From the IMG/VR virus record IMGVR_UViG_3300033388_003553, positions 1-64,000 of that record: 64,000 nt of DNA, one strand, 5' to 3'. This document shows, in pieces, positions 1 through 64,000 of the stretch. The notes below the pieces were generated by a model, which saw only the letters and a program-made list of their open reading frames with translations, was not told the origin of the DNA and did no database searches. The position numbers and the translations under genes were made by a program. The stretch's first letter is position 1; each line of letters opens with the position of its first letter. The DNA is from a virus.

Positions 1-186
1 GAAAATGGTGTGATATTTATTGTTGAAAGAGAACTAAGCAAAGCCATTGATTGGGCTAACAGAAAGCTGCAAAAAGAAAGCTACGATTATAGAGTTAGTA
101 AGAAAGATTTAATTGATGATGGTTTGCGACTGCACGAAGATGAAACAGTAGGAATATATGAAGTTATTTACCCTAATGGTAGCTAA
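1..186 (+). CDS. Hypothetical cassette protein, 3' part
   Basis: Open from the first base of the window and ending at TAA 184-186; 61 C-terminal residues are visible (ENGVIFIVERELSKAIDW...). The acidic, Lys-rich sequence is not recognised. The stop codon overlaps a core-like GCTAACG, as in the other cassettes downstream. Confidence 0.6.
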   Translation, partial: ENGVIFIVERELSKAIDWANRKLQKESYDYRVSKKDLIDDGLRLHEDETVGIYEVIYPNGS

Positions 187-219
187 CGTAGTGGAATATG
201 AATTTTAAAATTACGGATT

Positions 220-366
220 ATGAAATGGTGGCAGAAAAAAGTTAGAGGATGGGTAGTTCCTTTTTGGTACACAGACACACCTTTATTTAGTAAAAGATTT
301 GCTGAATTAAGTGAGGAACAAAAAAAGAAATTAGCTGAAGATATAAGAAAGCAGAGAAGGAAGTAA
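220..366 (+). CDS. Small basic cassette protein (48 aa)
   Basis: ATG at 220 gives MKWWQKKVRGWVVPFWYT..., ending EDIRKQRRK. A Trp-rich N-terminus is followed by a charged helix. It sits between a degenerate core (GCTAACG, 182) and the core GTTGTATG at 387, so the ORF lies on the attC-loop side rather than the cassette side. Function unknown. Confidence 0.5.
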   Translation: MKWWQKKVRGWVVPFWYTDTPLFSKRFAELSEEQKKKLAEDIRKQRRK

Positions 367-386
367 TTTTATTATTTATATTCTTT

Positions 387-415
387 GTTGTATGTCTTTT
401 TTAATTGCATACAAC
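387..415 (+). repeat. Gene-less mini-cassette
   Basis: GTTGTATG at 387-394 and its complement CATACAAC at 408-415 enclose only a short T-rich loop. It has the same form as five further mini-cassettes in the array. Confidence 0.6.
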
Positions 416-540
416 GGTTTGGCTATGCACAGTTGGGCATTAAAAAGAATAAATATTAAAATAACAAATAAAATTTAACAAGATGGAAGAAATAAAAGAT
501 TATGAAGGAAACGCCCAATTGGGTATAGCTGTTGTTAGCA
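408..540 (+). repeat. attC site
   Basis: Inverse core CATACAACG (408), left arm with GGCTATGCACAGTTGGGC, right arm with GCCCAATTGGGTATAGC, and core GTTAGCA (534-540). The start codon of the next ORF (483) lies in the loop. Confidence 0.75.
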
Positions 541-767
541 GCCGTTTTTCTTGGGGACAAAAGGTGTGGTTCTTAAATGGTAGACATATAATGGATGGAA
601 CAGTAGAAGCTATTAGAGGGCAACAACATAGAATGTACAGCCACACCGACATAGAATTGGAACTATATCATACAAGTGGTGAGATGGATGCGAAATTTTG
701 GGTAAAGGATGAAGATTGTTTTGAAAGTAGACAGGCGTTGGTAGATGCTATTCTAAATGTCTGCTAA
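483..767 (+). CDS. Hypothetical cassette protein with attC-encoded N-terminus (94 aa)
   Basis: The cassette proper runs from GTTAGCAG (534) to CTGCTAAC (761), but the only upstream ATG (483) is in the loop of the preceding attC. Residues around LGIAVVSS are therefore translated from the attC right arm and core. The rest (SWGQKVWFLNG...TDIELELYHTSGE) looks like a small beta-rich domain. Function unknown. Translation from 483 is inferred. Confidence 0.6.
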   Translation: MEEIKDYEGNAQLGIAVVSSRFSWGQKVWFLNGRHIMDGTVEAIRGQQHRMYSHTDIELELYHTSGEMDAKFWVKDEDCFESRQALVDAILNVC

Positions 768-871
768 CGCTTGTATATCAAATGCAATGCACTAAACAGA
801 TAACGAATAAAATTAATTTAAGATAAACTAAACAAGTCCATAATAACAGTGTTTGATATGCGTTGTTATGT
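761..871 (+). repeat. attC site
   Basis: Inverse core CTGCTAACG (761), left arm TTGTATATCAAATGC, right arm TTTGATATGCGTTG, core GTTATGT (865-871). The loop is about 70 nt. Confidence 0.8.
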
Positions 872-884
872 GGCGTTAATTATT

Positions 885-1061
885 ATGAATGACGGAGATA
901 AATGCACAAAAAATGAAGTCACTAATTTTATGGCAAGTCAAGGGTTAGTATATTCTGGACTTGATGAATATTTTGATGAGTGGTTTGAAGAATATCACAT
1001 GAATTATGGGTTTGAATGTATTGGTGAAGATTTATATATCTACCATGAAGACGAATGGTAG
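885..1061 (+). CDS. Hypothetical acidic cassette protein (58 aa)
   Basis: The ATG at 885 is preferred over upstream GTG codons because it lies just inside the cassette, after core GTTATGTGGC (865). MNDGDKCTKNEVTNFMASQG... is followed by an acidic aromatic stretch (DEYFDEWFEEYHMNYG). The cassette closes with GCCACATAAC at 1069. Function unknown. Confidence 0.6.
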   Translation: MNDGDKCTKNEVTNFMASQGLVYSGLDEYFDEWFEEYHMNYGFECIGEDLYIYHEDEW

Positions 1062-1068
1062 AGTAAAT

Positions 1069-1136
1069 GCCACATAACGCTTAGTGTAAAATGCGTATGT
1101 AACGCAGTGAAATATGAATTTTAAACATTGTTAGCG
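1069..1136 (+). repeat. attC site
   Basis: Inverse core CACATAACG near 1071 and core GTTAGCG at 1130-1136. Arm pairing is weaker than in neighbouring sites. Confidence 0.6.
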
Positions 1137-1170
1137 TTTCGTTTTTGAGCGTTGGCAGTAAACTTGAATA

Positions 1171-1374
1171 ATGGCAAAAGAAATAATACATACAATAAAA
1201 GTAAGAGGTAATATATTACACGGTATTTTGGATGAGGACAGTATGACCTTTGTAGCAGTAGGATGTGAAAAGTATGGGGGCTTTTCAACAACTATGAATA
1301 TAGAGGGATTACCTTATGAGATACTAAAACAAACTATTATTGAATGGGATGATAGCGTTGATAATGAACACTAA
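1171..1374 (+). CDS. Hypothetical cassette protein (67 aa)
   Basis: MAKEIIHTIKVRGNILHGILDEDS... has a beta-hairpin-like pattern and an acidic C-terminus. The cassette runs from GTTAGCG (1130) to ACACTAACG (1368), and the stop codon overlaps the closing core. Function unknown. Confidence 0.6.
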   Translation: MAKEIIHTIKVRGNILHGILDEDSMTFVAVGCEKYGGFSTTMNIEGLPYEILKQTIIEWDDSVDNEH

Positions 1375-1431
1375 CGTATTTAGCTATGAGTAGTGCGATT
1401 AAATAAAAAAATAACTTAAAAATATAAAACA

Positions 1432-1668
1432 ATGTTTGCAGAATATAATAAACAAGAAGAAAAGGAACAAATAGCATTACTTATAGGTGGTGTTATTAAA
1501 CGTATTGAGGAATATGCACCAAAACCAATAGAGTTGCCTGAATTTGATTTAACAAAAAAAGCAGACCATATCTATTGTGTTGAATGGGGAATGAAGAAAG
1601 CAAAAAGAAACGAGTTTAAGGTTTATCAAAAGATGTTAAAAGAACTGAAAGAGAAATATGTTTTATAA
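1432..1668 (+). CDS. Hypothetical helical cassette protein (78 aa)
   Basis: MFAEYNKQEEKEQIALLIGG... ends KMLKELKEKYVL: a Lys/Glu-rich helical protein. The attC before it (1368) has lost a clear GTT core, so this and the previous gene may now be one fused cassette. The stop codon overlaps TTTTATAACG. Confidence 0.6.
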   Translation: MFAEYNKQEEKEQIALLIGGVIKRIEEYAPKPIELPEFDLTKKADHIYCVEWGMKKAKRNEFKVYQKMLKELKEKYVL

Positions 1669-1758
1669 CGCTTGGCTATAAGCCGTATTTTGAAACCTAA
1701 AAATAAAATGAATATGAAGAACTTAATTAAATATGGCTTTATAGCCGTTGTTAGTTGC
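1661..1758 (+). repeat. attC site
   Basis: Inverse core TTTTATAACG (1661), left arm CTTGGCTATAAGCCG, right arm TATGGCTTTATAGCCGTTG, core GTTAGTTGC (1750-1758). The next gene starts in its loop. Confidence 0.8.
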
Positions 1759-1971
1759 TTTTTACTTAGTTGTGATACAGATGCAACAAATCCATTAAAA
1801 TGTTACTTAAAGGTTAAGGAAAAACACAACAACTCTATAATATTTCCAATACCAAATGAAAAATACAAATTTATAGTAGTTGATACTTGTGGAAAAGTAA
1901 CTTATGTCGAAACACTTGACAGCGACACGCCAGACGTTAGTAATGAAATAGTTGTTAATAATTGCAACTAA
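1708..1971 (+). CDS. Predicted lipoprotein whose signal peptide is encoded by attC
   Basis: MNMKNLIKYGFIAVVSCFLLSC has a Lys-positive start, a hydrophobic core and a lipobox-like LLSC, so export and lipidation at Cys are predicted. The residues IKYGFIAVVS come from the attC right arm and core. The mature part is about 65 aa of unknown function. The cassette closes with GCAACTAAC at 1964, the exact complement of its opening core. Confidence 0.65.
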   Translation: MNMKNLIKYGFIAVVSCFLLSCDTDATNPLKCYLKVKEKHNNSIIFPIPNEKYKFIVVDTCGKVTYVETLDSDTPDVSNEIVVNNCN

Positions 1972-2032
1972 CGTAATTGTATATGATTACGTTTGAGGAA
2001 CGAAAATTAATTATATACGGTGTTATGCACCG
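1964..2032 (+). repeat. attC site
   Basis: Inverse core GCAACTAACG (1964), arms TAATTGTATATGATTACG and TAATTATATACGGTG, core GTTATGCACC (2022). Confidence 0.8.
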
Positions 2033-2050
2033 TTAATTTTAGAAATACAA

Positions 2051-2293
2051 ATGGAAGATATAAAAGAACAAAGATTAAAAGATGGTGATATAATAGATAT
2101 ACACCAAACTGTAAATGGGCAAAGGTATTTTGTGGTGCTACAAAAAAGACCTTTAGATATTAGATATGGGTATGACTTAACAAGAAAGTATGAGTATGAC
2201 CAAAAAGACTTGTTAGCACCATCAAAAATAACTTACGAAGTAGATTGGGAAATAATAGGTAGTATCTATGATAATATACCTAATGGTGCATAA
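2051..2293 (+). CDS. Hypothetical cassette protein (80 aa)
   Basis: MEDIKEQRLKDGDIIDIHQTVNGQRYFVVL... predicts a compact beta-barrel-like fold resembling small beta-rich domains, but no family is recognised. Opening core GTTATGCACC and closing core GGTGCATAAC are perfect complements over 10 nt, making this one of the clearest cassettes. Confidence 0.65.
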   Translation: MEDIKEQRLKDGDIIDIHQTVNGQRYFVVLQKRPLDIRYGYDLTRKYEYDQKDLLAPSKITYEVDWEIIGSIYDNIPNGA

Positions 2294-2344
2294 CGGTTTG
2301 TGTATGGCATCTTTTTAATGCGCTATACACATTGTTGTGTGTAG
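2285..2344 (+). repeat. attC site (compact)
   Basis: Inverse core GGTGCATAACG, left arm TTTGTGTATGGCA, short loop, right arm GCGCTATACACATTG, core GTTGTGTGTAG (2334). It is close to the textbook attC layout. Confidence 0.85.
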
Positions 2345-2375
2345 TGCGGATTATTAACAGATAAACTTAATTGAA

Positions 2376-2621
2376 ATGAAATATTGTACAGCATTTACAT
2401 TGATAAGAAAATTAGATGAGTTTAAAGAGAACTTAAAAGATATAGATATATCAGAAGCTGATAAGAAAAGGAATGGGGCTTATTCTGTAGCGTTAGAACA
2501 ATTAGAAGCGGTGCTTGATAGTAGAATGGATATGGAAGAAATAGCACACCCTGACAATGTTCTAAGAAATATAATGATGTTGGCACACTTAGACAAAACT
2601 GATGCAACCACAAAAAAGTAG
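2376..2621 (+). CDS. Hypothetical helical cassette protein (81 aa)
   Basis: MKYCTAFTLIRKLDEFKENLKDIDISEADKK... is mostly helical and charged. The cassette lies between GTTGTGTGTAG (2334) and TACACACAAT (about 2625), where the closing core carries AAT instead of AAC. Function unknown. Confidence 0.6.
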   Translation: MKYCTAFTLIRKLDEFKENLKDIDISEADKKRNGAYSVALEQLEAVLDSRMDMEEIAHPDNVLRNIMMLAHLDKTDATTKK

Positions 2622-2623
2622 TA

Positions 2624-2697
2624 TTACACACAATGTTGAATCTATACTCTCGTGTTTGCTTTTTTGCAAATATGGAGTTATAGATAGTGTTATGCTT
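2624..2697 (+). repeat. attC site
   Basis: Inverse core ACACACAATG, arms TTGAATCTATACTC and GAGTTATAGATAGTG, core GTTATGCTT (2689). Confidence 0.75.
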
Positions 2698-2730
2698 TCG
2701 CTGGATTATTAAAACTTAAACTAAATAGAT

Positions 2731-2991
2731 ATGCTAGAAGTAAACGGATTAAAATACTCAAGAGAACAGTTTGCTGATTATAAAAACAGAGCAATAGCTG
2801 TACTTGAAAAAGACAAAGAGTATCATAGATTAGATGTTTATACAACAGACACTAATAGATTCAATTTAATAGAGGTGCTTAAAGCATCAGCAAAGAAAGG
2901 TGTGAGATTTGTTAGACTTGACCATTGGTGTACAAAAGAACAAGACGATAGAGATGCTGAATTAATATCTGATTGGTTAAGTGAAGCATAA
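2731..2991 (+). CDS. Hypothetical cassette protein (86 aa)
   Basis: MLEVNGLKYSREQFADYKNRAIAVLEKDKEYHRL... has an alternating alpha/beta pattern. The cassette opens with GTTATGCTT (2689); the complementary GAAGCATAATG at 2983 overlaps its stop. The TAATG junction couples it to the next gene. Function unknown. Confidence 0.65.
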   Translation: MLEVNGLKYSREQFADYKNRAIAVLEKDKEYHRLDVYTTDTNRFNLIEVLKASAKKGVRFVRLDHWCTKEQDDRDAELISDWLSEA

Positions 2992-3266
2992 TGATAAGTA
3001 TAAACAAAGTTATGAGTGATATAATAAAAGAGGCTTTTGAAAACATAGACCCAGAAGCAGATAAAAGATTAGATGAAAAACTAAAAAATGGTAGCGAATC
3101 ATTTGGTTTATATGATGTTAGCAAATGCGATTGCTCTCTTTTGGTAGCTTGTGAAAATTGCGGAGAAGAAAAGGGCTTATATGGTGACTTTTGGGAAAAC
3201 AAAAAGAAGCATGATAAACTAACACAAGAGGAAATTGAAGAAGATTGCAGAAACATACCTAACTAG
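2991..3266 (+). CDS. Hypothetical acidic protein with Cys pairs (91 aa)
   Basis: The ATG overlaps the previous stop (TAATG), suggesting translational coupling. The segment SKCDCSLLVACENCGEEKG has Cys residues in CxC and CxxC spacing, so metal binding is possible. No full attC separates it from the gene before, so the two may share a cassette ending at GCTAACG (3273). Confidence 0.6.
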   Translation: MISINKVMSDIIKEAFENIDPEADKRLDEKLKNGSESFGLYDVSKCDCSLLVACENCGEEKGLYGDFWENKKKHDKLTQEEIEEDCRNIPN

Positions 3267-3269
3267 TTG

Positions 3270-3402
3270 TTGCTAACGCATTATATAAGAAACGTTGTGG
3301 AGATTAAGCGAAATATTAAATAAATAAACAAAAAACTATGTTTAAAGAATTAGATTATAAAAATAGACAAACTAACAATGTTTTTTATATGTTGTTATTT
3401 GC
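3270..3402 (+). repeat. attC site
   Basis: Inverse core TTGCTAACG, left arm CATTATATAAGAAAC, right arm GTTTTTTATATGTTG, core GTTATTTGC (3394). The start of the next ORF is inside the loop. Confidence 0.65.
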
Positions 3403-3577
3403 AGTGCTTGACAAGTACAGACAATTATTTGTAAGCATTGACATTGAAGAAGCAAAAAAGAGAGGGTTTAAGTTTTACAGAAATGTTTTTGGTGATGAAA
3501 TAAACCATATAGATTGTAGAAGCCTTTGGATAGACCACAAAGCCCGAACGTGGCGAGTAGAACAGTTAAATATATAG
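3338..3577 (+). CDS. Hypothetical cassette protein, N-terminus from attC (79 aa)
   Basis: MFKELDYKNRQTNNVFYMLLFAVLDKYRQ...: the first ~19 residues lie in the attC loop and right arm, and the cassette proper starts at 3395. The C-terminus holds a short WIDHKARTWR motif. The closing core GCATATAAC (3582) matches the opening core with one mismatch. Function unknown. Confidence 0.55.
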   Translation: MFKELDYKNRQTNNVFYMLLFAVLDKYRQLFVSIDIEEAKKRGFKFYRNVFGDEINHIDCRSLWIDHKARTWRVEQLNI

Positions 3578-3581
3578 CATT

Positions 3582-3679
3582 GCATATAACGGTTTGGCTA
3601 TGCACCGTAAAGCATAGCACAATGTTTAATCTTAGCACAATACTATATTGCTTTATGGTGTATAGGTTGTGTTAGCAAA
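3582..3679 (+). repeat. attC site
   Basis: Inverse core GCATATAACG, left arm TTTGGCTATGCACCGTAAAG, right arm CTTTATGGTGTATAGG, core GTTAGCAAA (3671). Confidence 0.8.
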
Positions 3680-3688
3680 TCGTTTATT

Positions 3689-3949
3689 ATGAGTTTAGAA
3701 GAAAAACTGTTTAAGTTATTAGAGGATTACGGATGTAGAGATGGCATTCAAGTTGAGAATATAACAGAAGCTTATTATACATCTGATAAAGATTTAAGAG
3801 TTTACACAAAAAATGGAAATTGTTTTGAGGTTAAGAGAGTATCTACTAATGATAAGTTAGAATACACTTTTGATGCTCGTATTTTTGATGGCTTTAATAC
3901 TATAACCATAGAAGAAGCTATTGATTTAATTAATGAAACAATAATTTAA
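3689..3949 (+). CDS. Hypothetical cassette protein (86 aa)
   Basis: MSLEEKLFKLLEDYGCRDGIQVENITEAYY... reads as an N-terminal helix followed by beta strands. It is the first of two ORFs in the cassette bounded by GTTAGCAAA (3671) and TTTGCTAAC (4034). Function unknown. Confidence 0.6.
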   Translation: MSLEEKLFKLLEDYGCRDGIQVENITEAYYTSDKDLRVYTKNGNCFEVKRVSTNDKLEYTFDARIFDGFNTITIEEAIDLINETII

Positions 3950-3951
3950 TA

Positions 3952-4041
3952 ATGTATAATTTAGACGAATATTTAAAATTATTTATAATATGTTTTTTGT
4001 TTTCTTTGTTACTATGCGTAACATTAATTAATGTTTGCTAA
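3952..4041 (+). CDS. Single-span membrane peptide (29 aa)
   Basis: MYNLDEYLKLFIICFLFSLL... is one continuous transmembrane segment with a short charged N-terminus. It starts 2 nt after the previous stop and ends on the closing core, so it probably belongs to the same two-gene cassette. This could be a small toxin or a chance ORF. Confidence 0.4.
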   Translation: MYNLDEYLKLFIICFLFSLLLCVTLINVC

Positions 4042-4102
4042 CACCCCTTGTATGGTGGCGTTGTGAGGAACGAACTATGCACTATACAAATTGTTGTAGT
4101 GC
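4034..4102 (+). repeat. attC site
   Basis: Inverse core TTTGCTAAC, arms CCTTGTATGGTG and CACTATACAAATTG, core GTTGTAGTGC (4093). Confidence 0.8.
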
Positions 4103-4125
4103 GTTTAATTAAAAACTAAAAAAAA

Positions 4126-4305
4126 ATGGATTGGATATTATTTGTATTTAAGAGAGGTTTTAAGCATTACCTAGTAGCTGATGAAAGTGAAGAAAGTGCA
4201 TGGAAAAGTCTATCTAATAGACAAAGTATAAGCCTAGAAAACTGTAAAAAAGAATACCATTTAAAAGGCACAATGAACGGTAATAGTGGTATATGGAAAA
4301 TCTAA
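4126..4305 (+). CDS. Hypothetical cassette protein (59 aa)
   Basis: MDWILFVFKRGFKHYLVADESEESAWKSLS... resembles short proteins of the kind that transform or tag an incoming amino-acid string, but no family can be named. The cassette is bounded by GTTGTAGTGC (4093) and GCACTACAAC (4307), exact complements. Confidence 0.55.
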   Translation: MDWILFVFKRGFKHYLVADESEESAWKSLSNRQSISLENCKKEYHLKGTMNGNSGIWKI

Positions 4306-4348
4306 TGCACTACAACGTATAATAATATGAATTTTTAAAGAACGAATT

Positions 4349-4528
4349 ATGAAAACAGAATTTAAAAGAAAGTACAAGAAATTAACCGTTTGGGGAAACG
4401 TAGGTACAACTGTAAATATAAACTTAGAGAGTGACATACCTTTTGAAGAACCGCAAGACGTTGAGGTTGATTTAACCAATGACGAGGTAAAGGAACTTAT
4501 TAAAACACTACAAAGTTTAGTTCTTTAA
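4349..4528 (+). CDS. Hypothetical cassette protein (59 aa)
   Basis: MKTEFKRKYKKLTVWGNVGTTVNINLES... has a basic start, beta-rich middle and acidic helix. It lies between inverse core GCACTACAACG (4307) and core GTTGTAAAA (4544), i.e. inside an attC-type loop of about 240 nt. Confidence 0.55.
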   Translation: MKTEFKRKYKKLTVWGNVGTTVNINLESDIPFEEPQDVEVDLTNDEVKELIKTLQSLVL

Positions 4529-4543
4529 TTATTTATATTATGT

Positions 4544-4572
4544 GTTGTAAAATCGTTTTAATGTTTTACAAC
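4544..4572 (+). repeat. Gene-less mini-cassette
   Basis: GTTGTAAAA (4544) and TTTTACAAC (4564) enclose a loop containing CGTTTTAATG, a motif shared with other attC loops in the array. Confidence 0.65.
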
Positions 4573-4661
4573 GTTTAGGCTAAGGTTAGTAGCCTTAATT
4601 ACTGACCATTAATTTACAACAAGACCTATTTAGGCTATTAACTTTAGACCTTGTTAGGCAC
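4564..4661 (+). repeat. attC site
   Basis: Inverse core TTTTACAACG, left arm GGCTAAGGTTAGTAGCC, right arm GGCTATTAACTTTAGACC, core GTTAGGCAC (4653). Confidence 0.8.
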
Positions 4662-4669
4662 TTTTAATT

Positions 4670-4915
4670 ATGGGATTTAAACAATATAGAAGAACACAGA
4701 TTGCAGAGATGACACCTGTAACAAAAGAAATGCAAGACAACTTTAAAAACAAACCTGCATTTATTGTAGATAACATTGTTGTGTCGGTTAGTAACGAAGA
4801 CTTAAATAATGGTAGTCCCAAAGTTGGTGATATGATAGCAAGAAACCCAAAAAACCATAAAGACCAATGGCTAGTAGCTAAAAAATACTTTGAAGATAAT
4901 TTTGAGGTTATCTAA
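4670..4915 (+). CDS. Hypothetical cassette protein of a phage-like small-protein type (81 aa)
   Basis: The C-terminal stretch GDMIARNPKNHKDQWLVAKK resembles a conserved segment seen in small phage proteins, recalled without a database check. The N-terminal RRTQIAEM... is basic. Cassette ends GTTAGGCAC and GTGCCTAAC are perfect complements. Function unknown. Confidence 0.65.
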   Translation: MGFKQYRRTQIAEMTPVTKEMQDNFKNKPAFIVDNIVVSVSNEDLNNGSPKVGDMIARNPKNHKDQWLVAKKYFEDNFEVI

Positions 4916-4917
4916 TT

Positions 4918-5047
4918 GTGCCTAACGTCCCGAATATGAAACGGTGGGACGTAAAAGAAACCGTTTACAAATGATTAAATTTAAACAAAGCAGTGAGGAA
5001 ACAAAACCACATAACACCCACTGTTTTATATTTCTTGTTATGTGGTG
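4918..5047 (+). repeat. attC region, possibly two nested sites
   Basis: Inverse core GTGCCTAACG (4918), an extra inverse core CCACATAAC (about 5009), and core GTTATGTGGTG (5037). It looks like two attC sites after loss of a cassette body. Confidence 0.6.
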
Positions 5048-5055
5048 TTTTAATT

Positions 5056-5280
5056 ATGAAAAAATTCGCAACAGCCTACTTTAGTCTTTTTGAAAACAAT
5101 GCAGTAGCACAAGTATTTGAAGCTAAAAACCAAGTTGAAGCTATGAAAAAAGCTATACTTTCTAATCAAAAAGACGAACATACAAGAGAATGGTTAAATG
5201 ATATGATTAATTTAAGTGTAGAAGATTTTAAAAATGAAGTTTTGCAATGTGAGATAGGCGTTGATGCTATAGAAATCTAA
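5056..5280 (+). CDS. Hypothetical cassette protein (74 aa)
   Basis: ATG 5056 is chosen because it follows core GTTATGTGGTG (5037). MKKFATAYFSLFENNAVAQVFEAKNQVEAMKK... reads as strand-strand-helix, resembling small proteins that modify or bind amino-acid or nucleotide ligands, but no family is assigned. It closes with CCACATAACG at 5283. Confidence 0.6.
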   Translation: MKKFATAYFSLFENNAVAQVFEAKNQVEAMKKAILSNQKDEHTREWLNDMINLSVEDFKNEVLQCEIGVDAIEI

Positions 5281-5323
5281 TACCACATAACGTCAAATGT
5301 AACAGTAGTAAATAAAACGGATT

Positions 5324-5554
5324 ATGAGAATAGCGAAACTTAGAAAGCGACTAAAAGAAAAAAAATTTTTAGAAAAGCAATATAATAGACTAACACAAGA
5401 AGCGTCTGAAATGGATGATTTTAGAAGGTTTGAATGTTCTACTTTTTTTCGGGGTTATGAAAGAGCAGAATATAATCAACGAAAGTATGATAAGACAATG
5501 AAGCAATTAACAAGGCAGATAGATTTTATAAAAAGACTACTTAATATAGAGTAG
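5324..5554 (+). CDS. Basic coiled-coil cassette protein (76 aa)
   Basis: MRIAKLRKRLKEKKFLEKQYNRLTQEAS... and QLTRQIDFIKRLLNIE have heptad-like spacing, predicting a coiled coil. It lies between CCACATAACG (5283) and the core at 5583, in the attC-loop polarity. Function unknown. Confidence 0.55.
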   Translation: MRIAKLRKRLKEKKFLEKQYNRLTQEASEMDDFRRFECSTFFRGYERAEYNQRKYDKTMKQLTRQIDFIKRLLNIE

Positions 5555-5582
5555 TTTTATTTATTACTTGTTACATAATGTT

Positions 5583-5607
5583 GTTGTGCGTTTTAATGCA
5601 CTCCAAC
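5583..5607 (+). repeat. Gene-less mini-cassette
   Basis: GTTGTGC (5583) and GCACTCCAAC (5598) around GTTTTAATG. Confidence 0.55.
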
Positions 5608-5719
5608 GAGCAAGTGTATGGCACGTTGCCACAACTAAATTAAAAACGATATGAATTGGATTAAGAAATTATTTAATAAAAAAGAAGGAAAGCAATGTGC
5701 TATACATAATGTTAGCCAC
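5598..5719 (+). repeat. attC site
   Basis: Left arm GTGTATGGCACGTTGCCAC, right arm GCAATGTGCTATACAT, core GTTAGCCAC (5711). The next ORF starts in the loop. Confidence 0.75.
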
Positions 5720-5875
5720 AGTTATATTTTAGGTGAAAGAGATGAAACAGGTTTTTGTGATTTGTATAGAGATGGTGAAAAGACAAATGTTAGAATGTTG
5801 ACTTTTACTCCTGAACAAGTAAAGAACTTACAAGATATTGCCGATAAGATATATCGTGAAAATAATTGTGGCTAA
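5651..5875 (+). CDS. Hypothetical cassette protein with attC-derived N-terminus (74 aa)
   Basis: MNWIKKLFNKKEGKQCAIHNVSHSY...: residues up to HNVSH are read from the attC loop, right arm and core. The cassette body encodes the remaining ~50 residues (ILGERDETGFCDLYRDGEK...). It closes with TGTGGCTAAC (5867), complementary to GTTAGCCACA. Function unknown. Confidence 0.6.
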   Translation: MNWIKKLFNKKEGKQCAIHNVSHSYILGERDETGFCDLYRDGEKTNVRMLTFTPEQVKNLQDIADKIYRENNCG

Positions 5876-6069
5876 CGCTCTGGGTATGGAGTCGGTTTTT
5901 TACGGATTTGAAACACTAAAACAAAAGATAATGAGTACGGAGAAAGATTTAAACTATTATAAAGCAAACGCAGAAGAGGATTATAAACACGTGCCTATAA
6001 GTGTGCTAAGGTACATTTCGGAGTTAGAAACAGCAGTAAAAAACTGCTCTATACCTAATGTTAGCAACC
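5867..6069 (+). repeat. attC site with long loop
   Basis: Inverse core TGTGGCTAACG, left arm GCTCTGGGTATGGAG, right arm CTGCTCTATACCTAATG, core GTTAGCAACC (6060). The loop of ~160 nt carries the first half of the next ORF. Confidence 0.65.
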
Positions 6070-6194
6070 CGTTTAATGCAAGTGAGTTTGAATACTCTGA
6101 ATTTATTAAAGGCAAAGGTAAGGAGTATAACTACGTATCTAATAAGATACACTATTTCGTGAATGGTGAATTGGTTAAAATACTTAATCAATAA
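5931..6194 (+). CDS. Hypothetical protein spanning an attC recombination point (87 aa)
   Basis: MSTEKDLNYYKANAEEDYKHVP... runs through the core GTTAGCAACC, read as NVSNP. The first ~43 residues belong to the upstream attC loop and the last ~44 to the cassette 6060-6206. The product is thus potentially a chimera of two exchangeable modules. Function unknown. Confidence 0.6.
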   Translation: MSTEKDLNYYKANAEEDYKHVPISVLRYISELETAVKNCSIPNVSNPFNASEFEYSEFIKGKGKEYNYVSNKIHYFVNGELVKILNQ

Positions 6195-6196
6195 TG

Positions 6197-6322
6197 GTTG
6201 CTAACGATTGCAAATATAAAAAGTTTAAAACTAAACTTTAATTAAATGAGATAAATTTACGACATTTATAGATTTTTATTTGGTATTCTGAATAAAATGT
6301 TTTATATTTGCTGTTATAAAAT
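6197..6322 (+). repeat. attC site containing a promoter
   Basis: Inverse core GGTTGCTAACG, left arm TTGCAAATATAAAA, right arm TTTTATATTTGCTG, core GTTATAAAAT (6313). The right arm doubles as a promoter -7 element. Confidence 0.75.
6280..6310 (+). promoter_or_regulatory. Bacteroidota-type promoter inside attC
   Basis: TTG at 6280-6282 and TATATTTG at 6303-6310, 20 nt apart, match TTG-N19/20-TAnnTTTG. It is placed to transcribe the cassette starting at 6313. Confidence 0.6.
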
Positions 6323-6331
6323 CGTAAAATT

Positions 6332-6499
6332 ATGGACTTAGAAACTTGGATTGTAGTTGAAAATGGTGATATGTTTGAAGGAACACGAGAACAGTTTATG
6401 GATTGTTTCTTTTCAAATGCAGATGATGATGAAATTAAAGATTGGTGCTTTGATAATGGTTGGAAACTTAAAATAGGTGAAGAAACAATCTTCGCTTAA
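6332..6499 (+). CDS. Small acidic cassette protein (55 aa)
   Basis: MDLETWIVVENGDMFEGTREQFMDCFF... is strongly acidic with several Trp. It is the first gene after the attC-borne promoter. The cassette closes with TTTTATAAC at 6510. Function unknown; an inhibitor or DNA-mimic role would be speculation. Confidence 0.6.
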   Translation: MDLETWIVVENGDMFEGTREQFMDCFFSNADDDEIKDWCFDNGWKLKIGEETIFA

Positions 6500-6506
6500 T
6501 AATATT

Positions 6507-6574
6507 ATGTTTTATAACGGTTTGGCTATGTGCTGAACGAGGTACGAGTATGGCATATAGCTTTTGTTATATGC
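6507..6574 (+). repeat. attC site
   Basis: Inverse core TTTTATAACG, left arm TTTGGCTATGTGC, right arm GGCATATAGC, core GTTATATGC (6566). Near-identical to the site at 37813. Confidence 0.8.
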
Positions 6575-6604
6575 TTTTTATTAACTAATTAAAATTAAAA
6601 CATT

Positions 6605-6889
6605 ATGGCTTTAACATTTAAAGATTTAAGAGAAATTGCAAACCAAAAAGGTTTTAGAGATGATGCTATTGTAACAGATATGCACCTTCAAGATTTTGTG
6701 CATATAACACACGATACAAAGGGGAATATAAGACTATGTACTTCAAGACCAATAGGTAGGTGCAATAGGACAGGTGAGTATGTTTACCCTAGTGTTGTAG
6801 ATGGTTATTCTGCTTATTGCCCAGAATTAGATGAAGATTTATATGACATGGAGTGGACTAAAATAGACCATAAAAACGGAGAACGTTAA
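6605..6889 (+). CDS. Hypothetical cassette protein (94 aa)
   Basis: MALTFKDLREIANQKGFRDDAIVTDM... shares its layout (helix, then strands, long loop, acidic C-terminus) with the product of 7378-7686, suggesting two variants of one cassette family. GTTATATGC and GCATATAAC close the cassette exactly. Function unknown. Confidence 0.65.
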   Translation: MALTFKDLREIANQKGFRDDAIVTDMHLQDFVHITHDTKGNIRLCTSRPIGRCNRTGEYVYPSVVDGYSAYCPELDEDLYDMEWTKIDHKNGER

Positions 6890-6891
6890 TT

Positions 6892-6987
6892 GCATATAAC
6901 GGTTAGTATAAGATTAGTGCGCTAACCATATACCTAAATAAAATCACTAACGTAACATAGCGCATTAATTTTATACATTGTTATGCG
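6892..6987 (+). repeat. attC site
   Basis: Inverse core GCATATAACG, left arm GTATAAGATTAGTGCGC, right arm GCGCATTAATTTTATAC, core GTTATGCG (6980). Confidence 0.8.
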
Positions 6988-7004
6988 TTGCCAATTTTAA
7001 AGAT

Positions 7005-7274
7005 ATGAAACTAAAATTTGATGCACCAAAAGGTAATAGGTTAAACTCACAAATGACAGGCTTTGAAGCGGTGGATTGCGATTGGATGTGGAATTATGAT
7101 TTGAAAGAATGGACACAAAAATTAGAGAGTGGAAAGTACGGATATAGTAGCCACCGACCTTGTAAAAGTGTGAAGGCGTTTAGACGAATGTTGAAAACAG
7201 CACCTAAAGGAGTTGAGTTTAAACTATGGAATAAATATGTAGGTTGTAATGTGTACGGAAAAGGTTGCGCATAA
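7005..7274 (+). CDS. Hypothetical cassette protein (89 aa)
   Basis: ATG 7005 is the first start inside the cassette. MKLKFDAPKGNRLNSQMTGFEAVDCDWMWNYD... contains many aromatic residues and a late SVKAFRRMLKTAP helix. Function unknown. Core GTTATGCG (6980) and CGCATAAC (7268) are complementary. Confidence 0.6.
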   Translation: MKLKFDAPKGNRLNSQMTGFEAVDCDWMWNYDLKEWTQKLESGKYGYSSHRPCKSVKAFRRMLKTAPKGVEFKLWNKYVGCNVYGKGCA

Positions 7275-7368
7275 CGGCTCGTGTATGTGTAGTAAGGCTA
7301 TGCACATACATTGAGCCTAAGAATTAAAGTTAATTAGCCTTATTACATATACACTTTGTTATAAAACG
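7267..7368 (+). repeat. attC site
   Basis: Inverse core GCGCATAACG, arms GTGTATGTGTAGTAAGGC and GCCTTATTACATATACAC, core GTTATAAAACG (7358). Confidence 0.8.
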
Positions 7369-7377
7369 TTTTGAGCG

Positions 7378-7686
7378 ATGGCAATAAATGAGATTACTAA
7401 AGAAAAATTAACTAATAGTTATGACCACTTCTTAACGGTGGGTGGTTTGAAGGAGTTTTTAAACAAACATAAGCTACCTGATACTGCAAAAGTTGTAGTG
7501 CAAAGAGTAGAAGATGTTTACTATGATAAACACAATTGGGGTGTTTATTTAAAGGAAGGTGAACACACATTTAAAGATGATGACGGAAATATTGTAAAAA
7601 GCAGTATGGAACAATACCACCCAGCGTGGTGCTGTGTAAAATACAATGATGAAGATGATGTACTATTTATTGACTTACATTATTAG
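7378..7686 (+). CDS. Hypothetical cassette protein (102 aa)
   Basis: MAINEITKEKLTNSYDHFLTVGGLKEFLNKHKLPDTAKVVVQRV... has a helix-strand pattern with a hairpin bearing acidic residues (DDDGN) and ends in a strand. It may be related to 6605-6889. Function unknown. Confidence 0.65.
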   Translation: MAINEITKEKLTNSYDHFLTVGGLKEFLNKHKLPDTAKVVVQRVEDVYYDKHNWGVYLKEGEHTFKDDDGNIVKSSMEQYHPAWCCVKYNDEDDVLFIDLHY

Positions 7687-7700
7687 TGCGTTGGCAAATG

Positions 7701-7756
7701 TTTTATAACGGTTTGGCTAAACTGCGTTTTAATGCTGTTTAGGCGGTGTTATGTGT
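7701..7756 (+). repeat. attC site (compact)
   Basis: Inverse core TTTTATAACG, arms GGCTAAACTGC and GCTGTTTAGGC around TTTTAAT, core GTTATGTGT (7748). Confidence 0.85.
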
Positions 7757-7780
7757 ATTTAAAAATTAGAAACAAATAAA

Positions 7781-8116
7781 ATGACAGTAGAAGAATTAAA
7801 TAGCTCAGAATCTAAGTATATAGACTTTAAAATTATAAAAGCAGAGTCCAATATGTTTTACAATGAATCAGTAGAACAGTATAGATGGCTTAAGAACAAT
7901 ACAGATACAGGTGAAATAAGTGCAAACATAGAATCTCTATATCATTACGAAGGGAACCCTTGGTTTTATGCTGTTTTAAAATTACAAGGTGAAGATGTTA
8001 TTATAGGCCTTAATAGATGTTTTAGCCTAAATATTCACAAAAATATAGAAGTTGTTTTATATAAACATAAAGGCCTAGAAGTTGTAAGAAGTATAACAAA
8101 TATTGCTCACTACTAA
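7781..8116 (+). CDS. Hypothetical cassette protein (111 aa)
   Basis: MTVEELNSSESKYIDFKIIKAESNMFYN..., mostly beta after a short helix, ends with VLYKHKGLEVVRSI. One of the longest cassette products. Ends GTTATGTGTA and TACACATAAC are exact complements. Function unknown. Confidence 0.65.
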   Translation: MTVEELNSSESKYIDFKIIKAESNMFYNESVEQYRWLKNNTDTGEISANIESLYHYEGNPWFYAVLKLQGEDVIIGLNRCFSLNIHKNIEVVLYKHKGLEVVRSITNIAHY

Positions 8117-8117
8117 T

Positions 8118-8177
8118 TACACATAACGCTCAGGCTAAACGGTCGTTTTAATGCCGTTTTAGCCATTGTTAGGCTTA
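8118..8177 (+). repeat. attC site (compact)
   Basis: Inverse core TACACATAACG, arms GGCTAAACGG and CCGTTTTAGCC around CGTTTTAATG, core GTTAGGCTTA (8168). Confidence 0.85.
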
Positions 8178-8204
8178 TGTACGAAACGGATAAATAGTAA
8201 AAAG

Positions 8205-8390
8205 ATGGAATACGAATATAGAAATAGAGATTGGGAAATGTGGCTTGAAGGTACAGCAGACAATGAACCCAACAAAAAAGAAATAATTGAACACGCAAAA
8301 GGCAAAGGATATAAACTAAATGATATTGAAATTTGGTTTGATAATATGCAAGGCTTTTGGAGGTTTAGTGCTGACTTAGTGAAGTATTAA
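8205..8390 (+). CDS. Hypothetical Trp-rich cassette protein (61 aa)
   Basis: MEYEYRNRDWEMWLEGTADNEPNKKEIIEHAKGKGYKL...: ATG 8205 follows core GTTAGGCTT; a longer version from 8166 would be read from attC. It closes with AAGCCTAAC (8389). Function unknown. Confidence 0.6.
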   Translation: MEYEYRNRDWEMWLEGTADNEPNKKEIIEHAKGKGYKLNDIEIWFDNMQGFWRFSADLVKY

Positions 8391-8399
8391 GCCTAACGT

Positions 8400-8549
8400 A
8401 TGTTGCCGATAATTGACCTTTCAAAAGTAAACAGAGTTGAAGTGATTGATGAAAACGGTAGAAGCTATGTGAATTGGAAACCAACCAATAAAACTTCTAT
8501 TAGTATGCAAGACGATGGTAAAACGCTCAAAGTTTTTATAAGCAATTAA
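8400..8549 (+). CDS. Hypothetical cassette protein (49 aa)
   Basis: MLPIIDLSKVNRVEVIDENGRSYVNW... is a short beta-rich protein (ENGRSYV, KTLKVFI). It starts immediately after inverse core AAGCCTAACG (8389), so it lies in the attC-loop polarity. Function unknown. Confidence 0.55.
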   Translation: MLPIIDLSKVNRVEVIDENGRSYVNWKPTNKTSISMQDDGKTLKVFISN

Positions 8550-8588
8550 CCATAACGAATTAGAATATGAATTTTAAAAATTACGTTT

Positions 8589-8771
8589 ATGAGTGATATA
8601 AGAAAATTAACAAAGGAACAATTACAAACTGAAGGAAATGTAATAGGCAAACAACTTAAAGAATGGAATGATATATTTGACTTACTTAGTATGGTTAGAA
8701 AATACGAGTTATCTGAATTAGAAGCCTATTGCATTTTAAGTAACCGATATAAAGTAGAAGAACGTAAGTAA
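8589..8771 (+). CDS. Hypothetical helical cassette protein (60 aa)
   Basis: MSDIRKLTKEQLQTEGNVIGKQLKEWNDIFDLL... is fully helical. It sits between a CCATAACG core (8550) and core GTTACCATT (8793). Function unknown. Confidence 0.55.
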   Translation: MSDIRKLTKEQLQTEGNVIGKQLKEWNDIFDLLSMVRKYELSELEAYCILSNRYKVEERK

Positions 8772-8792
8772 TTTTTATTATTTATATTTTTT

Positions 8793-8830
8793 GTTACCAT
8801 TAACGTAGTGGCGTTTTAATGAATGGTAAC
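8793..8830 (+). repeat. Gene-less mini-cassette
   Basis: GTTACCATT (8793) and AATGGTAAC (8822) enclose a loop with CGTTTTAATG. Confidence 0.65.
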
Positions 8831-8950
8831 GTTGAGGCTAAACACAGTAAATATTATGAGAGAAGAAATAATTGAAATACTTAGAGAAAATTGGCATCAT
8901 AGCTATAATGATTGTGCAGACGATTTATTGGGTTTAGGTATTGTTAGCAA
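8822..8950 (+). repeat. attC site
   Basis: Inverse core AATGGTAACG, left arm GAGGCTAAAC, right arm GGGTTTAGGTATTG, core GTTAGCAA (8943). The start of the next gene is in the loop. Confidence 0.65.
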
Positions 8951-9050
8951 AAGTGTTGCGAAACAATACGCTGAATTTTGTGTAATGTGTGACCGAGAAG
9001 GATTACCACTACTTGAATTAGATGACTACATTAAGCAATATTGTTGCTAA
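8856..9050 (+). CDS. Hypothetical protein spanning attC (64 aa)
   Basis: MREEIIEILRENWHHSYNDCADDLLGLGIVSKS...: the first ~30 residues come from the attC loop and arm, the rest from the cassette 8943-9051. It is a helical protein of unknown function, ending YIKQYCC. Confidence 0.55.
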   Translation: MREEIIEILRENWHHSYNDCADDLLGLGIVSKSVAKQYAEFCVMCDREGLPLLELDDYIKQYCC

Positions 9051-9175
9051 CGGTTTGAATATGGTGTGTAGCCACCCTAAAAGAGCTACGAAGAATTAAA
9101 TAATGATTTAAAAATTGAATATGAATACATTAAAATTACCTAAATGGCTATACACTATATTTGGTGTTATGCCTC
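9044..9175 (+). repeat. attC site
   Basis: Inverse core TTGCTAACG, left arm ATATGGTGTGTAGCC, right arm GGCTATACACTATAT, core GTTATGCCTC (9166). Confidence 0.8.
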
Positions 9176-9444
9176 GTTCTTCATCAGAAAATAAAGAAGC
9201 AAAGAGAATTAAATCTATGTTCATGATTTATTTTGACGGGTGCTACATGATAGACCCTGTTGAAGATACCTCAAACACCTTTGCAATGGGTATATGTAAG
9301 CTTGAATACAAAAATAACGAACTAACTGTACACCTTAGAAGACCAGGTCTTTTAATTGGCAAAGGTGGTCGCATAATTGATGCACTATCTGAACATTTAG
9401 AGTGCAAAATAAAAATTGTTGAAGTTAATTTAAATGAGGCATAA
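9121..9444 (+). CDS. KH-like RNA-binding cassette protein (107 aa)
   Basis: The C-terminal RRPGLLIGKGGRIIDALSEH contains the GxxG loop (GKGG) and flanking helix typical of KH domains, so RNA binding is likely. The N-terminal ~17 residues (LYTIFGVMP) are read from attC. The cassette runs from GTTATGCCTC (9166) to GAGGCATAAC (9436). A cytosolic RNA regulator is plausible; the target is unknown. Confidence 0.6.
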   Translation: MNTLKLPKWLYTIFGVMPRSSSENKEAKRIKSMFMIYFDGCYMIDPVEDTSNTFAMGICKLEYKNNELTVHLRRPGLLIGKGGRIIDALSEHLECKIKIVEVNLNEA

Positions 9445-9637
9445 CGGAATTGTGTAAGATTAGTATTAACGGATTAAAAATAAAAAAAGTAAATAATTAT
9501 GGATAAATGTAAATGGAATGTAAAAATATTAAACCACTATTTTAGATTGACTGTAGAAAATAGATTTATAATACTTGGATATAGGGGTGAAAATTGGAAA
9601 GAGTTAGTTAATATTAATTTTACACTTTGTTAGCACA
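9436..9637 (+). repeat. attC-like pair enclosing an ORF
   Basis: Inverse core GAGGCATAACG, left arm TTGTGTAAGATTAG, right arm TTAATTTTACACTTTG, core GTTAGCACA (9629). The arms pair across a loop of about 150 nt that holds an ORF. Confidence 0.6.
9499..9633 (+). CDS. Small protein encoded inside an attC loop (44 aa)
   Basis: MDKCKWNVKILNHYFRLTVENRFIIL... ends NFTLC, where the last residues are read from the attC arm and the TAG stop lies in the core GTTAGC. The pattern is beta-rich. Function unknown. Confidence 0.45.
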   Translation: MDKCKWNVKILNHYFRLTVENRFIILGYRGENWKELVNINFTLC

Positions 9638-9657
9638 TCGTTTTAATGTTTGCTAAC
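9629..9657 (+). repeat. Gene-less mini-cassette
   Basis: GTTAGCA (9629) and TGCTAAC (9651) enclose CATCGTTTTAATGTT only. Confidence 0.7.
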
Positions 9658-9708
9658 GGGCTTTGTGTAAACCGTCGTTTTAATGCGGTTTAAACGTTGT
9701 TACCCTTA
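9651..9708 (+). repeat. attC site (compact)
   Basis: Inverse core TGCTAACG, arms GTGTAAACCG and CGGTTTAAACG around TCGTTTTAATG, core GTTACCCTTA (9699). Confidence 0.85.
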
Positions 9709-9776
9709 GTGAAATGAAAAAGGGCGTGCCTGCCCAAGAAAGGCAAATTAAGAGTATTAATATAAAAAAAAAGATT

Positions 9777-10262
9777 ATGCCAAATCACGTATATCAAAAA
9801 ATAAGAATAGATAATTGGAGTGAAGATAAAGCACTTGAAAATCTTAAAGGGAAAATATTTAACGACAAAGGAGAGTTAGATTTCAATAAAATTATACCAC
9901 AGCCAGACAACATATTTAATGGTGATTTAGGAGAAGAAGAAAGGCAAATGTGTATTGATAAAGGTATACCAAATTGGTTTGATTGGAATAGAGAGAACTG
10001 GAACACAAAATGGAATGCTTACTCTTTTGAGTTAAATCAGGATGATTCAAATACATTATCCTTTAATTTTCTAACCGCTTGGAATATTCCTGTACCAATA
10101 ATGAATAAAATATTTGAGTTAGTAAGAGGTTCAGAAATACAATACTTAGCTATTGATGAGGGATTTCGTTTTGCAGAGAGTGTAAGAGTAGATGAAAAAG
10201 GGAACGAAACTCAAAAGGATTTAAAAGAATATTGTGACGAACTATTATTTGCAATGCTTTAA
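9777..10262 (+). CDS. Api92/YubB-like ferredoxin-fold protein (161 aa)
   Basis: MPNHVYQKIRIDNW..., FNKIIPQP and NWNTKWNAYSF match the hallmarks (N-terminal xNHV, I-P-P block, NWGTKWxAY-like motif) of the Api92-like ferredoxin-like domain common on phages and plasmids. Function is not established for the family. ATG 9777 is preferred; an in-frame ATG at 9714 would add 21 residues. It is the largest single-gene cassette, bounded by GTTACCCTTA and TAAGGGTAAC. Confidence 0.7.
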   Translation: MPNHVYQKIRIDNWSEDKALENLKGKIFNDKGELDFNKIIPQPDNIFNGDLGEEERQMCIDKGIPNWFDWNRENWNTKWNAYSFELNQDDSNTLSFNFLTAWNIPVPIMNKIFELVRGSEIQYLAIDEGFRFAESVRVDEKGNETQKDLKEYCDELLFAML

Positions 10263-10293
10263 CCGTATGAGTGGTCGCCCTTTTTTATTTTAT

Positions 10294-10352
10294 TAAGGGT
10301 AACGGTTTGAATAAGGGGCGTTTTTAAATGCCCTTTATTTGTTGTTATATGC
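10294..10352 (+). repeat. attC site (compact)
   Basis: Inverse core TAAGGGTAACG, arms GAATAAGGGGC and GCCCTTTATTTG around GTTTTTAAAT, core GTTATATGC (10344). Confidence 0.85.
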
Positions 10353-10403
10353 TTTTATTTTTGAGCGTTTGAAAAATATTTTTAAAATTTCTTTGTATTT
10401 TGT

Positions 10404-10433
10404 TTGTATATCAAAAGTATTGTAGTATCTTTA
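10404..10433 (+). promoter_or_regulatory. Promoter in the multi-gene cassette
   Basis: TTG (10404-10406) and TATCTTTA (10426-10433) with 19-nt spacing. It precedes the ORF at 10458. Confidence 0.5.
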
Positions 10434-10457
10434 CACCAGAAACAAAAACAAATAGAT

Positions 10458-10598
10458 ATGAAACTTACAAAAGAACAACAAGAATTATTTAATACTTTAG
10501 TTAGATTAGGAGATTCAAAAGAATTGGCTTTAAGCACAGTGTTAAGCACTAAAACAGATAAAAACACAGATATTTATCAAACAGCTTACTATTCTTAG
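10458..10598 (+). CDS. Small helical protein (46 aa)
   Basis: MKLTKEQQELFNTLVRLGDSKELALSTVLS... is of a type seen in Bacteroidota phages, ending in a Tyr-rich tail. It is the first gene of the largest cassette (10344-11246), under its own promoter. Function unknown. Confidence 0.55.
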   Translation: MKLTKEQQELFNTLVRLGDSKELALSTVLSTKTDKNTDIYQTAYYS

Positions 10599-10605
10599 TA
10601 GGTTG

Positions 10606-10700
10606 TTAAGTCGTGCCTAAAAGGTCGGGAGCAGTTATTGTTTCACACCGAATAACATGGTGAAATGCCTAGCGGTCTGCGAAGTGTTATTGCGACTTAA
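10606..10700 (+). ncRNA. Candidate structured RNA
   Basis: TTAAGTCG (10606) pairs with CGACTTAA (10693), closing a 95-nt element. Inside, TTTCAC at about 10641 pairs with GTGAAA at about 10660. No known riboswitch motif is recognised. It sits between two genes of one cassette, upstream of a gene followed by an Arc-type regulator, and could be a leader or cis-regulatory element. Confidence 0.5.
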
Positions 10701-10714
10701 TAAATTAAGATTTC

Positions 10715-11107
10715 ATGAAAACAAAGATAAGAACAAGTATATTAAACATCCCAAGTATAAAATGGTTGATGATAAAAACAATGCAAATTGATGGTTGCAT
10801 TTATGTAACTCCATTAGAATTGTATAATTTATTAGGTTGCCACGGTGGTATGTTCCTAACTGGTAAAGCTAATGATGAAGAAATGAATTTTATTAATGAT
10901 TTCTATAATCTTAAATCAAATTGGAAAAAACAGTTGAAAGAAAGTATTGAAGCAGACTTTAAAAAGTTTAAAGAACAGTTAGAAGAAACAATAGTAAGCG
11001 AGTTTAAACCTAAAGACGTTGGGGTAGGTGTTATTCATTGCATAAGCTGTACTGAACAAGTTGAGAGCCTAGCTCATAAAATTATAAACTTACATGAGAA
11101 ACTATGA
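10715..11107 (+). CDS. Hypothetical protein (130 aa)
   Basis: MKTKIRTSILNIPSIKWLMIKTMQIDGCIYV... has a globular N-terminus followed by a long charged helix (LKSNWKKQLKES...FKKFKEQLEE). It overlaps the start of the downstream Arc-like gene by ATGA, indicating translational coupling. Function unknown. Confidence 0.6.
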   Translation: MKTKIRTSILNIPSIKWLMIKTMQIDGCIYVTPLELYNLLGCHGGMFLTGKANDEEMNFINDFYNLKSNWKKQLKESIEADFKKFKEQLEETIVSEFKPKDVGVGVIHCISCTEQVESLAHKIINLHEKL

Positions 11108-11235
11108 AAATACCCTACCAAATAAGAATTGACAATGACCTTTTAGACAAGGTTAAGAAGTCTGCAAAGGATAATGAGAGAAGTGTAAACGCTGAAATAC
11201 GTTACTTGATTAAGTGTGCGTTGGATAAAAAATAA
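11104..11235 (+). CDS. Arc-type ribbon-helix-helix DNA-binding protein (43 aa)
   Basis: MKIPYQIRIDNDLLDKVKKSAKDNERSVNAEIRYLIK... fits the Arc/RHH pattern: a strand IPYQIRID, helix A, turn NERSVN, helix B. It probably acts as a dimeric repressor, perhaps of its own cassette promoter at 10404. It could equally be the antitoxin half of a toxin-antitoxin pair with 10715-11107. Confidence 0.65.
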   Translation: MKIPYQIRIDNDLLDKVKKSAKDNERSVNAEIRYLIKCALDKK

Positions 11236-11237
11236 TT

Positions 11238-11525
11238 GCATATAACTGTATTGTGTATGAAAAGTAACGGATAAATTAACAATAAACTTAATAGATATGA
11301 CTAAAATAAAAGTAGAATTACCAAAAGGATTTATGAATGTAGGCGTGAGTTTAAGTAATGACTTAATAGCAAATACAAATGATAGTGCAAGATGGGATAC
11401 TTTAAGGTTTCCATTGCCCAAGCCGACTTATAAATGGCAGATACATTCTTACGAAGACGACAATAAAATAGTGAACTTAATTGATAAGCAATAAGTAGTT
11501 ATTTTTTATACACGTTGTTGGCATC
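11238..11525 (+). repeat. attC-like pair enclosing an ORF
   Basis: Inverse core GCATATAAC, left arm TTGTGTATGAAAAG, right arm TTTTTTATACACG, core GTTGGCATC (11517). The loop holds the ORF at 11297. Confidence 0.6.
11297..11494 (+). CDS. Hypothetical protein in attC loop (65 aa)
   Basis: MTKIKVELPKGFMNVGVSLSNDLIANTNDSARWDTLRF... is beta-rich with a C-terminal NLIDKQ. It lies between paired attC arms rather than between GTT and AAC cores. Function unknown. Confidence 0.55.
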   Translation: MTKIKVELPKGFMNVGVSLSNDLIANTNDSARWDTLRFPLPKPTYKWQIHSYEDDNKIVNLIDKQ

Positions 11526-11546
11526 ATTGTTTTAATATGTGCCAAC
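11517..11546 (+). repeat. Gene-less mini-cassette
   Basis: GTTGGCAT (11517) and ATGTGCCAAC (11537) around GTTTTAAT. Confidence 0.65.
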
Positions 11547-11725
11547 GTTGCGTGTTTTAAAAACTAACCACAATAAATAAAACAATGACTAAAGACGAAA
11601 TTAAGCATATAAATTGGATGTACAACAGATTGACAAGTGTACATAAAGAAAACCCAAACACTGACTATATGATACGTTTTAAAGAAATAATTGATAAGCA
11701 ATTAACTTTATGCGGTGTTGTGAGT
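11539..11725 (+). repeat. attC site, weak arms
   Basis: Inverse core GTGCCAACG and core GTTGTGAGT (11717). The gene starting at 11585 runs through it. Arm pairing is limited. Confidence 0.45.
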
Positions 11726-11815
11726 ACGTTTTTTTGCAAAGATGAGGATTTACAATATTCTTCTAAAAAATGTAAAGAACAATGTAGTGGCTGTAAGTGG
11801 ATTGAAAACCTTTAG
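11585..11815 (+). CDS. Cys-rich cassette protein (76 aa)
   Basis: MTKDEIKHINWMYNRLTSVHKENP...: the C-terminus has Cys residues in KKCKEQCSGCKW (CxxxCxxC), a possible metal site. The core GTTGTGAGT is read in frame (GVVST). The cassette closes with ACTTACAAC (11826). Confidence 0.55.
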   Translation: MTKDEIKHINWMYNRLTSVHKENPNTDYMIRFKEIIDKQLTLCGVVSTFFCKDEDLQYSSKKCKEQCSGCKWIENL

Positions 11816-11894
11816 CAAAATAATTACTTACAACGTTTTGTGTATGGCACGTTGCACTCACAGAAATTAATTAATAATAAATAAATTAGAAATA

Positions 11895-12007
11895 ATGACA
11901 GAAGAAAATAAGAATACGGGAAATGGCAGAAAGATAACTGGAAAGATGTTTACTTGTATAGTGATGAGTTTATGATTAGTGAATTTAAAAAAGCTAATTG
12001 TGGCTAA
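11895..12007 (+). pseudogene. Frameshifted cassette gene
   Basis: ATG 11895 opens MTEENK and then shifts. A different frame downstream reads EYGKWQKDNWKDVYLYSDEF... to a TAA (12005) on the closing core GTGGCTAACG, which is where functional cassette ORFs end. A single-base change near 11908-11912 best explains this. It could instead be a sequencing error. Confidence 0.5.
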
Positions 12008-12194
12008 CGGTTTGTGTATGATTAGTAGCTTGAATTAAAAATAAAATTAACGAATAAAATATAAAATGGAAAGACCTAACAGAAAAGACTATATTAACAA
12101 AGCTACAAAAATACAATTGATAGCAGACCAAGAAAGGTACATTGACTTTATAGAAAAGAAATTAAAAGCTATTAATTACACACCTTGTTGTACG
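12000..12194 (+). repeat. attC site with gene start in loop
   Basis: Inverse core GTGGCTAACG, left arm TTTGTGTATGATTAG, right arm TAATTACACACCTTG, core GTTGTACG (12187). Confidence 0.6.
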
Positions 12195-12281
12195 GAGTTA
12201 AATGCTGATGATAAAAACAAGTATTTTATAAGTGGGTACAGACAAGGATATGGCGATGCAATGAAAGATAATAAAAAGTAA
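12066..12281 (+). CDS. Hypothetical protein spanning attC (71 aa)
   Basis: MERPNRKDYINKATKIQLIADQERYIDFIEKK... is a helical basic protein. INYTPCCTE is read from attC arm and core, and the rest (FISGYRQGYGDAM) from the cassette. It closes with CGTACAAC (12292). Confidence 0.6.
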   Translation: MERPNRKDYINKATKIQLIADQERYIDFIEKKLKAINYTPCCTELNADDKNKYFISGYRQGYGDAMKDNKK

Positions 12282-12291
12282 CATTTTATTA

Positions 12292-12320
12292 CGTACAACT
12301 ATTATATATCAACCAGTTAA
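12292..12320 (+). repeat. Array-end sequence shared with array 2
   Basis: After the closing core CGTACAAC comes CTATTATATATCAACCAGT, identical to the sequence after the last cassette of array 2 (38250). Confidence 0.7.
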
Positions 12321-12335
12321 TTTAAAATACTGATT

Positions 12336-12401
12336 ATGAGCATTAAAGGGAAGGCAACTGTCGATAAATATATTAAAATATTGACAGTTAAAAATTATTA
12401 A
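12336..12401 (+). CDS. Possible very small ORF (21 aa)
   Basis: MSIKGKATVDKYIKILTVKNY, placed over an AT-rich inverted repeat (AACTGTC at 12358 with GACAGTT at 12383). It is more likely a structural element than a gene. Confidence 0.25.
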   Translation: MSIKGKATVDKYIKILTVKNY

Positions 12402-12419
12402 AGATAAAATTTGATTATA

Positions 12420-12581
12420 ATGAAAACAACAAAGAAAATAATAATAAGTATAGATATTGAAACTGAACAAGATATAGAGAAAGTATCAGCAGCAGTAAAA
12501 AAGGGGTTGTACTACGGATTAGATGTTAAGTGTGTAGCTGCCCCTAAAGATGTAAAGATTAATTACTGCCAAGAAAGGTAG
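12420..12581 (+). CDS. Hypothetical small protein (53 aa)
   Basis: MKTTKKIIISIDIETEQDIEKVSAAVKKG..., a strand-helix-strand protein, ends INYCQER. It lies just left of the compact attC at 12585. Function unknown. Confidence 0.55.
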   Translation: MKTTKKIIISIDIETEQDIEKVSAAVKKGLYYGLDVKCVAAPKDVKINYCQER

Positions 12582-12584
12582 TAT

Positions 12585-12650
12585 TACACACAACGTTTAA
12601 TGTATGGGCCGTATGAGGAACGAATACGGCCCATACATGGTGTTATAAAC
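12585..12650 (+). repeat. attC site with near-perfect arms
   Basis: Inverse core TACACACAACG, arms AATGTATGGGCCGTAT and ATACGGCCCATACAT (one base off perfect complement), short loop, core GTTATAAAC (12642). The last direct attC of array 1. Confidence 0.9.
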
Positions 12651-12686
12651 AGTTTTTAAAATTATTAAATAAAAAGATATGATAAA

Positions 12687-12747
12687 ATATATACAACAAC
12701 ATATAAACCACATTAAAACGATGGTTTATATTAAACGTTGTATATAT
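12687..12747 (-). repeat. Inverted attC site
   Basis: Read on the minus strand this gives CAACGTTTAATATAAACC, CATCGTTTTAATG, then GGTTTATATG and GTTGTATAT: the same layout and loop motif as the direct sites, in opposite orientation. Confidence 0.65.
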
Positions 12748-12768
12748 GAAAATAAATTAGTATATTTG
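12738..12768 (+). promoter_or_regulatory. Promoter for the genes after the array
   Basis: TTG (12738-12740), TATATTTG (12761-12768), 20-nt spacing, about 17 nt before the ATG at 12785. The -35 side lies in the inverted attC. Confidence 0.6.
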
Positions 12769-12784
12769 TAATTGTTTATAACAA

Positions 12785-13063
12785 ATGATATTACGCAGTG
12801 GTAAATATAAGGGTAAAAGCAAAGATTGGGTTGAAGATAATGACCCATCTTATTTGATTTGGGTTGAAGAATTTAGGCCAGAAATGTTAAAAGATAGGAA
12901 ATATAATACTACCTCTGATAGTGAGGTAATACCAAACTACAGACCTAAACCTTTAACACCTAATATGAATTTTGACAACGAGAAATCCGAATACGACTCA
13001 ACAAAAAATAAATTAAATAATAATATAGATAATGATGAATCAGAACCCGAGTGGAACTTCTAA
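12785..13063 (+). CDS. Protein with KGK-WV-NDPSYL-W motif (92 aa)
   Basis: GKYKGKSKDWVEDNDPSYLIWV matches a short domain found beside phage and bacterial exonucleases and in DUF3820-like proteins. The remainder is low-complexity, Asn/Asp-rich and probably disordered. It is the first gene after the cassette array. Function unknown. Confidence 0.6.
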   Translation: MILRSGKYKGKSKDWVEDNDPSYLIWVEEFRPEMLKDRKYNTTSDSEVIPNYRPKPLTPNMNFDNEKSEYDSTKNKLNNNIDNDESEPEWNF

Positions 13064-13067
13064 AACA

Positions 13068-13832
13068 ATGTACGATTGGTGCATTAATAGGGAATTAAAA
13101 ATAGTTGGCCTTGAAGAATATAAGGATGTTGAATTTGATTTCTACACCAAATACATTAGTGAGGAAGAATTTAACACATCAATAAATAACCTTAGAAAAG
13201 AGAAGGTATTTGAAAGAATTGAGATTAAAGAAGGTGAATTACACCTTAAATCCGATAAGTACCTAGAGTTAAGGATGTACACATTAGTGCCATATAATCT
13301 ACTTGGTATTCAGATGGGTATCCAACATGAACATTCAGTTGTTCAAAATGTCGTTAACAATGTAATCGAAAAAATTATTTCTGGTGAAGAAATGGATGAA
13401 AAATTTAAGCTTTGGGCAACAGAATGGAAAACTTCTATTTTATTAAATGGTGGTACTTCAAATGAGGGACACATGGTTAGACATGGGTTTAAAGATATTT
13501 GGTATGTTGGGAGTATGCAGCAGTATTTAGAAAAATTAGTTAATGCAGGAATAAATATTTCCACATTTTATGAACCAGACTTAAATTCAATGCTTACTGG
13601 AATCTCATTCATTGTTGATGAAAGAGTTTTTAATAGAAAACTTTATAAAGACTTTGTACCAACCCCTTACAATTTTTTAGTTGATGGGATTAATGAGGAA
13701 ACAGTTAGGTGTTGGGAAGAAAATAATAATATGAATAAGGCTATTTGGCTCGACAACATTGGTGGAGAAAAAAATGAATTCTTAAGGGAGTTGTTAAACC
13801 CTAAAGGACCACTTAAATTAGCTAGGGGATAA
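13068..13832 (+). CDS. Peptidyl-tRNA hydrolase 2-like protein (254 aa)
   Basis: The middle reads LRMYTLVPYNLLGIQMGIQHEHSVV, then TSILLNGGTSNEG, then VNAGINISTFYEPDLNSMLT and ISFIVDERVF: the order and motifs (xxGIQxxH, LNGGTT, F-EPDLNxxxTA-xF) resemble phage Pth2-fold proteins. A role in freeing peptides from tRNA fits the tRNA-rich genome but is inferred. A start at 13068 is preferred to 13032 because it does not overlap the previous gene. Confidence 0.6.
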   Translation: MYDWCINRELKIVGLEEYKDVEFDFYTKYISEEEFNTSINNLRKEKVFERIEIKEGELHLKSDKYLELRMYTLVPYNLLGIQMGIQHEHSVVQNVVNNVIEKIISGEEMDEKFKLWATEWKTSILLNGGTSNEGHMVRHGFKDIWYVGSMQQYLEKLVNAGINISTFYEPDLNSMLTGISFIVDERVFNRKLYKDFVPTPYNFLVDGINEETVRCWEENNNMNKAIWLDNIGGEKNEFLRELLNPKGPLKLARG

Positions 13833-13860
13833 CGTTGTTTAATTAAAATACATTCATGAT

Positions 13861-14522
13861 ATGAAAACGATACTAGATGATTTAATTAATGAACAACAAT
13901 TAATACTTAAGTATTTAGACTATAATTATGAAATTGTGAGGTATTCTAATAGTTTCGAAATAAAAGAAAAAATAGTGATAAAACCACTTACGGTATTGAT
14001 ATATTTAATGACATAAAAGTTTATTATGGGTTAGGGGTTAGAATAATTGATATAGTTTTTGATGCTTGGTTAGAATCATACGACTCAAATAAAAACACAG
14101 TTAATTGGTTTAACACATCCGAAAGAAACTATTTTGGTGAACCAATTACTGAAATTCTAACAATACAGCGAAGAACAATTGATAGCCCAATGCGATTAGA
14201 AATAACATATAGTGCTAATACATTACATAGGTGTTATTATGAATTAACTTATCGAAGACAAATTATTAATTCATTAATACATCAAATAGTTGATACAATA
14301 GGTTACACTGCTGGGAGTAAACTTTATGGGTTAAATCCATTTAACGAGGTAACTTGTGTGATGCGTGGGCTTGGTTTTGAAACACAGGAAATTAGTACAC
14401 CTAGTTTAGGTAAAAGATTCGTTTGGTACCACACTAGAAATAGACAAACAAGACAACAAATAGGTTATGAGCAACATGAATATCACAGAAATAATATCTC
14501 TGAAAGGTACAATATATTTTGA
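13861..14522 (+). pseudogene. Hypothetical gene with a -1 frameshift at an A-run
   Basis: ATG 13861 gives MKTILDDLINEQQLILKYLDYNYE... to an early stop at 14016. From the A6 run near 13970 another frame stays open as GIDIFNDIKVYYGLGVRIIDIVFDAW... and joins without a stop to the ORF ending RNNISERYNIF at 14522. One gene of ~220 aa is therefore split, by a homopolymer indel, a sequencing error or programmed slippage. No family recognised. Confidence 0.55.
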
Positions 14523-15072
14523 CGTACCAGATAAAACAAACAAACATAAATACCAGACCTCTTGGAAAAAAATGGCTATGGTCATGTTTAATGATGATGT
14601 TACAGAATATTATGCTTGGTTTATTAAAAAAAGATTTGGTGTGGAACTTTCTAATCCGTTAAGGGGTGGTCACATTTCATTTATAAACGACTCTATAGAT
14701 GAAATGACCAAACATTGTGATACTAAGTCTGAGAGAAAAGCATTATGGGAAAAAGTTAAAAAGAAATATCATAAAAAAAACATTACGGTTACATTAAGTT
14801 TAAAGCCACACATAGAGACACCACACTGGTGGTTCATTGTACCACACTCTGATAGAGGTGAGTTACAAGCAATAAGAGAAGAGTTGGGTTTTGTCAATAA
14901 AAAGACTGGATTGAGTAAACCATATTTTGGTATGCACATGACAATTGGTTATGCTGTTAATAAGAAATCAGAGTTGAAAGCTGAAATGAATGTTCAAACA
15001 GCAAAGAAAATGAATTTAGCGCAAACAGACTACATTAAACGTTTAGTAGATAATGGTTATATAATATTTTAA
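14467..15072 (+). CDS. 2H phosphoesterase-like protein (201 aa)
   Basis: Two H-x-S/T-h motifs (GGHISFIND near residue 77; GMHMTIGYA near 160) mark the LigT/2H superfamily, which opens 2',3'-cyclic phosphate or 2'-5' bonds in RNA. Between them lies a Trp pair (PHWWFIVPHSDRGEL). It overlaps the end of the previous gene by 56 nt. RNA end repair, perhaps of cleaved tRNAs, is the likely role. Confidence 0.6.
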   Translation: MSNMNITEIISLKGTIYFDVPDKTNKHKYQTSWKKMAMVMFNDDVTEYYAWFIKKRFGVELSNPLRGGHISFINDSIDEMTKHCDTKSERKALWEKVKKKYHKKNITVTLSLKPHIETPHWWFIVPHSDRGELQAIREELGFVNKKTGLSKPYFGMHMTIGYAVNKKSELKAEMNVQTAKKMNLAQTDYIKRLVDNGYIIF

Positions 15073-15129
15073 AAAAAAATCATAAAATTATTTGGTAAAA
15101 AGTATTTTTTTATTTATATTTGTGACACA

Positions 15130-15269
15130 TTAAACTTATTAAATTAACGTTTGCTGGATTCCCAGTTGAATTTAAAGTTGAAGGCGATGAAGTACTAGTT
15201 ACTTGTAAAGGTAAGACAAACATTTATACTAAGGAACATTTAGAAAATTTGAGTAGAATAAGTAAATAA
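15130..15269 (+). pseudogene. Start-less ORF fragment
   Basis: A clear coding frame (KLTFAGFPVEFKVEGDEVLVTCKGK...) follows the promoter TATATTTG near 15114 but has no ATG, GTG or TTG start; the frame can be read from ATT codons. It stops at TAA 15267. It may be the remains of a gene disrupted by the homing-endonuclease fragment that follows. Confidence 0.4.
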
Positions 15270-15422
15270 AATTATTCTGGGGTAAATCACCCTAGATTTA
15301 TTGAAATTAATAAAGAAGAATTAAAAAAGGTTTTAGAAGAAAATAGTCTAAGAAAGACAGCAAAACATTTCAATGTAAGTGTGGGTTGTATTCAAAATAA
15401 GATTAAACTTTTTAACCTTTAA
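15270..15422 (+). pseudogene. C-terminal remnant of an HNH-type homing endonuclease
   Basis: In the same frame after the stop: SGVNHPRFIEINKEELKKVLEENSLRKTAKHFNVSVGCI... to TAA. A G-x-NHP-x-F linker followed by a helix-turn-helix (KTAKHFNVSVGCIQ) is typical of the C-terminal DNA-binding part of HNH or NUMOD endonucleases. The catalytic domain is absent. Confidence 0.5.
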
Positions 15423-15436
15423 TTATAAATTTAACA

Positions 15437-16504
15437 GAAAGGAGCAAAGAAGATATTGGTGGTAGGGCATTAAAAAATACAATTACGAGACGTTACTCAC
15501 GAGATGAATTTGATATTGTTTCGACTGAACTTATTAAAGTTCTTAAAAAAACATTCAAAAAAGTTGAGGTCCCATTGTTTTTTCATAGTAAAGAAACATT
15601 CGGTGATATTGATATTATTTTATCAACGGAAGGTCATGAATTTGTTTCAGATAGTGACTATAATTTCATTAGGACATACATAGAAGAAACATTTAAACCT
15701 AATGAAATTTTTCATAATAATAATACTTATTCGTTTGACTATAAAGAAGTACAAGTTGATTTGATTTTTTGTTCTCCAGAAAATTATGATTCAAATCGAC
15801 ATTATTTAAGTTACAATGACCTTGGGAACTTTATCGGCAGAATCACCCAAAGAATGGGGTTGAAATATGGTCAAGAAGGGTTATGGTATAACCACAATTT
15901 TAAAGGTCAGAAAATAGGTAAGGTGATGATTTCCAAAGATTACCCAAAAATTTTTGAATTTCTTGGTTTCGATTATAATAAGTGGTTAGAGGGTTTCAAT
16001 ACGTTAGAAGACATATTTGAATACGTAATAAACAACCCGAAGTTTGATTCAAATATGTTTGAATTAAAATATTTGAACAAAATTAATCGTGAGCGTAACG
16101 CAAAGCGTAAATCTTACATGTCATTTCTTAACTACATTCATGATAATTACCCTAATAAGGTATTTTTATATGAGTCAGATAAAACATATCTTGATAAAGC
16201 AAATAAGTTTTTTCCAGAAGCTAGAATGACTGAAGCTATTAGGAAATTAGAATATGAACATTGTGAAAAACTTTATATTAAATCTAAGTTTAGTGGGGGT
16301 GTTATAATGAGGAGATATGGTTTACGAGGTAAAACACTTGGGATAGCCCTAAACGGATTTAAAAAATGGGTAGAAGAGACCTACCTAATTGATGATTTAG
16401 GTGATAGTGTTGGTGATTACAATAGTTGGGTATTAGAAACCACTACTGATAAAATTTATTGGACATTTGAAACTTACTTTAAATCAAAATACTTTCAACC
16501 TTAA
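15437..16504 (+). CDS. Nucleotidyltransferase-fold protein
   Basis: FGDIDIILS and VQVDLIF supply the GS/D-x-D...D residues of the pol-beta-like nucleotidyltransferase fold. The coding frame extends upstream of the first usable TTG (15575) to about 15437 (RSKEDIGGRALKNTITRRYSRDEFD) without an ATG, so the true start is uncertain or lost. A helical region follows with FLNYIHDNYP and a W-rich C-terminus. The substrate is unknown; tRNA 3'-end addition is one possibility. Confidence 0.6.
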   Translation, partial: ERSKEDIGGRALKNTITRRYSRDEFDIVSTELIKVLKKTFKKVEVPLFFHSKETFGDIDIILSTEGHEFVSDSDYNFIRTYIEETFKPNEIFHNNNTYSFDYKEVQVDLIFCSPENYDSNRHYLSYNDLGNFIGRITQRMGLKYGQEGLWYNHNFKGQKIGKVMISKDYPKIFEFLGFDYNKWLEGFNTLEDIFEYVINNPKFDSNMFELKYLNKINRERNAKRKSYMSFLNYIHDNYPNKVFLYESDKTYLDKANKFFPEARMTEAIRKLEYEHCEKLYIKSKFSGGVIMRRYGLRGKTLGIALNGFKKWVEETYLIDDLGDSVGDYNSWVLETTTDKIYWTFETYFKSKYFQP

Positions 16505-16539
16505 AACAGTAAAAATTTATAAATAAAAAAACAAAAATT

Positions 16540-17034
16540 ATGTTAAAAAGAAAAACAATATTAATGGTAATAATAACAATATGTTATTTATTTTTACCAC
16601 AGACTAGTCAAGCTAAAGGTAGTTTTTTCATATGTGACAATATATCCGTAGTTGATAGTAATAATTACGAAAATATATCTACAACCAATAGATTTAAAAG
16701 ACCATATACAACCTATAAGGTATTTACTGCTGAAGACCCAGAAAATGTGAGTAGTATAACCACAAAAAAAGAAAGGTTAGTGTTTAGGATGGCTACAGAT
16801 AGTTCCCATATTAGATTGGTTATTTATGATACTAAAAATAATGTAATAGATGACCGTAACTGGGAATTACACAAAGTCAACACATCAGACCACAGATGGA
16901 CCGTATGTAGTGTTAGTAATGATGAAATATATTTTGACATAATATTTTTCAGTCAATTAGATAGTGAACAACTCGTTATATTTGATTATTTAAATGGTGC
17001 ACATACCGAGATAACTGGTTCATTAGATTATTAA
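16540..17034 (+). CDS. Secreted protein with Sec signal peptide (164 aa)
   Basis: MLKRKTILMVIITICYLFL...TSQAKG: basic start, ~16-residue hydrophobic core, AxA-like cleavage site before KG. The mature domain is predicted all-beta (RLVFRMATDSSHIRLVIYD, NDEIYFDIIFFS). Periplasmic or exported. Function unknown. The stop is followed directly by an attC-like core. Confidence 0.65.
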   Translation: MLKRKTILMVIITICYLFLPQTSQAKGSFFICDNISVVDSNNYENISTTNRFKRPYTTYKVFTAEDPENVSSITTKKERLVFRMATDSSHIRLVIYDTKNNVIDDRNWELHKVNTSDHRWTVCSVSNDEIYFDIIFFSQLDSEQLVIFDYLNGAHTEITGSLDY

Positions 17035-17231
17035 ATAACACTCTGGGTATACTTAGATTTTTAACGAATAAATAAAGATTATAATACAGATTGAAAAACA
17101 ACACTTATTTAATTTAACGATGGATATGTTTATGGAAAGCCCACATTTATCAAACCCAGTCGTTGCATCTACATTATTACCAAACAGATAGAGCGACTAA
17201 AAAACTACTATACACCCGTTGTTATACCTAG
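17033..17231 (+). repeat. Isolated attC-like site
   Basis: Inverse core AAATAACA, left arm CTGGGTATACTTAG, right arm ACTACTATACACCCG, core GTTATACCTAG (17221). Confidence 0.5.
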
Positions 17232-17264
17232 TTTGGGAGATGCTAGGATGGCAAAGAAAAATAT

Positions 17265-17399
17265 ATGGGTAAGAAAAATATTAGCGGATTAAACACTCAC
17301 TTAACAGGTGTAGGGAACCATTTTCAAGATGGTGTAAATTGGGTGTTAAATAAAATCAAAAAAAAAACTCAATTAGACATAACACACATTGTATGTTGA
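17265..17399 (+). CDS. Small cassette-like protein (44 aa)
   Basis: MGKKNISGLNTHLTGVGNHFQDGVNWVLNK... is a Gly-rich start with a helix. It lies between core GTTATACC (17221) and inverse core CATAACA (17378), forming a lone cassette outside the main arrays; the frame runs into the attC arm. Function unknown. Confidence 0.45.
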   Translation: MGKKNISGLNTHLTGVGNHFQDGVNWVLNKIKKKTQLDITHIVC

Positions 17400-17436
17400 G
17401 TGAGGAACGAGTTACATCATACAAATTGTTATTAAC
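17376..17436 (+). repeat. Isolated attC site
   Basis: Inverse core GACATAACA, arms CATTGTATGTTG and CATCATACAAATTG, loop with GAGGAACGAG as in arrays 1 and 2, core GTTATTAAC (17428). Confidence 0.7.
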
Positions 17437-17453
17437 TGATTAAATTTTATACA

Positions 17454-18131
17454 ATGAAAAAGCCACATAAAATAGTAATGTTACCTACTGAGGATAGTAG
17501 TTGTTTATGTATTGCTGATGGTAGATTGTACTATTACTCAAAGGATAAATGGTTTACTAAAGATTGTGACACACAACCACAACACCTCTACATACTCTCA
17601 GATGATGAGATAAGAAAAGGTGATTGGTTTTATAATGGTGTTAATGTGGAAAAAACATTAAGAGTAGAATCTCAAATTCCATTTCATGGGTGTAAGAAAA
17701 TCATAGCTACAACTGATTCTAAGCTCACAAATCTTATATATAAGAATGAGGAAGACTATTTTAATTATGATAATGGTGATAAACTTAACACTAATAAATT
17801 ATTAGCTCAAATCCCTCAATTACTCATAGAATACTATACTAAACATCAGCCTGAAGAGGTTGAGTTAGAGTATGAATGGATTGAAAGAAAAAGGAATCAG
17901 TCTAAAGAAGATAGAAACTATAAACTCAAACTCCAAAACAACGAGGTTATTATATCTTCTTTTTTATGTACTTATAGAACACCAAAGGATTCTTGGACAA
18001 AAGAAGAGTACCTCAGAGATATTAAACAGATATTAGATGACCTTAATGCCCATGCAGAGGGTTTACCCACTGATGCAGATATAAAGAAGTATATCAACAA
18101 TTGGGTAGATAAAAAGTATAACAAATTTTAA
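17454..18131 (+). CDS. Hypothetical protein of the HLYILSDDEI-KGDW type (225 aa)
   Basis: MKKPHKIVMLPTEDSSCLCI... followed by PQHLYILSDDEIRKGDWFY, CKKIIATTDSKL and a C-terminal DIKKYINNWVDKKYN helix. The same order of motifs occurs in 38791-39531, so the two are distant paralogues. A conserved family in Bacteroidota phages as far as I recall; function unknown. Confidence 0.65.
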   Translation: MKKPHKIVMLPTEDSSCLCIADGRLYYYSKDKWFTKDCDTQPQHLYILSDDEIRKGDWFYNGVNVEKTLRVESQIPFHGCKKIIATTDSKLTNLIYKNEEDYFNYDNGDKLNTNKLLAQIPQLLIEYYTKHQPEEVELEYEWIERKRNQSKEDRNYKLKLQNNEVIISSFLCTYRTPKDSWTKEEYLRDIKQILDDLNAHAEGLPTDADIKKYINNWVDKKYNKF

Positions 18132-18159
18132 AACACTTATATTAGTAGGTGCAAAAATA

Positions 18160-18199
18160 AATTGTTAATTGAAGAAAGGGTTTTCTTCAATTAACAATT
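18160..18199. terminator. Convergent terminator
   Basis: An 18-bp inverted repeat (AATTGTTAATTGAAGAAA and complement) around GGGT, A/T-flanked on both sides, between a + and a - gene. It overlaps the last codons of the minus-strand gene. Confidence 0.7.
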
Positions 18200-18476
18200 G
18201 TATTGTATCACTTATCTTTTGACAATCTGATTCAAACTGATTAATATCCCCCTCATCTAAGATAAACCACTCACCTTCAACACGTTTAGTGGTGTGTTTT
18301 TTATGTAACCACGCTTCAACCTTTCTGTAATATTCACAATCAAAATTTTTAACCAAAATTATTTCATCTGGACACCCAGTTTGTAATTCACGCAACCTAT
18401 CTTTAACATTACGCCTAGTAACACCAATTTTATAATAATTGGTGTCAATCATATTTAGCAAATATATTGTCCCCAT
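18165..18476 (-). CDS. GIY-YIG/T5orf172-like nuclease-domain protein (103 aa)
   Basis: MGTIYLLNMIDTNYYKIGVTRRNVKDRLRELQTGCPDEI..., AWLHKKHTTKRVEGEWFIL follows the Mug113/T5orf172 branch of the GIY-YIG fold (YLL..., KIG-T-x-R, R-x-L, E...EWF). Such proteins are small phage nucleases of unclear role. The start at 18476 is preferred over 18512 because MGTIYLL begins the domain. It is the only minus-strand gene in the window. Confidence 0.65.
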   Translation of the reverse strand: MGTIYLLNMIDTNYYKIGVTRRNVKDRLRELQTGCPDEIILVKNFDCEYYRKVEAWLHKKHTTKRVEGEWFILDEGDINQFESDCQKISDTIQLLIEENPFFN

Positions 18477-18535
18477 AATAATAATTATACCCATCTTTAT
18501 TGAATTAGTCAATATTTATATATAACTTTATTGGT

Positions 18536-18778
18536 ATGGTAGAATTAAAACAATTACACGAAGAGATTGCATCATTATTAAAAAAAGAATTTGGTTTAGA
18601 TAAACTTGATATGGGTGATGGAGATTGTATCAAAGAATTGAATTTTAAATTAAAATCAGGTTGTGATGGGACAAAAATAAAGCAAATACTCAAAACACAT
18701 TTTGGTAGCTCTTTGATATTCCATGCGTGTGAGATGGGTGGGGTATTAGGTATTTTAATTGAAAATAATTGCAAATAA
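18536..18778 (+). CDS. Hypothetical protein (80 aa)
   Basis: MVELKQLHEEIASLLKKEFGLDKLDMGDGDCIKELNFKLK... has an alpha/beta pattern and ends ILIENNCK. Divergent from the minus-strand nuclease, sharing the AT-rich region at 18490-18535. Function unknown. Confidence 0.55.
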   Translation: MVELKQLHEEIASLLKKEFGLDKLDMGDGDCIKELNFKLKSGCDGTKIKQILKTHFGSSLIFHACEMGGVLGILIENNCK

Positions 18779-18905
18779 ATTAGGAATACCCTAACATATA
18801 TATTATCTTTGACGTAACTAACAATTTTGGGCACACACTAGTTACTAACGCTCCGTGTATCATACATGTGTAAATATGAATAAACATTAATTAAATAGTT
18901 GAACT

Positions 18906-19196
18906 ATGAAGAACACAGAAAAAACATCACAACAATTAGGTGTAAGTAGATTTAAAACATTGACAGCTAAGGAAGCTAGGAAGCAATCTTTGTCTGTTGC
19001 GGAAAGATTGGAGATTAGAGTTTTTATGGATATGATTAAGGATGCTATAGCTCACGGCAGAACTTATTGTTATTTTAGTAGACATATCTCGGAAAGACAA
19101 TTAACATTACTTAATGCCCTAGGTTATAAGGTAACTAATTCATATGATTTAACATTAACAAATAGTCAAAATTATAAAACAAAAATATTATGGTAG
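18906..19196 (+). CDS. Hypothetical protein (96 aa)
   Basis: MKNTEKTSQQLGVSRFKTLTAKEARKQSL..., IAHGRTYCYFSRHISERQLTLLNALGYKV. The last part resembles a small domain seen in phage proteins that ends in an L-x-x-LGYKV strand. Preceded by a promoter-like TATCTTTG (18800) and a lone CTAACG core (18844). Function unknown. Confidence 0.55.
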   Translation: MKNTEKTSQQLGVSRFKTLTAKEARKQSLSVAERLEIRVFMDMIKDAIAHGRTYCYFSRHISERQLTLLNALGYKVTNSYDLTLTNSQNYKTKILW

Positions 19197-19235
19197 ATTT
19201 ACAATCAATTTTTACAAAGTTAAAACACTTAAACA

Positions 19236-19709
19236 ATGAGATTATACGCAACATTTGAAGGGGTAAAAGACATCGACCCAACGAAATACGATAAATTCTA
19301 TGGAAATCTACAATTGATGTGGTCCAACGTTAAAGATGATACTGGTTCACCACTTAACGGTGTATTTCATTGTAATAGAGCCAAATTATTTGAATCACTA
19401 ACACTTAGAAAAGGTAATCGATATGTTTTGGGTTGTAAGGAACTAAAAGGTCAAAAAATATACTTCCCATTATCGGTGATGAACACCAGAAAAAACCCAA
19501 CATGTGATATCATGAGGAAAGCTTTTGGTGATTACACATTTATTAAGGGTAAATTTAAAGGAAAGTGGTTAAAGAAGATGTCTCATTTGGAGAAAGATGA
19601 GCTTAAGAGATACTTATTATACCTAGGTAAAAATACTAATAATGAAGCCACAGTGATAAACGTATTGAGTGTATTAAAAATATTAGATGATGAACAAAAA
19701 CAATATTAA
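19236..19709 (+). CDS. Hypothetical protein (157 aa)
   Basis: MRLYATFEGVKDIDPTKYDKFYGNLQLMWSNVKDD... with a basic middle (GKFKGKWLKKM) and helical C-terminus (ELKRYLLYLG, NVLSVLKIL). No family recognised. It is the last gene before the first tRNA leader. Confidence 0.6.
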   Translation: MRLYATFEGVKDIDPTKYDKFYGNLQLMWSNVKDDTGSPLNGVFHCNRAKLFESLTLRKGNRYVLGCKELKGQKIYFPLSVMNTRKNPTCDIMRKAFGDYTFIKGKFKGKWLKKMSHLEKDELKRYLLYLGKNTNNEATVINVLSVLKILDDEQKQY

Positions 19710-19797
19710 TATAAACATCTAAATGTAATTAATTACAAACATAACTAATTAATAGTCAACACATTAAAAATTAAATTAAAAATAATTACAAAAACAC

Positions 19798-19827
19798 TTG
19801 TTTTTTAATAAAACTTTTGTATATTTG
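19798..19827 (+). promoter_or_regulatory. tRNA cluster 1 promoter
   Basis: TTG (19798-19800), 19 nt, TATATTTG (19820-19827). Same spacing and flanks (ACTTG, TTTTGTATxTTTGTA) as promoters at 23578 and 33829. Confidence 0.8.
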
Positions 19828-19885
19828 TAGTATATTTAAAACAAAGGGGTAACTCTTAATACAAACAAAAACAAAAACATTTTCA

Positions 19886-19969
19886 ATGCAAACAATTGTA
19901 AACATATTAACACTTAACTTAGTCTTATGCCTATCGGTATTAGACGGGTCGAGCTATGTGTTTACGTAA
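19886..19969 (+). CDS. Putative leader peptide of tRNA cluster 1 (27 aa)
   Basis: MQTIVNILTLNL...LDGSSYVFT between promoter and terminator. It resembles the leader at 23659 (MNTVFNIF..., GWSS). Codons for Gly-Ser-Ser lie on TCGAGCT (19949-19955), which can pair with the 5' arm of the terminator, as in classical attenuators. Translation is not proven. Confidence 0.5.
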   Translation: MQTIVNILTLNLVLCLSVLDGSSYVFT

Positions 19970-19993
19970 GTATAGAAAACTTAAACATATTCA

Positions 19994-20026
19994 AGCTCGA
20001 TTCAGTTACTGAATCGAGCTTTTTTT
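19994..20026 (+). terminator. Leader terminator/attenuator 1
   Basis: Perfect 12-bp stem AGCTCGATTCAG/CTGAATCGAGCT, 3-nt loop, then T7. It stands between the promoter and the first tRNA. An upstream segment (19949-19955) is complementary to its 5' arm. Confidence 0.85.
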
Positions 20027-20059
20027 ATGTCTAATATGTCTTGGTTTGTCGAAAAGGTA

Positions 20060-20069
20060 GGTCTTTGAA
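20060..20069 (+). promoter_or_regulatory. boxA-like element
   Basis: GGTCTTTGAA just before the first tRNA; compare GTTCTTTGAC at 23976 and 34101. It resembles the boxA of rRNA operons (GCTCTTTAAC). Confidence 0.4.
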
Positions 20070-20074
20070 ATAAT

Positions 20075-20164
20075 GTCTCAGTGCTCCGAGTGGTCGAAGG
20101 GGGTGGGTTGCAACCCCACCAAAGCGTAGTTGCTTCATCATAGGTTCGAATCCTATCTGGGACT
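20075..20164 (+). tRNA. tRNA-Cys(GCA) with class II long variable arm
   Basis: Acceptor GTCTCAG/CTGGGAC, anticodon stem GTGGG/CCCAC with loop TTGCAAC (anticodon GCA), T arm ATAGG-TTCGAAT-CCTAT, discriminator T73 (normal for Cys). The variable arm of about 20 nt (AAGCG...TGCTT) is characteristic of Ser/Leu/Tyr, not Cys. No CCA is encoded. Confidence 0.75.
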
Positions 20165-20204
20165 CATGAATTGCAAAAAGTTTGTACAAAATGTGGGTAA
20201 GAAA

Positions 20205-20243
20205 ATGAAGTGTAGGTGAGATTCTAACTCACCTACACTTCAT
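20205..20243. repeat. Perfect 16-bp inverted repeat
   Basis: ATGAAGTGTAGGTGAG, 7-nt loop, exact complement. It is not followed by a T-run, so a processing hairpin in the tRNA transcript is likelier than a terminator. Confidence 0.7.
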
Positions 20244-20249
20244 ACCGCT

Positions 20250-20267
20250 TCCGACTGGTCGGACTTT
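20250..20267 (+). terminator. Weak terminator-like hairpin
   Basis: TCCGAC-TG-GTCGGA followed by CTTTT, between tRNA-Cys and tRNA-Val. Confidence 0.4.
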
Positions 20268-20343
20268 TGAATTTATAAACTTAAGGGGTGGATGAAGTCC
20301 CATAAGAACTAAAAAGATTAGGTAGACTGCAAGTCCACCAAAT

Positions 20344-20415
20344 GCTCTGTGGATGTGATGGTCAGCATACTTGTTTTACATACAAGGTGAGAAGGTTCGA
20401 TTCCTTCACGGAGTA
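20344..20415 (+). tRNA. tRNA-Val(TAC)
   Basis: Anticodon arm CTTGT-TTTACAT-ACAAG (TAC), T arm GAAGG-TTCGATT-CCTTC, acceptor GCTCTGT/ACGGAGT with G1-T72. Just upstream (20321-20339) lies an orphan GTAGA-CTGCAAG-TCCAC arm that looks like a lost tRNA-Cys. Confidence 0.7.
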
Positions 20416-20425
20416 CAACACAAAT

Positions 20426-20499
20426 AGGGGTGTAGCCGAATTGGTATAGGCAACAAGCTTAGACCTTGAAATCTGTGGGTTCGAATCCCACCACCCCCA
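20426..20499 (+). tRNA. tRNA-Leu-like (TAG) of class I shape
   Basis: Anticodon arm CAAG-CTTAGAC-CTTG (TAG), T arm GTGGG-TTCGAAT-CCCAC, acceptor GGGGTG/CACCCC with an A1xC72 mismatch. The variable loop is only 5 nt, unlike a normal tRNA-Leu. Confidence 0.65.
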
Positions 20500-20511
20500 C
20501 TGCCTAAACTT

Positions 20512-20660
20512 CGCTACGTGGAGCATTGGAGAGTCATGGCAAGGATTTAATTTTAGCGGGTAAGCAACCTAGGAACGTGAGACCCAAGTTTATTAAATTC
20601 GACTCAAAGCTCGCTGGGGGCATATCCCAGAGGCAACAGGTTCGATTCCTGTCGTAGCAA
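20512..20660 (+). tRNA. Initiator-type tRNA-Met(CAT) with a large D-loop insertion
   Basis: Initiator marks: C1xA72 mismatch (CGCTACG/CGTAGCA), D stem GAGC/GCTC (A11-T24), anticodon stem CTGGG/CCCAG with three G-C pairs, loop GGCATAT. T arm ACAGG-TTCGATT-CCTGT. The D loop (20525-20608) is 84 nt instead of ~9; the insert folds on itself (GAGTC/GACTC, ATTTAAT/ATTAAAT). Position 33 is G, not U. Function as an initiator is uncertain. Confidence 0.6.
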
Positions 20661-20671
20661 CAATAATATAT

Positions 20672-20745
20672 TGCGGGGTGGACTGGAGTGGCTCCAGCTG
20701 GGTCTCATAAGCCCAATCACGGGGGTTCGAATCCCCCTCCCGCTA
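20672..20745 (+). tRNA. tRNA-Met(CAT)
   Basis: Anticodon arm TGGGT-CTCATAA-GCCCA, T arm GGGGG-TTCGAAT-CCCCC, acceptor GCGGGG/TCCCGC with T1xT72 mismatch. It may be elongator Met or an Ile-type CAT tRNA. Confidence 0.75.
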
Positions 20746-20754
20746 CTAACACAT

Positions 20755-20839
20755 GGCCTTGTGGTGAAATTGGTAAACACAGGGGACTTAAAATCCCCCG
20801 CCCATTTAGGGCTTGTCGGTTCGAATCCGACCAAGGCTA
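20755..20839 (+). tRNA. tRNA-Leu(TAA)
   Basis: Anticodon arm GGGGA-CTTAAAA-TCCCC, long variable arm (CGCCCATTTAGGGCTT), T arm GTCGG-TTCGAAT-CCGAC, acceptor GGCCTTG/CAAGGCT with G1-T72. Confidence 0.85.
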
Positions 20840-20842
20840 CAA

Positions 20843-20860
20843 AGCACAAGTACTTGTGCT
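20843..20860. repeat. 18-bp palindrome in tRNA spacer
   Basis: AGCACAAGT/ACTTGTGCT, perfect, directly between two tRNA-Leu genes. Confidence 0.6.
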
Positions 20861-20863
20861 GGA

Positions 20864-20954
20864 TTAGATATGATGGAATTGGTAGACATGACCCCTTAGT
20901 CGGGGTGGAGAAAACTTTTGTCACTCCGTGTAGGTTCGAGTCCTACTATTTAAC
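20864..20954 (+). tRNA. tRNA-Leu(TAG)
   Basis: Acceptor TTAGATA/TATTTAA, anticodon region ACCCC-TTAGTC-GGGGT (loop reads TAG; 6 nt if all five pairs form), long variable arm GGAG...CTCC, T arm GTAGG-TTCGAGT-CCTAC. Discriminator C is unusual. Confidence 0.7.
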
Positions 20955-20956
20955 CC

Positions 20957-21040
20957 CCCCAAGTGGTGAAATTGGTAAACACACAACCTTGAGGTGGTTG
21001 TGTCCGAAAGGATGTGTGGGTTCGACTCCCACCTTGGGGA
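20957..21040 (+). tRNA. tRNA-Leu(GAG)
   Basis: Anticodon arm CAACC-TTGAGGT-GGTTG, long variable arm, T arm GTGGG-TTCGACT-CCCAC, acceptor CCCCAAG/CTTGGGG. Confidence 0.9.
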
Positions 21041-21098
21041 CAAATAAAAGTAAATATTATTTGTTTGAATTAATAATTATTAGATAATATTTATTAAT

Positions 21099-21221
21099 AT
21101 GAATAGATTTATTTTAATAGTGGTAATATTAATTTCACTCACAACATCATGTAGTTCATCACAACATATTTGTGATGCTTATGTATCAGATAACACAACA
21201 ATAGATGACAATAAAATATGA
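21099..21221 (+). CDS. Small predicted lipoprotein (40 aa)
   Basis: MNRFILIVVILISLTTSCSSS: hydrophobic signal with lipobox LTTSC, then a short acidic tail. The stop overlaps the start of the next gene (ATATGA), so the two membrane proteins are probably coupled. Function unknown. Confidence 0.6.
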   Translation: MNRFILIVVILISLTTSCSSSQHICDAYVSDNTTIDDNKI

Positions 21222-21442
21222 AAAAATTTAATAGAGTATCATCGATAATCGTATTTATACTAGGATTAATTGGTAGTATAAGTTTTTGGGTATTTATTGT
21301 ACAAGGAGATGTATTTGAGGATTGGTACCCACTAGTTTCGATGTTCGTATCAACACATTCGGCATTAATAGGTGTTATTTTTTATGAGATAATGAGGTAC
21401 ACAGGTAAGTCATTCAAAGAATTATTCAAAAAAAATAATTAA
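21218..21442 (+). CDS. Two-span membrane protein (74 aa)
   Basis: Hydrophobic segments at residues ~8-28 (SIIVFILGLIGSISFWVFIV) and ~41-60 (LVSMFVSTHSALIGVIFYEI) with a basic C-terminus (KSFKELFKKNN). Translationally coupled to the lipoprotein before it; possibly a lysis or superinfection pair, by position only. Confidence 0.6.
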   Translation: MKKFNRVSSIIVFILGLIGSISFWVFIVQGDVFEDWYPLVSMFVSTHSALIGVIFYEIMRYTGKSFKELFKKNN

Positions 21443-21545
21443 ACTTTTGGTTAAATAGAATATTATCCTTATATTTGAATAAGAAAGTCGATTCAATTGA
21501 TATTTATTGATGAGTTGGTTTAAGTTAAACTAAAACATAAAAAGT

Positions 21546-21860
21546 ATGGGAATTATAACATTTATTTTATTAGTAATATTAATTATAATTAGGGTTATTG
21601 AGTGTTATTTGTTTATGAAAAAGGTGAGTAAAGCTTGTCGAGCATATGACATGAAACACATAGAAAATAATGAATTATTACTTTTGGAGATGTTAGAACG
21701 TGAAGATTACTATATTACTAGTGATTGGTCAGCATACAATTTCTTATATTTAAAAGGACCAAACCCTTTGTGTTTGTTTTTCTCTGTAAAACCAATCACT
21801 ATTGAAGCACAATATAATAAAAAAGTTGTTGAAAAACTAAACACATATGAAATTAACTGA
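21546..21860 (+). CDS. Membrane-anchored protein (104 aa)
   Basis: N-terminal TM (MGIITFILLVILIIIRVIE), then a cytosolic ~80-residue domain (EDYYITSDWSAYNFLYLKGP). Overlaps the next gene by 14 nt. Function unknown. Confidence 0.6.
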   Translation: MGIITFILLVILIIIRVIECYLFMKKVSKACRAYDMKHIENNELLLLEMLEREDYYITSDWSAYNFLYLKGPNPLCLFFSVKPITIEAQYNKKVVEKLNTYEIN

Positions 21861-22494
21861 AGCATACAACAAAGTCATTCTAGATGAATTTTGGAACGGA
21901 TTAGAAGAAGAACTTCAATTAGATGAATCTGAGAGTGGATTAAAAAACCTAATCGGGCAAGCAAACGAAATTATATTCAAGAAATTTCAAATAAACCCAA
22001 AAGATAGAGAATACTGCATAGTTGGTTCAGCAAGATTATATTTATACCCACAACTTAGGGATGCCTTTGGGTTAGAAGGAACTATTGGTGATTTAGATAT
22101 GGTAATACCAGACAAGAAACACTGGATACAAGCTGGTTTAGAAGAAAACTGGAATAAAGGTGGGGTTTATAGACCAACTGATGATGGTTCAATTGAAGCG
22201 TTTAATGTGTGGGACCCAGCAAAAGCTGGTGGGGAATACGCTGACGTTCAAGTAAGGTCAACCCAAGAAGTAATCAAAGATGGTACACTAATTAATGGTT
22301 ATTACTTTATGTCATTACAAGATATTATAGATTATAAAATGTCTATGAATAGAGAAAAAGAACAAGATATTGTTAACCTTATTTCAGCTTATCAAAAAAG
22401 TGGGTCATCAAACAGAATGGAACTACTTAGAAGAATGGCCAAAATAATTGGCTTGAATAAAACCAAAGAATTCTTAGGTAAAGTAGCTAAATAA
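21847..22494 (+). CDS. Nucleotidyltransferase-like protein (215 aa)
   Basis: IVGSARLYLYPQL and IGDLDMVIPDKKHW carry the G-S and D-x-D signature of the nucleotidyltransferase superfamily; the third Asp is probably in YADVQVRS. It starts MKLTEAYNKVILDEF, a short amphipathic head like those of neighbouring putative virion proteins. Possible tRNA- or protein-modifying enzyme (AMPylation type); substrate unknown. Confidence 0.6.
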   Translation: MKLTEAYNKVILDEFWNGLEEELQLDESESGLKNLIGQANEIIFKKFQINPKDREYCIVGSARLYLYPQLRDAFGLEGTIGDLDMVIPDKKHWIQAGLEENWNKGGVYRPTDDGSIEAFNVWDPAKAGGEYADVQVRSTQEVIKDGTLINGYYFMSLQDIIDYKMSMNREKEQDIVNLISAYQKSGSSNRMELLRRMAKIIGLNKTKEFLGKVAK

Positions 22495-22496
22495 AT

Positions 22497-23420
22497 ATGA
22501 AATCACTAATTAAAAAATTACTCAGAGAATCATTATTAACTGAACTAAGGGTAATTAACCCTAAATCAATTTCTAAAGAAGAACCACTTAAAGACTCTGA
22601 TACGATAAGGGTATATCATGGTTTTAATGATTATGAAGATGCAATTATGGCAGTAAAGTTTGGATTTTCTGGTAAGGAAAAGGCTAAAAGAATTTATTCA
22701 TATGAGTCTAACAATAACCCTAATGGACTATTTGTTACTTTAGATTTAGAAACAGCAAAAAAATTCACGAGTCCAAGAAGTAAAAGAGGTATCACAGTTA
22801 TTATGGAACTTAGTGTTAAAGTATCAGAATTAGAGGCACCAGTATGGCCTAGTGGTTCTTATACAGTACAAGGTCAGATGTCTAAAAATTGGAGAAATGA
22901 TAATGATAGATACGAAAATGGTACACTTAAAGCTAGGGAAAAAGCATCACAAAGTAAGTATGGGTTTATTAGTGGTGCCGATAGACCAGAGTTAGCTGCA
23001 ACTTTAATGGGGTCAGAGAACCAAGCATTATATATGGGAGATATAAACCCCAATATGATTAAACGTGTATTTTTTGGTGAATCTGGTAAACATAACCTTA
23101 TTGCTAAAAATCTAGATAGGATATCCCCTAAAGAATTCCTTAGTAAGTTTGAAACACATGAGCCAGAAAGGATAAAACATAGTAGAAGCGGTAAAGAAGT
23201 TGAAACATTGAGTAATAAAGGACAAGAGTATTATAATAAGAAAAGAAAAATATTCCAACCCAATGACGATTTCTCAATGGATATCTTATCACAAAAATTA
23301 AAAGATATTGGATTTACTGATGGTAGTAAAAAACAATCACTAGAATTTCTAAATAATGAATATTCAGTTGGTTATTTATGGCCTAAACAACTAAAACAAC
23401 TGGAAGATAATAAAATATGA
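22497..23420 (+). CDS. ADP-ribosyltransferase-like protein with prohead-type N-terminus (307 aa)
   Basis: IRVYHGFNDYEDA, NGLFVTLDLETAKKF and ITVIMELSV follow the H-Y-...-E order of the ART fold in toxin-like ADP-ribosyltransferases (VYHG box, LF-T-x-x-x-A). The first residues MKSLIKKLLRESLLTEL are nearly repeated at 23417 and in 26895; with L-x-E cleavage sites they resemble capsid-targeting leaders of T4 internal head proteins such as Alt. I infer packaging and injection with the DNA. Confidence 0.55.
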   Translation: MKSLIKKLLRESLLTELRVINPKSISKEEPLKDSDTIRVYHGFNDYEDAIMAVKFGFSGKEKAKRIYSYESNNNPNGLFVTLDLETAKKFTSPRSKRGITVIMELSVKVSELEAPVWPSGSYTVQGQMSKNWRNDNDRYENGTLKAREKASQSKYGFISGADRPELAATLMGSENQALYMGDINPNMIKRVFFGESGKHNLIAKNLDRISPKEFLSKFETHEPERIKHSRSGKEVETLSNKGQEYYNKKRKIFQPNDDFSMDILSQKLKDIGFTDGSKKQSLEFLNNEYSVGYLWPKQLKQLEDNKI

Positions 23421-23446
23421 AATCACTAATCAAAAATTACCCATAG
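23417..23446 (+). pseudogene. Truncated repeat of the MKSLIK leader
   Basis: MKSLIKNYP then stop; nearly identical in DNA to the first 24 bases of 22497. It overlaps the preceding stop (ATGA). Looks like the stub of a deleted internal-head-protein gene. Confidence 0.5.
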
Positions 23447-23577
23447 ATATAGTTTTAATCATCAGAACAATAAGTATTAGAAACTTTCTTATAAAAAAAT
23501 AAAAAATAAGTTACCCCTTTAAACCCCCATAAAAACTAGGAACTTAAAAAAAAGTATAAAAATATTTTCAAAAATAC

Positions 23578-23607
23578 TTGCTATTTAAAATAACTTTTGT
23601 ATCTTTG
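23578..23607 (+). promoter_or_regulatory. tRNA cluster 2 promoter
   Basis: TTG (23578-23580), 19 nt, TATCTTTG (23600-23607), as at 19798 and 33829. Confidence 0.8.
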
Positions 23608-23658
23608 TACCATACTTATAAACAACGAGACTAATTAAGTCTCACAAAAAATAAAAAA

Positions 23659-23748
23659 ATGAACACAGTATTTAACATATTTGATTTTAACTTTGAAGCA
23701 GCCGAGGCGGATTTTAGCCTAGGGTGGTCGAGTATTGTCAAAAGTTAA
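23659..23748 (+). CDS. Putative leader peptide of tRNA cluster 2 (29 aa)
   Basis: MNTVFNIFDFNF...LGWSSIVKS. N-terminus and the GxSS part resemble leader 1. Its Trp-Ser codons overlap GTGGTCG (23724-23730), complementary to CGACCAC in the terminator 5' arm. Confidence 0.5.
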   Translation: MNTVFNIFDFNFEAAEADFSLGWSSIVKS

Positions 23749-23772
23749 GTATTTAAACATACAACATTTACA

Positions 23773-23803
23773 AGCCGACCACGAAAGTGAGTTGGCTTTT
23801 TTT
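23773..23803 (+). terminator. Leader terminator/attenuator 2
   Basis: AGCCGAC...GTTGGCT with inner CAC-GAAA-GTG, then T7. It ends 10 nt before tRNA-Phe. Confidence 0.85.
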
Positions 23804-23813
23804 ATGTTAATAT

Positions 23814-23885
23814 GTAACCTTGGAAGTAGTGGTCCTTCGTCTGGTTGAAGCCCAGAAAAGCTCGGTTCGAATCCGAGAGGTTGCA
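23814..23885 (+). tRNA. tRNA-Phe(GAA) 1
   Basis: Acceptor GTAACCT/AGGTTGC, D stem GAAG/CTTC, anticodon arm TCTGG-TTGAAGC-CCAGA, T arm CTCGG-TTCGAAT-CCGAG. Confidence 0.85.
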
Positions 23886-23893
23886 CAAAACAT

Positions 23894-23965
23894 AGCCCCA
23901 TCGACTAGCGGTTAGGTCGCCACCCTCTCAAGGTGGAAACATCGGTTCGAATCCGATTGGGGTCA
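23894..23965 (+). tRNA. tRNA-Glu(CTC)
   Basis: Anticodon arm CCACC-CTCTCAA-GGTGG, T arm ATCGG-TTCGAAT-CCGAT, acceptor GCCCCA/TGGGGT with an A1xC72 mismatch. Confidence 0.8.
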
Positions 23966-23975
23966 CTAAGATTTG

Positions 23976-23985
23976 GTTCTTTGAC
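23976..23985 (+). promoter_or_regulatory. boxA-like element
   Basis: GTTCTTTGAC between tRNAs, identical to 34101-34110. Confidence 0.5.
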
Positions 23986-24001
23986 GTATTGAAATGATTA
24001 T

Positions 24002-24076
24002 GGTGTGGTAGCTCAGAGGTAGAGCAGTAGGTTGAAAACTTACGTGTCGCTGGTTCGATTCCAGCTCGCACCACCA
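24002..24076 (+). tRNA. tRNA-Phe(GAA) 2, CCA encoded
   Basis: Acceptor GGTGTGG/TCGCACC, anticodon arm GTAGG-TTGAAAA-CTTAC, T arm GCTGG-TTCGATT-CCAGC, followed by A-CCA. Confidence 0.85.
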
Positions 24077-24079
24077 AAT

Positions 24080-24154
24080 GCTCGGTTGGTCTAACGGCTA
24101 GGACGTGTGGTTTTCAGCCATAAGCTAGGGGTTCGATTCCCCTACCGAGTACCA
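24080..24154 (+). tRNA. tRNA-Glu(TTC) 1, CCA encoded
   Basis: Anticodon arm TGTGG-TTTTCAG-CCATA, T arm AGGGG-TTCGATT-CCCCT, acceptor CTCGGT/ACCGAG with G1-T72, then A-CCA. Confidence 0.85.
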
Positions 24155-24201
24155 AGTGTCAGTTACTAGTGGTTCTGAACGAAATAAAATGCTACTAAAT
24201 T

Positions 24202-24273
24202 CGCCCCATCGTCTAACGGTTAGGACGCTAGGTTTTCAACCTAGAAATAGGAGTTCGATTCTCCTTGGGGTGG
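24202..24273 (+). tRNA. tRNA-Glu(TTC) 2
   Basis: Acceptor CGCCCCA/TGGGGTG, anticodon arm CTAGG-TTTTCAA-CCTAG, T arm AGGAG-TTCGATT-CTCCT. Confidence 0.9.
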
Positions 24274-24324
24274 CTGGACATACTTTCGTACTTTTTCTCT
24301 ATATTTATATAGAAAAAATATATT

Positions 24325-24939
24325 ATGGCGAGAAAGGAAAAAAAGTATCACTTTATCTATAAGACAACTAATAAGTTATCGGGTAGATATTACATTGGAA
24401 TGCATAGTACTAATAACTTGGACGATGGTTATATGGGTTCTGGTAATCGATTAAGGTTAGCAATAAGGAAACATGGTAAAGAAAACTTTATTAGAGAGAT
24501 TCTAGAGTATTGCAATACTAGAGATGAATTAAGAATACAAGAAGCAAAAGTAATTACTTTAGAAGAAGTTGCGAAGGAAGAGTGTATGAATCTAGCTGTG
24601 GGTGGTGAAGGTGGTTATACGAATTCTGGTGGACCAGAAGCTTTCGCTAAGAAAGTAAAAGAAGATAAAGAGTTTGGTGATAGGGTAAAAAAGACTCTTT
24701 TAGGGAATGTAAAGAAAGCCCATAAGAATGGTAATATACCTTATGATAATTTTCAAGGTAAAACACATTCTGACGAAACTAAAAATAAGATGAGTGAGTC
24801 TAGTAAAGGACAAGGTAAAGGTTCAGCAAACTCACAATTCGGAACTTGCTGGATTACCAACGGTGAAGAAGTTAAGAAGATTAAAAAAGAAAACCTCGAT
24901 TCTTATATCAGTGATGGTTGGAGACGAGGAAGAAAATAA
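24325..24939 (+). CDS. GIY-YIG homing endonuclease (204 aa)
   Basis: FIYKTTNKLSGRYYIGMHST is the GIY-YIG core, with R and E following (IRKHGKENFIREIL, ELRIQEAKVI). The C-terminal half has repeated NUMOD-like DNA-binding motifs (GKTHSDETKNKMSESSKGQ; CWITNGEEVKKI). It lies between tRNA genes like the Seg endonucleases of T4 and probably spreads by cleaving phages that lack it. Confidence 0.85.
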   Translation: MARKEKKYHFIYKTTNKLSGRYYIGMHSTNNLDDGYMGSGNRLRLAIRKHGKENFIREILEYCNTRDELRIQEAKVITLEEVAKEECMNLAVGGEGGYTNSGGPEAFAKKVKEDKEFGDRVKKTLLGNVKKAHKNGNIPYDNFQGKTHSDETKNKMSESSKGQGKGSANSQFGTCWITNGEEVKKIKKENLDSYISDGWRRGRK

Positions 24940-24945
24940 TAATAT

Positions 24946-24981
24946 GGGGTCATAGTTTAAATGGCTAAAATAGGGGTTTTA
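24946..24981 (+). tRNA. 5' half of a split tRNA gene
   Basis: Acceptor strand GGGGTCA, D arm GTTT-AAATGGCTA-AAAT and the start of an anticodon stem AGGGGT, then no matching 3' part. The complement TGACTCC occurs at 25809-25815 after a T arm, about 830 nt downstream. Confidence 0.5.
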
Positions 24982-25014
24982 TGAGTATGACTGATAGGAA
25001 AGACTATCATTTAC

Positions 25015-25090
25015 GGTTACGTGGTCTAGTCTGGTCAAGGATGTCTGCCTGTCACGCAGAAGGTCGAGGGTTCGAATCCCTTCGTAACCG
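25015..25090 (+). tRNA. tRNA-Asp(GTC)
   Basis: Acceptor GGTTACG/CGTAACC, anticodon stem TCTGC/GCAGA with GTC, T arm GAGGG-TTCGAAT-CCCTT, discriminator G as expected for Asp. Confidence 0.9.
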
Positions 25091-25223
25091 CTCGGTGTCA
25101 CACAATGTCTCCAAGGACGCTTTGACGTTTAAAGAGCTTGGTAAGGTAACATAGGAAGTGTGTTGGATAAATTGAAAGTGACTTGTAGTGAAGTGTGATG
25201 ACGCTACAAAATCCAACGAATAT

Positions 25224-25297
25224 GGGCCATTGGTGAAGCTGGCTATCACACCGCTCTTGCACAGCGGAGTCCTCGGTTCGAAGCCGTGATGTGTCCA
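25224..25297 (+). tRNA. tRNA-Ala(TGC), imperfect acceptor stem
   Basis: Anticodon arm CCGCT-CTTGCAC-AGCGG is perfect; T arm CTCGG-TTCGAAG-CCGTG has one mismatch. GGGCCAT pairs only partly with the 3' strand TGTGTCC. G3-T70, the Ala identity pair, can form. It may be decaying. Confidence 0.65.
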
Positions 25298-25360
25298 CAT
25301 GTATGTAGTTCGATTTGACTTTTTTCCACTTTTTATTTTTTTTATATAAAAAGGAATATT

Positions 25361-25777
25361 ATGGGAAAATGTAAGAATTGTGGTGTTGAAATTTTAGTTA
25401 AAACTAGGAGAGTTCACTGTAGTGATGAATGTAGAAAAGAATATAGGAGAAAAGATATGGATGATTATTTAAAATATAAACGAGATGTCCAATTTAGCTT
25501 TGCTTTAAATGATTATCCAGATAAATTTGATTTTGACTTAATTAAAGAGTATGGGTGGTATTCACCATCAAACTCTAATAAACCAAATATTAATGGTGTT
25601 AGTAGAGACCATATGTTATCAGTCAGAGAAGGTTTTGAAAAAGGGGTTAACCCTAAATTATTATCGCATCCAGCAAACTGTGAGTTAATGGTTCATGGTG
25701 ATAATATAAGTAAAAATAAAAAATCTTCAATAACGGAAGATGAATTAATAAAACGAATTGAAGAATGGGAAAAATAA
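25361..25777 (+). CDS. HNH-type endonuclease with N-terminal zinc finger (138 aa)
   Basis: CKNCGVEI...RRVHCSDECRKEY is a four-Cys zinc site (residues 4-27). NGVSRDHMLSVREGFEKG then HPANCELMVHGDNISK gives H-x-x-S, N and H in an HNH-like order. It is inserted between the halves of a split tRNA, with its stop next to the 3' half, as expected for a homing endonuclease. Confidence 0.7.
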   Translation: MGKCKNCGVEILVKTRRVHCSDECRKEYRRKDMDDYLKYKRDVQFSFALNDYPDKFDFDLIKEYGWYSPSNSNKPNINGVSRDHMLSVREGFEKGVNPKLLSHPANCELMVHGDNISKNKKSSITEDELIKRIEEWEK

Positions 25778-25816
25778 GTACCACCAGAGTCACGAGTTCG
25801 ATTCTCGGTGACTCCA
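25777..25816 (+). tRNA. 3' half of a split tRNA gene
   Basis: An ACCAC segment, variable loop, T arm CGAG-TTCGATT-CTCG, acceptor strand TGACTCC, discriminator A. There is no GGAGTCA-like partner within 100 nt upstream; the match is GGGGTCA at 24946. Confidence 0.5.
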
Positions 25817-25892
25817 CAAATTATTTTTTATAAAAGTTTGGTATTTAAAAATATTAATTATATATTTGTGATGCATAAAAAAATAAATTAAT

Positions 25893-26822
25893 ATGAAAAA
25901 GACAAAAGTAAGTGACAACGCTTTAAATGAAATTAAGTTAATTAAGTTAAAACGAATTTTAGAAGAATTTAGAGGTGATGATTCAACAGATGGTGTTTTT
26001 ACCATTAACGGTGAAAAAATACGTGCAACACATATTGAATGTACCCCAGAATTAGCCCAATACATTTTAGATGAATTCAACGACAGTAATAGGCCCGCTA
26101 AAAAAGTTAATTTAAATTATTTAAAACGTGAGATTTTAAATGGTAATTGGTTGACCAATGGTGACACCATTAAGTTTAATAATGATGGGTCAATGAATGA
26201 TGGTCAACATAGATTAAAGTCTATCATTGAAACCAATGTTACGTTACCATTGATTGTTATTAGTGGTCTTACAACCAAAAGTTTTAAAAGTTTAGATGTT
26301 GGTACTAAAAGAACTGGTTCGGATGTATTAGCAGTAAAGGGTGTTAAAAATTCAACAAACTCCGCTTCAGTAGTTAAATTTATTCATGCTTTTAGTAACA
26401 ATAAATATAGTGAAAACACCATGGCAACTAGGACATTAAGTAATACTAATATTGAAGATTATTATGATTTATTGATGCCAAACATTGAAACATCAGTTAA
26501 ATTTATTAATAATTATTCTAGTACTTGTAAGGGATTTATTAGACCAACATTAATTGGTGGTTTTCATTATTTACTTGGTGAAATTGACCCAGAACTTAGG
26601 GATGAGTTTTTAATTAAATTATGTACAGGTATTGGGTTAGAGGCTGACTCACCAATCACAGCACTAAGGTCAAAATTAATTAGGATTCAGTATGATAAAA
26701 ATAGTCGTTTAACCAACTTAGATATGTTAAAAAATATTGTTTATACTTGGAACAAGTGTAGAAAAGGTCAAACAGCAAAAAATATCAAAATACCGTCAGA
26801 TTTTAAAATTAAATTATTATAA
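25893..26822 (+). CDS. DGQHR/ParB-superfamily protein A (309 aa)
   Basis: ILNGNWLTNGDTIKFNNDGSMNDGQHRLKSI contains the NGxx-DGQHRL signature of ParB/Srx-like domains; then GLTTKSFKSLDVGTKRTGSDVL and a helical C-terminal half (residues 150-300). Paralogue of 30078-30929. Such phage proteins are often annotated ParB-like or linked to DNA modification, without proof. It starts soon after the tRNA cluster and ends in a strong terminator. Confidence 0.65.
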   Translation: MKKTKVSDNALNEIKLIKLKRILEEFRGDDSTDGVFTINGEKIRATHIECTPELAQYILDEFNDSNRPAKKVNLNYLKREILNGNWLTNGDTIKFNNDGSMNDGQHRLKSIIETNVTLPLIVISGLTTKSFKSLDVGTKRTGSDVLAVKGVKNSTNSASVVKFIHAFSNNKYSENTMATRTLSNTNIEDYYDLLMPNIETSVKFINNYSSTCKGFIRPTLIGGFHYLLGEIDPELRDEFLIKLCTGIGLEADSPITALRSKLIRIQYDKNSRLTNLDMLKNIVYTWNKCRKGQTAKNIKIPSDFKIKLL

Positions 26823-26840
26823 GACGTAATTTTAATTAAA

Positions 26841-26877
26841 AATGTCTCAAAATATATTTTGAGACATTTTTTTTTTT
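26841..26877 (+). terminator. Rho-independent terminator
   Basis: Palindrome AATGTCTCAAAATA/TATTTTGAGACATT followed by about ten T. Confidence 0.85.
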
Positions 26878-26894
26878 AATTAATATTTATTAGT

Positions 26895-27404
26895 ATGAAA
26901 ACATTAATCAAAAAATTACTTAGAGAAGCACTAACTAATGAATATAATATACCTACTTTAAGTTTAACAAAAGATATTAAAATATCTAATGAAGAAAAAG
27001 CGAAAGTCATGGGATTAAATTGGTCTGATATAATTATTGACCAGAAAACTGAGTCATCACCCATACAGTTGAGTGTTAATGTACCTTGGGATTCAAACAT
27101 ATCGGAAGGTATTGCTGTAGATTTACAAATAATTAATGATACATTATTTCAAATACACATATCATTAAGTGATGATTTACAAGGATTAGGTTTAGGGTAC
27201 AAAATATATAAAGCATTAATTATGACTTATGGTCATTTATATTCTGGTAAAGGTAGGAGACAGAACACCACCCAAGTACCTAAGATATGGTCAAAATTAA
27301 ATTCTGACTCAGAAATTACGTGTGCATCTAACGATAATGGTGATATTTGTGTTTTGAATGCAAATCCAGATAGGGACACATTATTAGGTTATTTTAATAA
27401 TTAA
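26895..27404 (+). CDS. GNAT-like acetyltransferase with prohead-type leader (169 aa)
   Basis: MKTLIKKLLREALTNE nearly repeats the leader of 22497. DLQGLGLGYKIYKALIMTYG matches the acetyl-CoA loop (Q/RxxGxG/A) of GNAT enzymes. I infer an injected, proteolytically matured acetyltransferase, comparable in logic to T4 Alt or phage internal proteins; the substrate is unknown. Confidence 0.55.
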   Translation: MKTLIKKLLREALTNEYNIPTLSLTKDIKISNEEKAKVMGLNWSDIIIDQKTESSPIQLSVNVPWDSNISEGIAVDLQIINDTLFQIHISLSDDLQGLGLGYKIYKALIMTYGHLYSGKGRRQNTTQVPKIWSKLNSDSEITCASNDNGDICVLNANPDRDTLLGYFNN

Positions 27405-27410
27405 AAACTT

Positions 27411-27438
27411 TACTATTAATTATTTTAATAGTATTTTT
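27411..27438 (+). terminator. Rho-independent terminator
   Basis: TACTATTAA, 5-nt loop, TTAATAGTA, then TTTTT. Confidence 0.7.
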
Positions 27439-27454
27439 ATAAAAAGTTATAAAT

Positions 27455-28411
27455 ATGGGAAATATTGAATTTCACCCGAATAGAGTTTCAAAAGAAGATA
27501 AAAATGAAAAACAAAATCATAAATCACCAGTAGTTTGGTTAACAGGACTCTCTGGGTCTGGTAAATCAACTATTGGTAATAGCTTAGAGCAAGCACTATT
27601 TGATAGAGGGATAAAAACACAAGTATTAGATGGGGATAACATCAGACTTGGACTAAACAAAGATTTAGGTTTTAATGATGAAGACCGTAAAGAAAACATG
27701 AGGAGAATATCAGAAGTGGCAAAATTATTCTCTGATTCTGGAACACTAACAATCGCTGCATTCATATCACCATTTAGAGAACAACGAGAAGAATGTAGAA
27801 AGATTATAGGTGAGAATGATTTCATAGAGGTACATATTAATACTGATTTAGATACTTGCGAACAACGAGACCCAAAAGGGTTATATAAAAAAGCTAGGGC
27901 TGGTGAAATTCCAAGGTTCACAGGTATTGACTCACCATATGAAGAACCTTTAAATCCAGATTTAGTGATTGATAGTTCAAAAACACCATTAAATTTTTGT
28001 GTAGCTAAAATAATAATTTTATTGCAAGATAGGGGATTAATACCCATGGATATTGATGAATTGGATAAGTTAGATATAAGAAAAACAATTAGTGTTGATT
28101 TTGATGGTGTAATTCATGAGTATTCTAAAGGCTTTAAAGGGTTAGATAACGCATATGACCCACCAATGAAAGGTGCTAAAAAAGCCCTACAAGAATTATC
28201 TGATGGTGGTTATAATATTAAAATATTATCCAGCAGACCAAAAGAAATTATATATCCTTGGTTAAGAAAATATGGTATGGACCATTTAATTACAGAGGTT
28301 TCAAACCATAAATTTCCTGCAACGATATACATTGATGATAGAGGTTTTCATTTTAAAGATTGGAAAACTACGATGAAGGAATTATACAAACACCCAAAAA
28401 TGAATAAGTAA
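27455..28411 (+). CDS. cysC: Adenylylsulfate (APS) kinase fused to a HAD-type phosphatase (318 aa)
   Basis: Residues ~25-195: VWLTGLSGSGKSTIGN (P-loop), LDGDNIRLGLNKDLGF, ISPFREQREECR, RDPKGLYKKARAGEI and FTGIDSPYEEP are diagnostic of APS kinase, which phosphorylates APS to PAPS. Residues ~205-318: SVDFDGVIHEYS (DxDG) and IYIDDRGF form a HAD domain of the phage deoxynucleotidase type. The fusion and the next two genes suggest one sulfate-activation module. Confidence 0.85.
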   Translation: MGNIEFHPNRVSKEDKNEKQNHKSPVVWLTGLSGSGKSTIGNSLEQALFDRGIKTQVLDGDNIRLGLNKDLGFNDEDRKENMRRISEVAKLFSDSGTLTIAAFISPFREQREECRKIIGENDFIEVHINTDLDTCEQRDPKGLYKKARAGEIPRFTGIDSPYEEPLNPDLVIDSSKTPLNFCVAKIIILLQDRGLIPMDIDELDKLDIRKTISVDFDGVIHEYSKGFKGLDNAYDPPMKGAKKALQELSDGGYNIKILSSRPKEIIYPWLRKYGMDHLITEVSNHKFPATIYIDDRGFHFKDWKTTMKELYKHPKMNK

Positions 28412-28875
28412 TGAGTTGGAAAAAGAAAAACCATGGGGGGAATCCTACATCTAATAAGGATGTAAAAAGAGCAATATTCATAGGTAGGTTTCAACCTTAC
28501 CATCAAGGTCACATATCATTAGTTCAACAAAAACTAGATGAAGGTATCCCAGCACTTATATTAGTGAGGGATATTGAACCAGACGAAAAAAACCCATTTG
28601 AAACAAGTCAAACAGCACATATGATTCAAAAATACCATAAAGCTAAGGGTGATGATGTTAAGGTATTAATAATACCAGATATTGAATCCGTTAATTTTGG
28701 TAGAGGTGTTGGTTATGAAATAAATGAATTTATCCCACCAGAAGACATATCATTTATATCTGCAACTAAAATAAGGGAATCTATTAAAGATAACAATGAT
28801 GATTGGAGAGATTTGGTTGACGAATCTATACAAGGTGATGTTATCAAATATTTGAGTAAAAATGATAAATTATAA
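28411..28875 (+). CDS. HxGH adenylyltransferase (NMNAT- or ATP-sulfurylase-like) (154 aa)
   Basis: FIGRFQPYHQGHISLVQ (HxGH) and ISATKIRESI (K-R signature) define the nucleotidylyltransferase alpha/beta phosphodiesterase fold. NMN adenylyltransferase is the usual label, but its start overlaps the APS kinase stop (TAATG), so making APS from ATP and sulfate is an alternative. Catalytic motifs are intact. Confidence 0.7.
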   Translation: MSWKKKNHGGNPTSNKDVKRAIFIGRFQPYHQGHISLVQQKLDEGIPALILVRDIEPDEKNPFETSQTAHMIQKYHKAKGDDVKVLIIPDIESVNFGRGVGYEINEFIPPEDISFISATKIRESIKDNNDDWRDLVDESIQGDVIKYLSKNDKL

Positions 28876-28913
28876 TCACACAAATATAAAGTTAAATTCA
28901 TTTTATATAATAT

Positions 28914-29168
28914 ATGAAACCTAAGATAGATAAAAAAAGGCATTTACTCAAGGCAATTACTTGGAGAATTATCGCTAGTATTACTAGTTTTTTACTTGTG
29001 TGGATTGTAACTGGTAATATTAATGCAGGTTTATCAATTGGGTTTGCCGATGTTGTTATTAAATTTATACTTTATTATCTACATGAGCGGGCTTGGTATA
29101 ACTATGATTTTGGTATTCACCGTAAAAATATGAAAAAAAAACATAATATATTTGGTGAACACAAATAA
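28914..29168 (+). CDS. DUF2061 membrane protein (84 aa)
   Basis: KRHLLKAITWRIIASITSFLLVWIVTGN, then a second hydrophobic stretch GLSIGFADVVIKFILYYLHERAW: the K-x-x-W-R-x-x-A...HERxW layout of DUF2061. This family is often next to sulfate-activation genes in bacteria, matching the two genes before it. Two TM segments; role unknown. Confidence 0.8.
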   Translation: MKPKIDKKRHLLKAITWRIIASITSFLLVWIVTGNINAGLSIGFADVVIKFILYYLHERAWYNYDFGIHRKNMKKKHNIFGEHK

Positions 29169-29204
29169 ATTATCTATATTTGCGTTAAACAAATAAAATA
29201 TATT

Positions 29205-29531
29205 ATGAGTAAATTTGCAAATAAGTTATCTGCATCTAATAAAGATATTAGAGAAGACAGAGCAGAAATGTTATCACAAGAGGTGGCATTAGAGGTTTCA
29301 ACTTTAGTTACTAAGTTAGAAAAAGAAAAATTACAATTAAGAAATAAGATTAGTCGTTTAACGGATTTAGCACCAGATTCTAAGGATTCTTTGAGGCCAA
29401 CATCTAACGATTTTTGTCCAGCTACTTGGGTATCTGAATTACATAAAACCAATTTAGACCTTAAACTTAAAACTATTGAGTTAGATATTGCTAAAGATAT
29501 TAATAAAGAATGGTTTAGTGAAGAAAATTAA
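29205..29531 (+). CDS. Hypothetical coiled-coil protein (108 aa)
   Basis: MSKFANKLSASNKDIREDRAEMLSQEVALEVSTLVTKLEKEKLQLRNKI...: heptads at residues 20-55 and 75-100. Own promoter-like TATATTTG at 29173. Function unknown. Confidence 0.6.
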   Translation: MSKFANKLSASNKDIREDRAEMLSQEVALEVSTLVTKLEKEKLQLRNKISRLTDLAPDSKDSLRPTSNDFCPATWVSELHKTNLDLKLKTIELDIAKDINKEWFSEEN

Positions 29532-29536
29532 TAATT

Positions 29537-30013
29537 ATGAAGAAAATTTATTTAGCTAAATCAAACCAGACAAACCCAGACGAACTATTAGCTGTTAGAG
29601 CAAAACTAAAAGAATATAATTGTGAAATTGTTGAATATACTGGTGGTAGGTTTTCACACACACCTATGTTAGAATCAGATATACTACTGGTACTACCCAA
29701 CCTTAAAAAATTTAACGACACTAATATTATAGGTAAGGGTTTATTTTCACAAATAGAAACATTTGATGACAACACCCAAAAACCAATGTTTGTTATTTTT
29801 AATATTGATACTGATGATGATTTAATTGAGATTGGTACTGTTGAGGAAATGGAAGTCCACGATTGCCTTGACTATATTGAATATGGTTCAGTATATATCG
29901 ACCCATGTGGTCCAATGACTGATACTATTGAAGAGCTATTAGGTTTAGAGGTTGCAAACCACAAACCAGTTAGTACTAGTAAGTTAAACAAATATTTGTT
30001 AATTGGAAAATAA
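29537..30013 (+). CDS. Rossmann-like protein of the nucleoside deoxyribosyltransferase/SLOG type (158 aa)
   Basis: MKKIYLAKSNQTNPDELLAVRAKL..., then ESDILLVLPNLKKF and IGKGLFSQIETF resemble the Y-L-A-x-P and D-x-V/L-hhhh pattern of deoxyribosyltransferase-like folds. No catalytic Glu could be assigned with certainty. Starts 5 nt after the previous gene. Confidence 0.5.
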   Translation: MKKIYLAKSNQTNPDELLAVRAKLKEYNCEIVEYTGGRFSHTPMLESDILLVLPNLKKFNDTNIIGKGLFSQIETFDDNTQKPMFVIFNIDTDDDLIEIGTVEEMEVHDCLDYIEYGSVYIDPCGPMTDTIEELLGLEVANHKPVSTSKLNKYLLIGK

Positions 30014-30077
30014 TTTACAAAAAAGCTTGTAGGTTTAGAATATAAATTATAAGTTTGCTGTAAGAAAAAAAATAAAT

Positions 30078-30929
30078 ATGAATACAGAAATTAAAACGGA
30101 GTTACAGAAATCAACATTCGAGATTAACGGATTAAAAGTTAAGATTGCATTGGTAGATATAACACCAGAGGTGGCTGAGAGCTTACTATCAAAAAATTCA
30201 AACAACAGAACATTATCACCTAGTAATGTTAAATTTTTAACTAACGAGATTTTAAATGGTAATTGGCAATTTGATGGTCAACCAATTAGAATTGATTATA
30301 ATGGTAATTTATTAGATGGTCAACATCGGTTAAATAGTATTATCAAGAGTGGTGAAATTATTAAGTGTTTTGTTATTTTTGGTTTAAGACCAGAAACATT
30401 TAAAGTAATGGATACTGGTAAAATTAGGACTGCATCAGATGTTTTATCAATTGAGAAGATTAGTAACTCAAGTTATGTTGCTACTTCATTGAAATTACTA
30501 GATGCAATTAAAGCTGGTATTTATTCTGGTCATAAGAGAAGAACATTATCGAACACTGAGGTCTTAGAGTATTATGAGAATAATATGGGGATTTCAAATA
30601 GTGTGAATTATGTTAAATCTGTTAGTCGTAATTTTAAATCGATTGTATCAGTTTCAATTTTAAGTACATTACATTATTTGTTTTCTGAGATTTCAGAATC
30701 AGATGCTAATGAATTCATTGGTAAGTTATGTAGTGGTTCTGGATTGAATGAGAATTCACCAATCTTAGTATTGAGAAACAAATTGATTAAAGCTAATTCT
30801 AGTGATAAGAATAAGTTGACTAAAAAAGACATTATTGGGAATATCATTTTAGGTTGGAACAAGTACCGTGAAGGTGAAGAAATTAAAATGTTATCTTTGA
30901 AAAAAGATTTCGATTTTATTGCAAAATAA
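30078..30929 (+). CDS. DGQHR/ParB-superfamily protein B (283 aa)
   Basis: ILNGNWQFDGQPIRIDYNGNLLDGQHRLNSI and FKVMDTGKIRTASDVLSI parallel protein A (25893) throughout, including RRTLSNTEVLEYY and ILGWNKYREG near the end. An old duplication; both lack an obvious second domain. Confidence 0.65.
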   Translation: MNTEIKTELQKSTFEINGLKVKIALVDITPEVAESLLSKNSNNRTLSPSNVKFLTNEILNGNWQFDGQPIRIDYNGNLLDGQHRLNSIIKSGEIIKCFVIFGLRPETFKVMDTGKIRTASDVLSIEKISNSSYVATSLKLLDAIKAGIYSGHKRRTLSNTEVLEYYENNMGISNSVNYVKSVSRNFKSIVSVSILSTLHYLFSEISESDANEFIGKLCSGSGLNENSPILVLRNKLIKANSSDKNKLTKKDIIGNIILGWNKYREGEEIKMLSLKKDFDFIAK

Positions 30930-30949
30930 GAATTAATTTCGTAACTTTG
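30919..30949 (+). promoter_or_regulatory. Promoter of structured RNA 1
   Basis: TTG (30919-30921), 20 nt, TAACTTTG (30942-30949). Transcription would begin about 30956, just before the folded element. Confidence 0.65.
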
Positions 30950-30985
30950 CATTGTTAGAAATAACAAAACGTTTTTTGAAATATT

Positions 30986-31295
30986 GGAGAAATTAAATAA
31001 AATTGGTTGTACAAGGATAGAGTGGTGCTCGGTAGGTACAGTAACGAGGAAGGGACCAATATATGTGTTAGTCGATAGACTGGCGTAATATCTATTCATC
31101 CGTTATAGTTAACGGCAATACGGAAGGAAAGTTTTCGCAAACCTACTTAGCTTTTGTAATGTAAAAGCAACACGGAGAAAATCCAGAAGTAACTGGTAAA
31201 TCGGGCAGCGTTAATCGCACGGAATTGCCCCGTAATTAAGGTGAACAAAAATCCGTTATACCTTAAGATTGTGAGTGAAAATCTTACTTTCTCCA
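30986..31295 (+). ncRNA. Large structured RNA 1 (about 310 nt)
   Basis: Closed by GGAGAAA (30986)/TTTCTCC (31288). Helices seen: ATTGGT/ACCAAT, a long hairpin with TTAGTC-GATA-GACTGG, CCGTTA/TAACGG, CTTTT-GTAATGT-AAAAG, GGGCA/TGCCC, TTAAGGT/ACCTTAA and TAAGATT/AATCTTA. GC content is visibly above its surroundings. Not matched by me to RNase P, tmRNA, 6S or group I cores. It has its own promoter and precedes the gene at 31325. Confidence 0.65.
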
Positions 31296-31324
31296 CTAAA
31301 TAACGCAAACAAAAATTAATTAAT

Positions 31325-31933
31325 ATGGGTAGTTTAGGTTCATGGGATGCATCAGTATCCCTAAATATGAGGGTTGACCTTAAGAAAAGTAAGGAAAACA
31401 GTTTAGAGGATATTCAAAAGTTTATTAAAAAGAATAAGCAACTTTTGGAAACCACTAAATCAATTGATAAATTAGTAAAAACCGATGTTTTGGTTGCTAT
31501 TGAATTTTATGACGAAGATGATGATGAATTAGATTACATTGAATTATCAAGCTTAGGTCTTAAAGATGTTTTAGCTAAACCATTTATTGAGGATAAAGAA
31601 TACTCTAAACACGAGGAACTAGCAGAATTCGATGGTGATTATTCTTCACCAGAAAATTGGTTGTATAAGGTTTTGGTTGATAGGTCACGATTAGAAACTA
31701 AACTTAAGTTTGTTAACTTAAAGAAATTAAAAGACCACATATATGGTTGGGATGTTAATTCACCATATATTGTATTTGATAGTATGGAGTTAGCATCATG
31801 TGGTGATTATATTTATTGTGGAAACGATAATTCTAGTTCCGATACATTTAAGGTGACTAAAAAATTCATCGATAGTTTAAGCGTTGGTGATATTATTGTG
31901 TTAGAAGGGAATGGTGATGGAGAACATTGCTAA
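31325..31933 (+). CDS. Hypothetical acidic protein between two structured RNAs (202 aa)
   Basis: MGSLGSWDASVSLNMRVDLKKSKENSLED..., with IEFYDEDDDELDYIELS and a C-terminal SLSVGDIIVLEGNGDGEHC. Strongly acidic, alpha/beta, no membrane segment. The position suggests an RNA-partner protein or co-regulated gene. No family recognised. Confidence 0.6.
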   Translation: MGSLGSWDASVSLNMRVDLKKSKENSLEDIQKFIKKNKQLLETTKSIDKLVKTDVLVAIEFYDEDDDELDYIELSSLGLKDVLAKPFIEDKEYSKHEELAEFDGDYSSPENWLYKVLVDRSRLETKLKFVNLKKLKDHIYGWDVNSPYIVFDSMELASCGDYIYCGNDNSSSDTFKVTKKFIDSLSVGDIIVLEGNGDGEHC

Positions 31934-31942
31934 ATAAAATAT

Positions 31943-32318
31943 GGGGTGTAGTCAAATGTGGGCTATTGATGGAGCAATACCATCCACTTCCACTAGCAGT
32001 TGCTTGACTCCGTATAGTACAGCAACAACCATTGGGGTGTCGGAAGCTCATGAATGGTGGCAAAGGGTAAGGCTAAACCTTTAAGTTAGAGTGCCTAAAA
32101 CAAAGGAAACGAAGTAGTATGGTGACATATTATTGGTGCCGAATCTCTAACAACACGGGGTTATCACACCTTCGGGGTCACATTGGAAAGTTACAACCAA
32201 TACCCTTGGGTAATAACGGTAAGTCGGAAACATATTATAAGGTGTACGTTAAATGTACTAGTTACACGCTACTTGTAATGTAAGAATGATAATGTTAGTT
32301 CGAGTCTAACTAACCCCA
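31943..32318 (+). ncRNA. Large structured RNA 2 with tRNA-like ends (about 376 nt)
   Basis: The 5' end GGGGTGT is followed by D-arm-like TCAA...TTGA and an anticodon-like GATGG-AGCAATA-CCATC. The 3' end has a T arm GTTAG-TTCGAGT-CTAAC, then TAACCCC-A. Between them ~300 nt fold into several hairpins, including CCATT/GAATGG and GTTAGAG/CTCTAAC. It shares the TTGTAATGTAA hairpin loop with RNA 1. It looks like a tRNA body with a giant insertion or a tmRNA-like RNA without a visible tag frame. Confidence 0.6.
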
Positions 32319-32433
32319 CTAGTGGTAGTTTGATTGGATGCTTGGGTCGCTCCTAATACACAATACCTTTATTGATTTTAGGTTTTGTTATGTATCTATT
32401 TTAATTACATTATAAATAATACTTAATATGGGG

Positions 32434-32466
32434 ATGGGGTTTACTTAAGTAAACCCCATTTATTTA
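32434..32466 (+). terminator. Terminator after structured RNA 2
   Basis: Perfect 13-bp palindrome ATGGGGTTTACTT/AAGTAAACCCCAT followed by TTATTT. Confidence 0.75.
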
Positions 32467-32547
32467 AATATAAATTTTTTGTAGTTTTTTATTATCTAAT
32501 ATATTTATATATATATATGGAAATGAGTAACTTAATAACTAACACTG

Positions 32548-32802
32548 ATGAAGAAGGTAGTAAACAGAAAGAAGATATCGACTTTAGTCCTAATGATAGC
32601 GATGTTTCTAAATCCACTAGGGTACGATGCACTGTTTTACATGGTGATGAAAGTTACGGGAAATTCTTATGGTCTTACCACAGGTATTTTTTACCTAGCA
32701 TCTGCTTCATTATTTGGTCTATATTGTTACTTACTTGAAATTACCCCATTTACTTGGGTCAACAAACAATTGGTTACATTAAAAAACAAATTTAAGAAAT
32801 AA
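32548..32802 (+). CDS. Two-span membrane protein (84 aa)
   Basis: MKKVVNRKKISTLVLMIAMFLNPLGYDALF... and TTGIFYLASASLFGLYCYLLEI are two hydrophobic segments, with a basic C-terminus (LKNKFKK). This frame is preferred to an overlapping one from 32517 because of its membrane-protein composition. Function unknown. Confidence 0.6.
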   Translation: MKKVVNRKKISTLVLMIAMFLNPLGYDALFYMVMKVTGNSYGLTTGIFYLASASLFGLYCYLLEITPFTWVNKQLVTLKNKFKK

Positions 32803-32855
32803 ACCATCATAAGCTTGATTTATAAGGATAAAATTTGTATATTATAAATTAGATT

Positions 32856-33200
32856 ATGAAATTTGACTTTGATAAATATAAAAAACGTAGATTTCACGAT
32901 AACGATGATATTGATAAAAAAATAAAGGTATTATTTTTATACTATGATTATCAAGTAATCGATAAAAAACTAGGTTTAACACAACAATTAAGATTGTTAG
33001 ATATTTGGGTGATTAAATTAATTCAATATGAGTTATATGAAGTAATACCAATGTTCAAACTAAGGCGTTCAGTTTTAATTAAACAAATTAATCGACTTAA
33101 CCAAAGGGGAACACCAATATTAGGTAGTTTTTTAAGTAAATTAAAAAATATATGGGTTAGGTTTAAAAAAATAGTAAAAAAACCTATTAAAATAAAATAA
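32856..33200 (+). CDS. Hypothetical basic protein (114 aa)
   Basis: MKFDFDKYKKRRFHDNDDIDKKIKVLFLYYDYQVIDKKLG...VKKPIKIK; Lys/Arg-rich with amphipathic helices, possibly nucleic-acid or membrane associated. No motif recognised. Confidence 0.55.
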   Translation: MKFDFDKYKKRRFHDNDDIDKKIKVLFLYYDYQVIDKKLGLTQQLRLLDIWVIKLIQYELYEVIPMFKLRRSVLIKQINRLNQRGTPILGSFLSKLKNIWVRFKKIVKKPIKIK

Positions 33201-33233
33201 AGCTGTATATTTGCACTAATAAAAACAATAATT

Positions 33234-33740
33234 ATGAGTAATAACTTTGACAATTTATCCGATGACTTCTTAAATGAAGGTGATAACAATAAAGGTGAAA
33301 CAAATAAACCTAAAGACGAACCAACCAATAATAATCCTAACTTTGAAGCTATATTTGATTTGGAAAATCTATCGGATGATTTATCTCCAGAAATATTAGA
33401 TATTATCAAGGCAATTTCTGATATTAAAGAAACTAACATTGATATTTCAGATAAATTAAACCTTGGTGAACCAGACGAACATGAAACCACCGATGAAGAC
33501 GGTAATACAATTGATAGGAGTGTTTGGTATACGGATTTTGGTTCAGTTACAAGAATTTCATCAATGGATGAATTTCCAGAAATGGACCCAGAATTATTTA
33601 TAGATTTTCTAGGAAATAAATTTGGTGGAACACCAATTAACCAAAATATAACATTAGAAGAAAAATTAAAAATTGCAGAAGATAAGGAAGATTACTTAGA
33701 ATGTGCAAGATTAAGGGATGAAATCTTAAAAAAAAAATAA
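33234..33740 (+). CDS. Acidic protein with C-terminal UVR-like motif (168 aa)
   Basis: The first ~45 residues are Asn/Asp/Lys-rich and probably disordered. The C-terminal LEEKLKIAEDKEDYLECARLRDEILKK matches the UVR motif (L-x-x-A-x-x-x-E-Y-x-x-A-x-x-L/RD) that mediates protein contacts in UvrB/UvrC and McsA. A scaffold or adaptor role is inferred. Promoter-like TATATTTG at 33207. Confidence 0.6.
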   Translation: MSNNFDNLSDDFLNEGDNNKGETNKPKDEPTNNNPNFEAIFDLENLSDDLSPEILDIIKAISDIKETNIDISDKLNLGEPDEHETTDEDGNTIDRSVWYTDFGSVTRISSMDEFPEMDPELFIDFLGNKFGGTPINQNITLEEKLKIAEDKEDYLECARLRDEILKKK

Positions 33741-33828
33741 AACACCCTCAAACACAGACAATACGGGGGATTCATAAGTAAATTTTTAAAACAAAATAAA
33801 ATAAATTAAAAAAAAATACAAAAAAAAC

Positions 33829-33858
33829 TTGCTAATTGTAAATCTTTTTGTATATTTG
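33829..33858 (+). promoter_or_regulatory. tRNA cluster 3 promoter
   Basis: TTG (33829-33831), 19 nt, TATATTTG (33851-33858), matching the other two tRNA promoters. Confidence 0.8.
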
Positions 33859-33903
33859 TACTAGTTATTAAAAACAAGAGATTATTTCTCTAATAAAAAA
33901 AAA

Positions 33904-34005
33904 ATGAATTTAATAGGAATGACATATCAACCGAAAACGAAACAGCAAGGCGGGAAGCCTAGTAGAACGGGTATGTTATATCTAAAAAGTACTAATTGGG
34001 ATTAA
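33904..34005 (+). CDS. Putative leader peptide of tRNA cluster 3 (33 aa)
   Basis: MNLIGMTYQPKTKQQGGKPS...KSTNWD, between promoter and terminator. It is less similar to leaders 1 and 2 but has the same position; ACGGGT (33967) within it can pair with ACCCG of the terminator. Confidence 0.45.
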   Translation: MNLIGMTYQPKTKQQGGKPSRTGMLYLKSTNWD

Positions 34006-34029
34006 CCAATACGATACTTAAAATAACAA

Positions 34030-34057
34030 ACCCGACCACACTAGTCGGGTTTTTTTT
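34030..34057 (+). terminator. Leader terminator/attenuator 3
   Basis: ACCCGAC, 7-nt loop, GTCGGGT, then T8. Confidence 0.85.
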
Positions 34058-34100
34058 GTGTCCATATTTTTTTAAACGGGACCTAAAATAAAGTTTAAAA

Positions 34101-34110
34101 GTTCTTTGAC
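34101..34110 (+). promoter_or_regulatory. boxA-like element
   Basis: GTTCTTTGAC 16 nt before the first tRNA of cluster 3. Confidence 0.5.
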
Positions 34111-34125
34111 ATCGTGGTGATAAAT

Positions 34126-34198
34126 AGCGCAGTAGCTTAATGGCTAGAGCACCTAGTTTGGGACTAGGGAAGTGTCAGTTCGAATCTGACTTGTGCTA
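34126..34198 (+). tRNA. tRNA-Pro(TGG) 1
   Basis: Acceptor AGCGCAG/TTGTGCT, anticodon arm CCTAG-TTTGGGA-CTAGG, T arm GTCAG-TTCGAAT-CTGAC. Confidence 0.9.
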
Positions 34199-34352
34199 CT
34201 ATAAATACTAAGTGTTCTAACTAAGGTGAGTATTAGTATTAATAACAAGTAACTGGGAAGTACAACCAATGAAAAGTATTATGAAAGTATAAACAGAATG
34301 AAGATATCGGGAGAGCCGAGGATATATGGTGCAAGCCCTATCTTAGTAAATT

Positions 34353-34426
34353 CGAGAAGTGACTAAGGATTTAAGCACGGGGGGTCTGGAGCCTTCTGTT
34401 AGTCGGTTCGATTCCGACCTTCTCGA
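34353..34426 (+). tRNA. tRNA, probably Pro(TGG), unusual anticodon loop
   Basis: Acceptor CGAGAAG/CTTCTCG and T arm GTCGG-TTCGATT-CCGAC are perfect. The best anticodon arm is GGGGG-TCTGGAG-CCTTC (TGG, C at position 33). A Ser(GGA) reading needs a weaker stem. Confidence 0.55.
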
Positions 34427-34432
34427 CTAAAT

Positions 34433-34532
34433 GCGGAAATAGTGTAATGATAGCACGGGGCTAGTTTAGGTCCAAGTGGGATTAGTCAAATAGTACTCAA
34501 TGTGACTAATGGTTTGATTCCCCCTTTCCGCT
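34433..34532 (+). tRNA. tRNA with hairpin insertion in the T arm, isotype unclear
   Basis: Acceptor GCGGAAA/TTTCCGC and D arm GTGT-AATGATA-GCAC are good. A hairpin ATTAGTCA...TGACTAAT (34491-34520 region) interrupts the T arm before TTTGATT-CCCCC. The gene is 100 nt long. No clean anticodon arm could be drawn. Confidence 0.5.
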
Positions 34533-34566
34533 CAATAATAACTAAGTAATATAAATTTAATAAATT

Positions 34567-34641
34567 CGGGATGTTATGCAGATGGCTATACAACGGTACC
34601 TTGGACGTATCGGTTCGCTGGTTCGAATCCAGCCATCCCGA
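34567..34641 (+). tRNA. tRNA-Pro(TGG) 2
   Basis: Acceptor CGGGATG/CATCCCG, anticodon arm GGTAC-CTTGGAC-GTATC, T arm GCTGG-TTCGAAT-CCAGC, followed by A-CCA. Confidence 0.8.
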
Positions 34642-34704
34642 CCATAATATTATTACTAATATATAGATATGTTGATTATATTAATGTGTGTATAATTAGA
34701 TTAT

Positions 34705-34791
34705 TTTGGGATATGCAAATTGGCGAAGCAGCTAGACTTTGAATCTAGTCAGATAAAGTTCACATTGTAGGTTCGAACCCTACTCCCAAAA
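34705..34791 (+). tRNA. tRNA-Gln(TTG) on a Leu-like class II body
   Basis: Acceptor TTTGGGA/TCCCAAA, anticodon arm CTAGA-CTTTGAA-TCTAG (TTG), T arm GTAGG-TTCGAAC-CCTAC. The D arm (AAATTGGCGAAGCA) and an 18-nt variable region resemble tRNA-Leu. Confidence 0.7.
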
Positions 34792-34798
34792 CAAATAT

Positions 34799-34874
34799 TG
34801 CCTTGTCGTCTACGTGCTGGTTAGGACGCAAGTTTTTGACACTTGAAAAGAAGGTTCGACCCCTTCTGAGGCAA
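34799..34874 (+). tRNA. tRNA-Gln(TTG)
   Basis: Acceptor TGCCTTG/TGAGGCA, anticodon arm CAAGT-TTTTGAC-ACTTG, T arm GAAGG-TTCGACC-CCTTC. The D loop is enlarged by about 3 nt. Confidence 0.85.
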
Positions 34875-34940
34875 CAAAATTAAATTAATAAAACACTTGC
34901 TTTATTGGTTTATAGTAGTAATTTTGCAAAAAAAAAGAAA

Positions 34941-35231
34941 ATGTTAAAAAAAGAAATAAAAGTATATGATACAACAACAACACCATTAGAAATAACACAA
35001 CATGCGTTGGTTAACTTTCTGTATGGTTTTTTAAATGGTTTGGTTATTATAACAATGATAATTGGAAATCCATGGTTAATACTCACAGCATACTATGTAT
35101 TAAAGCAAGTGGAGAGTAAAGTATTAAATAGAAATAAATACACTAGTAAATTTGGGAAGAGGTTCTTATTTCCAATACCTAGTACGTTAGGATTCTTATT
35201 AGGTTGGTATTTAGGAACTTTCTTTAAATAA
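34941..35231 (+). CDS. Membrane protein within tRNA cluster 3 (96 aa)
   Basis: ATG 34941 follows a promoter (TTG ... TAATTTTG near 34917). MLKKEIKVYDTTTTPLEITQHALVNFLYGFLNGLVIITMIIG... and STLGFLLGWYLGTFF are two or three hydrophobic segments. Function unknown. Confidence 0.65.
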   Translation: MLKKEIKVYDTTTTPLEITQHALVNFLYGFLNGLVIITMIIGNPWLILTAYYVLKQVESKVLNRNKYTSKFGKRFLFPIPSTLGFLLGWYLGTFFK

Positions 35232-35239
35232 AGAAACGA

Positions 35240-35311
35240 TTGTGATGAAGTGTAATGGTTGCACGGGTGGCGTTGGGCTGCCAAGATTTGGTTCGAATCC
35301 AAACTCACAAC
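35240..35311 (+). tRNA. tRNA, probably Pro(TGG) with enlarged anticodon loop
   Basis: T arm TTTGG-TTCGAAT-CCAAA, acceptor TTGTGA/TCACAA. The anticodon stem TGGC/GCCA encloses 8 nt (GTTGGGCT); a 7-nt reading would give TTG with G33. Confidence 0.6.
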
Positions 35312-35394
35312 TAGATAATAATTTAAAGAATGGTTACAGCAAAGTTAAAAAAGTTCAATTTTTGTTTGAAAACAACCACACCATTCTGTTATTT

Positions 35395-35476
35395 GGGTGT
35401 ATTGAGCAATTGGCTGCTCAACAGACTGTAAATCTGTCGTCTTCGGACATTGGGGGTTCGAACCCCTCTACACCCA
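35395..35476 (+). tRNA. tRNA-Tyr(GTA) 1
   Basis: Acceptor GGGTGTA/TACACCC, anticodon arm CAGA-CTGTAAA-TCTG, class II variable arm (GTCTTCGGAC), T arm GGGGG-TTCGAAC-CCCTC. Confidence 0.9.
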
Positions 35477-35481
35477 CACAA

Positions 35482-35523
35482 TTTGGTTAGCACTATACAA
35501 AATGAACTAGGAAGTGCAACTGG
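35482..35523 (+). repeat. tRNA spacer repeat, copy 1
   Basis: TTTGGTTAGCACTATACAAA then ATGAACTAGGAAGTGCAA; copy 2 at 35618 differs by about one base. GCACT and AGTGC can pair. Confidence 0.7.
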
Positions 35524-35608
35524 GGATGTTGTAGATACGGTAGGCTACACCAGACTGTAAATCTGGACCTTTAATTAGGCGTTGTGGGTTCGAATCCCTC
35601 CAGCCCCA
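35522..35608 (+). tRNA. tRNA-Tyr(GTA) 2
   Basis: Anticodon arm CCAGA-CTGTAAA-TCTGG, variable arm CCTTTAATTAGG, T arm GTGGG-TTCGAAT-CCCTC, acceptor GGGGATG/CAGCCCC with one mismatch. Confidence 0.8.
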
Positions 35609-35617
35609 CATTTGACA

Positions 35618-35658
35618 TTTTTGGTTAGCACTAGACAAAATGAACTAGGAAGTGCAAT
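35618..35658 (+). repeat. tRNA spacer repeat, copy 2
   Basis: Same sequence as 35482-35523, here between tRNA-Tyr 2 and tRNA-Thr. Confidence 0.7.
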
Positions 35659-35660
35659 TT

Positions 35661-35734
35661 GGCTCCATAGTTTAATTGGCTTAAAACACTAGACTTGTAA
35701 TCTTGAGACCTCAGTTCGATTCTGAGTGGAGCCT
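35661..35734 (+). tRNA. tRNA-Thr(TGT)
   Basis: Acceptor GGCTCCA/TGGAGCC, anticodon loop CTTGTAA, T arm CTCAG-TTCGATT-CTGAG. Confidence 0.9.
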
Positions 35735-35757
35735 CAACAAAAATATACTGGGTTTTG

Positions 35758-35836
35758 ACACCATTTTACCGTTAGGAAACGGGACATAAAGGGATTTAAA
35801 AAGTCCTGTCCCCGAAACAGAATAATAAATAGGTGT
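35758..35836 (+). ncRNA. Candidate small structured RNA
   Basis: ACACC/GGTGT closes hairpins CCGTTAGGAAACGG and GGGAC...GTCCC inside. It lies between tRNA-Thr and tRNA-Gly and could be a spacer fold or a degenerate tRNA. Confidence 0.35.
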
Positions 35837-35861
35837 GACGGATGCCGAGAGAGGCATATTT

Positions 35862-35932
35862 GCATCATAAGTGTTACGATAGCATATGGGCTTTCCACGT
35901 CCAAGGCGAGGGTTTGACTCCCTCATGGTGCA
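35862..35932 (+). tRNA. tRNA-Gly(TCC)
   Basis: Acceptor GCATCAT/ATGGTGC, D stem GTGT/GCAT, anticodon arm TGGGC-TTTCCAC-GTCCA, T arm GAGGG-TTTGACT-CCCTC. Confidence 0.85.
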
Positions 35933-35971
35933 CAACTTAGTTTATCAGTTCTAAAATTAAAAACTGATAAT

Positions 35972-36044
35972 GCGACAGTAGCTCAAAGGTTAGAGCACCA
36001 TATTACCAATATGGGGGTTGAGATTTCGAAATTCTTCTGTCGCT
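35972..36044 (+). tRNA. tRNA-Gly(ACC)
   Basis: Acceptor GCGACAG/CTGTCGC, anticodon arm CCATA-TTACCAA-TATGG. Anticodon ACC with A34 is rare in bacteria. T arm GAGAT-TTCGAAA-TTCTT has one mismatch. Confidence 0.75.
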
Positions 36045-36136
36045 CAAATATGAGTATGCTTACTCTTGTAGTGAAAGGGTAGCCCCACGTAAGGGGTGTG
36101 CTAAAAAAGCTAAGGACTGAAAAACAAAAATCTACT

Positions 36137-36220
36137 GAGTACGTATTAAGTAGTTTGGAGTGAAATAGGTGACGGTTCCGATGTAAATCGGGTCTTGAGG
36201 TGCGAATCCCCACATACTCA
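36137..36220 (+). tRNA. tRNA-like gene, possibly Tyr(GTA)
   Basis: T arm TGAGG-TGCGAAT-CCCCA and acceptor GAGTACG/CATACTC (one mismatch). A perfect acceptor partner GAGTATG also exists at 36052, which would make a 169-nt gene. The anticodon region TCCGA-TGTAAA-TCGGG has a 6-nt loop. Confidence 0.45.
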
Positions 36221-36241
36221 CTAAATATCCATAACAAGTCG

Positions 36242-36322
36242 GTTAATGTGTGACACTAGGTTGGTAAATAAATCTAGTGTTACAGGATTTAATACTATGG
36301 GGTTCGACTCCCCGAATGAACA
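36242..36322 (+). tRNA. Degenerate tRNA-like gene
   Basis: T arm TGGGG-TTCGACT-CCCCG and 3' acceptor AATGAAC-A are clear; the 5' side pairs poorly (GTTAAT). A long GACACTAG/CTAGTGTT stem replaces the D arm. Isotype not assignable. Confidence 0.4.
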
Positions 36323-36444
36323 CGAAAATAAAATCATAAATAATTAAAAATAAAAACGATGAAAAATTTATTGAAACTTAAACACAAAAGTAAACAGTAA
36401 AGCATTCGGCTCAAAAGAGTTACGGGTGCTAATAATAAAATTAT

Positions 36445-36519
36445 TCCCCCATAGCTCAGAGGCAGAGCACTCGACTTTTAATCGAGGGGTCGTGATATCG
36501 TAATTCACTGGGGGGACCA
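36445..36519 (+). tRNA. tRNA-Lys(TTT), CCA encoded
   Basis: Acceptor TCCCCCA/TGGGGGG, D arm AGCTC/GAGC, anticodon arm CTCGA-CTTTTAA-TCGAG, T arm GTGAT-ATCGTAA-TTCAC, A-CCA. Confidence 0.9.
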
Positions 36520-36612
36520 AATATAACACCATAAAAAAAATAACCATATTTTTATTTGGTAAACTAATATATATATTTCGTATTTTTGTGTGAAAAATTA
36601 AAACAATATATT

Positions 36613-36963
36613 ATGAAGAGTAAAAAAATGATAGAGCAAATAGCGAAAACAGCTCACGCAATACATAGAGCGTACTGTGTGGAAATGGGTATACCTACAC
36701 AACCAAAATGGGAAGATGTAGAAAACGAACATAAAGATGTAATTTATAATTCAATAAGACATATACTTAGTGGAGACGTAAAAAGCGTAGAGGAATCTCA
36801 CAATAAATTTGTAGAGTCTAAACACAAAAGAGGATGGAGATTTGGGGAATATTACAGTCTCGAAAAAAAGTTAAATCCAAGAATGGTTAATTTTAGTAGA
36901 TTAACAAAAGAGCAAAGAGTTAAAGAAAGATTATTTTTTGAATGTGTTAGTAGTTTTAATTAA
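36613..36963 (+). CDS. RyR-domain protein (116 aa)
   Basis: IAKTAHAIHRAYCVEMGIPTQPKWEDVENEHKD... and ESKHKRGWRFGEYYSLEKKLNPRMVNFSRLTKEQRVKE match the bacterial/phage RyR (ryanodine receptor repeat) domain (A-H-x-x-x-R..., G-W-x-Y/F-G...K-x-H/NP-x-hV-F-LP/TxEQ-x-K/R-D). RyR proteins are thought to bind small-molecule ligands. Own promoter (TATTTTTG, 36582). Confidence 0.75.
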   Translation: MKSKKMIEQIAKTAHAIHRAYCVEMGIPTQPKWEDVENEHKDVIYNSIRHILSGDVKSVEESHNKFVESKHKRGWRFGEYYSLEKKLNPRMVNFSRLTKEQRVKERLFFECVSSFN

Positions 36964-36964
36964 T

Positions 36965-37095
36965 GCTAATGGTAGGGCTATGTGTAGTGTCGATATTAAA
37001 AACTACATACTTAAATAAAGAATTATGAAAACTAATATAGTAGGAACACCAAAAGGAATAGGAAAAGAGGCATTACATATAGCTGATGTTAGCCA
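36965..37095 (+). repeat. attC site
   Basis: Inverse core TGCTAATG, left arm GGCTATGTGTAGTG, right arm GCATTACATATAGC, core GTTAGCCA (37088). The next ORF starts in the loop. Confidence 0.7.
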
Positions 37096-37261
37096 ACGTA
37101 TATTGTCTGATTATACTGATTGGTTAAATGAGCAAGACCTAACAGTAAATAAAATAAAAACACACGGAGGTTTCAGAAAGTGGTTTGGGCTAGGGTGGTT
37201 AAATAAAAAAGTAAGCTCAGAAGATTTAGTAAAAAAGTTTTTATCTGAATATGGTGGCTAA
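37025..37261 (+). CDS. Hypothetical protein with attC-derived N-terminus (78 aa)
   Basis: MKTNIVGTPKGIGKEALHIADVSQRILSDY...: residues to ADVSQ come from the attC loop, arm and core. The rest is helical and basic (KTHGGFRKWFGLGWLNKK). Function unknown. Confidence 0.6.
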   Translation: MKTNIVGTPKGIGKEALHIADVSQRILSDYTDWLNEQDLTVNKIKTHGGFRKWFGLGWLNKKVSSEDLVKKFLSEYGG

Positions 37262-37318
37262 CGATTAGTATATGAAATGTGGAGCAAAGCGGAATTTTTT
37301 ATATACCGTGTTATGCTC
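37255..37318 (+). repeat. attC site
   Basis: Inverse core TGGCTAACG, arms ATTAGTATATGAAA and TTTTTTATATACCG, core GTTATGCTC (37310). Confidence 0.75.
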
Positions 37319-37335
37319 TTTTAAATTTAGAAACT

Positions 37336-37539
37336 ATGGGATTTTACATAAATGAAGAAATAGAAACAAAACTTCACTACAAAGATATTACACTAATTAC
37401 TGTTGCTTTTGGTGACTATATTGAAAAATATGGTGACAAAATGGATGAAGAACAGAAAACAAGAATGAATAAACTTGTTAATAGGCTTGGGAATGAAATG
37501 TATGACCATCCCGACAATGATAAACTGAACAGTCATTAA
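37336..37539 (+). CDS. Hypothetical cassette protein (67 aa)
   Basis: MGFYINEEIETKLHYKDITLITVAFGDYIEKYGDKM..., acidic helical. ATG 37336 follows the core; it closes at GAGCATAAC (37542). Function unknown. Confidence 0.6.
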   Translation: MGFYINEEIETKLHYKDITLITVAFGDYIEKYGDKMDEEQKTRMNKLVNRLGNEMYDHPDNDKLNSH

Positions 37540-37541
37540 TT

Positions 37542-37675
37542 GAGCATAACGGTTTGGGTATGTTTAGTGCCGAATTAATAACACAAAACTTTGAATATTA
37601 TGACAAACTTTGAAATAGAACTATATGACAATTATACAAGATGCTCGGCATTAAATATACCTGATGTTAGCACTC
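37542..37675 (+). repeat. attC site
   Basis: Inverse core GAGCATAACG, left arm GGTATGTTTAGTGCCGA, right arm TCGGCATTAAATATACC, core GTTAGCACTC (37666). Confidence 0.8.
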
Positions 37676-37821
37676 GTTTGTATTACCCGATAATGCACTT
37701 AGAAACATTTAAATGGGGTGAATTGATTGAAATAGACGATAAAAACATATTAGCAAACATTAATGGTGTTGGAAGATTTAAAGATAAGATTGAAAACTTT
37801 TGGACTAAAAATGAGTGCTAA
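37600..37821 (+). CDS. Hypothetical protein spanning attC (73 aa)
   Basis: MTNFEIELYDNYTRCSALNIPDVSTRLYYP...: ALNIPDVST is read from the attC arm and core. A first module of ~22 residues lies in the loop; the cassette supplies the rest (MHLETFKWGELIEID...). Function unknown. Confidence 0.6.
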   Translation: MTNFEIELYDNYTRCSALNIPDVSTRLYYPIMHLETFKWGELIEIDDKNILANINGVGRFKDKIENFWTKNEC

Positions 37822-37878
37822 CGGTTTGGCTATGTGCTGAACGAGGAACGAGTATGGCATATAGCTAGTGTTAGGCAT
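37813..37878 (+). repeat. attC site
   Basis: Inverse core GAGTGCTAACG, arms GGCTATGTGC and GGCATATAGC, loop GAGGAACGAG, core GTTAGGCAT (37870). Near-identical to 6507-6574. Confidence 0.85.
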
Positions 37879-37910
37879 AGTAATATTATTAACAGATAAA
37901 ATATATAAAA

Positions 37911-38249
37911 ATGGGAATGTATACAGAATTTATTATAGATGTGAAATTGAAAGACAGTACACCGAAAGATATTGTTGATTGCGTTAATTGTATGATGGGG
38001 GATATAGACAATAATTTATTTACCTATGGAAGAAACCCTTTAATTAATTATTGTGGGAGCGAAACATTTGAGAAGAGTTTTGAAGACCTACACTTAAAAG
38101 CACATGGAGAAATAAAGAACTATTGGAGCGACATTGAGAGGTTTGTAGATTTCTTAAAACCATATATTGAAATAGGCTTTGTTGAAGAGGGTGCTTTTGC
38201 AAAGTCATTATATAAAGAATGTGAAGAGTGGCAGCTTTATTATGCCTAA
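37911..38249 (+). CDS. Hypothetical cassette protein (112 aa)
   Basis: MGMYTEFIIDVKLKDSTPKDIVDCVNCMMGD... with two strands at the start, NPLINYCGSETF and a C-terminal YIEIGFVEEGAFAKSLY. A conserved-looking alpha/beta protein; family not recognised. Last cassette before the shared end sequence. Confidence 0.65.
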   Translation: MGMYTEFIIDVKLKDSTPKDIVDCVNCMMGDIDNNLFTYGRNPLINYCGSETFEKSFEDLHLKAHGEIKNYWSDIERFVDFLKPYIEIGFVEEGAFAKSLYKECEEWQLYYA

Positions 38250-38387
38250 CTATTATATATCAACCAGTCCAATAAAATCAATAGATGTAGAATGAATTTA
38301 TACATAATTAGTAAACAAAATCTGTACATTAATTTAATTTGGATTAATGGAATAACTTTACTATCTTTGACTTAAATATAAAGAATT

Positions 38388-38765
38388 ATGAAAAAGATAA
38401 CAATAGAAGTACCAGAAGGTCATGAAGTAATAGTACAACCAATTAAAAATAAAGAAAAACAATTAGCTACTAGTTGGGAAGAATACAAAGGCCAGTTGGG
38501 GGAAGGTATTTTTGTTGGTGCACTACCTGATTATTACCTATCATTAAGAAAACTAGAGCTATTAGTTGAACATTATAATGATGGTTGGAAGCCTGATTAT
38601 ACTGATGACAATTATAAGTATCAATTATACTTTTATAAAGAAAAACCGACCACCGCAACATTCCAGGGGACGCGGGAAGTCTTAACCTTTAGAACAGGAG
38701 AACTAAGAGCTAAATTCTTAGAAAACTTCAAGGATTTAATAGAAGAAGCTAAGCCTTTATTATAG
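38388..38765 (+). CDS. Hypothetical protein (125 aa)
   Basis: MKKITIEVPEGHEVIVQPIKNKEKQLATSWEEYKGQ... A short beta hairpin is followed by a domain ending FRTGELRAKFLENFKDLI, a pattern common in Bacteroidota phage proteins. Preceded by a TATCTTTG promoter element (38361). Function unknown. Confidence 0.65.
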   Translation: MKKITIEVPEGHEVIVQPIKNKEKQLATSWEEYKGQLGEGIFVGALPDYYLSLRKLELLVEHYNDGWKPDYTDDNYKYQLYFYKEKPTTATFQGTREVLTFRTGELRAKFLENFKDLIEEAKPLL

Positions 38766-38790
38766 AATACTAACAATTAAAGCTAAACAA

Positions 38791-39531
38791 ATGGAAGCGA
38801 ATAAGAAAAGAATGCAAGTACATATGCTACCTACTAAAGGAGTAAGTAGACTTGCTGCAGGAAAATCAACAGGTGAATTACGTTATCTTAGTGTAGGGAT
38901 GAAGAGTAAATCAACCTTTGATGCCCAACACCTATACTACACAAGTGATGATGAGATTAAAGAAGGTGATTGGTGTATTATTAACGCACCAACAACATTA
39001 CATCATAACAACCCACAGAAATGTATAAAAGTAGATTGGGTATGGGATGGTAAGAAGCGCAATCCTAGGTATCATTTTGATAAGGTCACAAAGACTACAT
39101 CAGGATTAGCAACTACATTTAAGCCAAGAAAAATAGAAGTCTCAACAGACCCTGAACTTACTATAGAAACCTCCTGCACAGGTGTAACTGATGGAGGCAG
39201 AACTAGAACTTTTTATGAAAAGAAAAGATTACCACAACCATCACAAGCAACCATTGAAGCTTATTGTAAGAATCCTTTTGATGAGTGTGATGTTGAAATG
39301 ATAGAAATAATAAAAGGTAAGAAACCTTTTGATATACATCAAGGGTGGAGTATTAAAGTAGACCCAAACCACAACACAGTGACCACTCTTAAAGTAGTTG
39401 AGAAAACTTATAGTAAGGAGGATATGCACAGACACGCAAAAGATTTTGCATGCTGGTATTCAGGGATGCATTCAGACAAAGTATATGCTGCATATAGAAG
39501 ATGGCTTAAAGAGGGAATTAATAATTTATAA
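38791..39531 (+). CDS. Hypothetical protein, paralogue of 17454-18131 (246 aa)
   Basis: QVHMLPTKGVSRLAAGKST, QHLYYTSDDEIKEGDWCI and KIEVSTDPEL parallel IVMLPTE, QHLYILSDDEI and IATTDSKL of the other copy. C-terminal RHAKDFACWYSGMHSDK... resembles small repeats in related proteins. Function unknown. Confidence 0.65.
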   Translation: MEANKKRMQVHMLPTKGVSRLAAGKSTGELRYLSVGMKSKSTFDAQHLYYTSDDEIKEGDWCIINAPTTLHHNNPQKCIKVDWVWDGKKRNPRYHFDKVTKTTSGLATTFKPRKIEVSTDPELTIETSCTGVTDGGRTRTFYEKKRLPQPSQATIEAYCKNPFDECDVEMIEIIKGKKPFDIHQGWSIKVDPNHNTVTTLKVVEKTYSKEDMHRHAKDFACWYSGMHSDKVYAAYRRWLKEGINNL

Positions 39532-39536
39532 ACATT

Positions 39537-39746
39537 ATGGAAATTATATTAAGACTTTTAGGGTTTTGTACTTTTGTATCTTTTACTAATATGCTAGGGT
39601 TATATCCTGCTATTGAAGATTCTAAAAAATGGGTAGAAGAAGCACACATAATACAGAAAATAGTAGCTATTGTTTACGTAATAGTAATTTCATTAGGTTA
39701 TTTAAATTTAATAGGTTATATAATGTATCTATTTCTAACGTTTTAA
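39537..39746 (+). CDS. Two-span membrane protein (69 aa)
   Basis: MEIILRLLGFCTFVSFTNMLGLYP... and VAIVYVIVISLGYLNLIGYIMYLFLTF with a short charged loop between. Starts 5 nt after the previous gene. Function unknown. Confidence 0.55.
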   Translation: MEIILRLLGFCTFVSFTNMLGLYPAIEDSKKWVEEAHIIQKIVAIVYVIVISLGYLNLIGYIMYLFLTF

Positions 39747-40058
39747 CTAAAAACGATACACTTAAATAATGGAGATGGGGTGAAACTCTCTATTAAAACA
39801 CACTTGGAAAATGTGGATAAGTTTGTTATATACTGTTTAATTGGTTCATAGGTAGGATTAAATGCTGATGATTGATTAAAACAAAGATTAACGTTTAAAT
39901 TGTATATAACGTGAATAAATAAAAGAATTACTCTAGTGGTTAAGTCAATGAAAGACCTCAGTATAAATACTGGGAATGTGTGAATGAAAGGTAGCACACC
40001 ACTAGATTAAGTAAAGGTTAAACCTATGTCCTTGTGGTTAATATAAAATAAAAATAGT
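39747..40058. other. Non-coding stretch with a tRNA-like fold
   Basis: No convincing ORF. The only clear structure is the cloverleaf-like element at 39932-40006; the rest is AT-rich with an isolated ATAACG core near 39907. Confidence 0.5.
39932..40006 (+). ncRNA. 75-nt cloverleaf-like RNA without T-loop motif
   Basis: TCTAGTGG/CCACTAGA closes three arms: GTC-AATGAAA-GAC, CTCAGT-ATAAAT-ACTGGG and GTGTG...CACAC. Size and layout mimic tRNA, but TTCRA is absent. It precedes the HNH endonuclease. Confidence 0.45.
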
Positions 40059-40445
40059 ATGGGAGAAATTTGGAAAGATATTAAAGGTTGGGAAGGATTT
40101 TATCAAATAAGTAATTTTGGAAATGTTAAGTCATTAAAAAGAAAATCTTCTATAGGTAGACTATTAAAAGAAAGGTTATTAAAACCAACCCCTGATACTA
40201 AAGGGTACTTAAGAGTAGCTTTTCATATAAAAAGTAAAGCTACACATTACTCAGTACACAGGCTTGTAGGTCTAATGTTTCTAGAAAATCCTTTAAATAA
40301 AGAACAAATAAACCATAAAGATGGGAACAAAGAAAACAATAATGTTTCTAACCTTGAATGGTGTACAAATAAAGAAAATTCAGACCATGCTTACAATACA
40401 GGATTAAAAGATAGAATGATAGTATTAAAAAGATGGAATAAATAA
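40059..40445 (+). CDS. NUMOD4-HNH homing endonuclease (128 aa)
   Basis: EIWKDIKGWEGFYQISNFGNVKS is a NUMOD4 module; INHKDGNKENNNVSNLEWCT with NSDHAYNTG is the HNH catalytic motif (H, N, N/H). Such enzymes cut intron-less or cassette-less alleles. Its flanks (39932-40006, 40447-40518) are folded RNAs, so it may be part of an intron or an invader of a tRNA region. Confidence 0.85.
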   Translation: MGEIWKDIKGWEGFYQISNFGNVKSLKRKSSIGRLLKERLLKPTPDTKGYLRVAFHIKSKATHYSVHRLVGLMFLENPLNKEQINHKDGNKENNNVSNLEWCTNKENSDHAYNTGLKDRMIVLKRWNK

Positions 40446-40446
40446 A

Positions 40447-40518
40447 ACCATTTATAGTAGTTCTTATGTTCAAGATAGATTGAATGTGTTCAAGAGTATC
40501 ACAGCTACTATAGATGGT
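40447..40518 (+). ncRNA. 72-nt hairpin-closed RNA element
   Basis: ACCATTTATAGTAG (40447) pairs with CTACTATAGATGGT (40505) over 14 bp. tRNA-sized, no T-loop motif. Downstream to 40838 there are further hairpins (GGTG/CACC near 40730, GATATATT/AATATATC near 40750) but no gene. Confidence 0.4.
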
Positions 40519-40838
40519 GCTAATTAAAAAATAACTAGAAAAATAAAACTCTTTGCTTGAAGAAGATAAACAGTAATATAAGCGGACTATAGTAACGCAC
40601 ATTGTAGACTAGGTGGCAGGTATTTAGTGAGTTCTACTAAGCTAAATTTATATTACAAACTACATTTCAGAGTAGTTGTTGTTTATTAGTATCAGATGGA
40701 AGTAGTATTGTTATGGTGAATTAACACCCGATAGAGGCGATATATTCCAAGCAGGATAATATATCAATACGAAAACATTCCACATAAAACTGAATGGTGT
40801 GGAGCAAATGAGTTTTTAATTTAAAATAAATATTTATT

Positions 40839-41156
40839 ATGTTAAACATATTACCAACAAATAGAAAATCTACTCTTTTAAAAAGAGGGATAAAAAATTT
40901 AAACTTAACAAAACCAGGAGAACTTTTTGTATTTAAATGTATATTAAATCATCATTTAAGAGACTACATAATTAATGAAATTGAAAAGATTAAGTTAGAA
41001 AGTGGGTTAATTAGAGTTGTAATGAGAACTTCAAAAGCTAGTAATAATTTCAGTGTTTCTGACATAGATAGCAAAGGCTGGAGCAAAAGTATGACTCAAT
41101 ATGAAAAAGAATCTTATGTAAGAAAAGACATAGAGCATAAAACAGCTTATAGGTAG
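40839..41156 (+). CDS. Hypothetical basic protein (105 aa)
   Basis: MLNILPTNRKSTLLKRGIKNLNLTKPGELFVFKCILNHH... ends KDIEHKTAYR. Preceded by GTGGAGCAAATGAGTTTTTA, also found before the next gene. Function unknown. Confidence 0.55.
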   Translation: MLNILPTNRKSTLLKRGIKNLNLTKPGELFVFKCILNHHLRDYIINEIEKIKLESGLIRVVMRTSKASNNFSVSDIDSKGWSKSMTQYEKESYVRKDIEHKTAYR

Positions 41157-41189
41157 TGGAGCAAAGAGTTTTTAAAATACAAAGTAATT

Positions 41190-41327
41190 ATGGAAATATT
41201 AATAGGAATATGTGTCTTGATTGGGTTTATGTATGTTATGGGTTATGCATTCCAAAAAGACTTAAAAGATATGGAAAAAACACACCCTAAATTTAGAAAG
41301 CATTTAAAAGATAAGTACGACTTGTAA
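41190..41327 (+). CDS. Small membrane protein (45 aa)
   Basis: MEILIGICVLIGFMYVMGYAF: one TM helix, then a charged tail (KDLKDMEKTHPKFRKHLKDKY). Function unknown. Confidence 0.5.
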   Translation: MEILIGICVLIGFMYVMGYAFQKDLKDMEKTHPKFRKHLKDKYDL

Positions 41328-41357
41328 ATGCTTTAATTGGAGTAAATGAGTTTTCAA

Positions 41358-41478
41358 AGGGAGTTGGCGGAAAGGGAGACGCTAGTAGGTTTTATAGAGT
41401 AACTGGATTATTACATTAAGTTGGAAAGTTAAGAAGATTTAAACGTTGCTCATACAGGTTCGAGTCCTGTACTCTCTA
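41358..41478 (+). tRNA. tRNA-Leu-like gene with insertion
   Basis: Acceptor AGGGAGT/ACTCTCT, Leu-type D arm (TGGCGG...GGGAGACGC), T arm ACAGG-TTCGAGT-CCTGT. 121 nt, about 35 longer than a normal class II tRNA. No unambiguous anticodon stem; a GTTAAGA loop (TAA) is one option. Confidence 0.5.
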
Positions 41479-41541
41479 CTAATATTAAATAATAAACAAA
41501 ACTTATTTGGTCAGGTAAATTATATTAATTATATTTGTTTT

Positions 41542-42306
41542 ATGAATAATGAACTAATAAATAAATTATTTGAGTTGTCTAAAAAACACTCAAGTCAGTT
41601 GAATTTAATCAAACAATATTATGAATTATCACTGGTTAAAAGAAAATCATTAAAATCTAAATACAGTGAGGTTATTGGTTACAAACTTTTTGATAATCTT
41701 ATTCGTCCATGTATTAGTGAATTAATCTCAAATAATAATTTACAATATAATAATAGTCGTATACCTCAAACAAAAAATCTTAAAGGGTTTAGATATAATG
41801 TAAATCATTACTATCGATTACCTCTAAATTCTAATACTACTATTGTTCAATTCAAATTCATGTACCCGAATATAATACTTAATTTATACGATAGTAATCT
41901 TATTAAATTTAATAATGAATCTTATGGTAGTGTGGTTACTGAATTAATTAGAAACATACCTAAGATTAAAGATATGGTATCTAAAGAAATTATTTATACT
42001 TCTATAGAAGGTTATTTATTTGATAGGTTTAAATCAAATAAAGTTTGGTATTTAACTAAAATATTAGTTAATTCACTATATAGTGAATTAAAAAATACTT
42101 CTACCTCTACATTTAACATCACAAACCTTGAGTTAGTACCAAGATATTGTGATAATGTATTTGAAGAATTGATTAAAGAGTTAGGGGGTAGCATTCAAGT
42201 TATTGATATTAATAGAATTTATATTTCTGATTACGATAATATTGATATTAAATTACATAATATTTTGGATAAACTTGATTTACCATATGAAATTGTTTTA
42301 AAATAA
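41542..42306 (+). CDS. Family-B DNA polymerase-like palm, catalytically degenerate (254 aa)
   Basis: VQFKFMYPNIILNLYD resembles motif A (DFxSLYPSII) with Asp replaced by Gln; LTKILVNSLYSELKN resembles motif B (KxxxNSxYG); VIDINRIYIS aligns with motif C (DTDSxY) with DTDS degraded to DINR. Order and spacing fit a polymerase palm, while both metal-binding Asp positions are changed and no exonuclease domain is present. Possibly a structural or regulatory relic. Start 41542 follows TATATTTG (41532). Confidence 0.45.
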   Translation: MNNELINKLFELSKKHSSQLNLIKQYYELSLVKRKSLKSKYSEVIGYKLFDNLIRPCISELISNNNLQYNNSRIPQTKNLKGFRYNVNHYYRLPLNSNTTIVQFKFMYPNIILNLYDSNLIKFNNESYGSVVTELIRNIPKIKDMVSKEIIYTSIEGYLFDRFKSNKVWYLTKILVNSLYSELKNTSTSTFNITNLELVPRYCDNVFEELIKELGGSIQVIDINRIYISDYDNIDIKLHNILDKLDLPYEIVLK

Positions 42307-42390
42307 TGCTTAATAAATTAGGAATAAAGTATTTAATTTTGTATTTTTGTTATACACAATAAAGGGATTAATATATAAGATAAAACAAAT

Positions 42391-42783
42391 ATGGGTTTAA
42401 CAGGTAAAATTAACACACAATTTTATAATTGGTATTACACACAATACAAAAGATATAAGTTTCATAAATTTATGTGTGAAAATGATGAGGAATCATTAGA
42501 TGCTAAGATATTTAAAAACAGAATGAAATTATCATTTTTAACAAAATCAATATCTGAACAATGGGGTATTTTACAAGATTTTGCTGACCATATAAATTTT
42601 GAAATTAGTGTAGATAGAGATACTGATGAAGATTTGAACCCTATTAACACATTTTCATGGGTAGTTTATGATATTTTATCTAATAATAATTTTAATGGTG
42701 GTGGTCTTACAGAAACTAGGGATGAAGCTAGGGTTGAATGCATAAAGGCTTTTAATATTGAAGTAAATAAGATACTAATATAA
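42391..42783 (+). CDS. Hypothetical protein (130 aa)
   Basis: MGLTGKINTQFYNWYYTQYKRYKFHKFM..., ISEQWGILQDFADHINF and a C-terminal TETRDEARVECIKAFNIEV, a short alpha/beta end often seen on phage proteins. Function unknown. Followed within 12 nt by the next gene. Confidence 0.6.
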   Translation: MGLTGKINTQFYNWYYTQYKRYKFHKFMCENDEESLDAKIFKNRMKLSFLTKSISEQWGILQDFADHINFEISVDRDTDEDLNPINTFSWVVYDILSNNNFNGGGLTETRDEARVECIKAFNIEVNKILI

Positions 42784-42794
42784 ATGATTATAAT

Positions 42795-43139
42795 ATGGAT
42801 TATAGAACGATAACACGCGAACAATTAATTGATGAATTGATTGATATTAAGGGAGAGTTAGAAATTTACGAAAATAGATTATCAAACGCAGAATCTGAAG
42901 CTACCTACTGGGAAAATAAGTATGATGAAATGGAAACTAAATATGATGATGCTGAAGAAGAATTTGAAACTAATTGTGATGCTGTAGCAGAACTTGATTG
43001 TATTAATGAAATTTTCGGTAGTAACAATTTATACATTAGTACTTTATCATTGTATGAGCGTATGAAGTTGGAAACATTATTTGAAATTTACCACAAATCA
43101 TCTTTAGATGAATTAAATGAAATTAATAAAAACAAATAA
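42795..43139 (+). CDS. Acidic coiled-coil protein (114 aa)
   Basis: ELIDIKGELEIYENRLSNAESEATYWENKYDEMETKYDD is a continuous heptad region; the C-terminus is helical. Function unknown. Confidence 0.6.
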   Translation: MDYRTITREQLIDELIDIKGELEIYENRLSNAESEATYWENKYDEMETKYDDAEEEFETNCDAVAELDCINEIFGSNNLYISTLSLYERMKLETLFEIYHKSSLDELNEINKNK

Positions 43140-43142
43140 AAA

Positions 43143-43281
43143 ATGAAAAAACACATTAATTACCCAAAGATTGTTCAATTCAGAAATATAGTGTGAGTAT
43201 CGTGATGCGGTTGAAAGAGAAGCTAAGTACCAAAAAAGGCTTGAGAAAAAAAAAGCAAGACTTAATAAGAATAATGAGTCT
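43143..43281 (+). pseudogene. Frameshifted gene remnant
   Basis: ATG 43143 gives MKKHINYPKIVQFRNIV then a stop; another frame continues YRDAVEREAKYQKRLEKKKARLN to TAA. YPKIxQFRNV is a start motif I associate with phage RNA ligases, but too little remains to assign it. Confidence 0.35.
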
Positions 43282-43331
43282 TAAAGGTATATTTTATCAT
43301 TTTTATGAATATTTATTATTAAAACGATAGT

Positions 43332-44486
43332 ATGTCTATAAAAAATTTATTAAACGAATCATTAGTTAGTATTTACAATGTAAGTCTAATAAATGAAGTT
43401 GATTGGGACGATAAGTTCTCTGACACTAAAGCTTCTTGTGTTACACCAGATACGTTAGCTAAAGAAATGAATGCGGAGTTATCTAGAATTAACACCCCAG
43501 CAAAGAGTAGGGAAAAACGTGGTGTAGGTAAGGTAATACACACAAGGGGTAATATCGAAAAATCAATGACTAATGGTGAGTTGGATGTTGAGAAATTCAA
43601 AAAGTTAATAACAACTAAACCCAAGACAATTTTTGACCAGAACCCAAAGATGGAAAAAACAGATGGTGGTGGTGCACAAATTACAGTAAATACTGGACTA
43701 CCAGCAATACTAGGTATCATTTATGACGAGAAAAAAGATGAGTTTTTTAAAATTAATACTTGCCCAGGTGCTGGTTCTTGTAAATTAGTTTGTTATGCTA
43801 GAAAAGGTTTTTACGGAATGAATGATGGTAAATCGATGAAACTAATTCAAAGACTTAATCTATTAATGAACAATCCAGATGAGTATTACCATATGATTAT
43901 GGATGAGTTGGAACCCGCAGCTGTATTAGCCAAAAGAAAGGGTAGGAGAGAAGGTCACCCAATTCAATTAGTTATTAGGTGGAATGATGCTGGTGATTTC
44001 TTTTCAGATACGTACTATAATATAGCTCAAAAAGTCACAGCCGATTTGTTAGCTGATGGATATAACGTTAAGTCATATGCATACACTAAACAAGGTAAAT
44101 ATATGGATTTAACTAATAGTGATTTTATTATGAATTTCTCAAGGGGTGCTAACAAAAGAGAAATGGATAAAGTAGATATTGATAAGGTCAAACAATCGGT
44201 TATTGTCCCTAGAGAAGCATTTTCTGATATTTTTATTAAGAAAGGACCACATTATGAAAAAGACGAAAAAGGACTACCTAAATTTGTTGAAGGTGGGGCA
44301 GATGAACTTAAAAGAAGATTATCAAAAGAATATAAGATTCCTTTGGAAACACTAAAATATTTAAATGAGTTACCACCACAACAAGTGGACCCATTAAGTA
44401 TTAATGCAATAGTTCTACCAAGTGGTGATGGTGATATAGCAGCACAGAGGGAAGATGTTAAAATCACATTTTTATTAATACATTAA
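43332..44486 (+). CDS. GP88-family protein with prohead-type leader (384 aa)
   Basis: NTCPGAGSCKLVCYARKGFYG and LVIRWNDAGDFFSDTYY are hallmarks of the phage GP88 domain (CPGAGxCxxxCYA, RxHDSGDF). The N-terminus MSIKNLLNESLVS...LINE resembles the short leader with I/L-x-E sites seen in 22497 and 26895. Function of the family is not known. Ends before a terminator at 44485. Confidence 0.65.
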   Translation: MSIKNLLNESLVSIYNVSLINEVDWDDKFSDTKASCVTPDTLAKEMNAELSRINTPAKSREKRGVGKVIHTRGNIEKSMTNGELDVEKFKKLITTKPKTIFDQNPKMEKTDGGGAQITVNTGLPAILGIIYDEKKDEFFKINTCPGAGSCKLVCYARKGFYGMNDGKSMKLIQRLNLLMNNPDEYYHMIMDELEPAAVLAKRKGRREGHPIQLVIRWNDAGDFFSDTYYNIAQKVTADLLADGYNVKSYAYTKQGKYMDLTNSDFIMNFSRGANKREMDKVDIDKVKQSVIVPREAFSDIFIKKGPHYEKDEKGLPKFVEGGADELKRRLSKEYKIPLETLKYLNELPPQQVDPLSINAIVLPSGDGDIAAQREDVKITFLLIH

Positions 44487-44512
44487 TAAAAAAGATTATA
44501 ATCTTTTTTATT
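44485..44512 (+). terminator. Terminator
   Basis: AATAAAAAAGATT/AATCTTTTTTATT hairpin with a T-rich 3' arm. Confidence 0.6.
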
Positions 44513-44544
44513 GTAAGTTAAAAAAAAAAGTATATCTTTGTGAT

Positions 44545-44832
44545 ATGAAAAATATCATAATAGTAGATGTGGACACTGAAAGAACACCAGCAGTCCAAAT
44601 AGGAAAGATGGAGGGTAGTGAACTACCTAAAAACCATGAAGAAGCAAAAGACGTTATAATTAGAGATATGGCATGTCTAACAGAAGCCCTATGTACACTA
44701 ATTAATGCTGCTGACCAAAGTAATATTAAGACCATAGAAGAATCATTACAAGATGTTAAAACACATCTTGAACGTGGTACGAGTGATGGTGAAATTAAAA
44801 CGGTTACCCCTGTTGATAATGTAAACAAATAA
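44545..44832 (+). CDS. Hypothetical protein (95 aa)
   Basis: MKNIIIVDVDTERTPAVQIGKMEGSELPKNHEEAKDVIIRDM... has an N-terminal strand, then helices (LTEALCTLINAADQ). Promoter element TATATCTTTG (44532). Possibly a small virion or regulatory protein; family not recognised. Confidence 0.6.
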   Translation: MKNIIIVDVDTERTPAVQIGKMEGSELPKNHEEAKDVIIRDMACLTEALCTLINAADQSNIKTIEESLQDVKTHLERGTSDGEIKTVTPVDNVNK

Positions 44833-44838
44833 AGTGTT

Positions 44839-45261
44839 ATGTATTATAATATAGTATCACTTAGAAATCGTTGGGCACATTCTGGAATATTAAAGGGACT
44901 ACAGACAATCAAACAAGAGGTTGAATTATCTAGATATTTAGAATCAGCTTCTAATACATTATTGGAATTAGACAATGAATATGGGTTACCAGAAAAAACA
45001 CCTGACCTAGTTATTTTATCTATTGTTAGATTATATAAAATGGTTTTTGATACTGAATTCTCACATGATAGTAATTTAACCCGAATAATGTCTAATAACC
45101 TTAGAATGGATGAACATAAAATTAACGTTCAAGATGTTATAGATATAACTATGAATAATGATATGATAAATATAACCCATGGTGACTATATTATGCAAGA
45201 ACAGTTGGAGTTTGAAATTAGGACAGATATAGTATTAGAGTATTTAAAAAAAAATAATTAA
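44839..45261 (+). CDS. Hypothetical helical protein (140 aa)
   Basis: MYYNIVSLRNRWAHSGILKGLQTIKQEVEL..., helical throughout. 6 nt after the previous gene and 6 nt before the next, so it is in an operon. Function unknown. Confidence 0.6.
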   Translation: MYYNIVSLRNRWAHSGILKGLQTIKQEVELSRYLESASNTLLELDNEYGLPEKTPDLVILSIVRLYKMVFDTEFSHDSNLTRIMSNNLRMDEHKINVQDVIDITMNNDMINITHGDYIMQEQLEFEIRTDIVLEYLKKNN

Positions 45262-45267
45262 TAAGGT

Positions 45268-45828
45268 ATGAAAATAGGTGATAAGTTTAAAGAAGTAATT
45301 AACGAATCAGTAGGTTATAAATACGGTTGTGTAATGTTGTATTTAGAAACACCAAAAAGTTGGTGGGATAAGAGGTTAGATGTAATTGATGATGAAGATG
45401 TATATACCCCAGAAGGTGAAAGGGGTTATGGTAAACAACCCGCATCTAAATCACACGTAACAATTATATATGGTCTACATTCAGACATTACAGATGAAGA
45501 AATTGAGTTATTAATTGATAATATGGTGGCTCCAGAAGTTATATTAAAGAACATCACTATATTTGATAATGCTGATAAGGGTTTTGATGTTGTTAAGTTT
45601 GATGTTGAAGGTAAGGAATTATTTGATATGAATAAAGTATTCGCTGAGAAACCACATACGACAGATTATCCAGATTATTCCCCACACTGTACTTTGGCTT
45701 ATGTTAAGGCTGGTACTGGTAAGAAATATACTCAAACCCTATCTGATGAAGACAGTTTAACTTTAAAACCAACGAAAGTGGTTTACTCAAAGGCAAACGG
45801 AGACAAAAAAGAGTATAAGTTTAAGTAA
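45268..45828 (+). CDS. 2'-5' RNA ligase/LigT-like 2H phosphoesterase with leader (186 aa)
   Basis: KSHVTIIYGLHSD and SPHCTLAYVKAG are the two HxT motifs of the 2H superfamily, acting on 2'-5' or cyclic phosphate RNA ends. N-terminal MKIGDKFKEVINE again resembles a prohead-protease leader (INE). In phages, 2H enzymes can also destroy cyclic-oligonucleotide signals of host defence; which applies here is open. Confidence 0.75.
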   Translation: MKIGDKFKEVINESVGYKYGCVMLYLETPKSWWDKRLDVIDDEDVYTPEGERGYGKQPASKSHVTIIYGLHSDITDEEIELLIDNMVAPEVILKNITIFDNADKGFDVVKFDVEGKELFDMNKVFAEKPHTTDYPDYSPHCTLAYVKAGTGKKYTQTLSDEDSLTLKPTKVVYSKANGDKKEYKFK

Positions 45829-45877
45829 TTATCTCGTTTTACCTACAACTAATAAATTGTGGTAATATTTATATAAT

Positions 45878-46639
45878 ATGGAATTGAACATTATATTATT
45901 ATCATTATTACCTGCAATTATTTATATTATGTTGCTTTATGGAACCGTACCCTACAATAAAATTAACCTAGGGACTGCATTTATTCATTTAATTATTGGG
46001 TTTTTATCAGTTGCGTTATTAAAGTTAATTTGGTTGGTTTTCCCTAGTGTCACACATTTTGCTAGTAGTATGATTTCCGAAAGTAGAGACCAACTAAAAT
46101 ATTTTCATTACTTATATTTTGGTCAAGTAGCCTTTATGGAAGAAATATCTAAACTAATAATATTCTTAATAATTAGTCTATATAGAGTAAAGAAAAAAAA
46201 GGTAATTGACCACCCAATAGCAACAATGTTTTATATGGGTATGGTGTCATTAGGTTTTGCTGTTATAGAAAACATCAATTATGGTCAAAATTACGGGGAA
46301 TCGGTGTTATATTGGAGAGCAATAACCTCAGTAATTGGACATATGGTTTTTGGGTTATTTGGTGGATATTGGATAGCATTAGGTAGAACTAGTGGTAGTT
46401 TATACGATAGGAATTTATTTAATTTACTTATTAATAATAATAATAAAGTTAGGTTATTTTTATTCACAATAATTGGGTTATTAGCATCAACACTACTACA
46501 TGGTATTTATAACTTACATTTACAACTTAATGCTAGGGGTGGTATATCTGGGGTTTATATATTATTATTATTTTCAGTTATACGTGTTTATTGGTGTTTT
46601 AATAATTTAATGAAAAACCACAAAAAACAAATAAAATAA
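45878..46639 (+). CDS. PrsW-family intramembrane protease (253 aa)
   Basis: FMEEISKLIIFL (EExxK), LGFAVIENINYGQ (ENxxY), SVIGHMVFGLFGGYW and LLHGIYNLHL provide the Glu/His metal-binding motifs of PrsW in about eight TM helices. PrsW cleaves membrane anti-sigma factors; in a phage it may free host sigma factors or act on lysis or defence proteins (inference). Confidence 0.8.
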   Translation: MELNIILLSLLPAIIYIMLLYGTVPYNKINLGTAFIHLIIGFLSVALLKLIWLVFPSVTHFASSMISESRDQLKYFHYLYFGQVAFMEEISKLIIFLIISLYRVKKKKVIDHPIATMFYMGMVSLGFAVIENINYGQNYGESVLYWRAITSVIGHMVFGLFGGYWIALGRTSGSLYDRNLFNLLINNNNKVRLFLFTIIGLLASTLLHGIYNLHLQLNARGGISGVYILLLFSVIRVYWCFNNLMKNHKKQIK

Positions 46640-46725
46640 TTCATATGAATTATTTGTATTTTTGTTGTACATATTAAATTTATTTTGTAAGTTTGTGATA
46701 AATAAATATATAAAATAAACTTAAT

Positions 46726-47211
46726 ATGGGTGAATTCAAAACAATAATATTTACAGTGATAATTACTTGGGGTATCATTAGATTATATGATACTTTATCT
46801 ATTATAGTACTTAATATTTGGAAAATGCGTAAGCTAAAAAATGATAAGATTAAAAAAGTTTTTCTTATTGATATTGACGGTACGGTATCAGATGACATTA
46901 AAAACGAAGACTCACACTTATATGCTGATGCACACGCTTATATTGATGCTAGAAGAGTGTTGAATAGGTGGTATGATTGTGGTCACACAATAACTTTTTT
47001 TACAGCTAGAGAATCTAAAGACAGAAAAGTCACTGAAATGTGGTTAAATAAGAATGGCTTTAAGTACCATAGTCTATTAATGGACAAACCTAGAATAAAA
47101 GATGGTGAAGTTTATCACTGGATAGATAACAGACCAACTAAAGCCACTACGTATAAAGGTACTTGGTCCGATTTAACTAGGGTAGAATCAGAAATAGAAG
47201 TATTTGTATAA
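46726..47211 (+). CDS. Membrane-anchored HAD phosphatase (161 aa)
   Basis: N-terminal TM helix (TIIFTVIITWGIIRLYD), then VFLIDIDGTVSDD (DxDGT), ITFFTARESKD and YHWIDNRPTKA of the HAD fold, as in 5'-nucleotidase and polynucleotide phosphatase families. The TM anchor is unusual. Overlaps the following DHFR gene. Confidence 0.7.
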   Translation: MGEFKTIIFTVIITWGIIRLYDTLSIIVLNIWKMRKLKNDKIKKVFLIDIDGTVSDDIKNEDSHLYADAHAYIDARRVLNRWYDCGHTITFFTARESKDRKVTEMWLNKNGFKYHSLLMDKPRIKDGEVYHWIDNRPTKATTYKGTWSDLTRVESEIEVFV

Positions 47212-47212
47212 T

Positions 47213-47731
47213 ATGGGATTAGAATTAGGAAATATCATTATAATAGTAGCTGCTTCAAGTAACAATGTGATTGGGGATAAAAATAAATTAATCTGGAATT
47301 TACCATCAGATTTAAAGATGTTCAAAAAAGTAACATCTGGTCATGTGGTAATAATGGGTAGGAGAACGTGGGAATCAATTCCAGACAAACATAGACCATT
47401 ACCCAACAGGACTAACGTGGTTTTAAGTAGGAATCCAGATTATATAGTTAATGGGGCCTATGTTAGACCTAACTTAGTTGAGTCTTTAGAGGAATTTACA
47501 CACCAAGGTAAGGATGTATTTGTAATTGGTGGTGGTGAAATATATAAGGAAGCATTTAAATATGCTAATAAATTATATATGACAAGAGTAGTTGCAAATG
47601 TTGTTGGTGACACACACTTAGAAGGTTTAGTTAATTCTGATTGGGATTTAGTTGAATTTGAAGGACCATTCAAAGAGGATGGACTAGATTTTAGATTTGA
47701 AAAATACAGAAAAAATGGAGAAAATAGTTAG
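47213..47731 (+). CDS. folA: Dihydrofolate reductase
   Basis: IIIVAASSNNVIGDKNKLIWNLPSDLKMFKKVT, IMGRRTWESIPDKHRPLPNR, NVVLSRNPDY and VFVIGGGEIYKEAF carry the NADPH and folate sites, including the catalytic acidic residue (Asp in LPSDLK). About 170 aa, full length. It makes tetrahydrofolate for thymidylate synthesis. ATG 47213 is the domain start. Confidence 0.9.
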   Translation: MGLELGNIIIIVAASSNNVIGDKNKLIWNLPSDLKMFKKVTSGHVVIMGRRTWESIPDKHRPLPNRTNVVLSRNPDYIVNGAYVRPNLVESLEEFTHQGKDVFVIGGGEIYKEAFKYANKLYMTRVVANVVGDTHLEGLVNSDWDLVEFEGPFKEDGLDFRFEKYRKNGENS

Positions 47732-47912
47732 ACAAATACTAGCTAAGGATAAAGCTAGTGCAATTATTCAATCATGTGAAAATTGCACCCACTATGATGT
47801 GGCTGAACAATATATTAAAAACTACAAAAAACTTTTCGGAGATATGGTTGGTACTACTGAATTGTTGCGTAATTTACAGGGTGTTAAATTAAAAAACTTA
47901 AATAATGGCTGA
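47715..47912 (+). CDS. Hypothetical protein (65 aa)
   Basis: MEKIVRQILAKDKASAIIQSCENCTHYDVAEQYIKNYKK..., helical, with a CENCTHYDVAEQYI segment. Overlaps DHFR upstream and the AAA gene downstream, so it is translationally coupled. Function unknown. Confidence 0.6.
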   Translation: MEKIVRQILAKDKASAIIQSCENCTHYDVAEQYIKNYKKLFGDMVGTTELLRNLQGVKLKNLNNG

Positions 47913-48471
47913 AAAGAAAACTATTATTGTGAATTTATTTGGTGGACCAGGCAGTGGGAAATCAACACAAGCTTTAGGTGTCACTTATAAACTTAAATTA
48001 AATGGTGTAAATTGTGAATATGCATCTGAAATTGCAAAAGACCTTATGTGGCGTGAAGATTATGGGTCACTTAAAGACCAAATCAAGATATTTGGTAAAC
48101 AGAACGGTAAAATATTTGACCTTAAGAATAAGGTAGATGTCATAATAACTGATAGTCCAGCGGTAATTGGTTTATTATATTGTGATAATACAGAAGTATC
48201 TGTAAAAGAGTTAAAGTCCTTGGCATTAGCTGAATTTAATAGAGATGATATCATTAATCTCAATATCATGCTTAAGAGAGACACAAATAGACCATACGAC
48301 CCAAACGGTCGTGAGCAGACTGAGGAAGAAGCAAAACAGAAGGATAAGGATGTTCTTGAATTACTTTCTGAACTTAATATTAATGTACAACACTTTGTTG
48401 GTCAAGAGGCGACTGTAGATTACATTTACACAGATATAATGAAAAAATTAGACAAAATTTTGGTAGATTAA
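47905..48471 (+). CDS. AAA/P-loop kinase-like ATPase (188 aa)
   Basis: VNLFGGPGSGKSTQALGVTYKL (Walker A), VIITDSPAVIGLLY (Walker B-like D), LKRDTNRPYDPNGREQTEEEA. This resembles phage AAA_28/NadR-type kinases. Candidate substrates are nucleosides or nicotinamide riboside; unproven. Confidence 0.65.
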   Translation: MAEKKTIIVNLFGGPGSGKSTQALGVTYKLKLNGVNCEYASEIAKDLMWREDYGSLKDQIKIFGKQNGKIFDLKNKVDVIITDSPAVIGLLYCDNTEVSVKELKSLALAEFNRDDIINLNIMLKRDTNRPYDPNGREQTEEEAKQKDKDVLELLSELNINVQHFVGQEATVDYIYTDIMKKLDKILVD

Positions 48472-48531
48472 TACATTATTCTTATATTTGTAGAGTCTTG
48501 ACATTTACGTAGTTTTCACTACATTTATATC

Positions 48532-49014
48532 ATGACAAAAAAAGCTACTACAAAAAAAACAACTACTAGAAAAACAACAACAAAAAAGGTACCAAAAAAA
48601 ACACCACAAAAAAAAACACCACAAAAAAAAACAACTACTAGAAAAACAACCACAAAAAAAGCACCACCAAAAGCACCACCAAAAGCTACCACAAAAAAAA
48701 CTACCACAAAAAAAACAACTACTAGAAAAACAACTACTAGAAAAACAAAAACAGAACCTAAGAAACCAACACCAACGAATAGGGCACCAAGTAAAAAGGG
48801 TCTAATCACTAAGGGTATACCTAAACCAACAACAACTAGACGTAAACCACTTAGGAGCAAAAAATCTGAAAATAAGTTTATTAGGTTGAGGTCTGATGCT
48901 GGAATTGAAAAATACAATGAAATGGGGCAAAAGATTCAAAAGGGTGAGGTAATTTGGTCTTATTACGCACTTGATGGTAATTTCCATTACCATTATTATT
49001 TGATAAAAAAATAA
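48532..49014 (+). CDS. Histone H1-like Lys/Thr-repeat protein (160 aa)
   Basis: Residues 1-80 are repeats of TTKKTTTRK/APPKAP, strongly basic, like the DNA-condensing tails of bacterial H1-like proteins. The C-terminal ~55 residues (AGIEKYNEMGQKIQKGEVIWSYYALDGNFHYHYYL) form a small folded domain. Probable DNA compaction or virion DNA binding. Confidence 0.65.
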   Translation: MTKKATTKKTTTRKTTTKKVPKKTPQKKTPQKKTTTRKTTTKKAPPKAPPKATTKKTTTKKTTTRKTTTRKTKTEPKKPTPTNRAPSKKGLITKGIPKPTTTRRKPLRSKKSENKFIRLRSDAGIEKYNEMGQKIQKGEVIWSYYALDGNFHYHYYLIKK

Positions 49015-49533
49015 TTGATGATAAATAAAATAAAAAAATTAATAAAATCAGAACAATTTAAGGTTTGGTTATCTAACCCACAATTATGGGAATCATTAAA
49101 TATCGATTACCATCCACCAAGAGTTGAGCGAGTTTGGATGCCATTTAATGATATGCGAGTATCATTACATGTGATACACCCATCAGGTAAATACGACACA
49201 CAAATACACTCATACCCTTGGGAGTTAGCATCATATGTTCTACCAATAGGTGGAAAATATGAGCAAGGTATTGGTTACAGAGGTTTTGATAAGTTGGGTT
49301 TAGAAAATAAAATAGTTTGTACTCAAGAATTGGGGGGTGACATGTATTATGAGATACTCGACCCAAACGCATTACACTATGTTAGACCTTATGTGTTACC
49401 AGTATTTATGGTTACCATTACAGGACCAAAAATATGGGGTAACAATGGGGTTATTCTTGACAAGAAATTAGAGCCATTAAGTGAAGAAAGGAAAAAAGAA
49501 ATATTACAAACATTTAAACACTATTTCGAATGA
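49015..49533 (+). CDS. Hypothetical cupin-like protein (172 aa)
   Basis: MRVSLHVIHPSGKYDTQIHSYPWELASYVLPIGGKYEQGIGY... and ALHYVRPYVLPVFMVTITGP give alternating strands with H/H/E/H residues at cupin-like positions. A cofactor-binding role is possible. The start directly follows the H1-like stop. Confidence 0.5.
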   Translation: MMINKIKKLIKSEQFKVWLSNPQLWESLNIDYHPPRVERVWMPFNDMRVSLHVIHPSGKYDTQIHSYPWELASYVLPIGGKYEQGIGYRGFDKLGLENKIVCTQELGGDMYYEILDPNALHYVRPYVLPVFMVTITGPKIWGNNGVILDKKLEPLSEERKKEILQTFKHYFE

Positions 49534-49940
49534 AATTAATTAAAAAAATAAATGCAGATTTTATTACTGCATTCAAATCTAGTAAAGGAAATGAAACCAA
49601 AAAAATGGAAAAAGATTTTCTTGGGTTATTAAAAAGTGAATTTACTAAAGAGTCTAAAGAACCAGAAGACGCCTTTGTAATTAGTAAAATTAAGGCAATG
49701 ATTAAGAACGCTGCCGCAACTAACAGTCTTAATGAAGTTGAGTTGAAAATTCTTAACAGTTATTTGCCAAAACAATTAACTGAAGCTGAATTATTAAAAA
49801 TTATTAATGAAGAAGTCAAAACACACGGTTATGAACTAATGTCTAACATGGGTAAAATAATGTCGTTCCTTAAGAACAATTACGGTGGTCAATATGATGG
49901 TAAAATGGCTTCCACACTTGTAAGAACATTACTTAAATAA
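49530..49940 (+). CDS. GatB/YqeY-domain protein (136 aa)
   Basis: LKSEFTK...IKAMIKNAAATNS, LNSYLPKQLTEAEL and NMGKIMSFLKNNYGGQYDGKMASTLVRTLL match YqeY, which shares the tRNA-binding tail of GatB. The role in cells is unclear; a link to tRNA handling fits this genome. Confidence 0.85.
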   Translation: MKLIKKINADFITAFKSSKGNETKKMEKDFLGLLKSEFTKESKEPEDAFVISKIKAMIKNAAATNSLNEVELKILNSYLPKQLTEAELLKIINEEVKTHGYELMSNMGKIMSFLKNNYGGQYDGKMASTLVRTLLK

Positions 49941-49960
49941 ATGTAAAATACATACACAAC

Positions 49961-50449
49961 ATGAAAGTAATTTTTACAGATATAGATGGGGTATTAGCAG
50001 TCGGTAGGATTGTTAGGAAAGAAACCAAATGGGGTAATCTTTATCGATTTGATAGTAAGGCTGTCAAATTATTTAATGAAGTTCTTGATACAACTGGTGC
50101 TGAGATTGTACTATCATCAGACTGGAAAAAACATCACACATTAGAAGATATGAGAGAAATATTTCAATGGAACGGTGTTAATAAATTACCAATTAGTTTT
50201 ACGGTCAATTCCCCAAAATATGAAGAAGGTAATTCAAATAAAGAGTGGGCATATGGTAGAGCTTGGGAAATTAAAGAGTATGTTGAGAGGCATGGTTTAA
50301 CTAATTGGGTGGCTATAGATGATTTAAAACTACATGAGTCTGACTATTCAGAATTCTTAGAAGAACACTTTGTATATTGTGGTAGAAAAATGGAAGGGGT
50401 TAAACAAACTAGCCTTAAAGATAAGGTAATTAAAATATTAAATAAGTGA
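49961..50449 (+). CDS. HAD-family phosphatase (162 aa)
   Basis: MKVIFTDIDGVLAVGR (DxDG), GAEIVLSSDWKKH (hhSS-W), WVAIDDLKLHE (DD). The SSDWK box is typical of HAD_18-type phage phosphatases acting on nucleotides or RNA ends. Substrate unknown. Confidence 0.75.
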   Translation: MKVIFTDIDGVLAVGRIVRKETKWGNLYRFDSKAVKLFNEVLDTTGAEIVLSSDWKKHHTLEDMREIFQWNGVNKLPISFTVNSPKYEEGNSNKEWAYGRAWEIKEYVERHGLTNWVAIDDLKLHESDYSEFLEEHFVYCGRKMEGVKQTSLKDKVIKILNK

Positions 50450-50528
50450 TTAAAGTATTAAATAATATTGGTATAGTAAATCAGATAAGTAAAATAACGA
50501 TTAGTTGTTAGATATAAAAGAATTGTAA

Positions 50529-50978
50529 ATGAGTGAAAATAAAAATTTGGATGGAGAATTTATGGGTATTGCTAGGGCATTAAGCATCTTAACAGATGAC
50601 ACCAATACTGGTGTGGGTTGCCTAATAGTTAAAGATAATAAAATAATATTACATGGTGTTAACCAATTACCAAACGGGGTCAAAAAAACAAATGAAAGGT
50701 GTGAGAAACCATTAAAAGACAAATGGATGCTTCATTCAGAAAGAAATGTAATATACAAAGCAGCTAAAGAGGGAATAATGACCAATGGTTGTAAGATGTA
50801 TGTTACCTATTTCCCTTGCCATGAATGTTCTAGAGCAATAATACAAGCGGGGATTAAAGAAGTTGTGGCACCAAAACCAGACTTAACGCACCAAAAATGG
50901 GGTGAGTCTTGGGCAACATCAATTGAAATGTTAAATGAATGTAATGTAAAAGTAAATTTTTATGAATATGAGGAGTAA
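50529..50978 (+). CDS. Deoxycytidylate deaminase
   Basis: LHSERNVIYKAAKEG (zinc His/Glu motif, here HSE) and YVTYFPCHECSRAIIQAGI (PCxxC) are the zinc-binding motifs of dCMP deaminase. It supplies dUMP for dTMP synthesis and partners functionally with DHFR upstream. Confidence 0.85.
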   Translation: MSENKNLDGEFMGIARALSILTDDTNTGVGCLIVKDNKIILHGVNQLPNGVKKTNERCEKPLKDKWMLHSERNVIYKAAKEGIMTNGCKMYVTYFPCHECSRAIIQAGIKEVVAPKPDLTHQKWGESWATSIEMLNECNVKVNFYEYEE

Positions 50979-50982
50979 TTAT

Positions 50983-51240
50983 ATGTATTTTGAACTGAAA
51001 TATGTTCGAGTTGAAGGTGAAGAACCTAAAAAAGTAATTAATAACGCTAATTGGTTGATTAATCAACCACATACTAATAGTGATGGTGTGTGGGGTTATC
51101 TTAACATGACTGAACGACACGGTTTTAGTAAAAAACAACACACAATTGTTGACCAATACTGGGTGGATTTTACAAAATATAAACCACAAGACAATGAAAT
51201 GGGTAAATTCATTGAAATGGCATTTTCAAAACTTAATTAA
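50983..51240 (+). CDS. Hypothetical protein (85 aa)
   Basis: MYFELKYVRVEGEEPKKVINNANWLINQPHTNSDGVWGY...; starts 4 nt after the deaminase stop. Beta-rich N-terminus. Function unknown. Confidence 0.6.
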   Translation: MYFELKYVRVEGEEPKKVINNANWLINQPHTNSDGVWGYLNMTERHGFSKKQHTIVDQYWVDFTKYKPQDNEMGKFIEMAFSKLN

Positions 51241-51423
51241 ATGGGTAAATTAGAGAGAGTTACGATATGTATTGCTAATCAGAAACCAAAAAGATTAACA
51301 GTAGAAGAGGTCTCAAAATGGGAACCAAAGAATATTAGTCGAATGGGTGGTGACGTTTATTTTAAAGTTGATAATGATTATGTGTCGATGAAAGTCAATG
51401 ATTATAATAAAATTTTCGAATAA
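51241..51423 (+). CDS. Hypothetical protein (60 aa)
   Basis: MGKLERVTICIANQKPKRLTVEEVSKWEPKNISRMGGDVYFKV..., beta-rich. It begins directly after the preceding stop codon. Function unknown. Confidence 0.55.
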   Translation: MGKLERVTICIANQKPKRLTVEEVSKWEPKNISRMGGDVYFKVDNDYVSMKVNDYNKIFE

Positions 51424-51515
51424 TTGGGGAACTAATTAATTTTTAAGTGGGAAAAAAATATAATACAATAACTTGTATAAGGTATAAATAAACAAAGTGT
51501 AAAACAAAAATTAAA

Positions 51516-51797
51516 ATGAAATATATAAATTTATTAATATTATTATTATTATTGGTTGGATGTGCTGATGTATCACATGTGCAAGAATGTTTACCAGAAG
51601 CGGAACACACTTATGGGTTCTGGGGTGGAACATGGCACGGGATGATTACATTCCCTTCATTCATAGGTAGTATAATCTGGGACGATGTGGCAGTATATGC
51701 TGTTAACAACAATGGTGCTTGGTATAATTTTGGGTTCGTTGGTGGATTCTTCTTTATATTGAAACTAATTGGACTATTGTTAAAAAACAACGATTAA
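51516..51797 (+). CDS. Predicted lipoprotein of the HTYGFWGGTWHG family (93 aa)
   Basis: MKYINLLILLLLLVGCADVS: lipobox LVGC. AEHTYGFWGGTWHGMITFPSF is a conserved Trp/Gly-rich motif, followed by a C-terminal TM (GFVGGFFFILKLIGLL). Seen in many Bacteroidota; role unknown. An envelope or superinfection function is possible. Confidence 0.7.
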   Translation: MKYINLLILLLLLVGCADVSHVQECLPEAEHTYGFWGGTWHGMITFPSFIGSIIWDDVAVYAVNNNGAWYNFGFVGGFFFILKLIGLLLKNND

Positions 51798-51798
51798 G

Positions 51799-52536
51799 GT
51801 GAAAAAGAAAATTACAATATTCACGGGGGCTGGAGTCAGCGAAGAAAGTGGGATTCCAACATTCCGTTATGGTGCAAATGCATTATGGGCTGGCGTACCA
51901 GTTGGTGATGTAGCAACACCATCGGGTTGGAAGAAAGACCGTGAAAACGTATTGGATTTCTACAATGCACGTAGAAAACAATTAAGTGAGGTTTTACCGA
52001 ATGCAGCACATGAGGCGTTGGCTAAACTAGAGGAAAAATATGACGTAACAATAGTTACTCAAAACGTAGATGACTTACATGAAAAAGCTGGGTCAACTAA
52101 CGTATTACACTTACACGGTGAATTGACGAAAGCTAGAGGTTGTGTGTATTACCATAAGGCTGCACCAGTTGATAATGTATATAATATTGGGTATGATGAC
52201 ATTAATATTGGTGATAAGTGTGAGAACACTGGCTCACAATTACGCCCACACATTGTTTGGTTTGGTGAGATGCCATTTAATGTTGAAGAGTCAATGTCTG
52301 CAATTAAAGATTCTGACATATTATTGGTGATTGGGACTAGTTTACAAATTTCATATACAATACCACTACTTGGTGATGGGGGACAGGCTGTTGGTGAAGT
52401 TTATTACATTGACCCAAACCCAGTAAATTACTTAGACACATACAATTTACCAATAACATACATTAAAGAAAAAGCTATTAAAGGTGTAACAGATTTAGTT
52501 GAAATTTTAATGGTTAGGGAAGATAATAAAAAATAA
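51799..52536 (+). CDS. Sir2-family NAD-dependent deacylase/NADase (245 aa)
   Basis: TIFTGAGVSEESGIPTFR (GAGxSxxSGIPxFR), TQNVDDLHEKAG (TQNxDxLHxxAG), LHLHGEL (HGE-like) and LRPHIVWFGEMP are complete Sir2 motifs; the zinc Cys set is reduced. It removes acyl groups from Lys or consumes NAD. GTG start at 51799. Confidence 0.85.
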   Translation: MKKKITIFTGAGVSEESGIPTFRYGANALWAGVPVGDVATPSGWKKDRENVLDFYNARRKQLSEVLPNAAHEALAKLEEKYDVTIVTQNVDDLHEKAGSTNVLHLHGELTKARGCVYYHKAAPVDNVYNIGYDDINIGDKCENTGSQLRPHIVWFGEMPFNVEESMSAIKDSDILLVIGTSLQISYTIPLLGDGGQAVGEVYYIDPNPVNYLDTYNLPITYIKEKAIKGVTDLVEILMVREDNKK

Positions 52537-52547
52537 AAACAATAAAT

Positions 52548-52904
52548 ATGAGTGTAATTAAATTCGAATTAACTGAGCAACATATAGCACTAGTTAAGAA
52601 CCTAAATTATGAAGCTTTGTTTTCATTAGCTAATGACGATAAAGTATCTCATGAGGGTAACCTATTTGGTTATTCTGATGACACATTTGATGACGTAGGT
52701 ATTATTATTTATGGTATGCCAGAGGGTGACTTTGACCCACTAAGTTCAGGTACGATTAAATATACTGAAGAACAAAAGAATGAAATGGGTAAGTTAATTA
52801 GTGAACTACCAAAAGCATTACAAATAATGTTGCAAACTGGTAGATTTGAGATTGGACAATATAAGACGAGACACCATTTGGTAGATTGGAAAAAATATGT
52901 GTAA
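52548..52904 (+). CDS. Hypothetical protein (118 aa)
   Basis: MSVIKFELTEQHIALVKNLNYEALFSLANDDKVSHEGN..., FGYSDDTFDDVGIIIYG. An alpha/beta protein of a type frequent in large phages. Function unknown. Confidence 0.6.
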   Translation: MSVIKFELTEQHIALVKNLNYEALFSLANDDKVSHEGNLFGYSDDTFDDVGIIIYGMPEGDFDPLSSGTIKYTEEQKNEMGKLISELPKALQIMLQTGRFEIGQYKTRHHLVDWKKYV

Positions 52905-52959
52905 ATTTTGGGAATATTAAATAATATTATTATATTTGTGTAAAACAATTAAAAGTTAG

Positions 52960-53451
52960 ATGATGGATAAAAAATGTAATGATGACCCATTTATGAGTGA
53001 TTACAGAGCTATTGAGAGGTTAGTTTTAGATTATGTTAAATATGGTAAGTTGATTATTGCTTACGATTATGACAGTACAGTGTTTGATTTCCACAGAAGA
53101 GGTGACACATTTACTAAGGTTATAGGGTTATTAAGGGAATGTAGACCATACGCTAAATTAATTGTTTACACACATTCTGATGACGTTAGGCACGGTGAAA
53201 TTATTGAGTATTTGGACAAGCACGATATCCCTTGGGATACTATTAATGAAGGTATTGTCTGGGTAAATAGTAAAAGAGAAGGTAAATTATTTTACAGCCA
53301 TTTTTTAGATGATAGAGCTGGTTTAAGGAGTGCTTATTTAATATTAGATAAAGCAATTGATATTATTAAACAAAAACCCACTAATTCGGAAGAAGCATAT
53401 GGGATGCTAAAAGAACGTGGATATACATTTACATATGATGGAAATAAGTAA
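52960..53451 (+). CDS. HAD-like phosphatase (163 aa)
   Basis: IIAYDYDSTVFDFHRR (DxDxT/V), AKLIVYTHSDDVRH, FLDDRAGLRSAYLIL: a deoxynucleotidase-like HAD core. The fourth HAD domain in the window. Overlaps the sigma factor start by 14 nt. Confidence 0.65.
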   Translation: MMDKKCNDDPFMSDYRAIERLVLDYVKYGKLIIAYDYDSTVFDFHRRGDTFTKVIGLLRECRPYAKLIVYTHSDDVRHGEIIEYLDKHDIPWDTINEGIVWVNSKREGKLFYSHFLDDRAGLRSAYLILDKAIDIIKQKPTNSEEAYGMLKERGYTFTYDGNK

Positions 53452-54034
53452 AATTATAGAAGGTTGTAAGCTTGGTAAACGTAAAGCACAAAAAGCTTTA
53501 TTTAAGACCCAGTATGGTAAATTAAAAAGTGTTTGCATTAGGTACTCTAAAGAAAATGCTGAAGATATGGTGCAAGAAGCTTTTTTACAAGCTTTTCAGC
53601 GTTTTAATAAATTTGAAGGGGATAGTGAAGCCCAATTATTTGCTTGGTTAAAAACCTTAGCAATTAATAATTTTGTGTGGGAAGCACACAAAACTGGTAG
53701 ATTTAAAGAAAAAGCAACAGATTTTGTTGAAGAAACGTTTAAACACCCAATAACCAATGAGGAACTTATAGAAGTTAGTGATGAATATATAAGTAAGCGA
53801 GACCTTCAAACAAATGACATTATGTGGGCGATTGATATGTTGGATGATGATAAGAGAGCTGTATTCAATATGATGAGTATTGATGGGTTAAACGCCACTC
53901 AAACAGCTAAGAAGTTGGGCATCTCTTATCCTTGTTGTCAATACAGATACAATAAAGCTAAGAGAAAAGTTAAGATGTATATTACGAACAAAGAATTATT
54001 TAAAGGATTAAACAAAATTGCAAACGTAGAATAA
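53438..54034 (+). CDS. ECF-type RNA polymerase sigma factor (198 aa)
   Basis: Region 2: RYSKENAEDMVQEAFLQAFQRFNKFEG...FAWLKTLAINNF; region 4: KRAVFNMMSIDGLNATQTAKKLGISYPCCQYRYNKAKRKVK. This is the sigma-70 ECF layout without region 1 or 3. It likely redirects host RNA polymerase to phage promoters. M at 53438 follows overlap with the HAD gene. Confidence 0.85.
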   Translation: MEISKIIEGCKLGKRKAQKALFKTQYGKLKSVCIRYSKENAEDMVQEAFLQAFQRFNKFEGDSEAQLFAWLKTLAINNFVWEAHKTGRFKEKATDFVEETFKHPITNEELIEVSDEYISKRDLQTNDIMWAIDMLDDDKRAVFNMMSIDGLNATQTAKKLGISYPCCQYRYNKAKRKVKMYITNKELFKGLNKIANVE

Positions 54035-54109
54035 ACTAAAAGGTAAATATAAATTTTAGTTTTAATTAAATTTACATAATGTTAGGTGTAGTTACTAATT
54101 AACAATAAT

Positions 54110-54247
54110 ATGGTGTTTTTAGATGTAATTAGAGTATCAAGTAATAAATACTTAAAAAGATATTGGGATTACCAAGGTGGTAAAAAAGAAATGATTGAAA
54201 TAAGTTGTTCACGATTTGAGTATGAAAAATATATAAAAAATAGATAA
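54110..54247 (+). CDS. Hypothetical small protein (45 aa)
   Basis: MVFLDVIRVSSNKYLKRYWDYQGGKKEMIEIS...; its TAATG overlaps the next start. Function unknown. Confidence 0.5.
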   Translation: MVFLDVIRVSSNKYLKRYWDYQGGKKEMIEISCSRFEYEKYIKNR

Positions 54248-54462
54248 TGATACCAGATAGATTAGAATTAAAAAATGGTAATATAGTGGAGGTTGATACT
54301 ATTGAAATACAGATAAATAATAATGACCACAACAAATACCTTACTGCAACTATTGATTATGCTGAATATGATAATAATCAAGAATTAAGTGATAAAGATT
54401 ATGATGAGTTAAATGGGTATCATGATTTAATTATAGATTTAATTGACCATTTAGAATTATAG
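54247..54462 (+). CDS. Hypothetical acidic protein (71 aa)
   Basis: MIPDRLELKNGNIVEVDTIEIQINNNDHNK... ends in an acidic helix. Coupled to the gene before by TAATG. Function unknown. Confidence 0.55.
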   Translation: MIPDRLELKNGNIVEVDTIEIQINNNDHNKYLTATIDYAEYDNNQELSDKDYDELNGYHDLIIDLIDHLEL

Positions 54463-54474
54463 AAATTACATCTA

Positions 54475-54726
54475 ATGGTTGATTTAAGAACATGTGATAA
54501 GGGGGATATTTTAATTTCAAGACATGGTAAGATGTTAAGATATTTAAGACCAACATATTGTGGTGAATATTTAGACCATATTGTTCAGTATATAGATAAA
54601 GAAGGGTATAAGGGTTTAGGAAGTAGAACACACGATGGTTATGTGTTTTTAAAAAACAGAAAGCCTGAAACAGACCACGATATAATTAATATTATTAAAA
54701 TTAGTAAAATATTTCAAGAAGTATGA
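54475..54726 (+). CDS. Hypothetical SH3-like phage protein (83 aa)
   Basis: MVDLRTCDKGDILISRHGKMLRYLRPT... VQYIDKEGYKGLGSRTHDGYVF has the strand pattern of small barrel proteins found in many Bacteroidota phages. Overlaps the Thg1 start by 4 nt. Confidence 0.6.
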   Translation: MVDLRTCDKGDILISRHGKMLRYLRPTYCGEYLDHIVQYIDKEGYKGLGSRTHDGYVFLKNRKPETDHDIINIIKISKIFQEV

Positions 54727-55505
54727 AAAAATTAAGTTCACGTATGAAACACTACGAAGCGTGTTATAGTACAATGATTCCACCACGCACATATACAATC
54801 GTAAGGGTTGATGGTAGAGGGTTTTCTAAGTTCACTAAAAAAATGAACAAACCATTTGATGAACAATTCTCAGAAGCAATGAACTTTGCTGCGATTGAGA
54901 TGTGTAAGAAGTTTAACCCAGCATTTGCGTATACTCAATCAGATGAAATTACACTTGTTTTCACTGATTTTGGTGAGAACCAAGAGGCAATATTTAAAGG
55001 TAAGGTTCAGAAGATATGTAGTCTTACTGCGGCTAGAGCTACCGCTTCATTCAACAAGAAGATGTTGATGTCTTCAGCTTTGAAGACATTGACTTTAAAC
55101 GATATTGATAATTTCTTTAATGGTATTGGTAATGGTGAAGGTATTTATGATGTTGAGTTTGATTCTAGGGTTTATGTGATTCCAGATATTAAGGAAGTTG
55201 CAAACTGTCTTGTTTGGAGGCAACAAGATGCTACTAGGAACTCTATTAGTATGGCTGCTGATGCATTATACTCACACAAAGAGTTAATGGGTAGGTCTTC
55301 TAGTGTTAAACAAGAGATGATGTTTGATAAAGGTGTCAACTGGAATAATTATGCTGTAAAATATAAACGTGGTGTTGTTATTAAGAAGATTGAATTTGAG
55401 GGACCAAACGGTGCTATTAGGAAAAAGTGGGAAGTCGATAATGGAACACCAATCTTCACACAGGATTGGGTCTACCTATATGATTTAATCCCTAGTGTCT
55501 GCTAA
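54723..55505 (+). CDS. thg1: tRNA-His guanylyltransferase-like (Thg1/TLP) (260 aa)
   Basis: YTIVRVDGRGFSKFTKKMNKPFDEQF (catalytic D-x-x-G-x-x-F), FAYTQSDEITLVF (SDE), SLTAARATASF and CLVWRQQDATRNSISMAA are full Thg1 signatures. The enzyme adds nucleotides to tRNA 5' ends in 3'-5' direction; bacterial and phage versions repair 5' ends. No tRNA-His lies in the window, but several tRNAs have mismatched position 1. Confidence 0.9.
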   Translation: MKKLSSRMKHYEACYSTMIPPRTYTIVRVDGRGFSKFTKKMNKPFDEQFSEAMNFAAIEMCKKFNPAFAYTQSDEITLVFTDFGENQEAIFKGKVQKICSLTAARATASFNKKMLMSSALKTLTLNDIDNFFNGIGNGEGIYDVEFDSRVYVIPDIKEVANCLVWRQQDATRNSISMAADALYSHKELMGRSSSVKQEMMFDKGVNWNNYAVKYKRGVVIKKIEFEGPNGAIRKKWEVDNGTPIFTQDWVYLYDLIPSVC

Positions 55506-55600
55506 TATTTTTTTTTTAAAAAAAAACCAATTTACCTTGTGAGTTACCATTCTTTTATATAAATTTGTTTTATCATAATAAAAGTGTAAAATTAAAAAAA

Positions 55601-57196
55601 ATGAAGTTTAAAAAATTAACTGATACTCAAAAAGCTAAGATAGCAGAAATTTACACAAGTAAAAAAATATCTTGGGATGACAAAGAGGAAGCACTAGCCA
55701 AATATACAGGTAAATCTGCCAGAACAGCTAGAGATTGGTGTGCTAAGTTAGGGTTAACCAAACCAAAAGAATCAGATTCACCTCAGTATGATGCAGCAAA
55801 AAATAAAAAGGTTGATGGGGATAAGAGGGTGTATTTAATCACTTCAGCACAGTCTAACACAGCGATAAATAATAAAATGTTAGATAGTATGGAGTTGTAT
55901 GCTAAAAAACATAATGCTGAAATTTTAATTATACCATTAAAATATAATGTTGACCAAACATGGTTCAGTCAACATAAGAACCACACTTGGGCTAAGAGGG
56001 CCTTACCCTACCTCAATGCAAGTAATTATGATTTATGTAAGACATTAACCTACAGAGGTGACATAAAGATTAGACCAACAGTAAAATGGCCCTTATCATC
56101 TAAATCACCATTAAGTGGTTTAAATTCAGCAATTTATGGTTCACCAAAAATACATCAAGAATCACAACCAACACTACAAGGTGATTCATCAAAATTATTA
56201 TTAACAACGGGTTCGTTAACTAAGAAAAATTATACCGATACAGATACTGGAAAACATGGTGAACACTATCACCAGTATGGTTTTGTAGTTGTTGAAATAC
56301 AAGACGAAAATATATTTCACGTAAGGCAAGTTGAAGTCAACAAAAATGGTTCATTTGATGATTTGTTCTATCATGTTGAGAATGGTGAGGTCACTAGAAA
56401 CACTGATATTGAGGGTATCGTATTGGGTGATGTACACTTTGCGACTGTTGATGAACAAGCTTTAAACACAACATTTGATTTGATGGATAAGTTGAAACCA
56501 AAGCACGTTATCTTAGAAGACGTATTTGACGGACAATCATGTAATCCACACAACTTAGATGACCCAGACTACCAAACAATGTTAGAATTCCAAGGAGGCA
56601 ATGACCTTGAGGAAGAACTAAAAGACTTGAAAGAGAAGTTGGGTAGGTTTGATAAATTCGATAATGTTGTTGTTGTTAGGAGTAATCATGATTTATTCTT
56701 GGAACGTTTCTTAAAAAGAGATTGGCGTAAACTACCAACAATGAAGAATGGGTTGATTTACATGGAGCTTAAAACTAAGATGTTTAGGGCTTTCAAATCT
56801 GGTAAACTATGGAAAGGGGTAATCCCAACATTGGTTAATGAATGGTATCCAAAGTACAAAGCATTAGGATATGACGAACTTTATTATATCAAACACTTTG
56901 CTGTCTTCAATCATGGTGAGAAGGGTTCAAATGGTTCTAGAGGTGGTGGAGCTAAAAATTGGGCTAAATTTACTAGTGGTGTTGACGGACACAGAGAAAG
57001 GGGTGTAATTACTGCACATACACACGCACCATCTAGATATGGTAATTCAATTTGTGTTGGTCACTTATTATTACCACAAGATTACACATTTGGGTCACCA
57101 TCAAGTTGGATGCAGAGTAATGCTATCGTACATAAGAGTGGTAAAGCCCAACAAATACATATCATTGATGGGTTACATTATACCACTTTTAAGTAA
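55601..57196 (+). CDS. Metallophosphoesterase with N-terminal HTH (531 aa)
   Basis: Residues 1-65: basic helix-turn-helix (YTGKSARTARDWCAKLG). About 270-480: GIVLGDVHFATVD (GDxH), VILEDVFDG, VVVRSNHDLFLERF (NHD), FNHGEKG, GVITAHTHAP (H-x-H): the calcineurin-like phosphoesterase metal set. Size and layout recall the T5 A1-type pre-early proteins linked to host DNA degradation; this is a weak analogy. Confidence 0.7.
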   Translation: MKFKKLTDTQKAKIAEIYTSKKISWDDKEEALAKYTGKSARTARDWCAKLGLTKPKESDSPQYDAAKNKKVDGDKRVYLITSAQSNTAINNKMLDSMELYAKKHNAEILIIPLKYNVDQTWFSQHKNHTWAKRALPYLNASNYDLCKTLTYRGDIKIRPTVKWPLSSKSPLSGLNSAIYGSPKIHQESQPTLQGDSSKLLLTTGSLTKKNYTDTDTGKHGEHYHQYGFVVVEIQDENIFHVRQVEVNKNGSFDDLFYHVENGEVTRNTDIEGIVLGDVHFATVDEQALNTTFDLMDKLKPKHVILEDVFDGQSCNPHNLDDPDYQTMLEFQGGNDLEEELKDLKEKLGRFDKFDNVVVVRSNHDLFLERFLKRDWRKLPTMKNGLIYMELKTKMFRAFKSGKLWKGVIPTLVNEWYPKYKALGYDELYYIKHFAVFNHGEKGSNGSRGGGAKNWAKFTSGVDGHRERGVITAHTHAPSRYGNSICVGHLLLPQDYTFGSPSSWMQSNAIVHKSGKAQQIHIIDGLHYTTFK

Positions 57197-57236
57197 AAGT
57201 ACTTTACAGTTAAAAAAAAAATCAGTAAGTTAATAA

Positions 57237-57253
57237 TAATAATAATAATAATA
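57237..57253. repeat. (TAA)n microsatellite before prkA
   Basis: About six tandem ATA/TAA units, then ATTTAAAGGATAATAATA before ATG 57276. A slippage-prone leader could tune expression. Confidence 0.5.
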
Positions 57254-57275
57254 AATCATTTAAAGGATAATAATA

Positions 57276-59237
57276 ATGGGAGTTTTAGACAAAATAAAGA
57301 AATCGTATAATGAGAAACCTAATACATTCACACTAGATGAGTACTTAACTAAATGTAAGAAAGATAAAAAATTTTACTTAAGTGCAGCAGAAAGAATGTT
57401 GCTTGCCATAGGTGAGCCAGAGATTTTCGACACATCAAAGGATGAGAAATTAAGTAGAATATTTGGGAATAGAATTATTAAAAGGTATCCAGCCTTTTCT
57501 GAATTCTATGGGATGGAAAATACAATCGAGAAGATTGTTAATTACTTCAACTATTCAGCACAAGGTTTAGAAGCTAAGAAGCAAATTTTATATTTGATGG
57601 GGCCAGTTGGTGGTGGTAAATCTTCATTAGCTGAAAGACTTAAAGAGTTAATGCATAAGAACCCAGTTTACGTACTTAGTGTTAATTACACTAATGAATT
57701 AGGTGAAGATATTGTAGAGTTAAGTCCAGTACATGAGAGTCCATTAGGTTTACTTTCTGAGTACAAGAATGACGCATCAAAAGAATACAACATCCCCAAA
57801 AGATATTTTCCAGCATGCCCATCACCTTGGGCAGTTAAAAGGTTAGAAGAGTTTGGTGGTGATTTCAGTAAATTCGAAGTAGTTGAATTATACCCAAGTG
57901 CCCAGAAACAAATTGGTATTTCTAGTACAGAGCCAGGTGATGATAACAATCAAGATACGACAGCACTTATTGGTTCAACCAATATTGCTAAATTAGGTGA
58001 GTACGAAGAATCAGATACCGATGCTTACTCATATGATGGTGGCCTATGTAGGGGTAATCGTGGGTTCATGGAATTCATTGAAATGTTTAAAGCGAATATT
58101 AAGGTATTAAACCCATTACTTACTGCAACTCAAGAAGGTAGGTTTGAAGCCTCAAAACCAATTGGGGCAGTACCATTCGATGGTATTATATTAGCCCACT
58201 CAAATGAATCTGAGTGGGAGAAATTCCAAAACGATAGGAAAAACGAAGCGTTCTTAGATAGAATCTATCAAGTTAAAGTACCTTACTGCCTTAGAAGAAG
58301 TCAAGAAATTAAAATATACGAAAAGATGTTGGCTGATTCTGAACTTGGTTCAATGCCTTGTGCACCTAAGACACTAGAAGTATTAGCTGAGTTTGCTGTC
58401 ATGTCTAGACTTAAAGAACCAGAGAACACTAGGGACTTATATTCTAAGATGTTAGTTTATGATGGTAAAACACTTAAGGGTGAAGGTGGTACAGCTAAAT
58501 CCATTTCTGAATATCGAAACTACGCTGGAATTAGAGAAGGTATGAAAGGTATTTCAACCCGTATGATGTTTAAAGTTCTTTCTGAGACGTTCAACAAGGA
58601 CCAATCTGGTGAGATTGCGGCTAACCCAGTTCATTTATTATCGGTACTTAGAGACACCATTAAAAATAATGAATACGATAAAGATACTGAATCTCACTAC
58701 ATTGATACTATAATTAGTAAGATTACTGATAAGTACAAAGATTTTATTGGTGACGAAATTAACAAGGCTTATGTTGATAGTTATTCAAGCTATGGGCAAA
58801 ATATATTTGATAATTACATAACATATGCAATTCATTATTTGGACGATAAAGATTATAGGGACCCAGATACTGGTGCTTTATGGGATATCTACATGTTAGA
58901 TGATGCTTTAAGTAAAATTGAGAAACCAGCCCACATTACAAACACGCAAGACTTCCGTAATGAAGTTGTTAGGTTCGCATTAATGGCACAAGGTAAAAAT
59001 GGGGGTAAGAATCCTAATTGGACCGATTATGAACCATTCAGAAGAATAATTGAGAAAGAATTATTTGCTAAGACTGAGGACTTATTACCAGTTATCTCAT
59101 TCTCTGTAGCTAAGAAAAATGATGAAGATACGGCTAAACATACTGCTTTCGTTAAGAAGATGAAAGATAACGGTTACACTGAGAGACAGATTAGAATCTT
59201 AGTTGATTGGTATATGATGTGTAGACGTAATGCATAA
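57276..59237 (+). CDS. prkA: PrkA-type serine protein kinase (653 aa)
   Basis: YLSAAERMLLAIGEPE, FYGMENTIEKIVNYF and LMGPVGGGKSSLAERLKELM (Walker A) form the PrkA AAA region; FDGIILAHSNESEWEKF and RIYQVKVPYCLRRSQEIKIYEKM follow the family order; the PrkA kinase C-domain covers residues ~420-650. In bacteria it works with YeaH and SpoVR in stationary-phase and stress signalling. Complete. Confidence 0.9.
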   Translation: MGVLDKIKKSYNEKPNTFTLDEYLTKCKKDKKFYLSAAERMLLAIGEPEIFDTSKDEKLSRIFGNRIIKRYPAFSEFYGMENTIEKIVNYFNYSAQGLEAKKQILYLMGPVGGGKSSLAERLKELMHKNPVYVLSVNYTNELGEDIVELSPVHESPLGLLSEYKNDASKEYNIPKRYFPACPSPWAVKRLEEFGGDFSKFEVVELYPSAQKQIGISSTEPGDDNNQDTTALIGSTNIAKLGEYEESDTDAYSYDGGLCRGNRGFMEFIEMFKANIKVLNPLLTATQEGRFEASKPIGAVPFDGIILAHSNESEWEKFQNDRKNEAFLDRIYQVKVPYCLRRSQEIKIYEKMLADSELGSMPCAPKTLEVLAEFAVMSRLKEPENTRDLYSKMLVYDGKTLKGEGGTAKSISEYRNYAGIREGMKGISTRMMFKVLSETFNKDQSGEIAANPVHLLSVLRDTIKNNEYDKDTESHYIDTIISKITDKYKDFIGDEINKAYVDSYSSYGQNIFDNYITYAIHYLDDKDYRDPDTGALWDIYMLDDALSKIEKPAHITNTQDFRNEVVRFALMAQGKNGGKNPNWTDYEPFRRIIEKELFAKTEDLLPVISFSVAKKNDEDTAKHTAFVKKMKDNGYTERQIRILVDWYMMCRRNA

Positions 59238-59349
59238 AACTGAATCTCCAAAGTCCTATGGTCAAACCTATATAGATGATATGGCACTTGGTTATCCATT
59301 AATAGATAATGAAGTTGATAGACCATTTGTTGATTGTGGATTGAAATAA
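59230..59349 (+). CDS. Small ORF between prkA and yeaH (39 aa)
   Basis: MHKTESPKSYGQTYIDDMALGYPL..., overlapping the prkA stop by 8 nt. A second tiny frame (59349-59411) bridges to the next gene. May serve translational coupling; coding status uncertain. Confidence 0.4.
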   Translation: MHKTESPKSYGQTYIDDMALGYPLIDNEVDRPFVDCGLK

Positions 59350-59403
59350 TGTTAGAAGAGCGTGGTGTATTACCACCAATAACAATTGATATAACTAACA
59401 CAT

Positions 59404-60687
59404 ATGAGTAATACTATAATTAATGACAGACGTAAAAACCCACCTAATAAATCTGGAGGTAACCGCCAAAGATTTATCAAAAGAGTTGAAGGTCAAATAA
59501 AAAAGGCTTTACCTAACGTTATTGATAAGAATGATATAAAAGGTATGACATCTAAAAACGGTAAGGTTAAAGTCCCAATTAAGGGGATTAAAGAACCTAG
59601 TTTTGGTCACGATAATGATACTGGTGATAAGGGATATGTTAGGCCAGGTAATGACCACTTTCAAAAAGGGGATAAAATTAAAAAACCAAAAAAAAGTGGT
59701 GGTAAGGGTAGTGGTAAGGGTGCTGGAGATGGGGAAGACTTTGAAGATGATTTTGTTGTTGAATTAACAAAGGATGAGTTTTTACAATACTTTTTTGAGG
59801 ATTTGGAATTACCAGATATGTATAAGAAATTTATTGAGTCAGTTTCTGATTACAAAATGAAGCGTTCTGGTTTTAGTCCAGTTGGAATTCCAGCTAGATT
59901 GAATAAGGAACAATCACTTAAGAAATCCTTAGCACGTAAGATTGGAATGGAAGCCTCTTTAAAAAGAAAGTTGAATAAGTTAAAGGATTTATTTGATAAT
60001 GCTAAAGATGTACATAAAGATGTGATTCAAAGGCAAATTTATGAGGTTGAAAAGAAACTTAAATCAATCCCATTTATCGATAAGATTGACCTTAGATTTA
60101 ACAATTTTGTTAAAGAACCAACACCAACAACATCAGCCGTTATGTTTTGTCTTATGGATGTTTCGGCATCAATGGGCAAAGAAGAGAAAGATATTGCAAA
60201 GAGATTTTTCACACTATTGTATTTGTTCTTAGGTAAGGAATATGAGAATATTGATTTGGTGTTTATTAGACATACAACTTCTGCGGAAGAAGTATCTGAA
60301 GAGGAATTCTTCACAGGTAGAAAAACAGGTGGAACTAGGGTTGCTAGTGCACTTGAGTTGATGGATAAGATTATTGATGAACGTTACAGTAATGGTAAAT
60401 GGAATATATATGGGTGTCAAGCATCCGATGGTGATATCTTTGAGGGTGAAGATGATATAAAATCACAATCAATGATGAGTGAAATATTACCTAAGTGTCA
60501 GTTTTACGCCTATGTGGAAATTGACAGAAGAGGTTACTATGGTACTGATATGGGTGGTGGCTTATCTGCCGCTTACGAACCTTTAGTCAGTAGACACCAA
60601 AATTTTGTTTCAACAGGTATAAAAGAAATTAACGAAATATGGCCAGTATTCCGCAGTCTATTTACTAAATCTGAAAATAAAAAATAA
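59404..60687 (+). CDS. yeaH: YeaH/YhbH (DUF444) protein (427 aa)
   Basis: DRRKNPPNKSGGNRQRFIKR at the start, GNDHFQKGDKI, FEDLELPDMYKK and a vWA-like core (VMFCLMDVSASMGKEEKDIAKRFF, TGGTRVASAL, ASDGD) with D-x-S-x-S metal site. Partner of PrkA and SpoVR. Full length. Confidence 0.9.
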   Translation: MSNTIINDRRKNPPNKSGGNRQRFIKRVEGQIKKALPNVIDKNDIKGMTSKNGKVKVPIKGIKEPSFGHDNDTGDKGYVRPGNDHFQKGDKIKKPKKSGGKGSGKGAGDGEDFEDDFVVELTKDEFLQYFFEDLELPDMYKKFIESVSDYKMKRSGFSPVGIPARLNKEQSLKKSLARKIGMEASLKRKLNKLKDLFDNAKDVHKDVIQRQIYEVEKKLKSIPFIDKIDLRFNNFVKEPTPTTSAVMFCLMDVSASMGKEEKDIAKRFFTLLYLFLGKEYENIDLVFIRHTTSAEEVSEEEFFTGRKTGGTRVASALELMDKIIDERYSNGKWNIYGCQASDGDIFEGEDDIKSQSMMSEILPKCQFYAYVEIDRRGYYGTDMGGGLSAAYEPLVSRHQNFVSTGIKEINEIWPVFRSLFTKSENKK

Positions 60688-60696
60688 TATAATACT

Positions 60697-61110
60697 ATGG
60701 AAGATATTTTAAAAATTGAAATAGACTTGAATAATAAATTTAAAAATATGTTAACTAGTCGTAAAAAAGTCAGTAATATATGTAATGTTTTAAGTGGGAC
60801 ACATAGTACTTCTGACACACTCATGTTAACTGGTGTTAATATTAAGTATGATGATGAGACTGGTTTGATGATTATTAATAATTTAGTAATTAGTAAAATA
60901 ATATCAAATATTGGTGATATTGCAATTAGGTCTGGTTTAAACAAAACAAAAAAACTTACAGGAAAAATAATTGTTTCTAAATTATCACTATCACCAAAAC
61001 AATATTCACTAACTTATGAACCATTTAGGAGTGTTATGTGTCATTATCGTTATAAATTTGATGAGTGTACACCTAAAAATAATAGAATTAACCCATTAGA
61101 TAGATATTAA
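60697..61110 (+). CDS. Hypothetical protein inserted in the prkA operon (137 aa)
   Basis: MEDILKIEIDLNNKFKNMLTSRKKVSNICNVLSGTHSTSDTLMLTGVNIKYDDETG..., alpha/beta, basic C-terminus. No equivalent gene is usual between yeaH and spoVR. Function unknown. Confidence 0.6.
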   Translation: MEDILKIEIDLNNKFKNMLTSRKKVSNICNVLSGTHSTSDTLMLTGVNIKYDDETGLMIINNLVISKIISNIGDIAIRSGLNKTKKLTGKIIVSKLSLSPKQYSLTYEPFRSVMCHYRYKFDECTPKNNRINPLDRY

Positions 61111-61111
61111 T

Positions 61112-62629
61112 ATGAGTAAGAAAAAAAGATACATAACTGAGAGTTCTGATTGGACTATTGATACATTAAAAAAATTTGATGAGGTTATTCAAAAGTACGC
61201 AAAAGAATATCTAAAACTAGATTGGTACCCAAACCAATTCGAAATAGTATCTAGTGAACAGATGTTAGATGCTTACTCTTTAATAGGTTTACCTATCTCT
61301 TATCCACATTGGAAATTTGGTAAAGATTTTATGTCTAATTCGGTTAACTATGAAAAGGGTAGGCAAGGTCTAGCTTATGAGTTAGTGATTAATTCAAACC
61401 CGTGTATATCACACAATATGGAAGACAACACCACTTGTATGATGGCACTGGTAATTGCTCACGCAGCTTATGGTCACAACTCATTCTTCAAGAACAATTA
61501 TATGTTTAAAGAATGGACTGATGCTGATAATATAATTGAGGATATGGTATATGCTAGAGATTTCATTATTAAATGTGAGGATAAATATGGTATTGAAGTT
61601 GTTGAAGAAGTTTTAGACACCTGCCATTCATTACAAAGGTTTGGAGTTGATAAAATTAAGCGGCGTAAGAAGAGAACAAAAGTTGATGAAATTGCTAGAC
61701 GTAAGTTAGTTGCTAAGTTGGAAGATGAAAACTACAATATACTTTGGGATACATTACCAAAACATGTTAAAAATAATATTGAATGGTCTAAGATACCAAG
61801 TAATAAGGTAGTTGATTTAAAGGAAGATAATATATTGTATTTCTTAGAAAACAACACACCTAATCTACCATTATGGAAAAAAGAAATCATTAGTATTGTT
61901 AGGAATATAGGTCAATATTTTTACCCACAGTCACAAACAAAAGTGATTAATGAGGGTTGGGCCACATTTACACATTATGCACTTATGAATAAATTGTATG
62001 ATGAAGGTTATATTAATGAAGGTTTTATGATTGAGTTTATTAAAAACCATTCTGCTGTTATTTACCAACCCCCTTATGATTCGAAATATTTTTCTGGGAT
62101 AAATCCATACACAATTGGTTTCAATATTTTTATGGACATTAAGCGCATTTGTGAAGAACCAACGGAAGAAGATAAGAGATGGTTTCCAAATTTAATTGGC
62201 AAGGATTGGTTAGAAGAGATTACATATGCTATGGAAAATTTTAGAGATGATAGTTTTATATTACAATACTTATCACCAAAAGTTATTAGGGATATGAAGT
62301 TATTTCTAACTGTAGATTTAGAAGAGGATGATGAAAATTACCATATTGATGCCATACATAATGATAAAGGGTATAAAATTGTTCGAGAGGCATTATACAA
62401 ACAATATCAACGTAACAACTATACCCCAACAATTAGAGTAACTGATGTGGTAACATCCGAAAACAACAAATTAGTGTTAACACACCATGTCGAGGACGGA
62501 AAATTGTTAGATGAAGAATCAACACTAGATGTTTTAGAATTGATGCAAAATATATGGTCATTCCCTATAGAGATAAATTCAAAATTTGAATCTGGTGAAG
62601 AAATTAATATTGTAGAACTAGATTACTAA
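61112..62629 (+). CDS. spoVR: SpoVR-family protein (505 aa)
   Basis: LDWYPNQFEIVSSEQMLDAYSLIGLPISYPHWKFGKDF, MALVIAHAAYGHNSFFKNN, VINEGWATFTHY and NPYTIGFNIFMDIKRICE are diagnostic SpoVR motifs. The third member of the PrkA-YeaH-SpoVR system. Full length, intact. Confidence 0.9.
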   Translation: MSKKKRYITESSDWTIDTLKKFDEVIQKYAKEYLKLDWYPNQFEIVSSEQMLDAYSLIGLPISYPHWKFGKDFMSNSVNYEKGRQGLAYELVINSNPCISHNMEDNTTCMMALVIAHAAYGHNSFFKNNYMFKEWTDADNIIEDMVYARDFIIKCEDKYGIEVVEEVLDTCHSLQRFGVDKIKRRKKRTKVDEIARRKLVAKLEDENYNILWDTLPKHVKNNIEWSKIPSNKVVDLKEDNILYFLENNTPNLPLWKKEIISIVRNIGQYFYPQSQTKVINEGWATFTHYALMNKLYDEGYINEGFMIEFIKNHSAVIYQPPYDSKYFSGINPYTIGFNIFMDIKRICEEPTEEDKRWFPNLIGKDWLEEITYAMENFRDDSFILQYLSPKVIRDMKLFLTVDLEEDDENYHIDAIHNDKGYKIVREALYKQYQRNNYTPTIRVTDVVTSENNKLVLTHHVEDGKLLDEESTLDVLELMQNIWSFPIEINSKFESGEEINIVELDY

Positions 62630-62648
62630 TAAAAAATAATTAATAAAT

Positions 62649-62933
62649 ATGATGACAGATGGTAAAAAAACTAGTCTGGGGATATTACTTAAGTTATGTC
62701 ACATAAGGTCATCTAATATATTTAACTTCCCACAAAGTGGTTACACCCACAAATCAGGGTGTTTTATAAATAAACCAAAAGTTGGTTGCTCATTTATTAT
62801 GGTTACTGAAAATGGCCCCTTTGCAACATCTTTTGTTGTGAAAATTATTGAGGAAGATAAAAATAAAATATTATTTAACACACGTAATTCCACGTACCAA
62901 TTAAGTATTAATTTATTTGAGGACATTGACTAA
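62649..62933 (+). CDS. Hypothetical protein (94 aa)
   Basis: MMTDGKKTSLGILLKLCHIRSSNIFNFPQSGYTHKSGC..., beta-rich C-terminus. 20 nt after spoVR, possibly the operon end. Function unknown. Confidence 0.55.
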   Translation: MMTDGKKTSLGILLKLCHIRSSNIFNFPQSGYTHKSGCFINKPKVGCSFIMVTENGPFATSFVVKIIEEDKNKILFNTRNSTYQLSINLFEDID

Positions 62934-63013
62934 TAAAATTTTAATATAAATTAGGTTTAATGAAAAATATATCATATATTTGTATTAACTTATTAAAATA
63001 AATATTTGAAAAA

Positions 63014-63400
63014 TTGAAGACTAGAAGAGATAAATTAAAATATAAAATAAAAATAGAGTTGGGTAAACAATTACCTGAGTACGATAATATTATATCAGCA
63101 GTTGATATGTATGAAAAAAACAATATAGATGCTATTCAAAAATTGAAAAAATCCAAGAAAGTATTTATGAATAACATAAATGGTGCATTGAAACAAACCA
63201 TCAACGCTCACGGACCTATTACTAAACAACTGATTGGTAGCTGTTCTAAGCGTATATACGGAGCTTTAATCATCAACCCCAACCAAGAGCAAAACAATAA
63301 AAATAAGACTAAGATTTCAATAAAAAGTGTGGTAATTGGTATAGTTATAGGTATTACAATCACATTATTGTTGGGTTTAATGTCGTGTGCCTCATTATAA
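63014..63400 (+). CDS. Tail-anchored membrane protein (128 aa)
   Basis: A cytosolic basic helical part is followed by a C-terminal TM segment VVIGIVIGITITLLLGLMSC. TTG start at 63014. Promoter-like TATATTTG (62977). Function unknown. Confidence 0.6.
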   Translation: MKTRRDKLKYKIKIELGKQLPEYDNIISAVDMYEKNNIDAIQKLKKSKKVFMNNINGALKQTINAHGPITKQLIGSCSKRIYGALIINPNQEQNNKNKTKISIKSVVIGIVIGITITLLLGLMSCASL

Positions 63401-63416
63401 ACATTAAACTAAGATT

Positions 63417-63632
63417 ATGAAAAAGACACATAAAAATGTAAGATTAGATACTAACAACATGGCTGCATGTATGGTTTCTATTCTAGACAGTTTAAAACTG
63501 TACGATAAAGGACAATTAGTACTTGAAAACGAGACTTTATCTGAGATGATGTTCCGAAAGATGAAAGGATATAATGTTGACCTTAACAAGGAGTTAGGGG
63601 TAGACCATTTAAAACCAATCACTAAAAAATGA
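63417..63632 (+). CDS. Hypothetical protein (71 aa)
   Basis: MKKTHKNVRLDTNNMAACMVSILDSLKLYDKGQLVLENETLSEMM..., helical. Overlaps the next start by 4 nt. Function unknown. Confidence 0.55.
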   Translation: MKKTHKNVRLDTNNMAACMVSILDSLKLYDKGQLVLENETLSEMMFRKMKGYNVDLNKELGVDHLKPITKK

Positions 63633-63892
63633 AAAGACTACTAGAAATGCTCTTAATTGAGTTAGAAGCTGGCAACATGAATAAAGATTTATGTTCTACT
63701 GTTAGAAATATGCATGTATTTCATGGTTTATTTACATCACAAGAAGAAGAAGACTTAAGAGTCTATATAAAAGATAACAGACCTGAACCGATTGGTGATG
63801 AAAATAATTACGGTTGGTATTGGCCCCCTTATTTACTAGAACCTAGAATTGAATTTATTAAAAAACACATTAAATTAAATTATGGTACATAA
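63629..63892 (+). CDS. Hypothetical protein (87 aa)
   Basis: MKRLLEMLLIELEAGNMNKDLCSTVRNMHVFHGLFTSQEEEDLRVYIKDN... YGWYWPPYLLEPRIEFIKKHI: a layout common in Bacteroidota phage proteins (helical core, aromatic W-P-P loop). Function unknown. Confidence 0.6.
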   Translation: MKRLLEMLLIELEAGNMNKDLCSTVRNMHVFHGLFTSQEEEDLRVYIKDNRPEPIGDENNYGWYWPPYLLEPRIEFIKKHIKLNYGT

Positions 63893-64000
63893 AGATGCAA
63901 TAGGTAGACCAATAGATGTTAGATTTTACTTAGGAGGCTTCAACGATAATGTTACTTGTTGTGGGATTTACAGACAAAGAAGTTTCTTTGGTATAAAGTA
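63882..64000 (+). CDS. Hypothetical protein, 5' part
   Basis: MVHKDAIGRPIDVRFYLGGFNDNVTCCGIYRQ... runs off the window end. It overlaps the previous gene by 11 nt. Function unknown. Confidence 0.5.
   Translation, partial: MVHKDAIGRPIDVRFYLGGFNDNVTCCGIYRQRSFFGIK

Follow-up and report, generated by a model that had tools for sequence, protein, structure and literature searches.

RNAs C and D of phage T4 are stable RNAs that lie inside the phage tRNA cluster, and their function is unknown. In bacteria, YrlA RNAs mimic tRNA and have a TROVE/Ro60 protein as their partner. The roles of the many tRNA genes carried by phages are debated, and default tRNA finders either report insert-bearing tRNAs as introns or miss them. 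That phage tRNAs can hold extra sequence is already known, because a survey of jumbo phages has reported 'intronic' sequences within them (PMC13037316); an earlier description of giant tRNA-framed RNAs without a recognisable anticodon was not found in the literature. Here we analysed positions 1-64,000 of the 71,433-bp IMG/VR record IMGVR_UViG_3300033388_003553 (hereafter, the window), in which two RNAs, RNA1 (30986..31295, + strand) and RNA2 (31943..32318, + strand), flank the gene of an acidic protein. We propose, with a probability of roughly 55%, that RNA1 and RNA2 are stable tRNA-framed non-coding RNAs that are processed as tRNAs and either engage tRNA-recognising proteins or carry a protected domain.

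Judging by its promoter type, its gene content and its matches to Flavobacterium phages, the window most probably represents part of a large Bacteroidota phage. Promoters of the Bacteroidota type (TTTG-N17..23-TAnnTTTG) occur 12 times on the coding (+) strand against twice on the - strand; the window encodes about 22-23 tRNA genes, with runs at 20.0-21.0, 23.8-25.3 and 34.1-36.5 kb, along with a PrkA / DUF444 / SpoVR trio, a Thg1-like protein and Sir2; and Flavobacterium phages are the best among the matches listed for its A1-like DNA transfer protein. Related records, found via PrkA/SpoVR, include sizes of 150-342 kb. Two paralogues of phrog_5931, which carries a ParB-like domain annotation in some phages, are encoded at 25893-26822 and 30078-30929, the latter directly upstream of RNA1. 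Furthermore, otherwise different proteins encoded at 22497, 26895 and 43332 share a similar N-terminus (MKSLIKKLLRESL, MKTLIKKLLREAL and MSIKNLLNESL), which is possibly a capsid-targeting signal.

RNA1 and RNA2 both end as tRNAs

The 3' end of RNA1 is formed by a T-arm, GUGAG[UGAAAAU]CUUAC (31271..31287, + strand, paired in the free MFE), whose 5-bp stem with its 7-nt loop directly abuts a 7-bp acceptor; the 3' acceptor strand, UUUCUCC (31288-31294), is followed by A73 at 31295. With GGAGAAA at 30986-30992 as the 5' strand, all seven acceptor pairs form, and the closure of RNA1 by GGAGAAA/TTTCTCC, as put forward in the original prediction, is exact. The tRNA frame of RNA1 had gone unnoticed there, as had the other tRNA-framed RNAs in the window and in related phages. 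The 3' end of RNA2 has the same architecture, with the T-arm GUUAG[UUCGAGU]CUAAC (5-bp stem, 7-nt loop), the abutting 7-nt acceptor strand UAACCCC (32311-32317) and then A73, all within 32294..32318 on the + strand. Both T-arms possess U54, A58 and the G53-C61 pair, and a T-arm together with a perfect acceptor was obtained in none of 3000 dinucleotide-preserving shuffles of either region. RNA1 and RNA2 therefore both end as tRNAs.

The 5' partner of these ends is ambiguous, as each RNA offers two candidate acceptor strands with energies within about 3 kcal/mol of each other. In RNA1, a second GGAGAAA (31174..31180, + strand) gives a 122-nt frame, 31174-31295; left unconstrained, its MFE structure is a cloverleaf in which two bases separate the acceptor from a 4-bp D stem, and closure energies are -77.8 kcal/mol for the outer frame and -75.0 kcal/mol for the inner one. 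The recurrence of GGAGAAA was also considered as a target-site duplication or insertion scar, and this was unsupported, as longer repeats at chance level are present in RNA1. In RNA2, the outer strand GGGGUGU at 31943 closes a frame of 376 nt with two mismatches, and GGGGUUA (32157..32163, + strand) pairs with UAACCCC at all seven positions and closes one of 162 nt, the closure energies of the two frames being -96.6 and -93.8 kcal/mol. A 7-bp acceptor, a 5-bp T stem with 7-nt loop and A73 are thus all present in RNA1 with either strand, and in RNA2 with the inner strand. The tRNA-like ends that had been predicted for RNA2 stand on the 3' side, in the T-arm, the acceptor strand and A73, whereas the outer closing helix reaches only five of its seven pairs. 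Canonical tRNAs of this phage are preceded by T at position -1 in 20 of 23 cases and by WWWT at -4 to -1 in 17 of 23, against a background of 7.6%. Both RNAs fit this leader rule at their outer ends (AATATT|GGAGAAA and AAATAT|GGGGTGT) but not at their inner ends (CAACAC|GG), and a scan of both strands of the window that required such a leader together with a T-arm and a fully paired acceptor returned only RNA1, at 310 nt, and the RNA at 36052-36220. Since the outer end of RNA1 obeys the leader rule, a length of 310 nt is favoured for RNA1; RNA2 may be either 376 or 162 nt long, with no preference between them. The same hexamer, CAACAC, precedes the inner acceptor strand in both RNAs.

Beyond these ends, the resemblance to tRNA fades. 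The tRNA model RF00005 matched neither RNA, and inspection revealed no anticodon loop with U33 in either. The T loop of RNA1, UGAAAAU, has no U55 or C56, and a normal D/T elbow is therefore unlikely; its D-like loop, AAGUAA, lacks GG. These features bear on the proposal that RNA1 and RNA2 are intron-bearing tRNA genes, whose interiors are spliced out, by self-splicing or by phage or host ligases, leaving ordinary tRNAs. Such genes would be in keeping with the 'intronic' sequences known from phage tRNAs (PMC13037316) and with the intron mode of ARAGORN, which calls several insert-bearing tRNAs in this phage and its relatives, and two insert-bearing tRNA bodies of relative G016 do hold direct repeats of 8-9 nt. 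However, RNA1 is without the canonical D-loop GG and T-loop UUC, the U33 loop is missing from both RNAs, and neither contains a group I or group II intron core that Rfam recognises at E up to 10. We consider splicing improbable for this pair.

Interiors, transcription context and related RNA classes

Both RNA segments are non-coding and, as had been predicted, richer in GC (0.39-0.44) than their flanks (0.25-0.31). The original prediction stands in substance, with unusual stability borne out in part. Compared with shuffled sequences, whole RNA1 is more stable (z -2.56), and it is the segment 31174-31295 that carries the signal (z -3.6, against -1.05 for the 5' part), whereas RNA2 behaves like its shuffles (z -0.16 for the whole, +0.1 for the 5' part and -1.5 for the 3' part). 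Extra stability beyond the tRNA frame is therefore seen only in the 3' third of RNA1. A TTGTAATGTAA hairpin loop had been taken to be common to the two RNAs, but its 9-mer TGTAATGTA has five copies in the window where 2.0 are expected, a count reached in 8% of shuffles, so the loop is not significant as a shared motif. Nor are the two RNAs paralogues, as 85 of 500 shuffles match the score of their local alignment.

No homologue of RNA1, RNA2 or the acidic protein was retrieved from IMG/VR viral contigs with peptide patterns, or from INPHARED phages with blastn and tblastn. Among 48 related records there was none of either RNA, and among 41 of these none of the acidic protein; the exact T-arm/acceptor patterns of the two RNAs likewise retrieved no homologue. 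An RNA1 match in relative G010 was rejected, as the site falls within apparently coding DNA.

RNA1 has a promoter of its own, in agreement with the original prediction. A Bacteroidota-type promoter, TTG-N20-TAACTTTG, lies at 30919-30949 on the + strand (pattern TTG-N18..24-TAnnTTTG at 30919), and a boxA-like leader, GTTTTTTGAAATATT (30971..30985, + strand), ends at the last base before RNA1. Sites resembling boxA (GTTCTTTGA) occur four times on the + strand of the window and never on the - strand; those at 20060, 23976 and 34101 head tRNA runs, and that at 30971 heads RNA1. A terminator-like hairpin was seen by eye upstream of some of these sites, which suggests antitermination control. The gene of the acidic protein (202 aa, pI 4.6; 31325..31933, + strand) starts shortly after the end of RNA1 at 31295 and stops shortly before RNA2 begins at 31943, and RNA1, the gene and RNA2, lying close together, probably form one transcript. 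The protein has no Pfam match and matches PHROGs at chance level only, and its single-sequence AlphaFold2 model is uninformative (pLDDT 34.8). Downstream, a terminator-like palindrome, ATGGGGTTTACTTAAGTAAACCCCAT, followed by TTATTT, lies at 32434..32459 on the + strand, with a T-rich tail to 32465. The strong terminator that had been placed after RNA2 is thus represented by a palindrome; it lies about 115 nt away and is absent from the list of a consensus scanner, and termination after RNA2 is therefore something that we infer.

The two RNAs flank the gene closely, and a single transcript is likely; RNA1 and RNA2 could accordingly be structured untranslated regions through which the acidic protein gene is controlled, with tRNA-like ends left over from decayed tRNA genes. 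Decayed tRNAs would not be expected to retain exact acceptor and T stems with A73 in both cases, and related phages show this design again, with compensatory changes in the stems, as described below. We regard such a regulatory origin as distinctly improbable.

The context of RNA1 also invites comparison with the ornate RNAs of phages, a comparison that the original prediction had drawn while leaving both RNAs outside any known class. Rfam indeed assigns neither RNA to a family, even at E up to 10. The GOLLD model (RF02032) finds nothing in the window or in the whole 71-kb record, and the same search recovers true GOLLD RNAs in two relatives, G016 (L117:3684-4088, 291 bits) and G030 (5642-6103, L195, 179 bits). 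The ROOL model (RF03087) gives no match at E<=10 in the 71-kb record, an absence of little weight as no control genome was positive. In G016, a boxA-like sequence, AACGTTCTTTGACATATTG, which differs by two mismatches from AACGTTTTTTGAAATATTG of RNA1, lies about 450 bases before the GOLLD match within a tRNA array, and the likening to GOLLD is therefore apt as far as context goes. Accordingly, RNA1 and RNA2 could be divergent members or functional equivalents of the GOLLD/ROOL-type RNAs, in which the tRNA-like ends would be processing sites and the body a higher-order particle. The size of the RNAs and the tRNA-array setting fit this idea, as do the GOLLD RNAs of both relatives and the near-identical boxA of G016; against it stand the silence in this record of a model that easily finds the relatives' GOLLD, and 5' parts that are not unusually stable. 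We judge this identity unlikely, while giving it a real chance.

tRNA bodies with altered interiors in the phage and its relatives

RNA1 and RNA2 are not alone in their design. The window contains a tRNA-like gene with an expanded D-loop domain of about 85 nt (20512..20661, + strand), which ARAGORN reports as a tRNA-Leu with an intron; a 169-nt tRNA-framed RNA, GAGTATG...CATACTC, A, CTA (36052..36220, + strand), identified by the scan for acceptor, T-arm and leader; and a Leu-type tRNA body in which the anticodon/variable arm is replaced (41358..41478, + strand; called by the intron mode of ARAGORN at 41358-41479). The last of these resembles a set of five paralogous Leu-type tRNA bodies in relative G013 (281 kb), which share the start form AGTCAGGTGGCGGAATGGTAGACGC and the end form ACAGGTTCGATTCCTGTCCTGACTACAA and lie on the - strand of L147 at 3698-3810, 4458-4563, 4713-4883, 5224-5345 and 17878-18006. 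Their 16-nt 5' ends are 81-94% identical and their 25-nt 3' ends 88-92%, whereas their interiors (53-118 nt) are no more similar than shuffled sequence. A conserved leader, GTGTTGTTCCCTTGAGAAAGGA...CAACACAGAGG.CTTCTCATCCTC, stands before two of the five. In addition, a tRNA-Leu-like sequence at 20864-20956 of the window has a 6-nt anticodon loop (UUAGUC), and ARAGORN assigns no amino acid to it. In G016, the direct repeat TAGAGGAC borders an insert in the D-loop of a tRNA-Glu (L117:4221-4326), and a further tRNA (L117:4384-4487; anticodon CTA in the loop) has a 30-nt insert in its anticodon loop.

Between the RNA at 41358 and the G013 set, three acceptor pairs are changed on both sides and still pair, and in one of the two tRNA-bodied RNAs of the crAss001 group four of the five T-stem pairs change on both sides between genomes. 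Such two-sided changes mean that tRNA ends are kept by selection around altered interiors, which is, in these relatives, a real feature of the phages. For RNA1 and RNA2 themselves, which have no homologue among the sequences searched, selection on the ends is what we infer by extension.

The crAss001-group RNAs also raise the question of a protein partner. In this group (Kehishuvirus), two previously unannotated tRNA-bodied RNAs lie directly after, on the 3' side of, the TROVE gene (L002 1235-1528; L003 1142-1528; L190; L191; L193); they carry repeated GAGTTACTTC motifs and are candidate phage Y RNAs. The T-arm region of RNA2 is identical to one of them at 27 of 29 bases (93%), a match of E 0.1 only, and RNA1 and RNA2 could accordingly be Y-RNA-like partners of a TROVE/Ro60 protein, comparable to the tRNA-mimicking YrlA. 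Since the T stem of the TROVE-adjacent RNAs varies between crAss phages, the match may be a coincidence. Homology of RNA2 to these RNAs beyond the T-arm was rejected, as the alignment of its body gave 31/1000 with one genome and 973/1000 with another and so failed to align significantly with both genomes tested. The TROVE model (PF05731), positive in PhiCrAssBcn1, found no such gene in the 71-kb record, which is possibly incomplete, or in 19 related records, and the GAGTTACTTC motif is absent from the window. A role as Y RNAs is thus very improbable for RNA1 and RNA2. An RNA of G013 (L148:3927-4061) carries the GAGTTACTTC motif, and a TROVE gene was not found with it.

Proposed mode of action and comparison with known systems

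We return to the reading of RNA1 and RNA2 as stable tRNA-framed RNAs, and propose a series of linked steps. The acceptor stem, the T-arm and the discriminator A would form the ends of each RNA, and a long non-tRNA body would replace the D/anticodon region. RNA1 would head its own unit, which starts with the promoter and the boxA-like antitermination leader and continues through the acidic protein gene and RNA2 to the terminator. From this transcript, the host tRNA machinery could trim the RNAs: RNase P would generate the 5' ends and RNase Z, or else exonucleases, the 3' ends, followed by CCA addition, and the products may be nuclease-resistant RNAs that display their bodies on a tRNA scaffold. 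The tRNA shape of RNA1 and RNA2 suggests partners that recognise tRNA, and the RNAs might be used to engage such proteins, above all as decoys against host defences that target tRNA; alternatively, they might protect an RNA domain that they carry. Among possible functions we put the decoy role first, at a chance of perhaps one in three; it is prompted by passages in two reports, which propose or show that phage tRNAs overcome tRNA-cleaving defences (PMC10264068, PMC11555353). The structural part of our reading, namely the tRNA frame, is considerably firmer than this function. What speaks against the proposal is that RNA1 and RNA2 have no homologues, and hence that covariation lends no support to their interiors; that their 5' parts are no more stable than shuffles and the elbow of RNA1 is unlikely to form; and that the outer acceptor of RNA2 has two mismatches, its inner alternative being without a tRNA-type leader.

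The smaller RNAs of the same design in related phages suggest that phages exploit the tRNA shape, either as an existing scaffold for other RNAs or to disguise them. We tentatively extend this to a broader proposal, which we think somewhat more likely to fail than to hold: in large Bacteroidota phages the tRNA body may serve as a general chassis, with the acceptor, the T-arm and sometimes the D-arm retained and either the anticodon arm or the entire interior swapped for diverse RNA domains. RNA1 and RNA2 would then be the largest cases, undergoing tRNA processing and acting on tRNA-recognising defence proteins or other host proteins. If such a reusable scaffold exists, phage tRNA arrays would contain non-coding RNAs that have so far been overlooked, some of them perhaps anti-defence decoys, and the scaffold itself would parallel, in nature, the tRNA scaffolds engineered to stabilise RNAs. 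An acceptor and T-arm frame with a long interior behind a boxA provides a simple search rule across genomes.

Several described systems resemble RNA1 and RNA2 in part. tmRNA is like them in length, in its tRNA-like ends and in its long interior, and one or the other RNA could in principle be a divergent tmRNA, given their 310-376 nt and the lack of a clear D stem by the outer acceptor of RNA1. Related large phages do carry predicted permuted tmRNAs (G045, G046 and G030); permuted tmRNA genes of related large phages lie at L098:21310-21740, L178 about 5943-6373 and L187:2525-2928, of which L098 and L187 are confirmed by Rfam RF04321. However, neither the tmRNA models nor ARAGORN, both of which find the tmRNAs of the relatives, call one in the window, and by eye neither RNA showed a tag or the conserved 5' motif of tmRNA, which makes this identity extremely improbable. 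The intron-bearing tRNAs of jumbo phages (PMC13037316) likewise combine tRNA ends with extra interior sequence; RNA1 and RNA2 differ in that no anticodon loop is recognisable and in that the outer frame makes them some 4-5 times as long as a tRNA. YrlA-type bacterial Y RNAs are non-coding RNAs with a tRNA-like part, whereas in RNA1 and RNA2 the tRNA frame constitutes the ends of the RNA, a TROVE/Ro60 gene is absent from the record and there is no common motif. GOLLD (RF02032) is, like RNA1 and RNA2, a large phage non-coding RNA, and the GOLLD of G016, part of a tRNA array, has a boxA-like leader ahead of it, as has RNA1; RNA1 and RNA2 are without a match to its model, are shorter, and are closed by a frame of tRNA acceptor and T-arm. 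Finally, RNAs C and D of T4 would be comparable to RNA1 and RNA2 as stable RNAs from a phage tRNA cluster.
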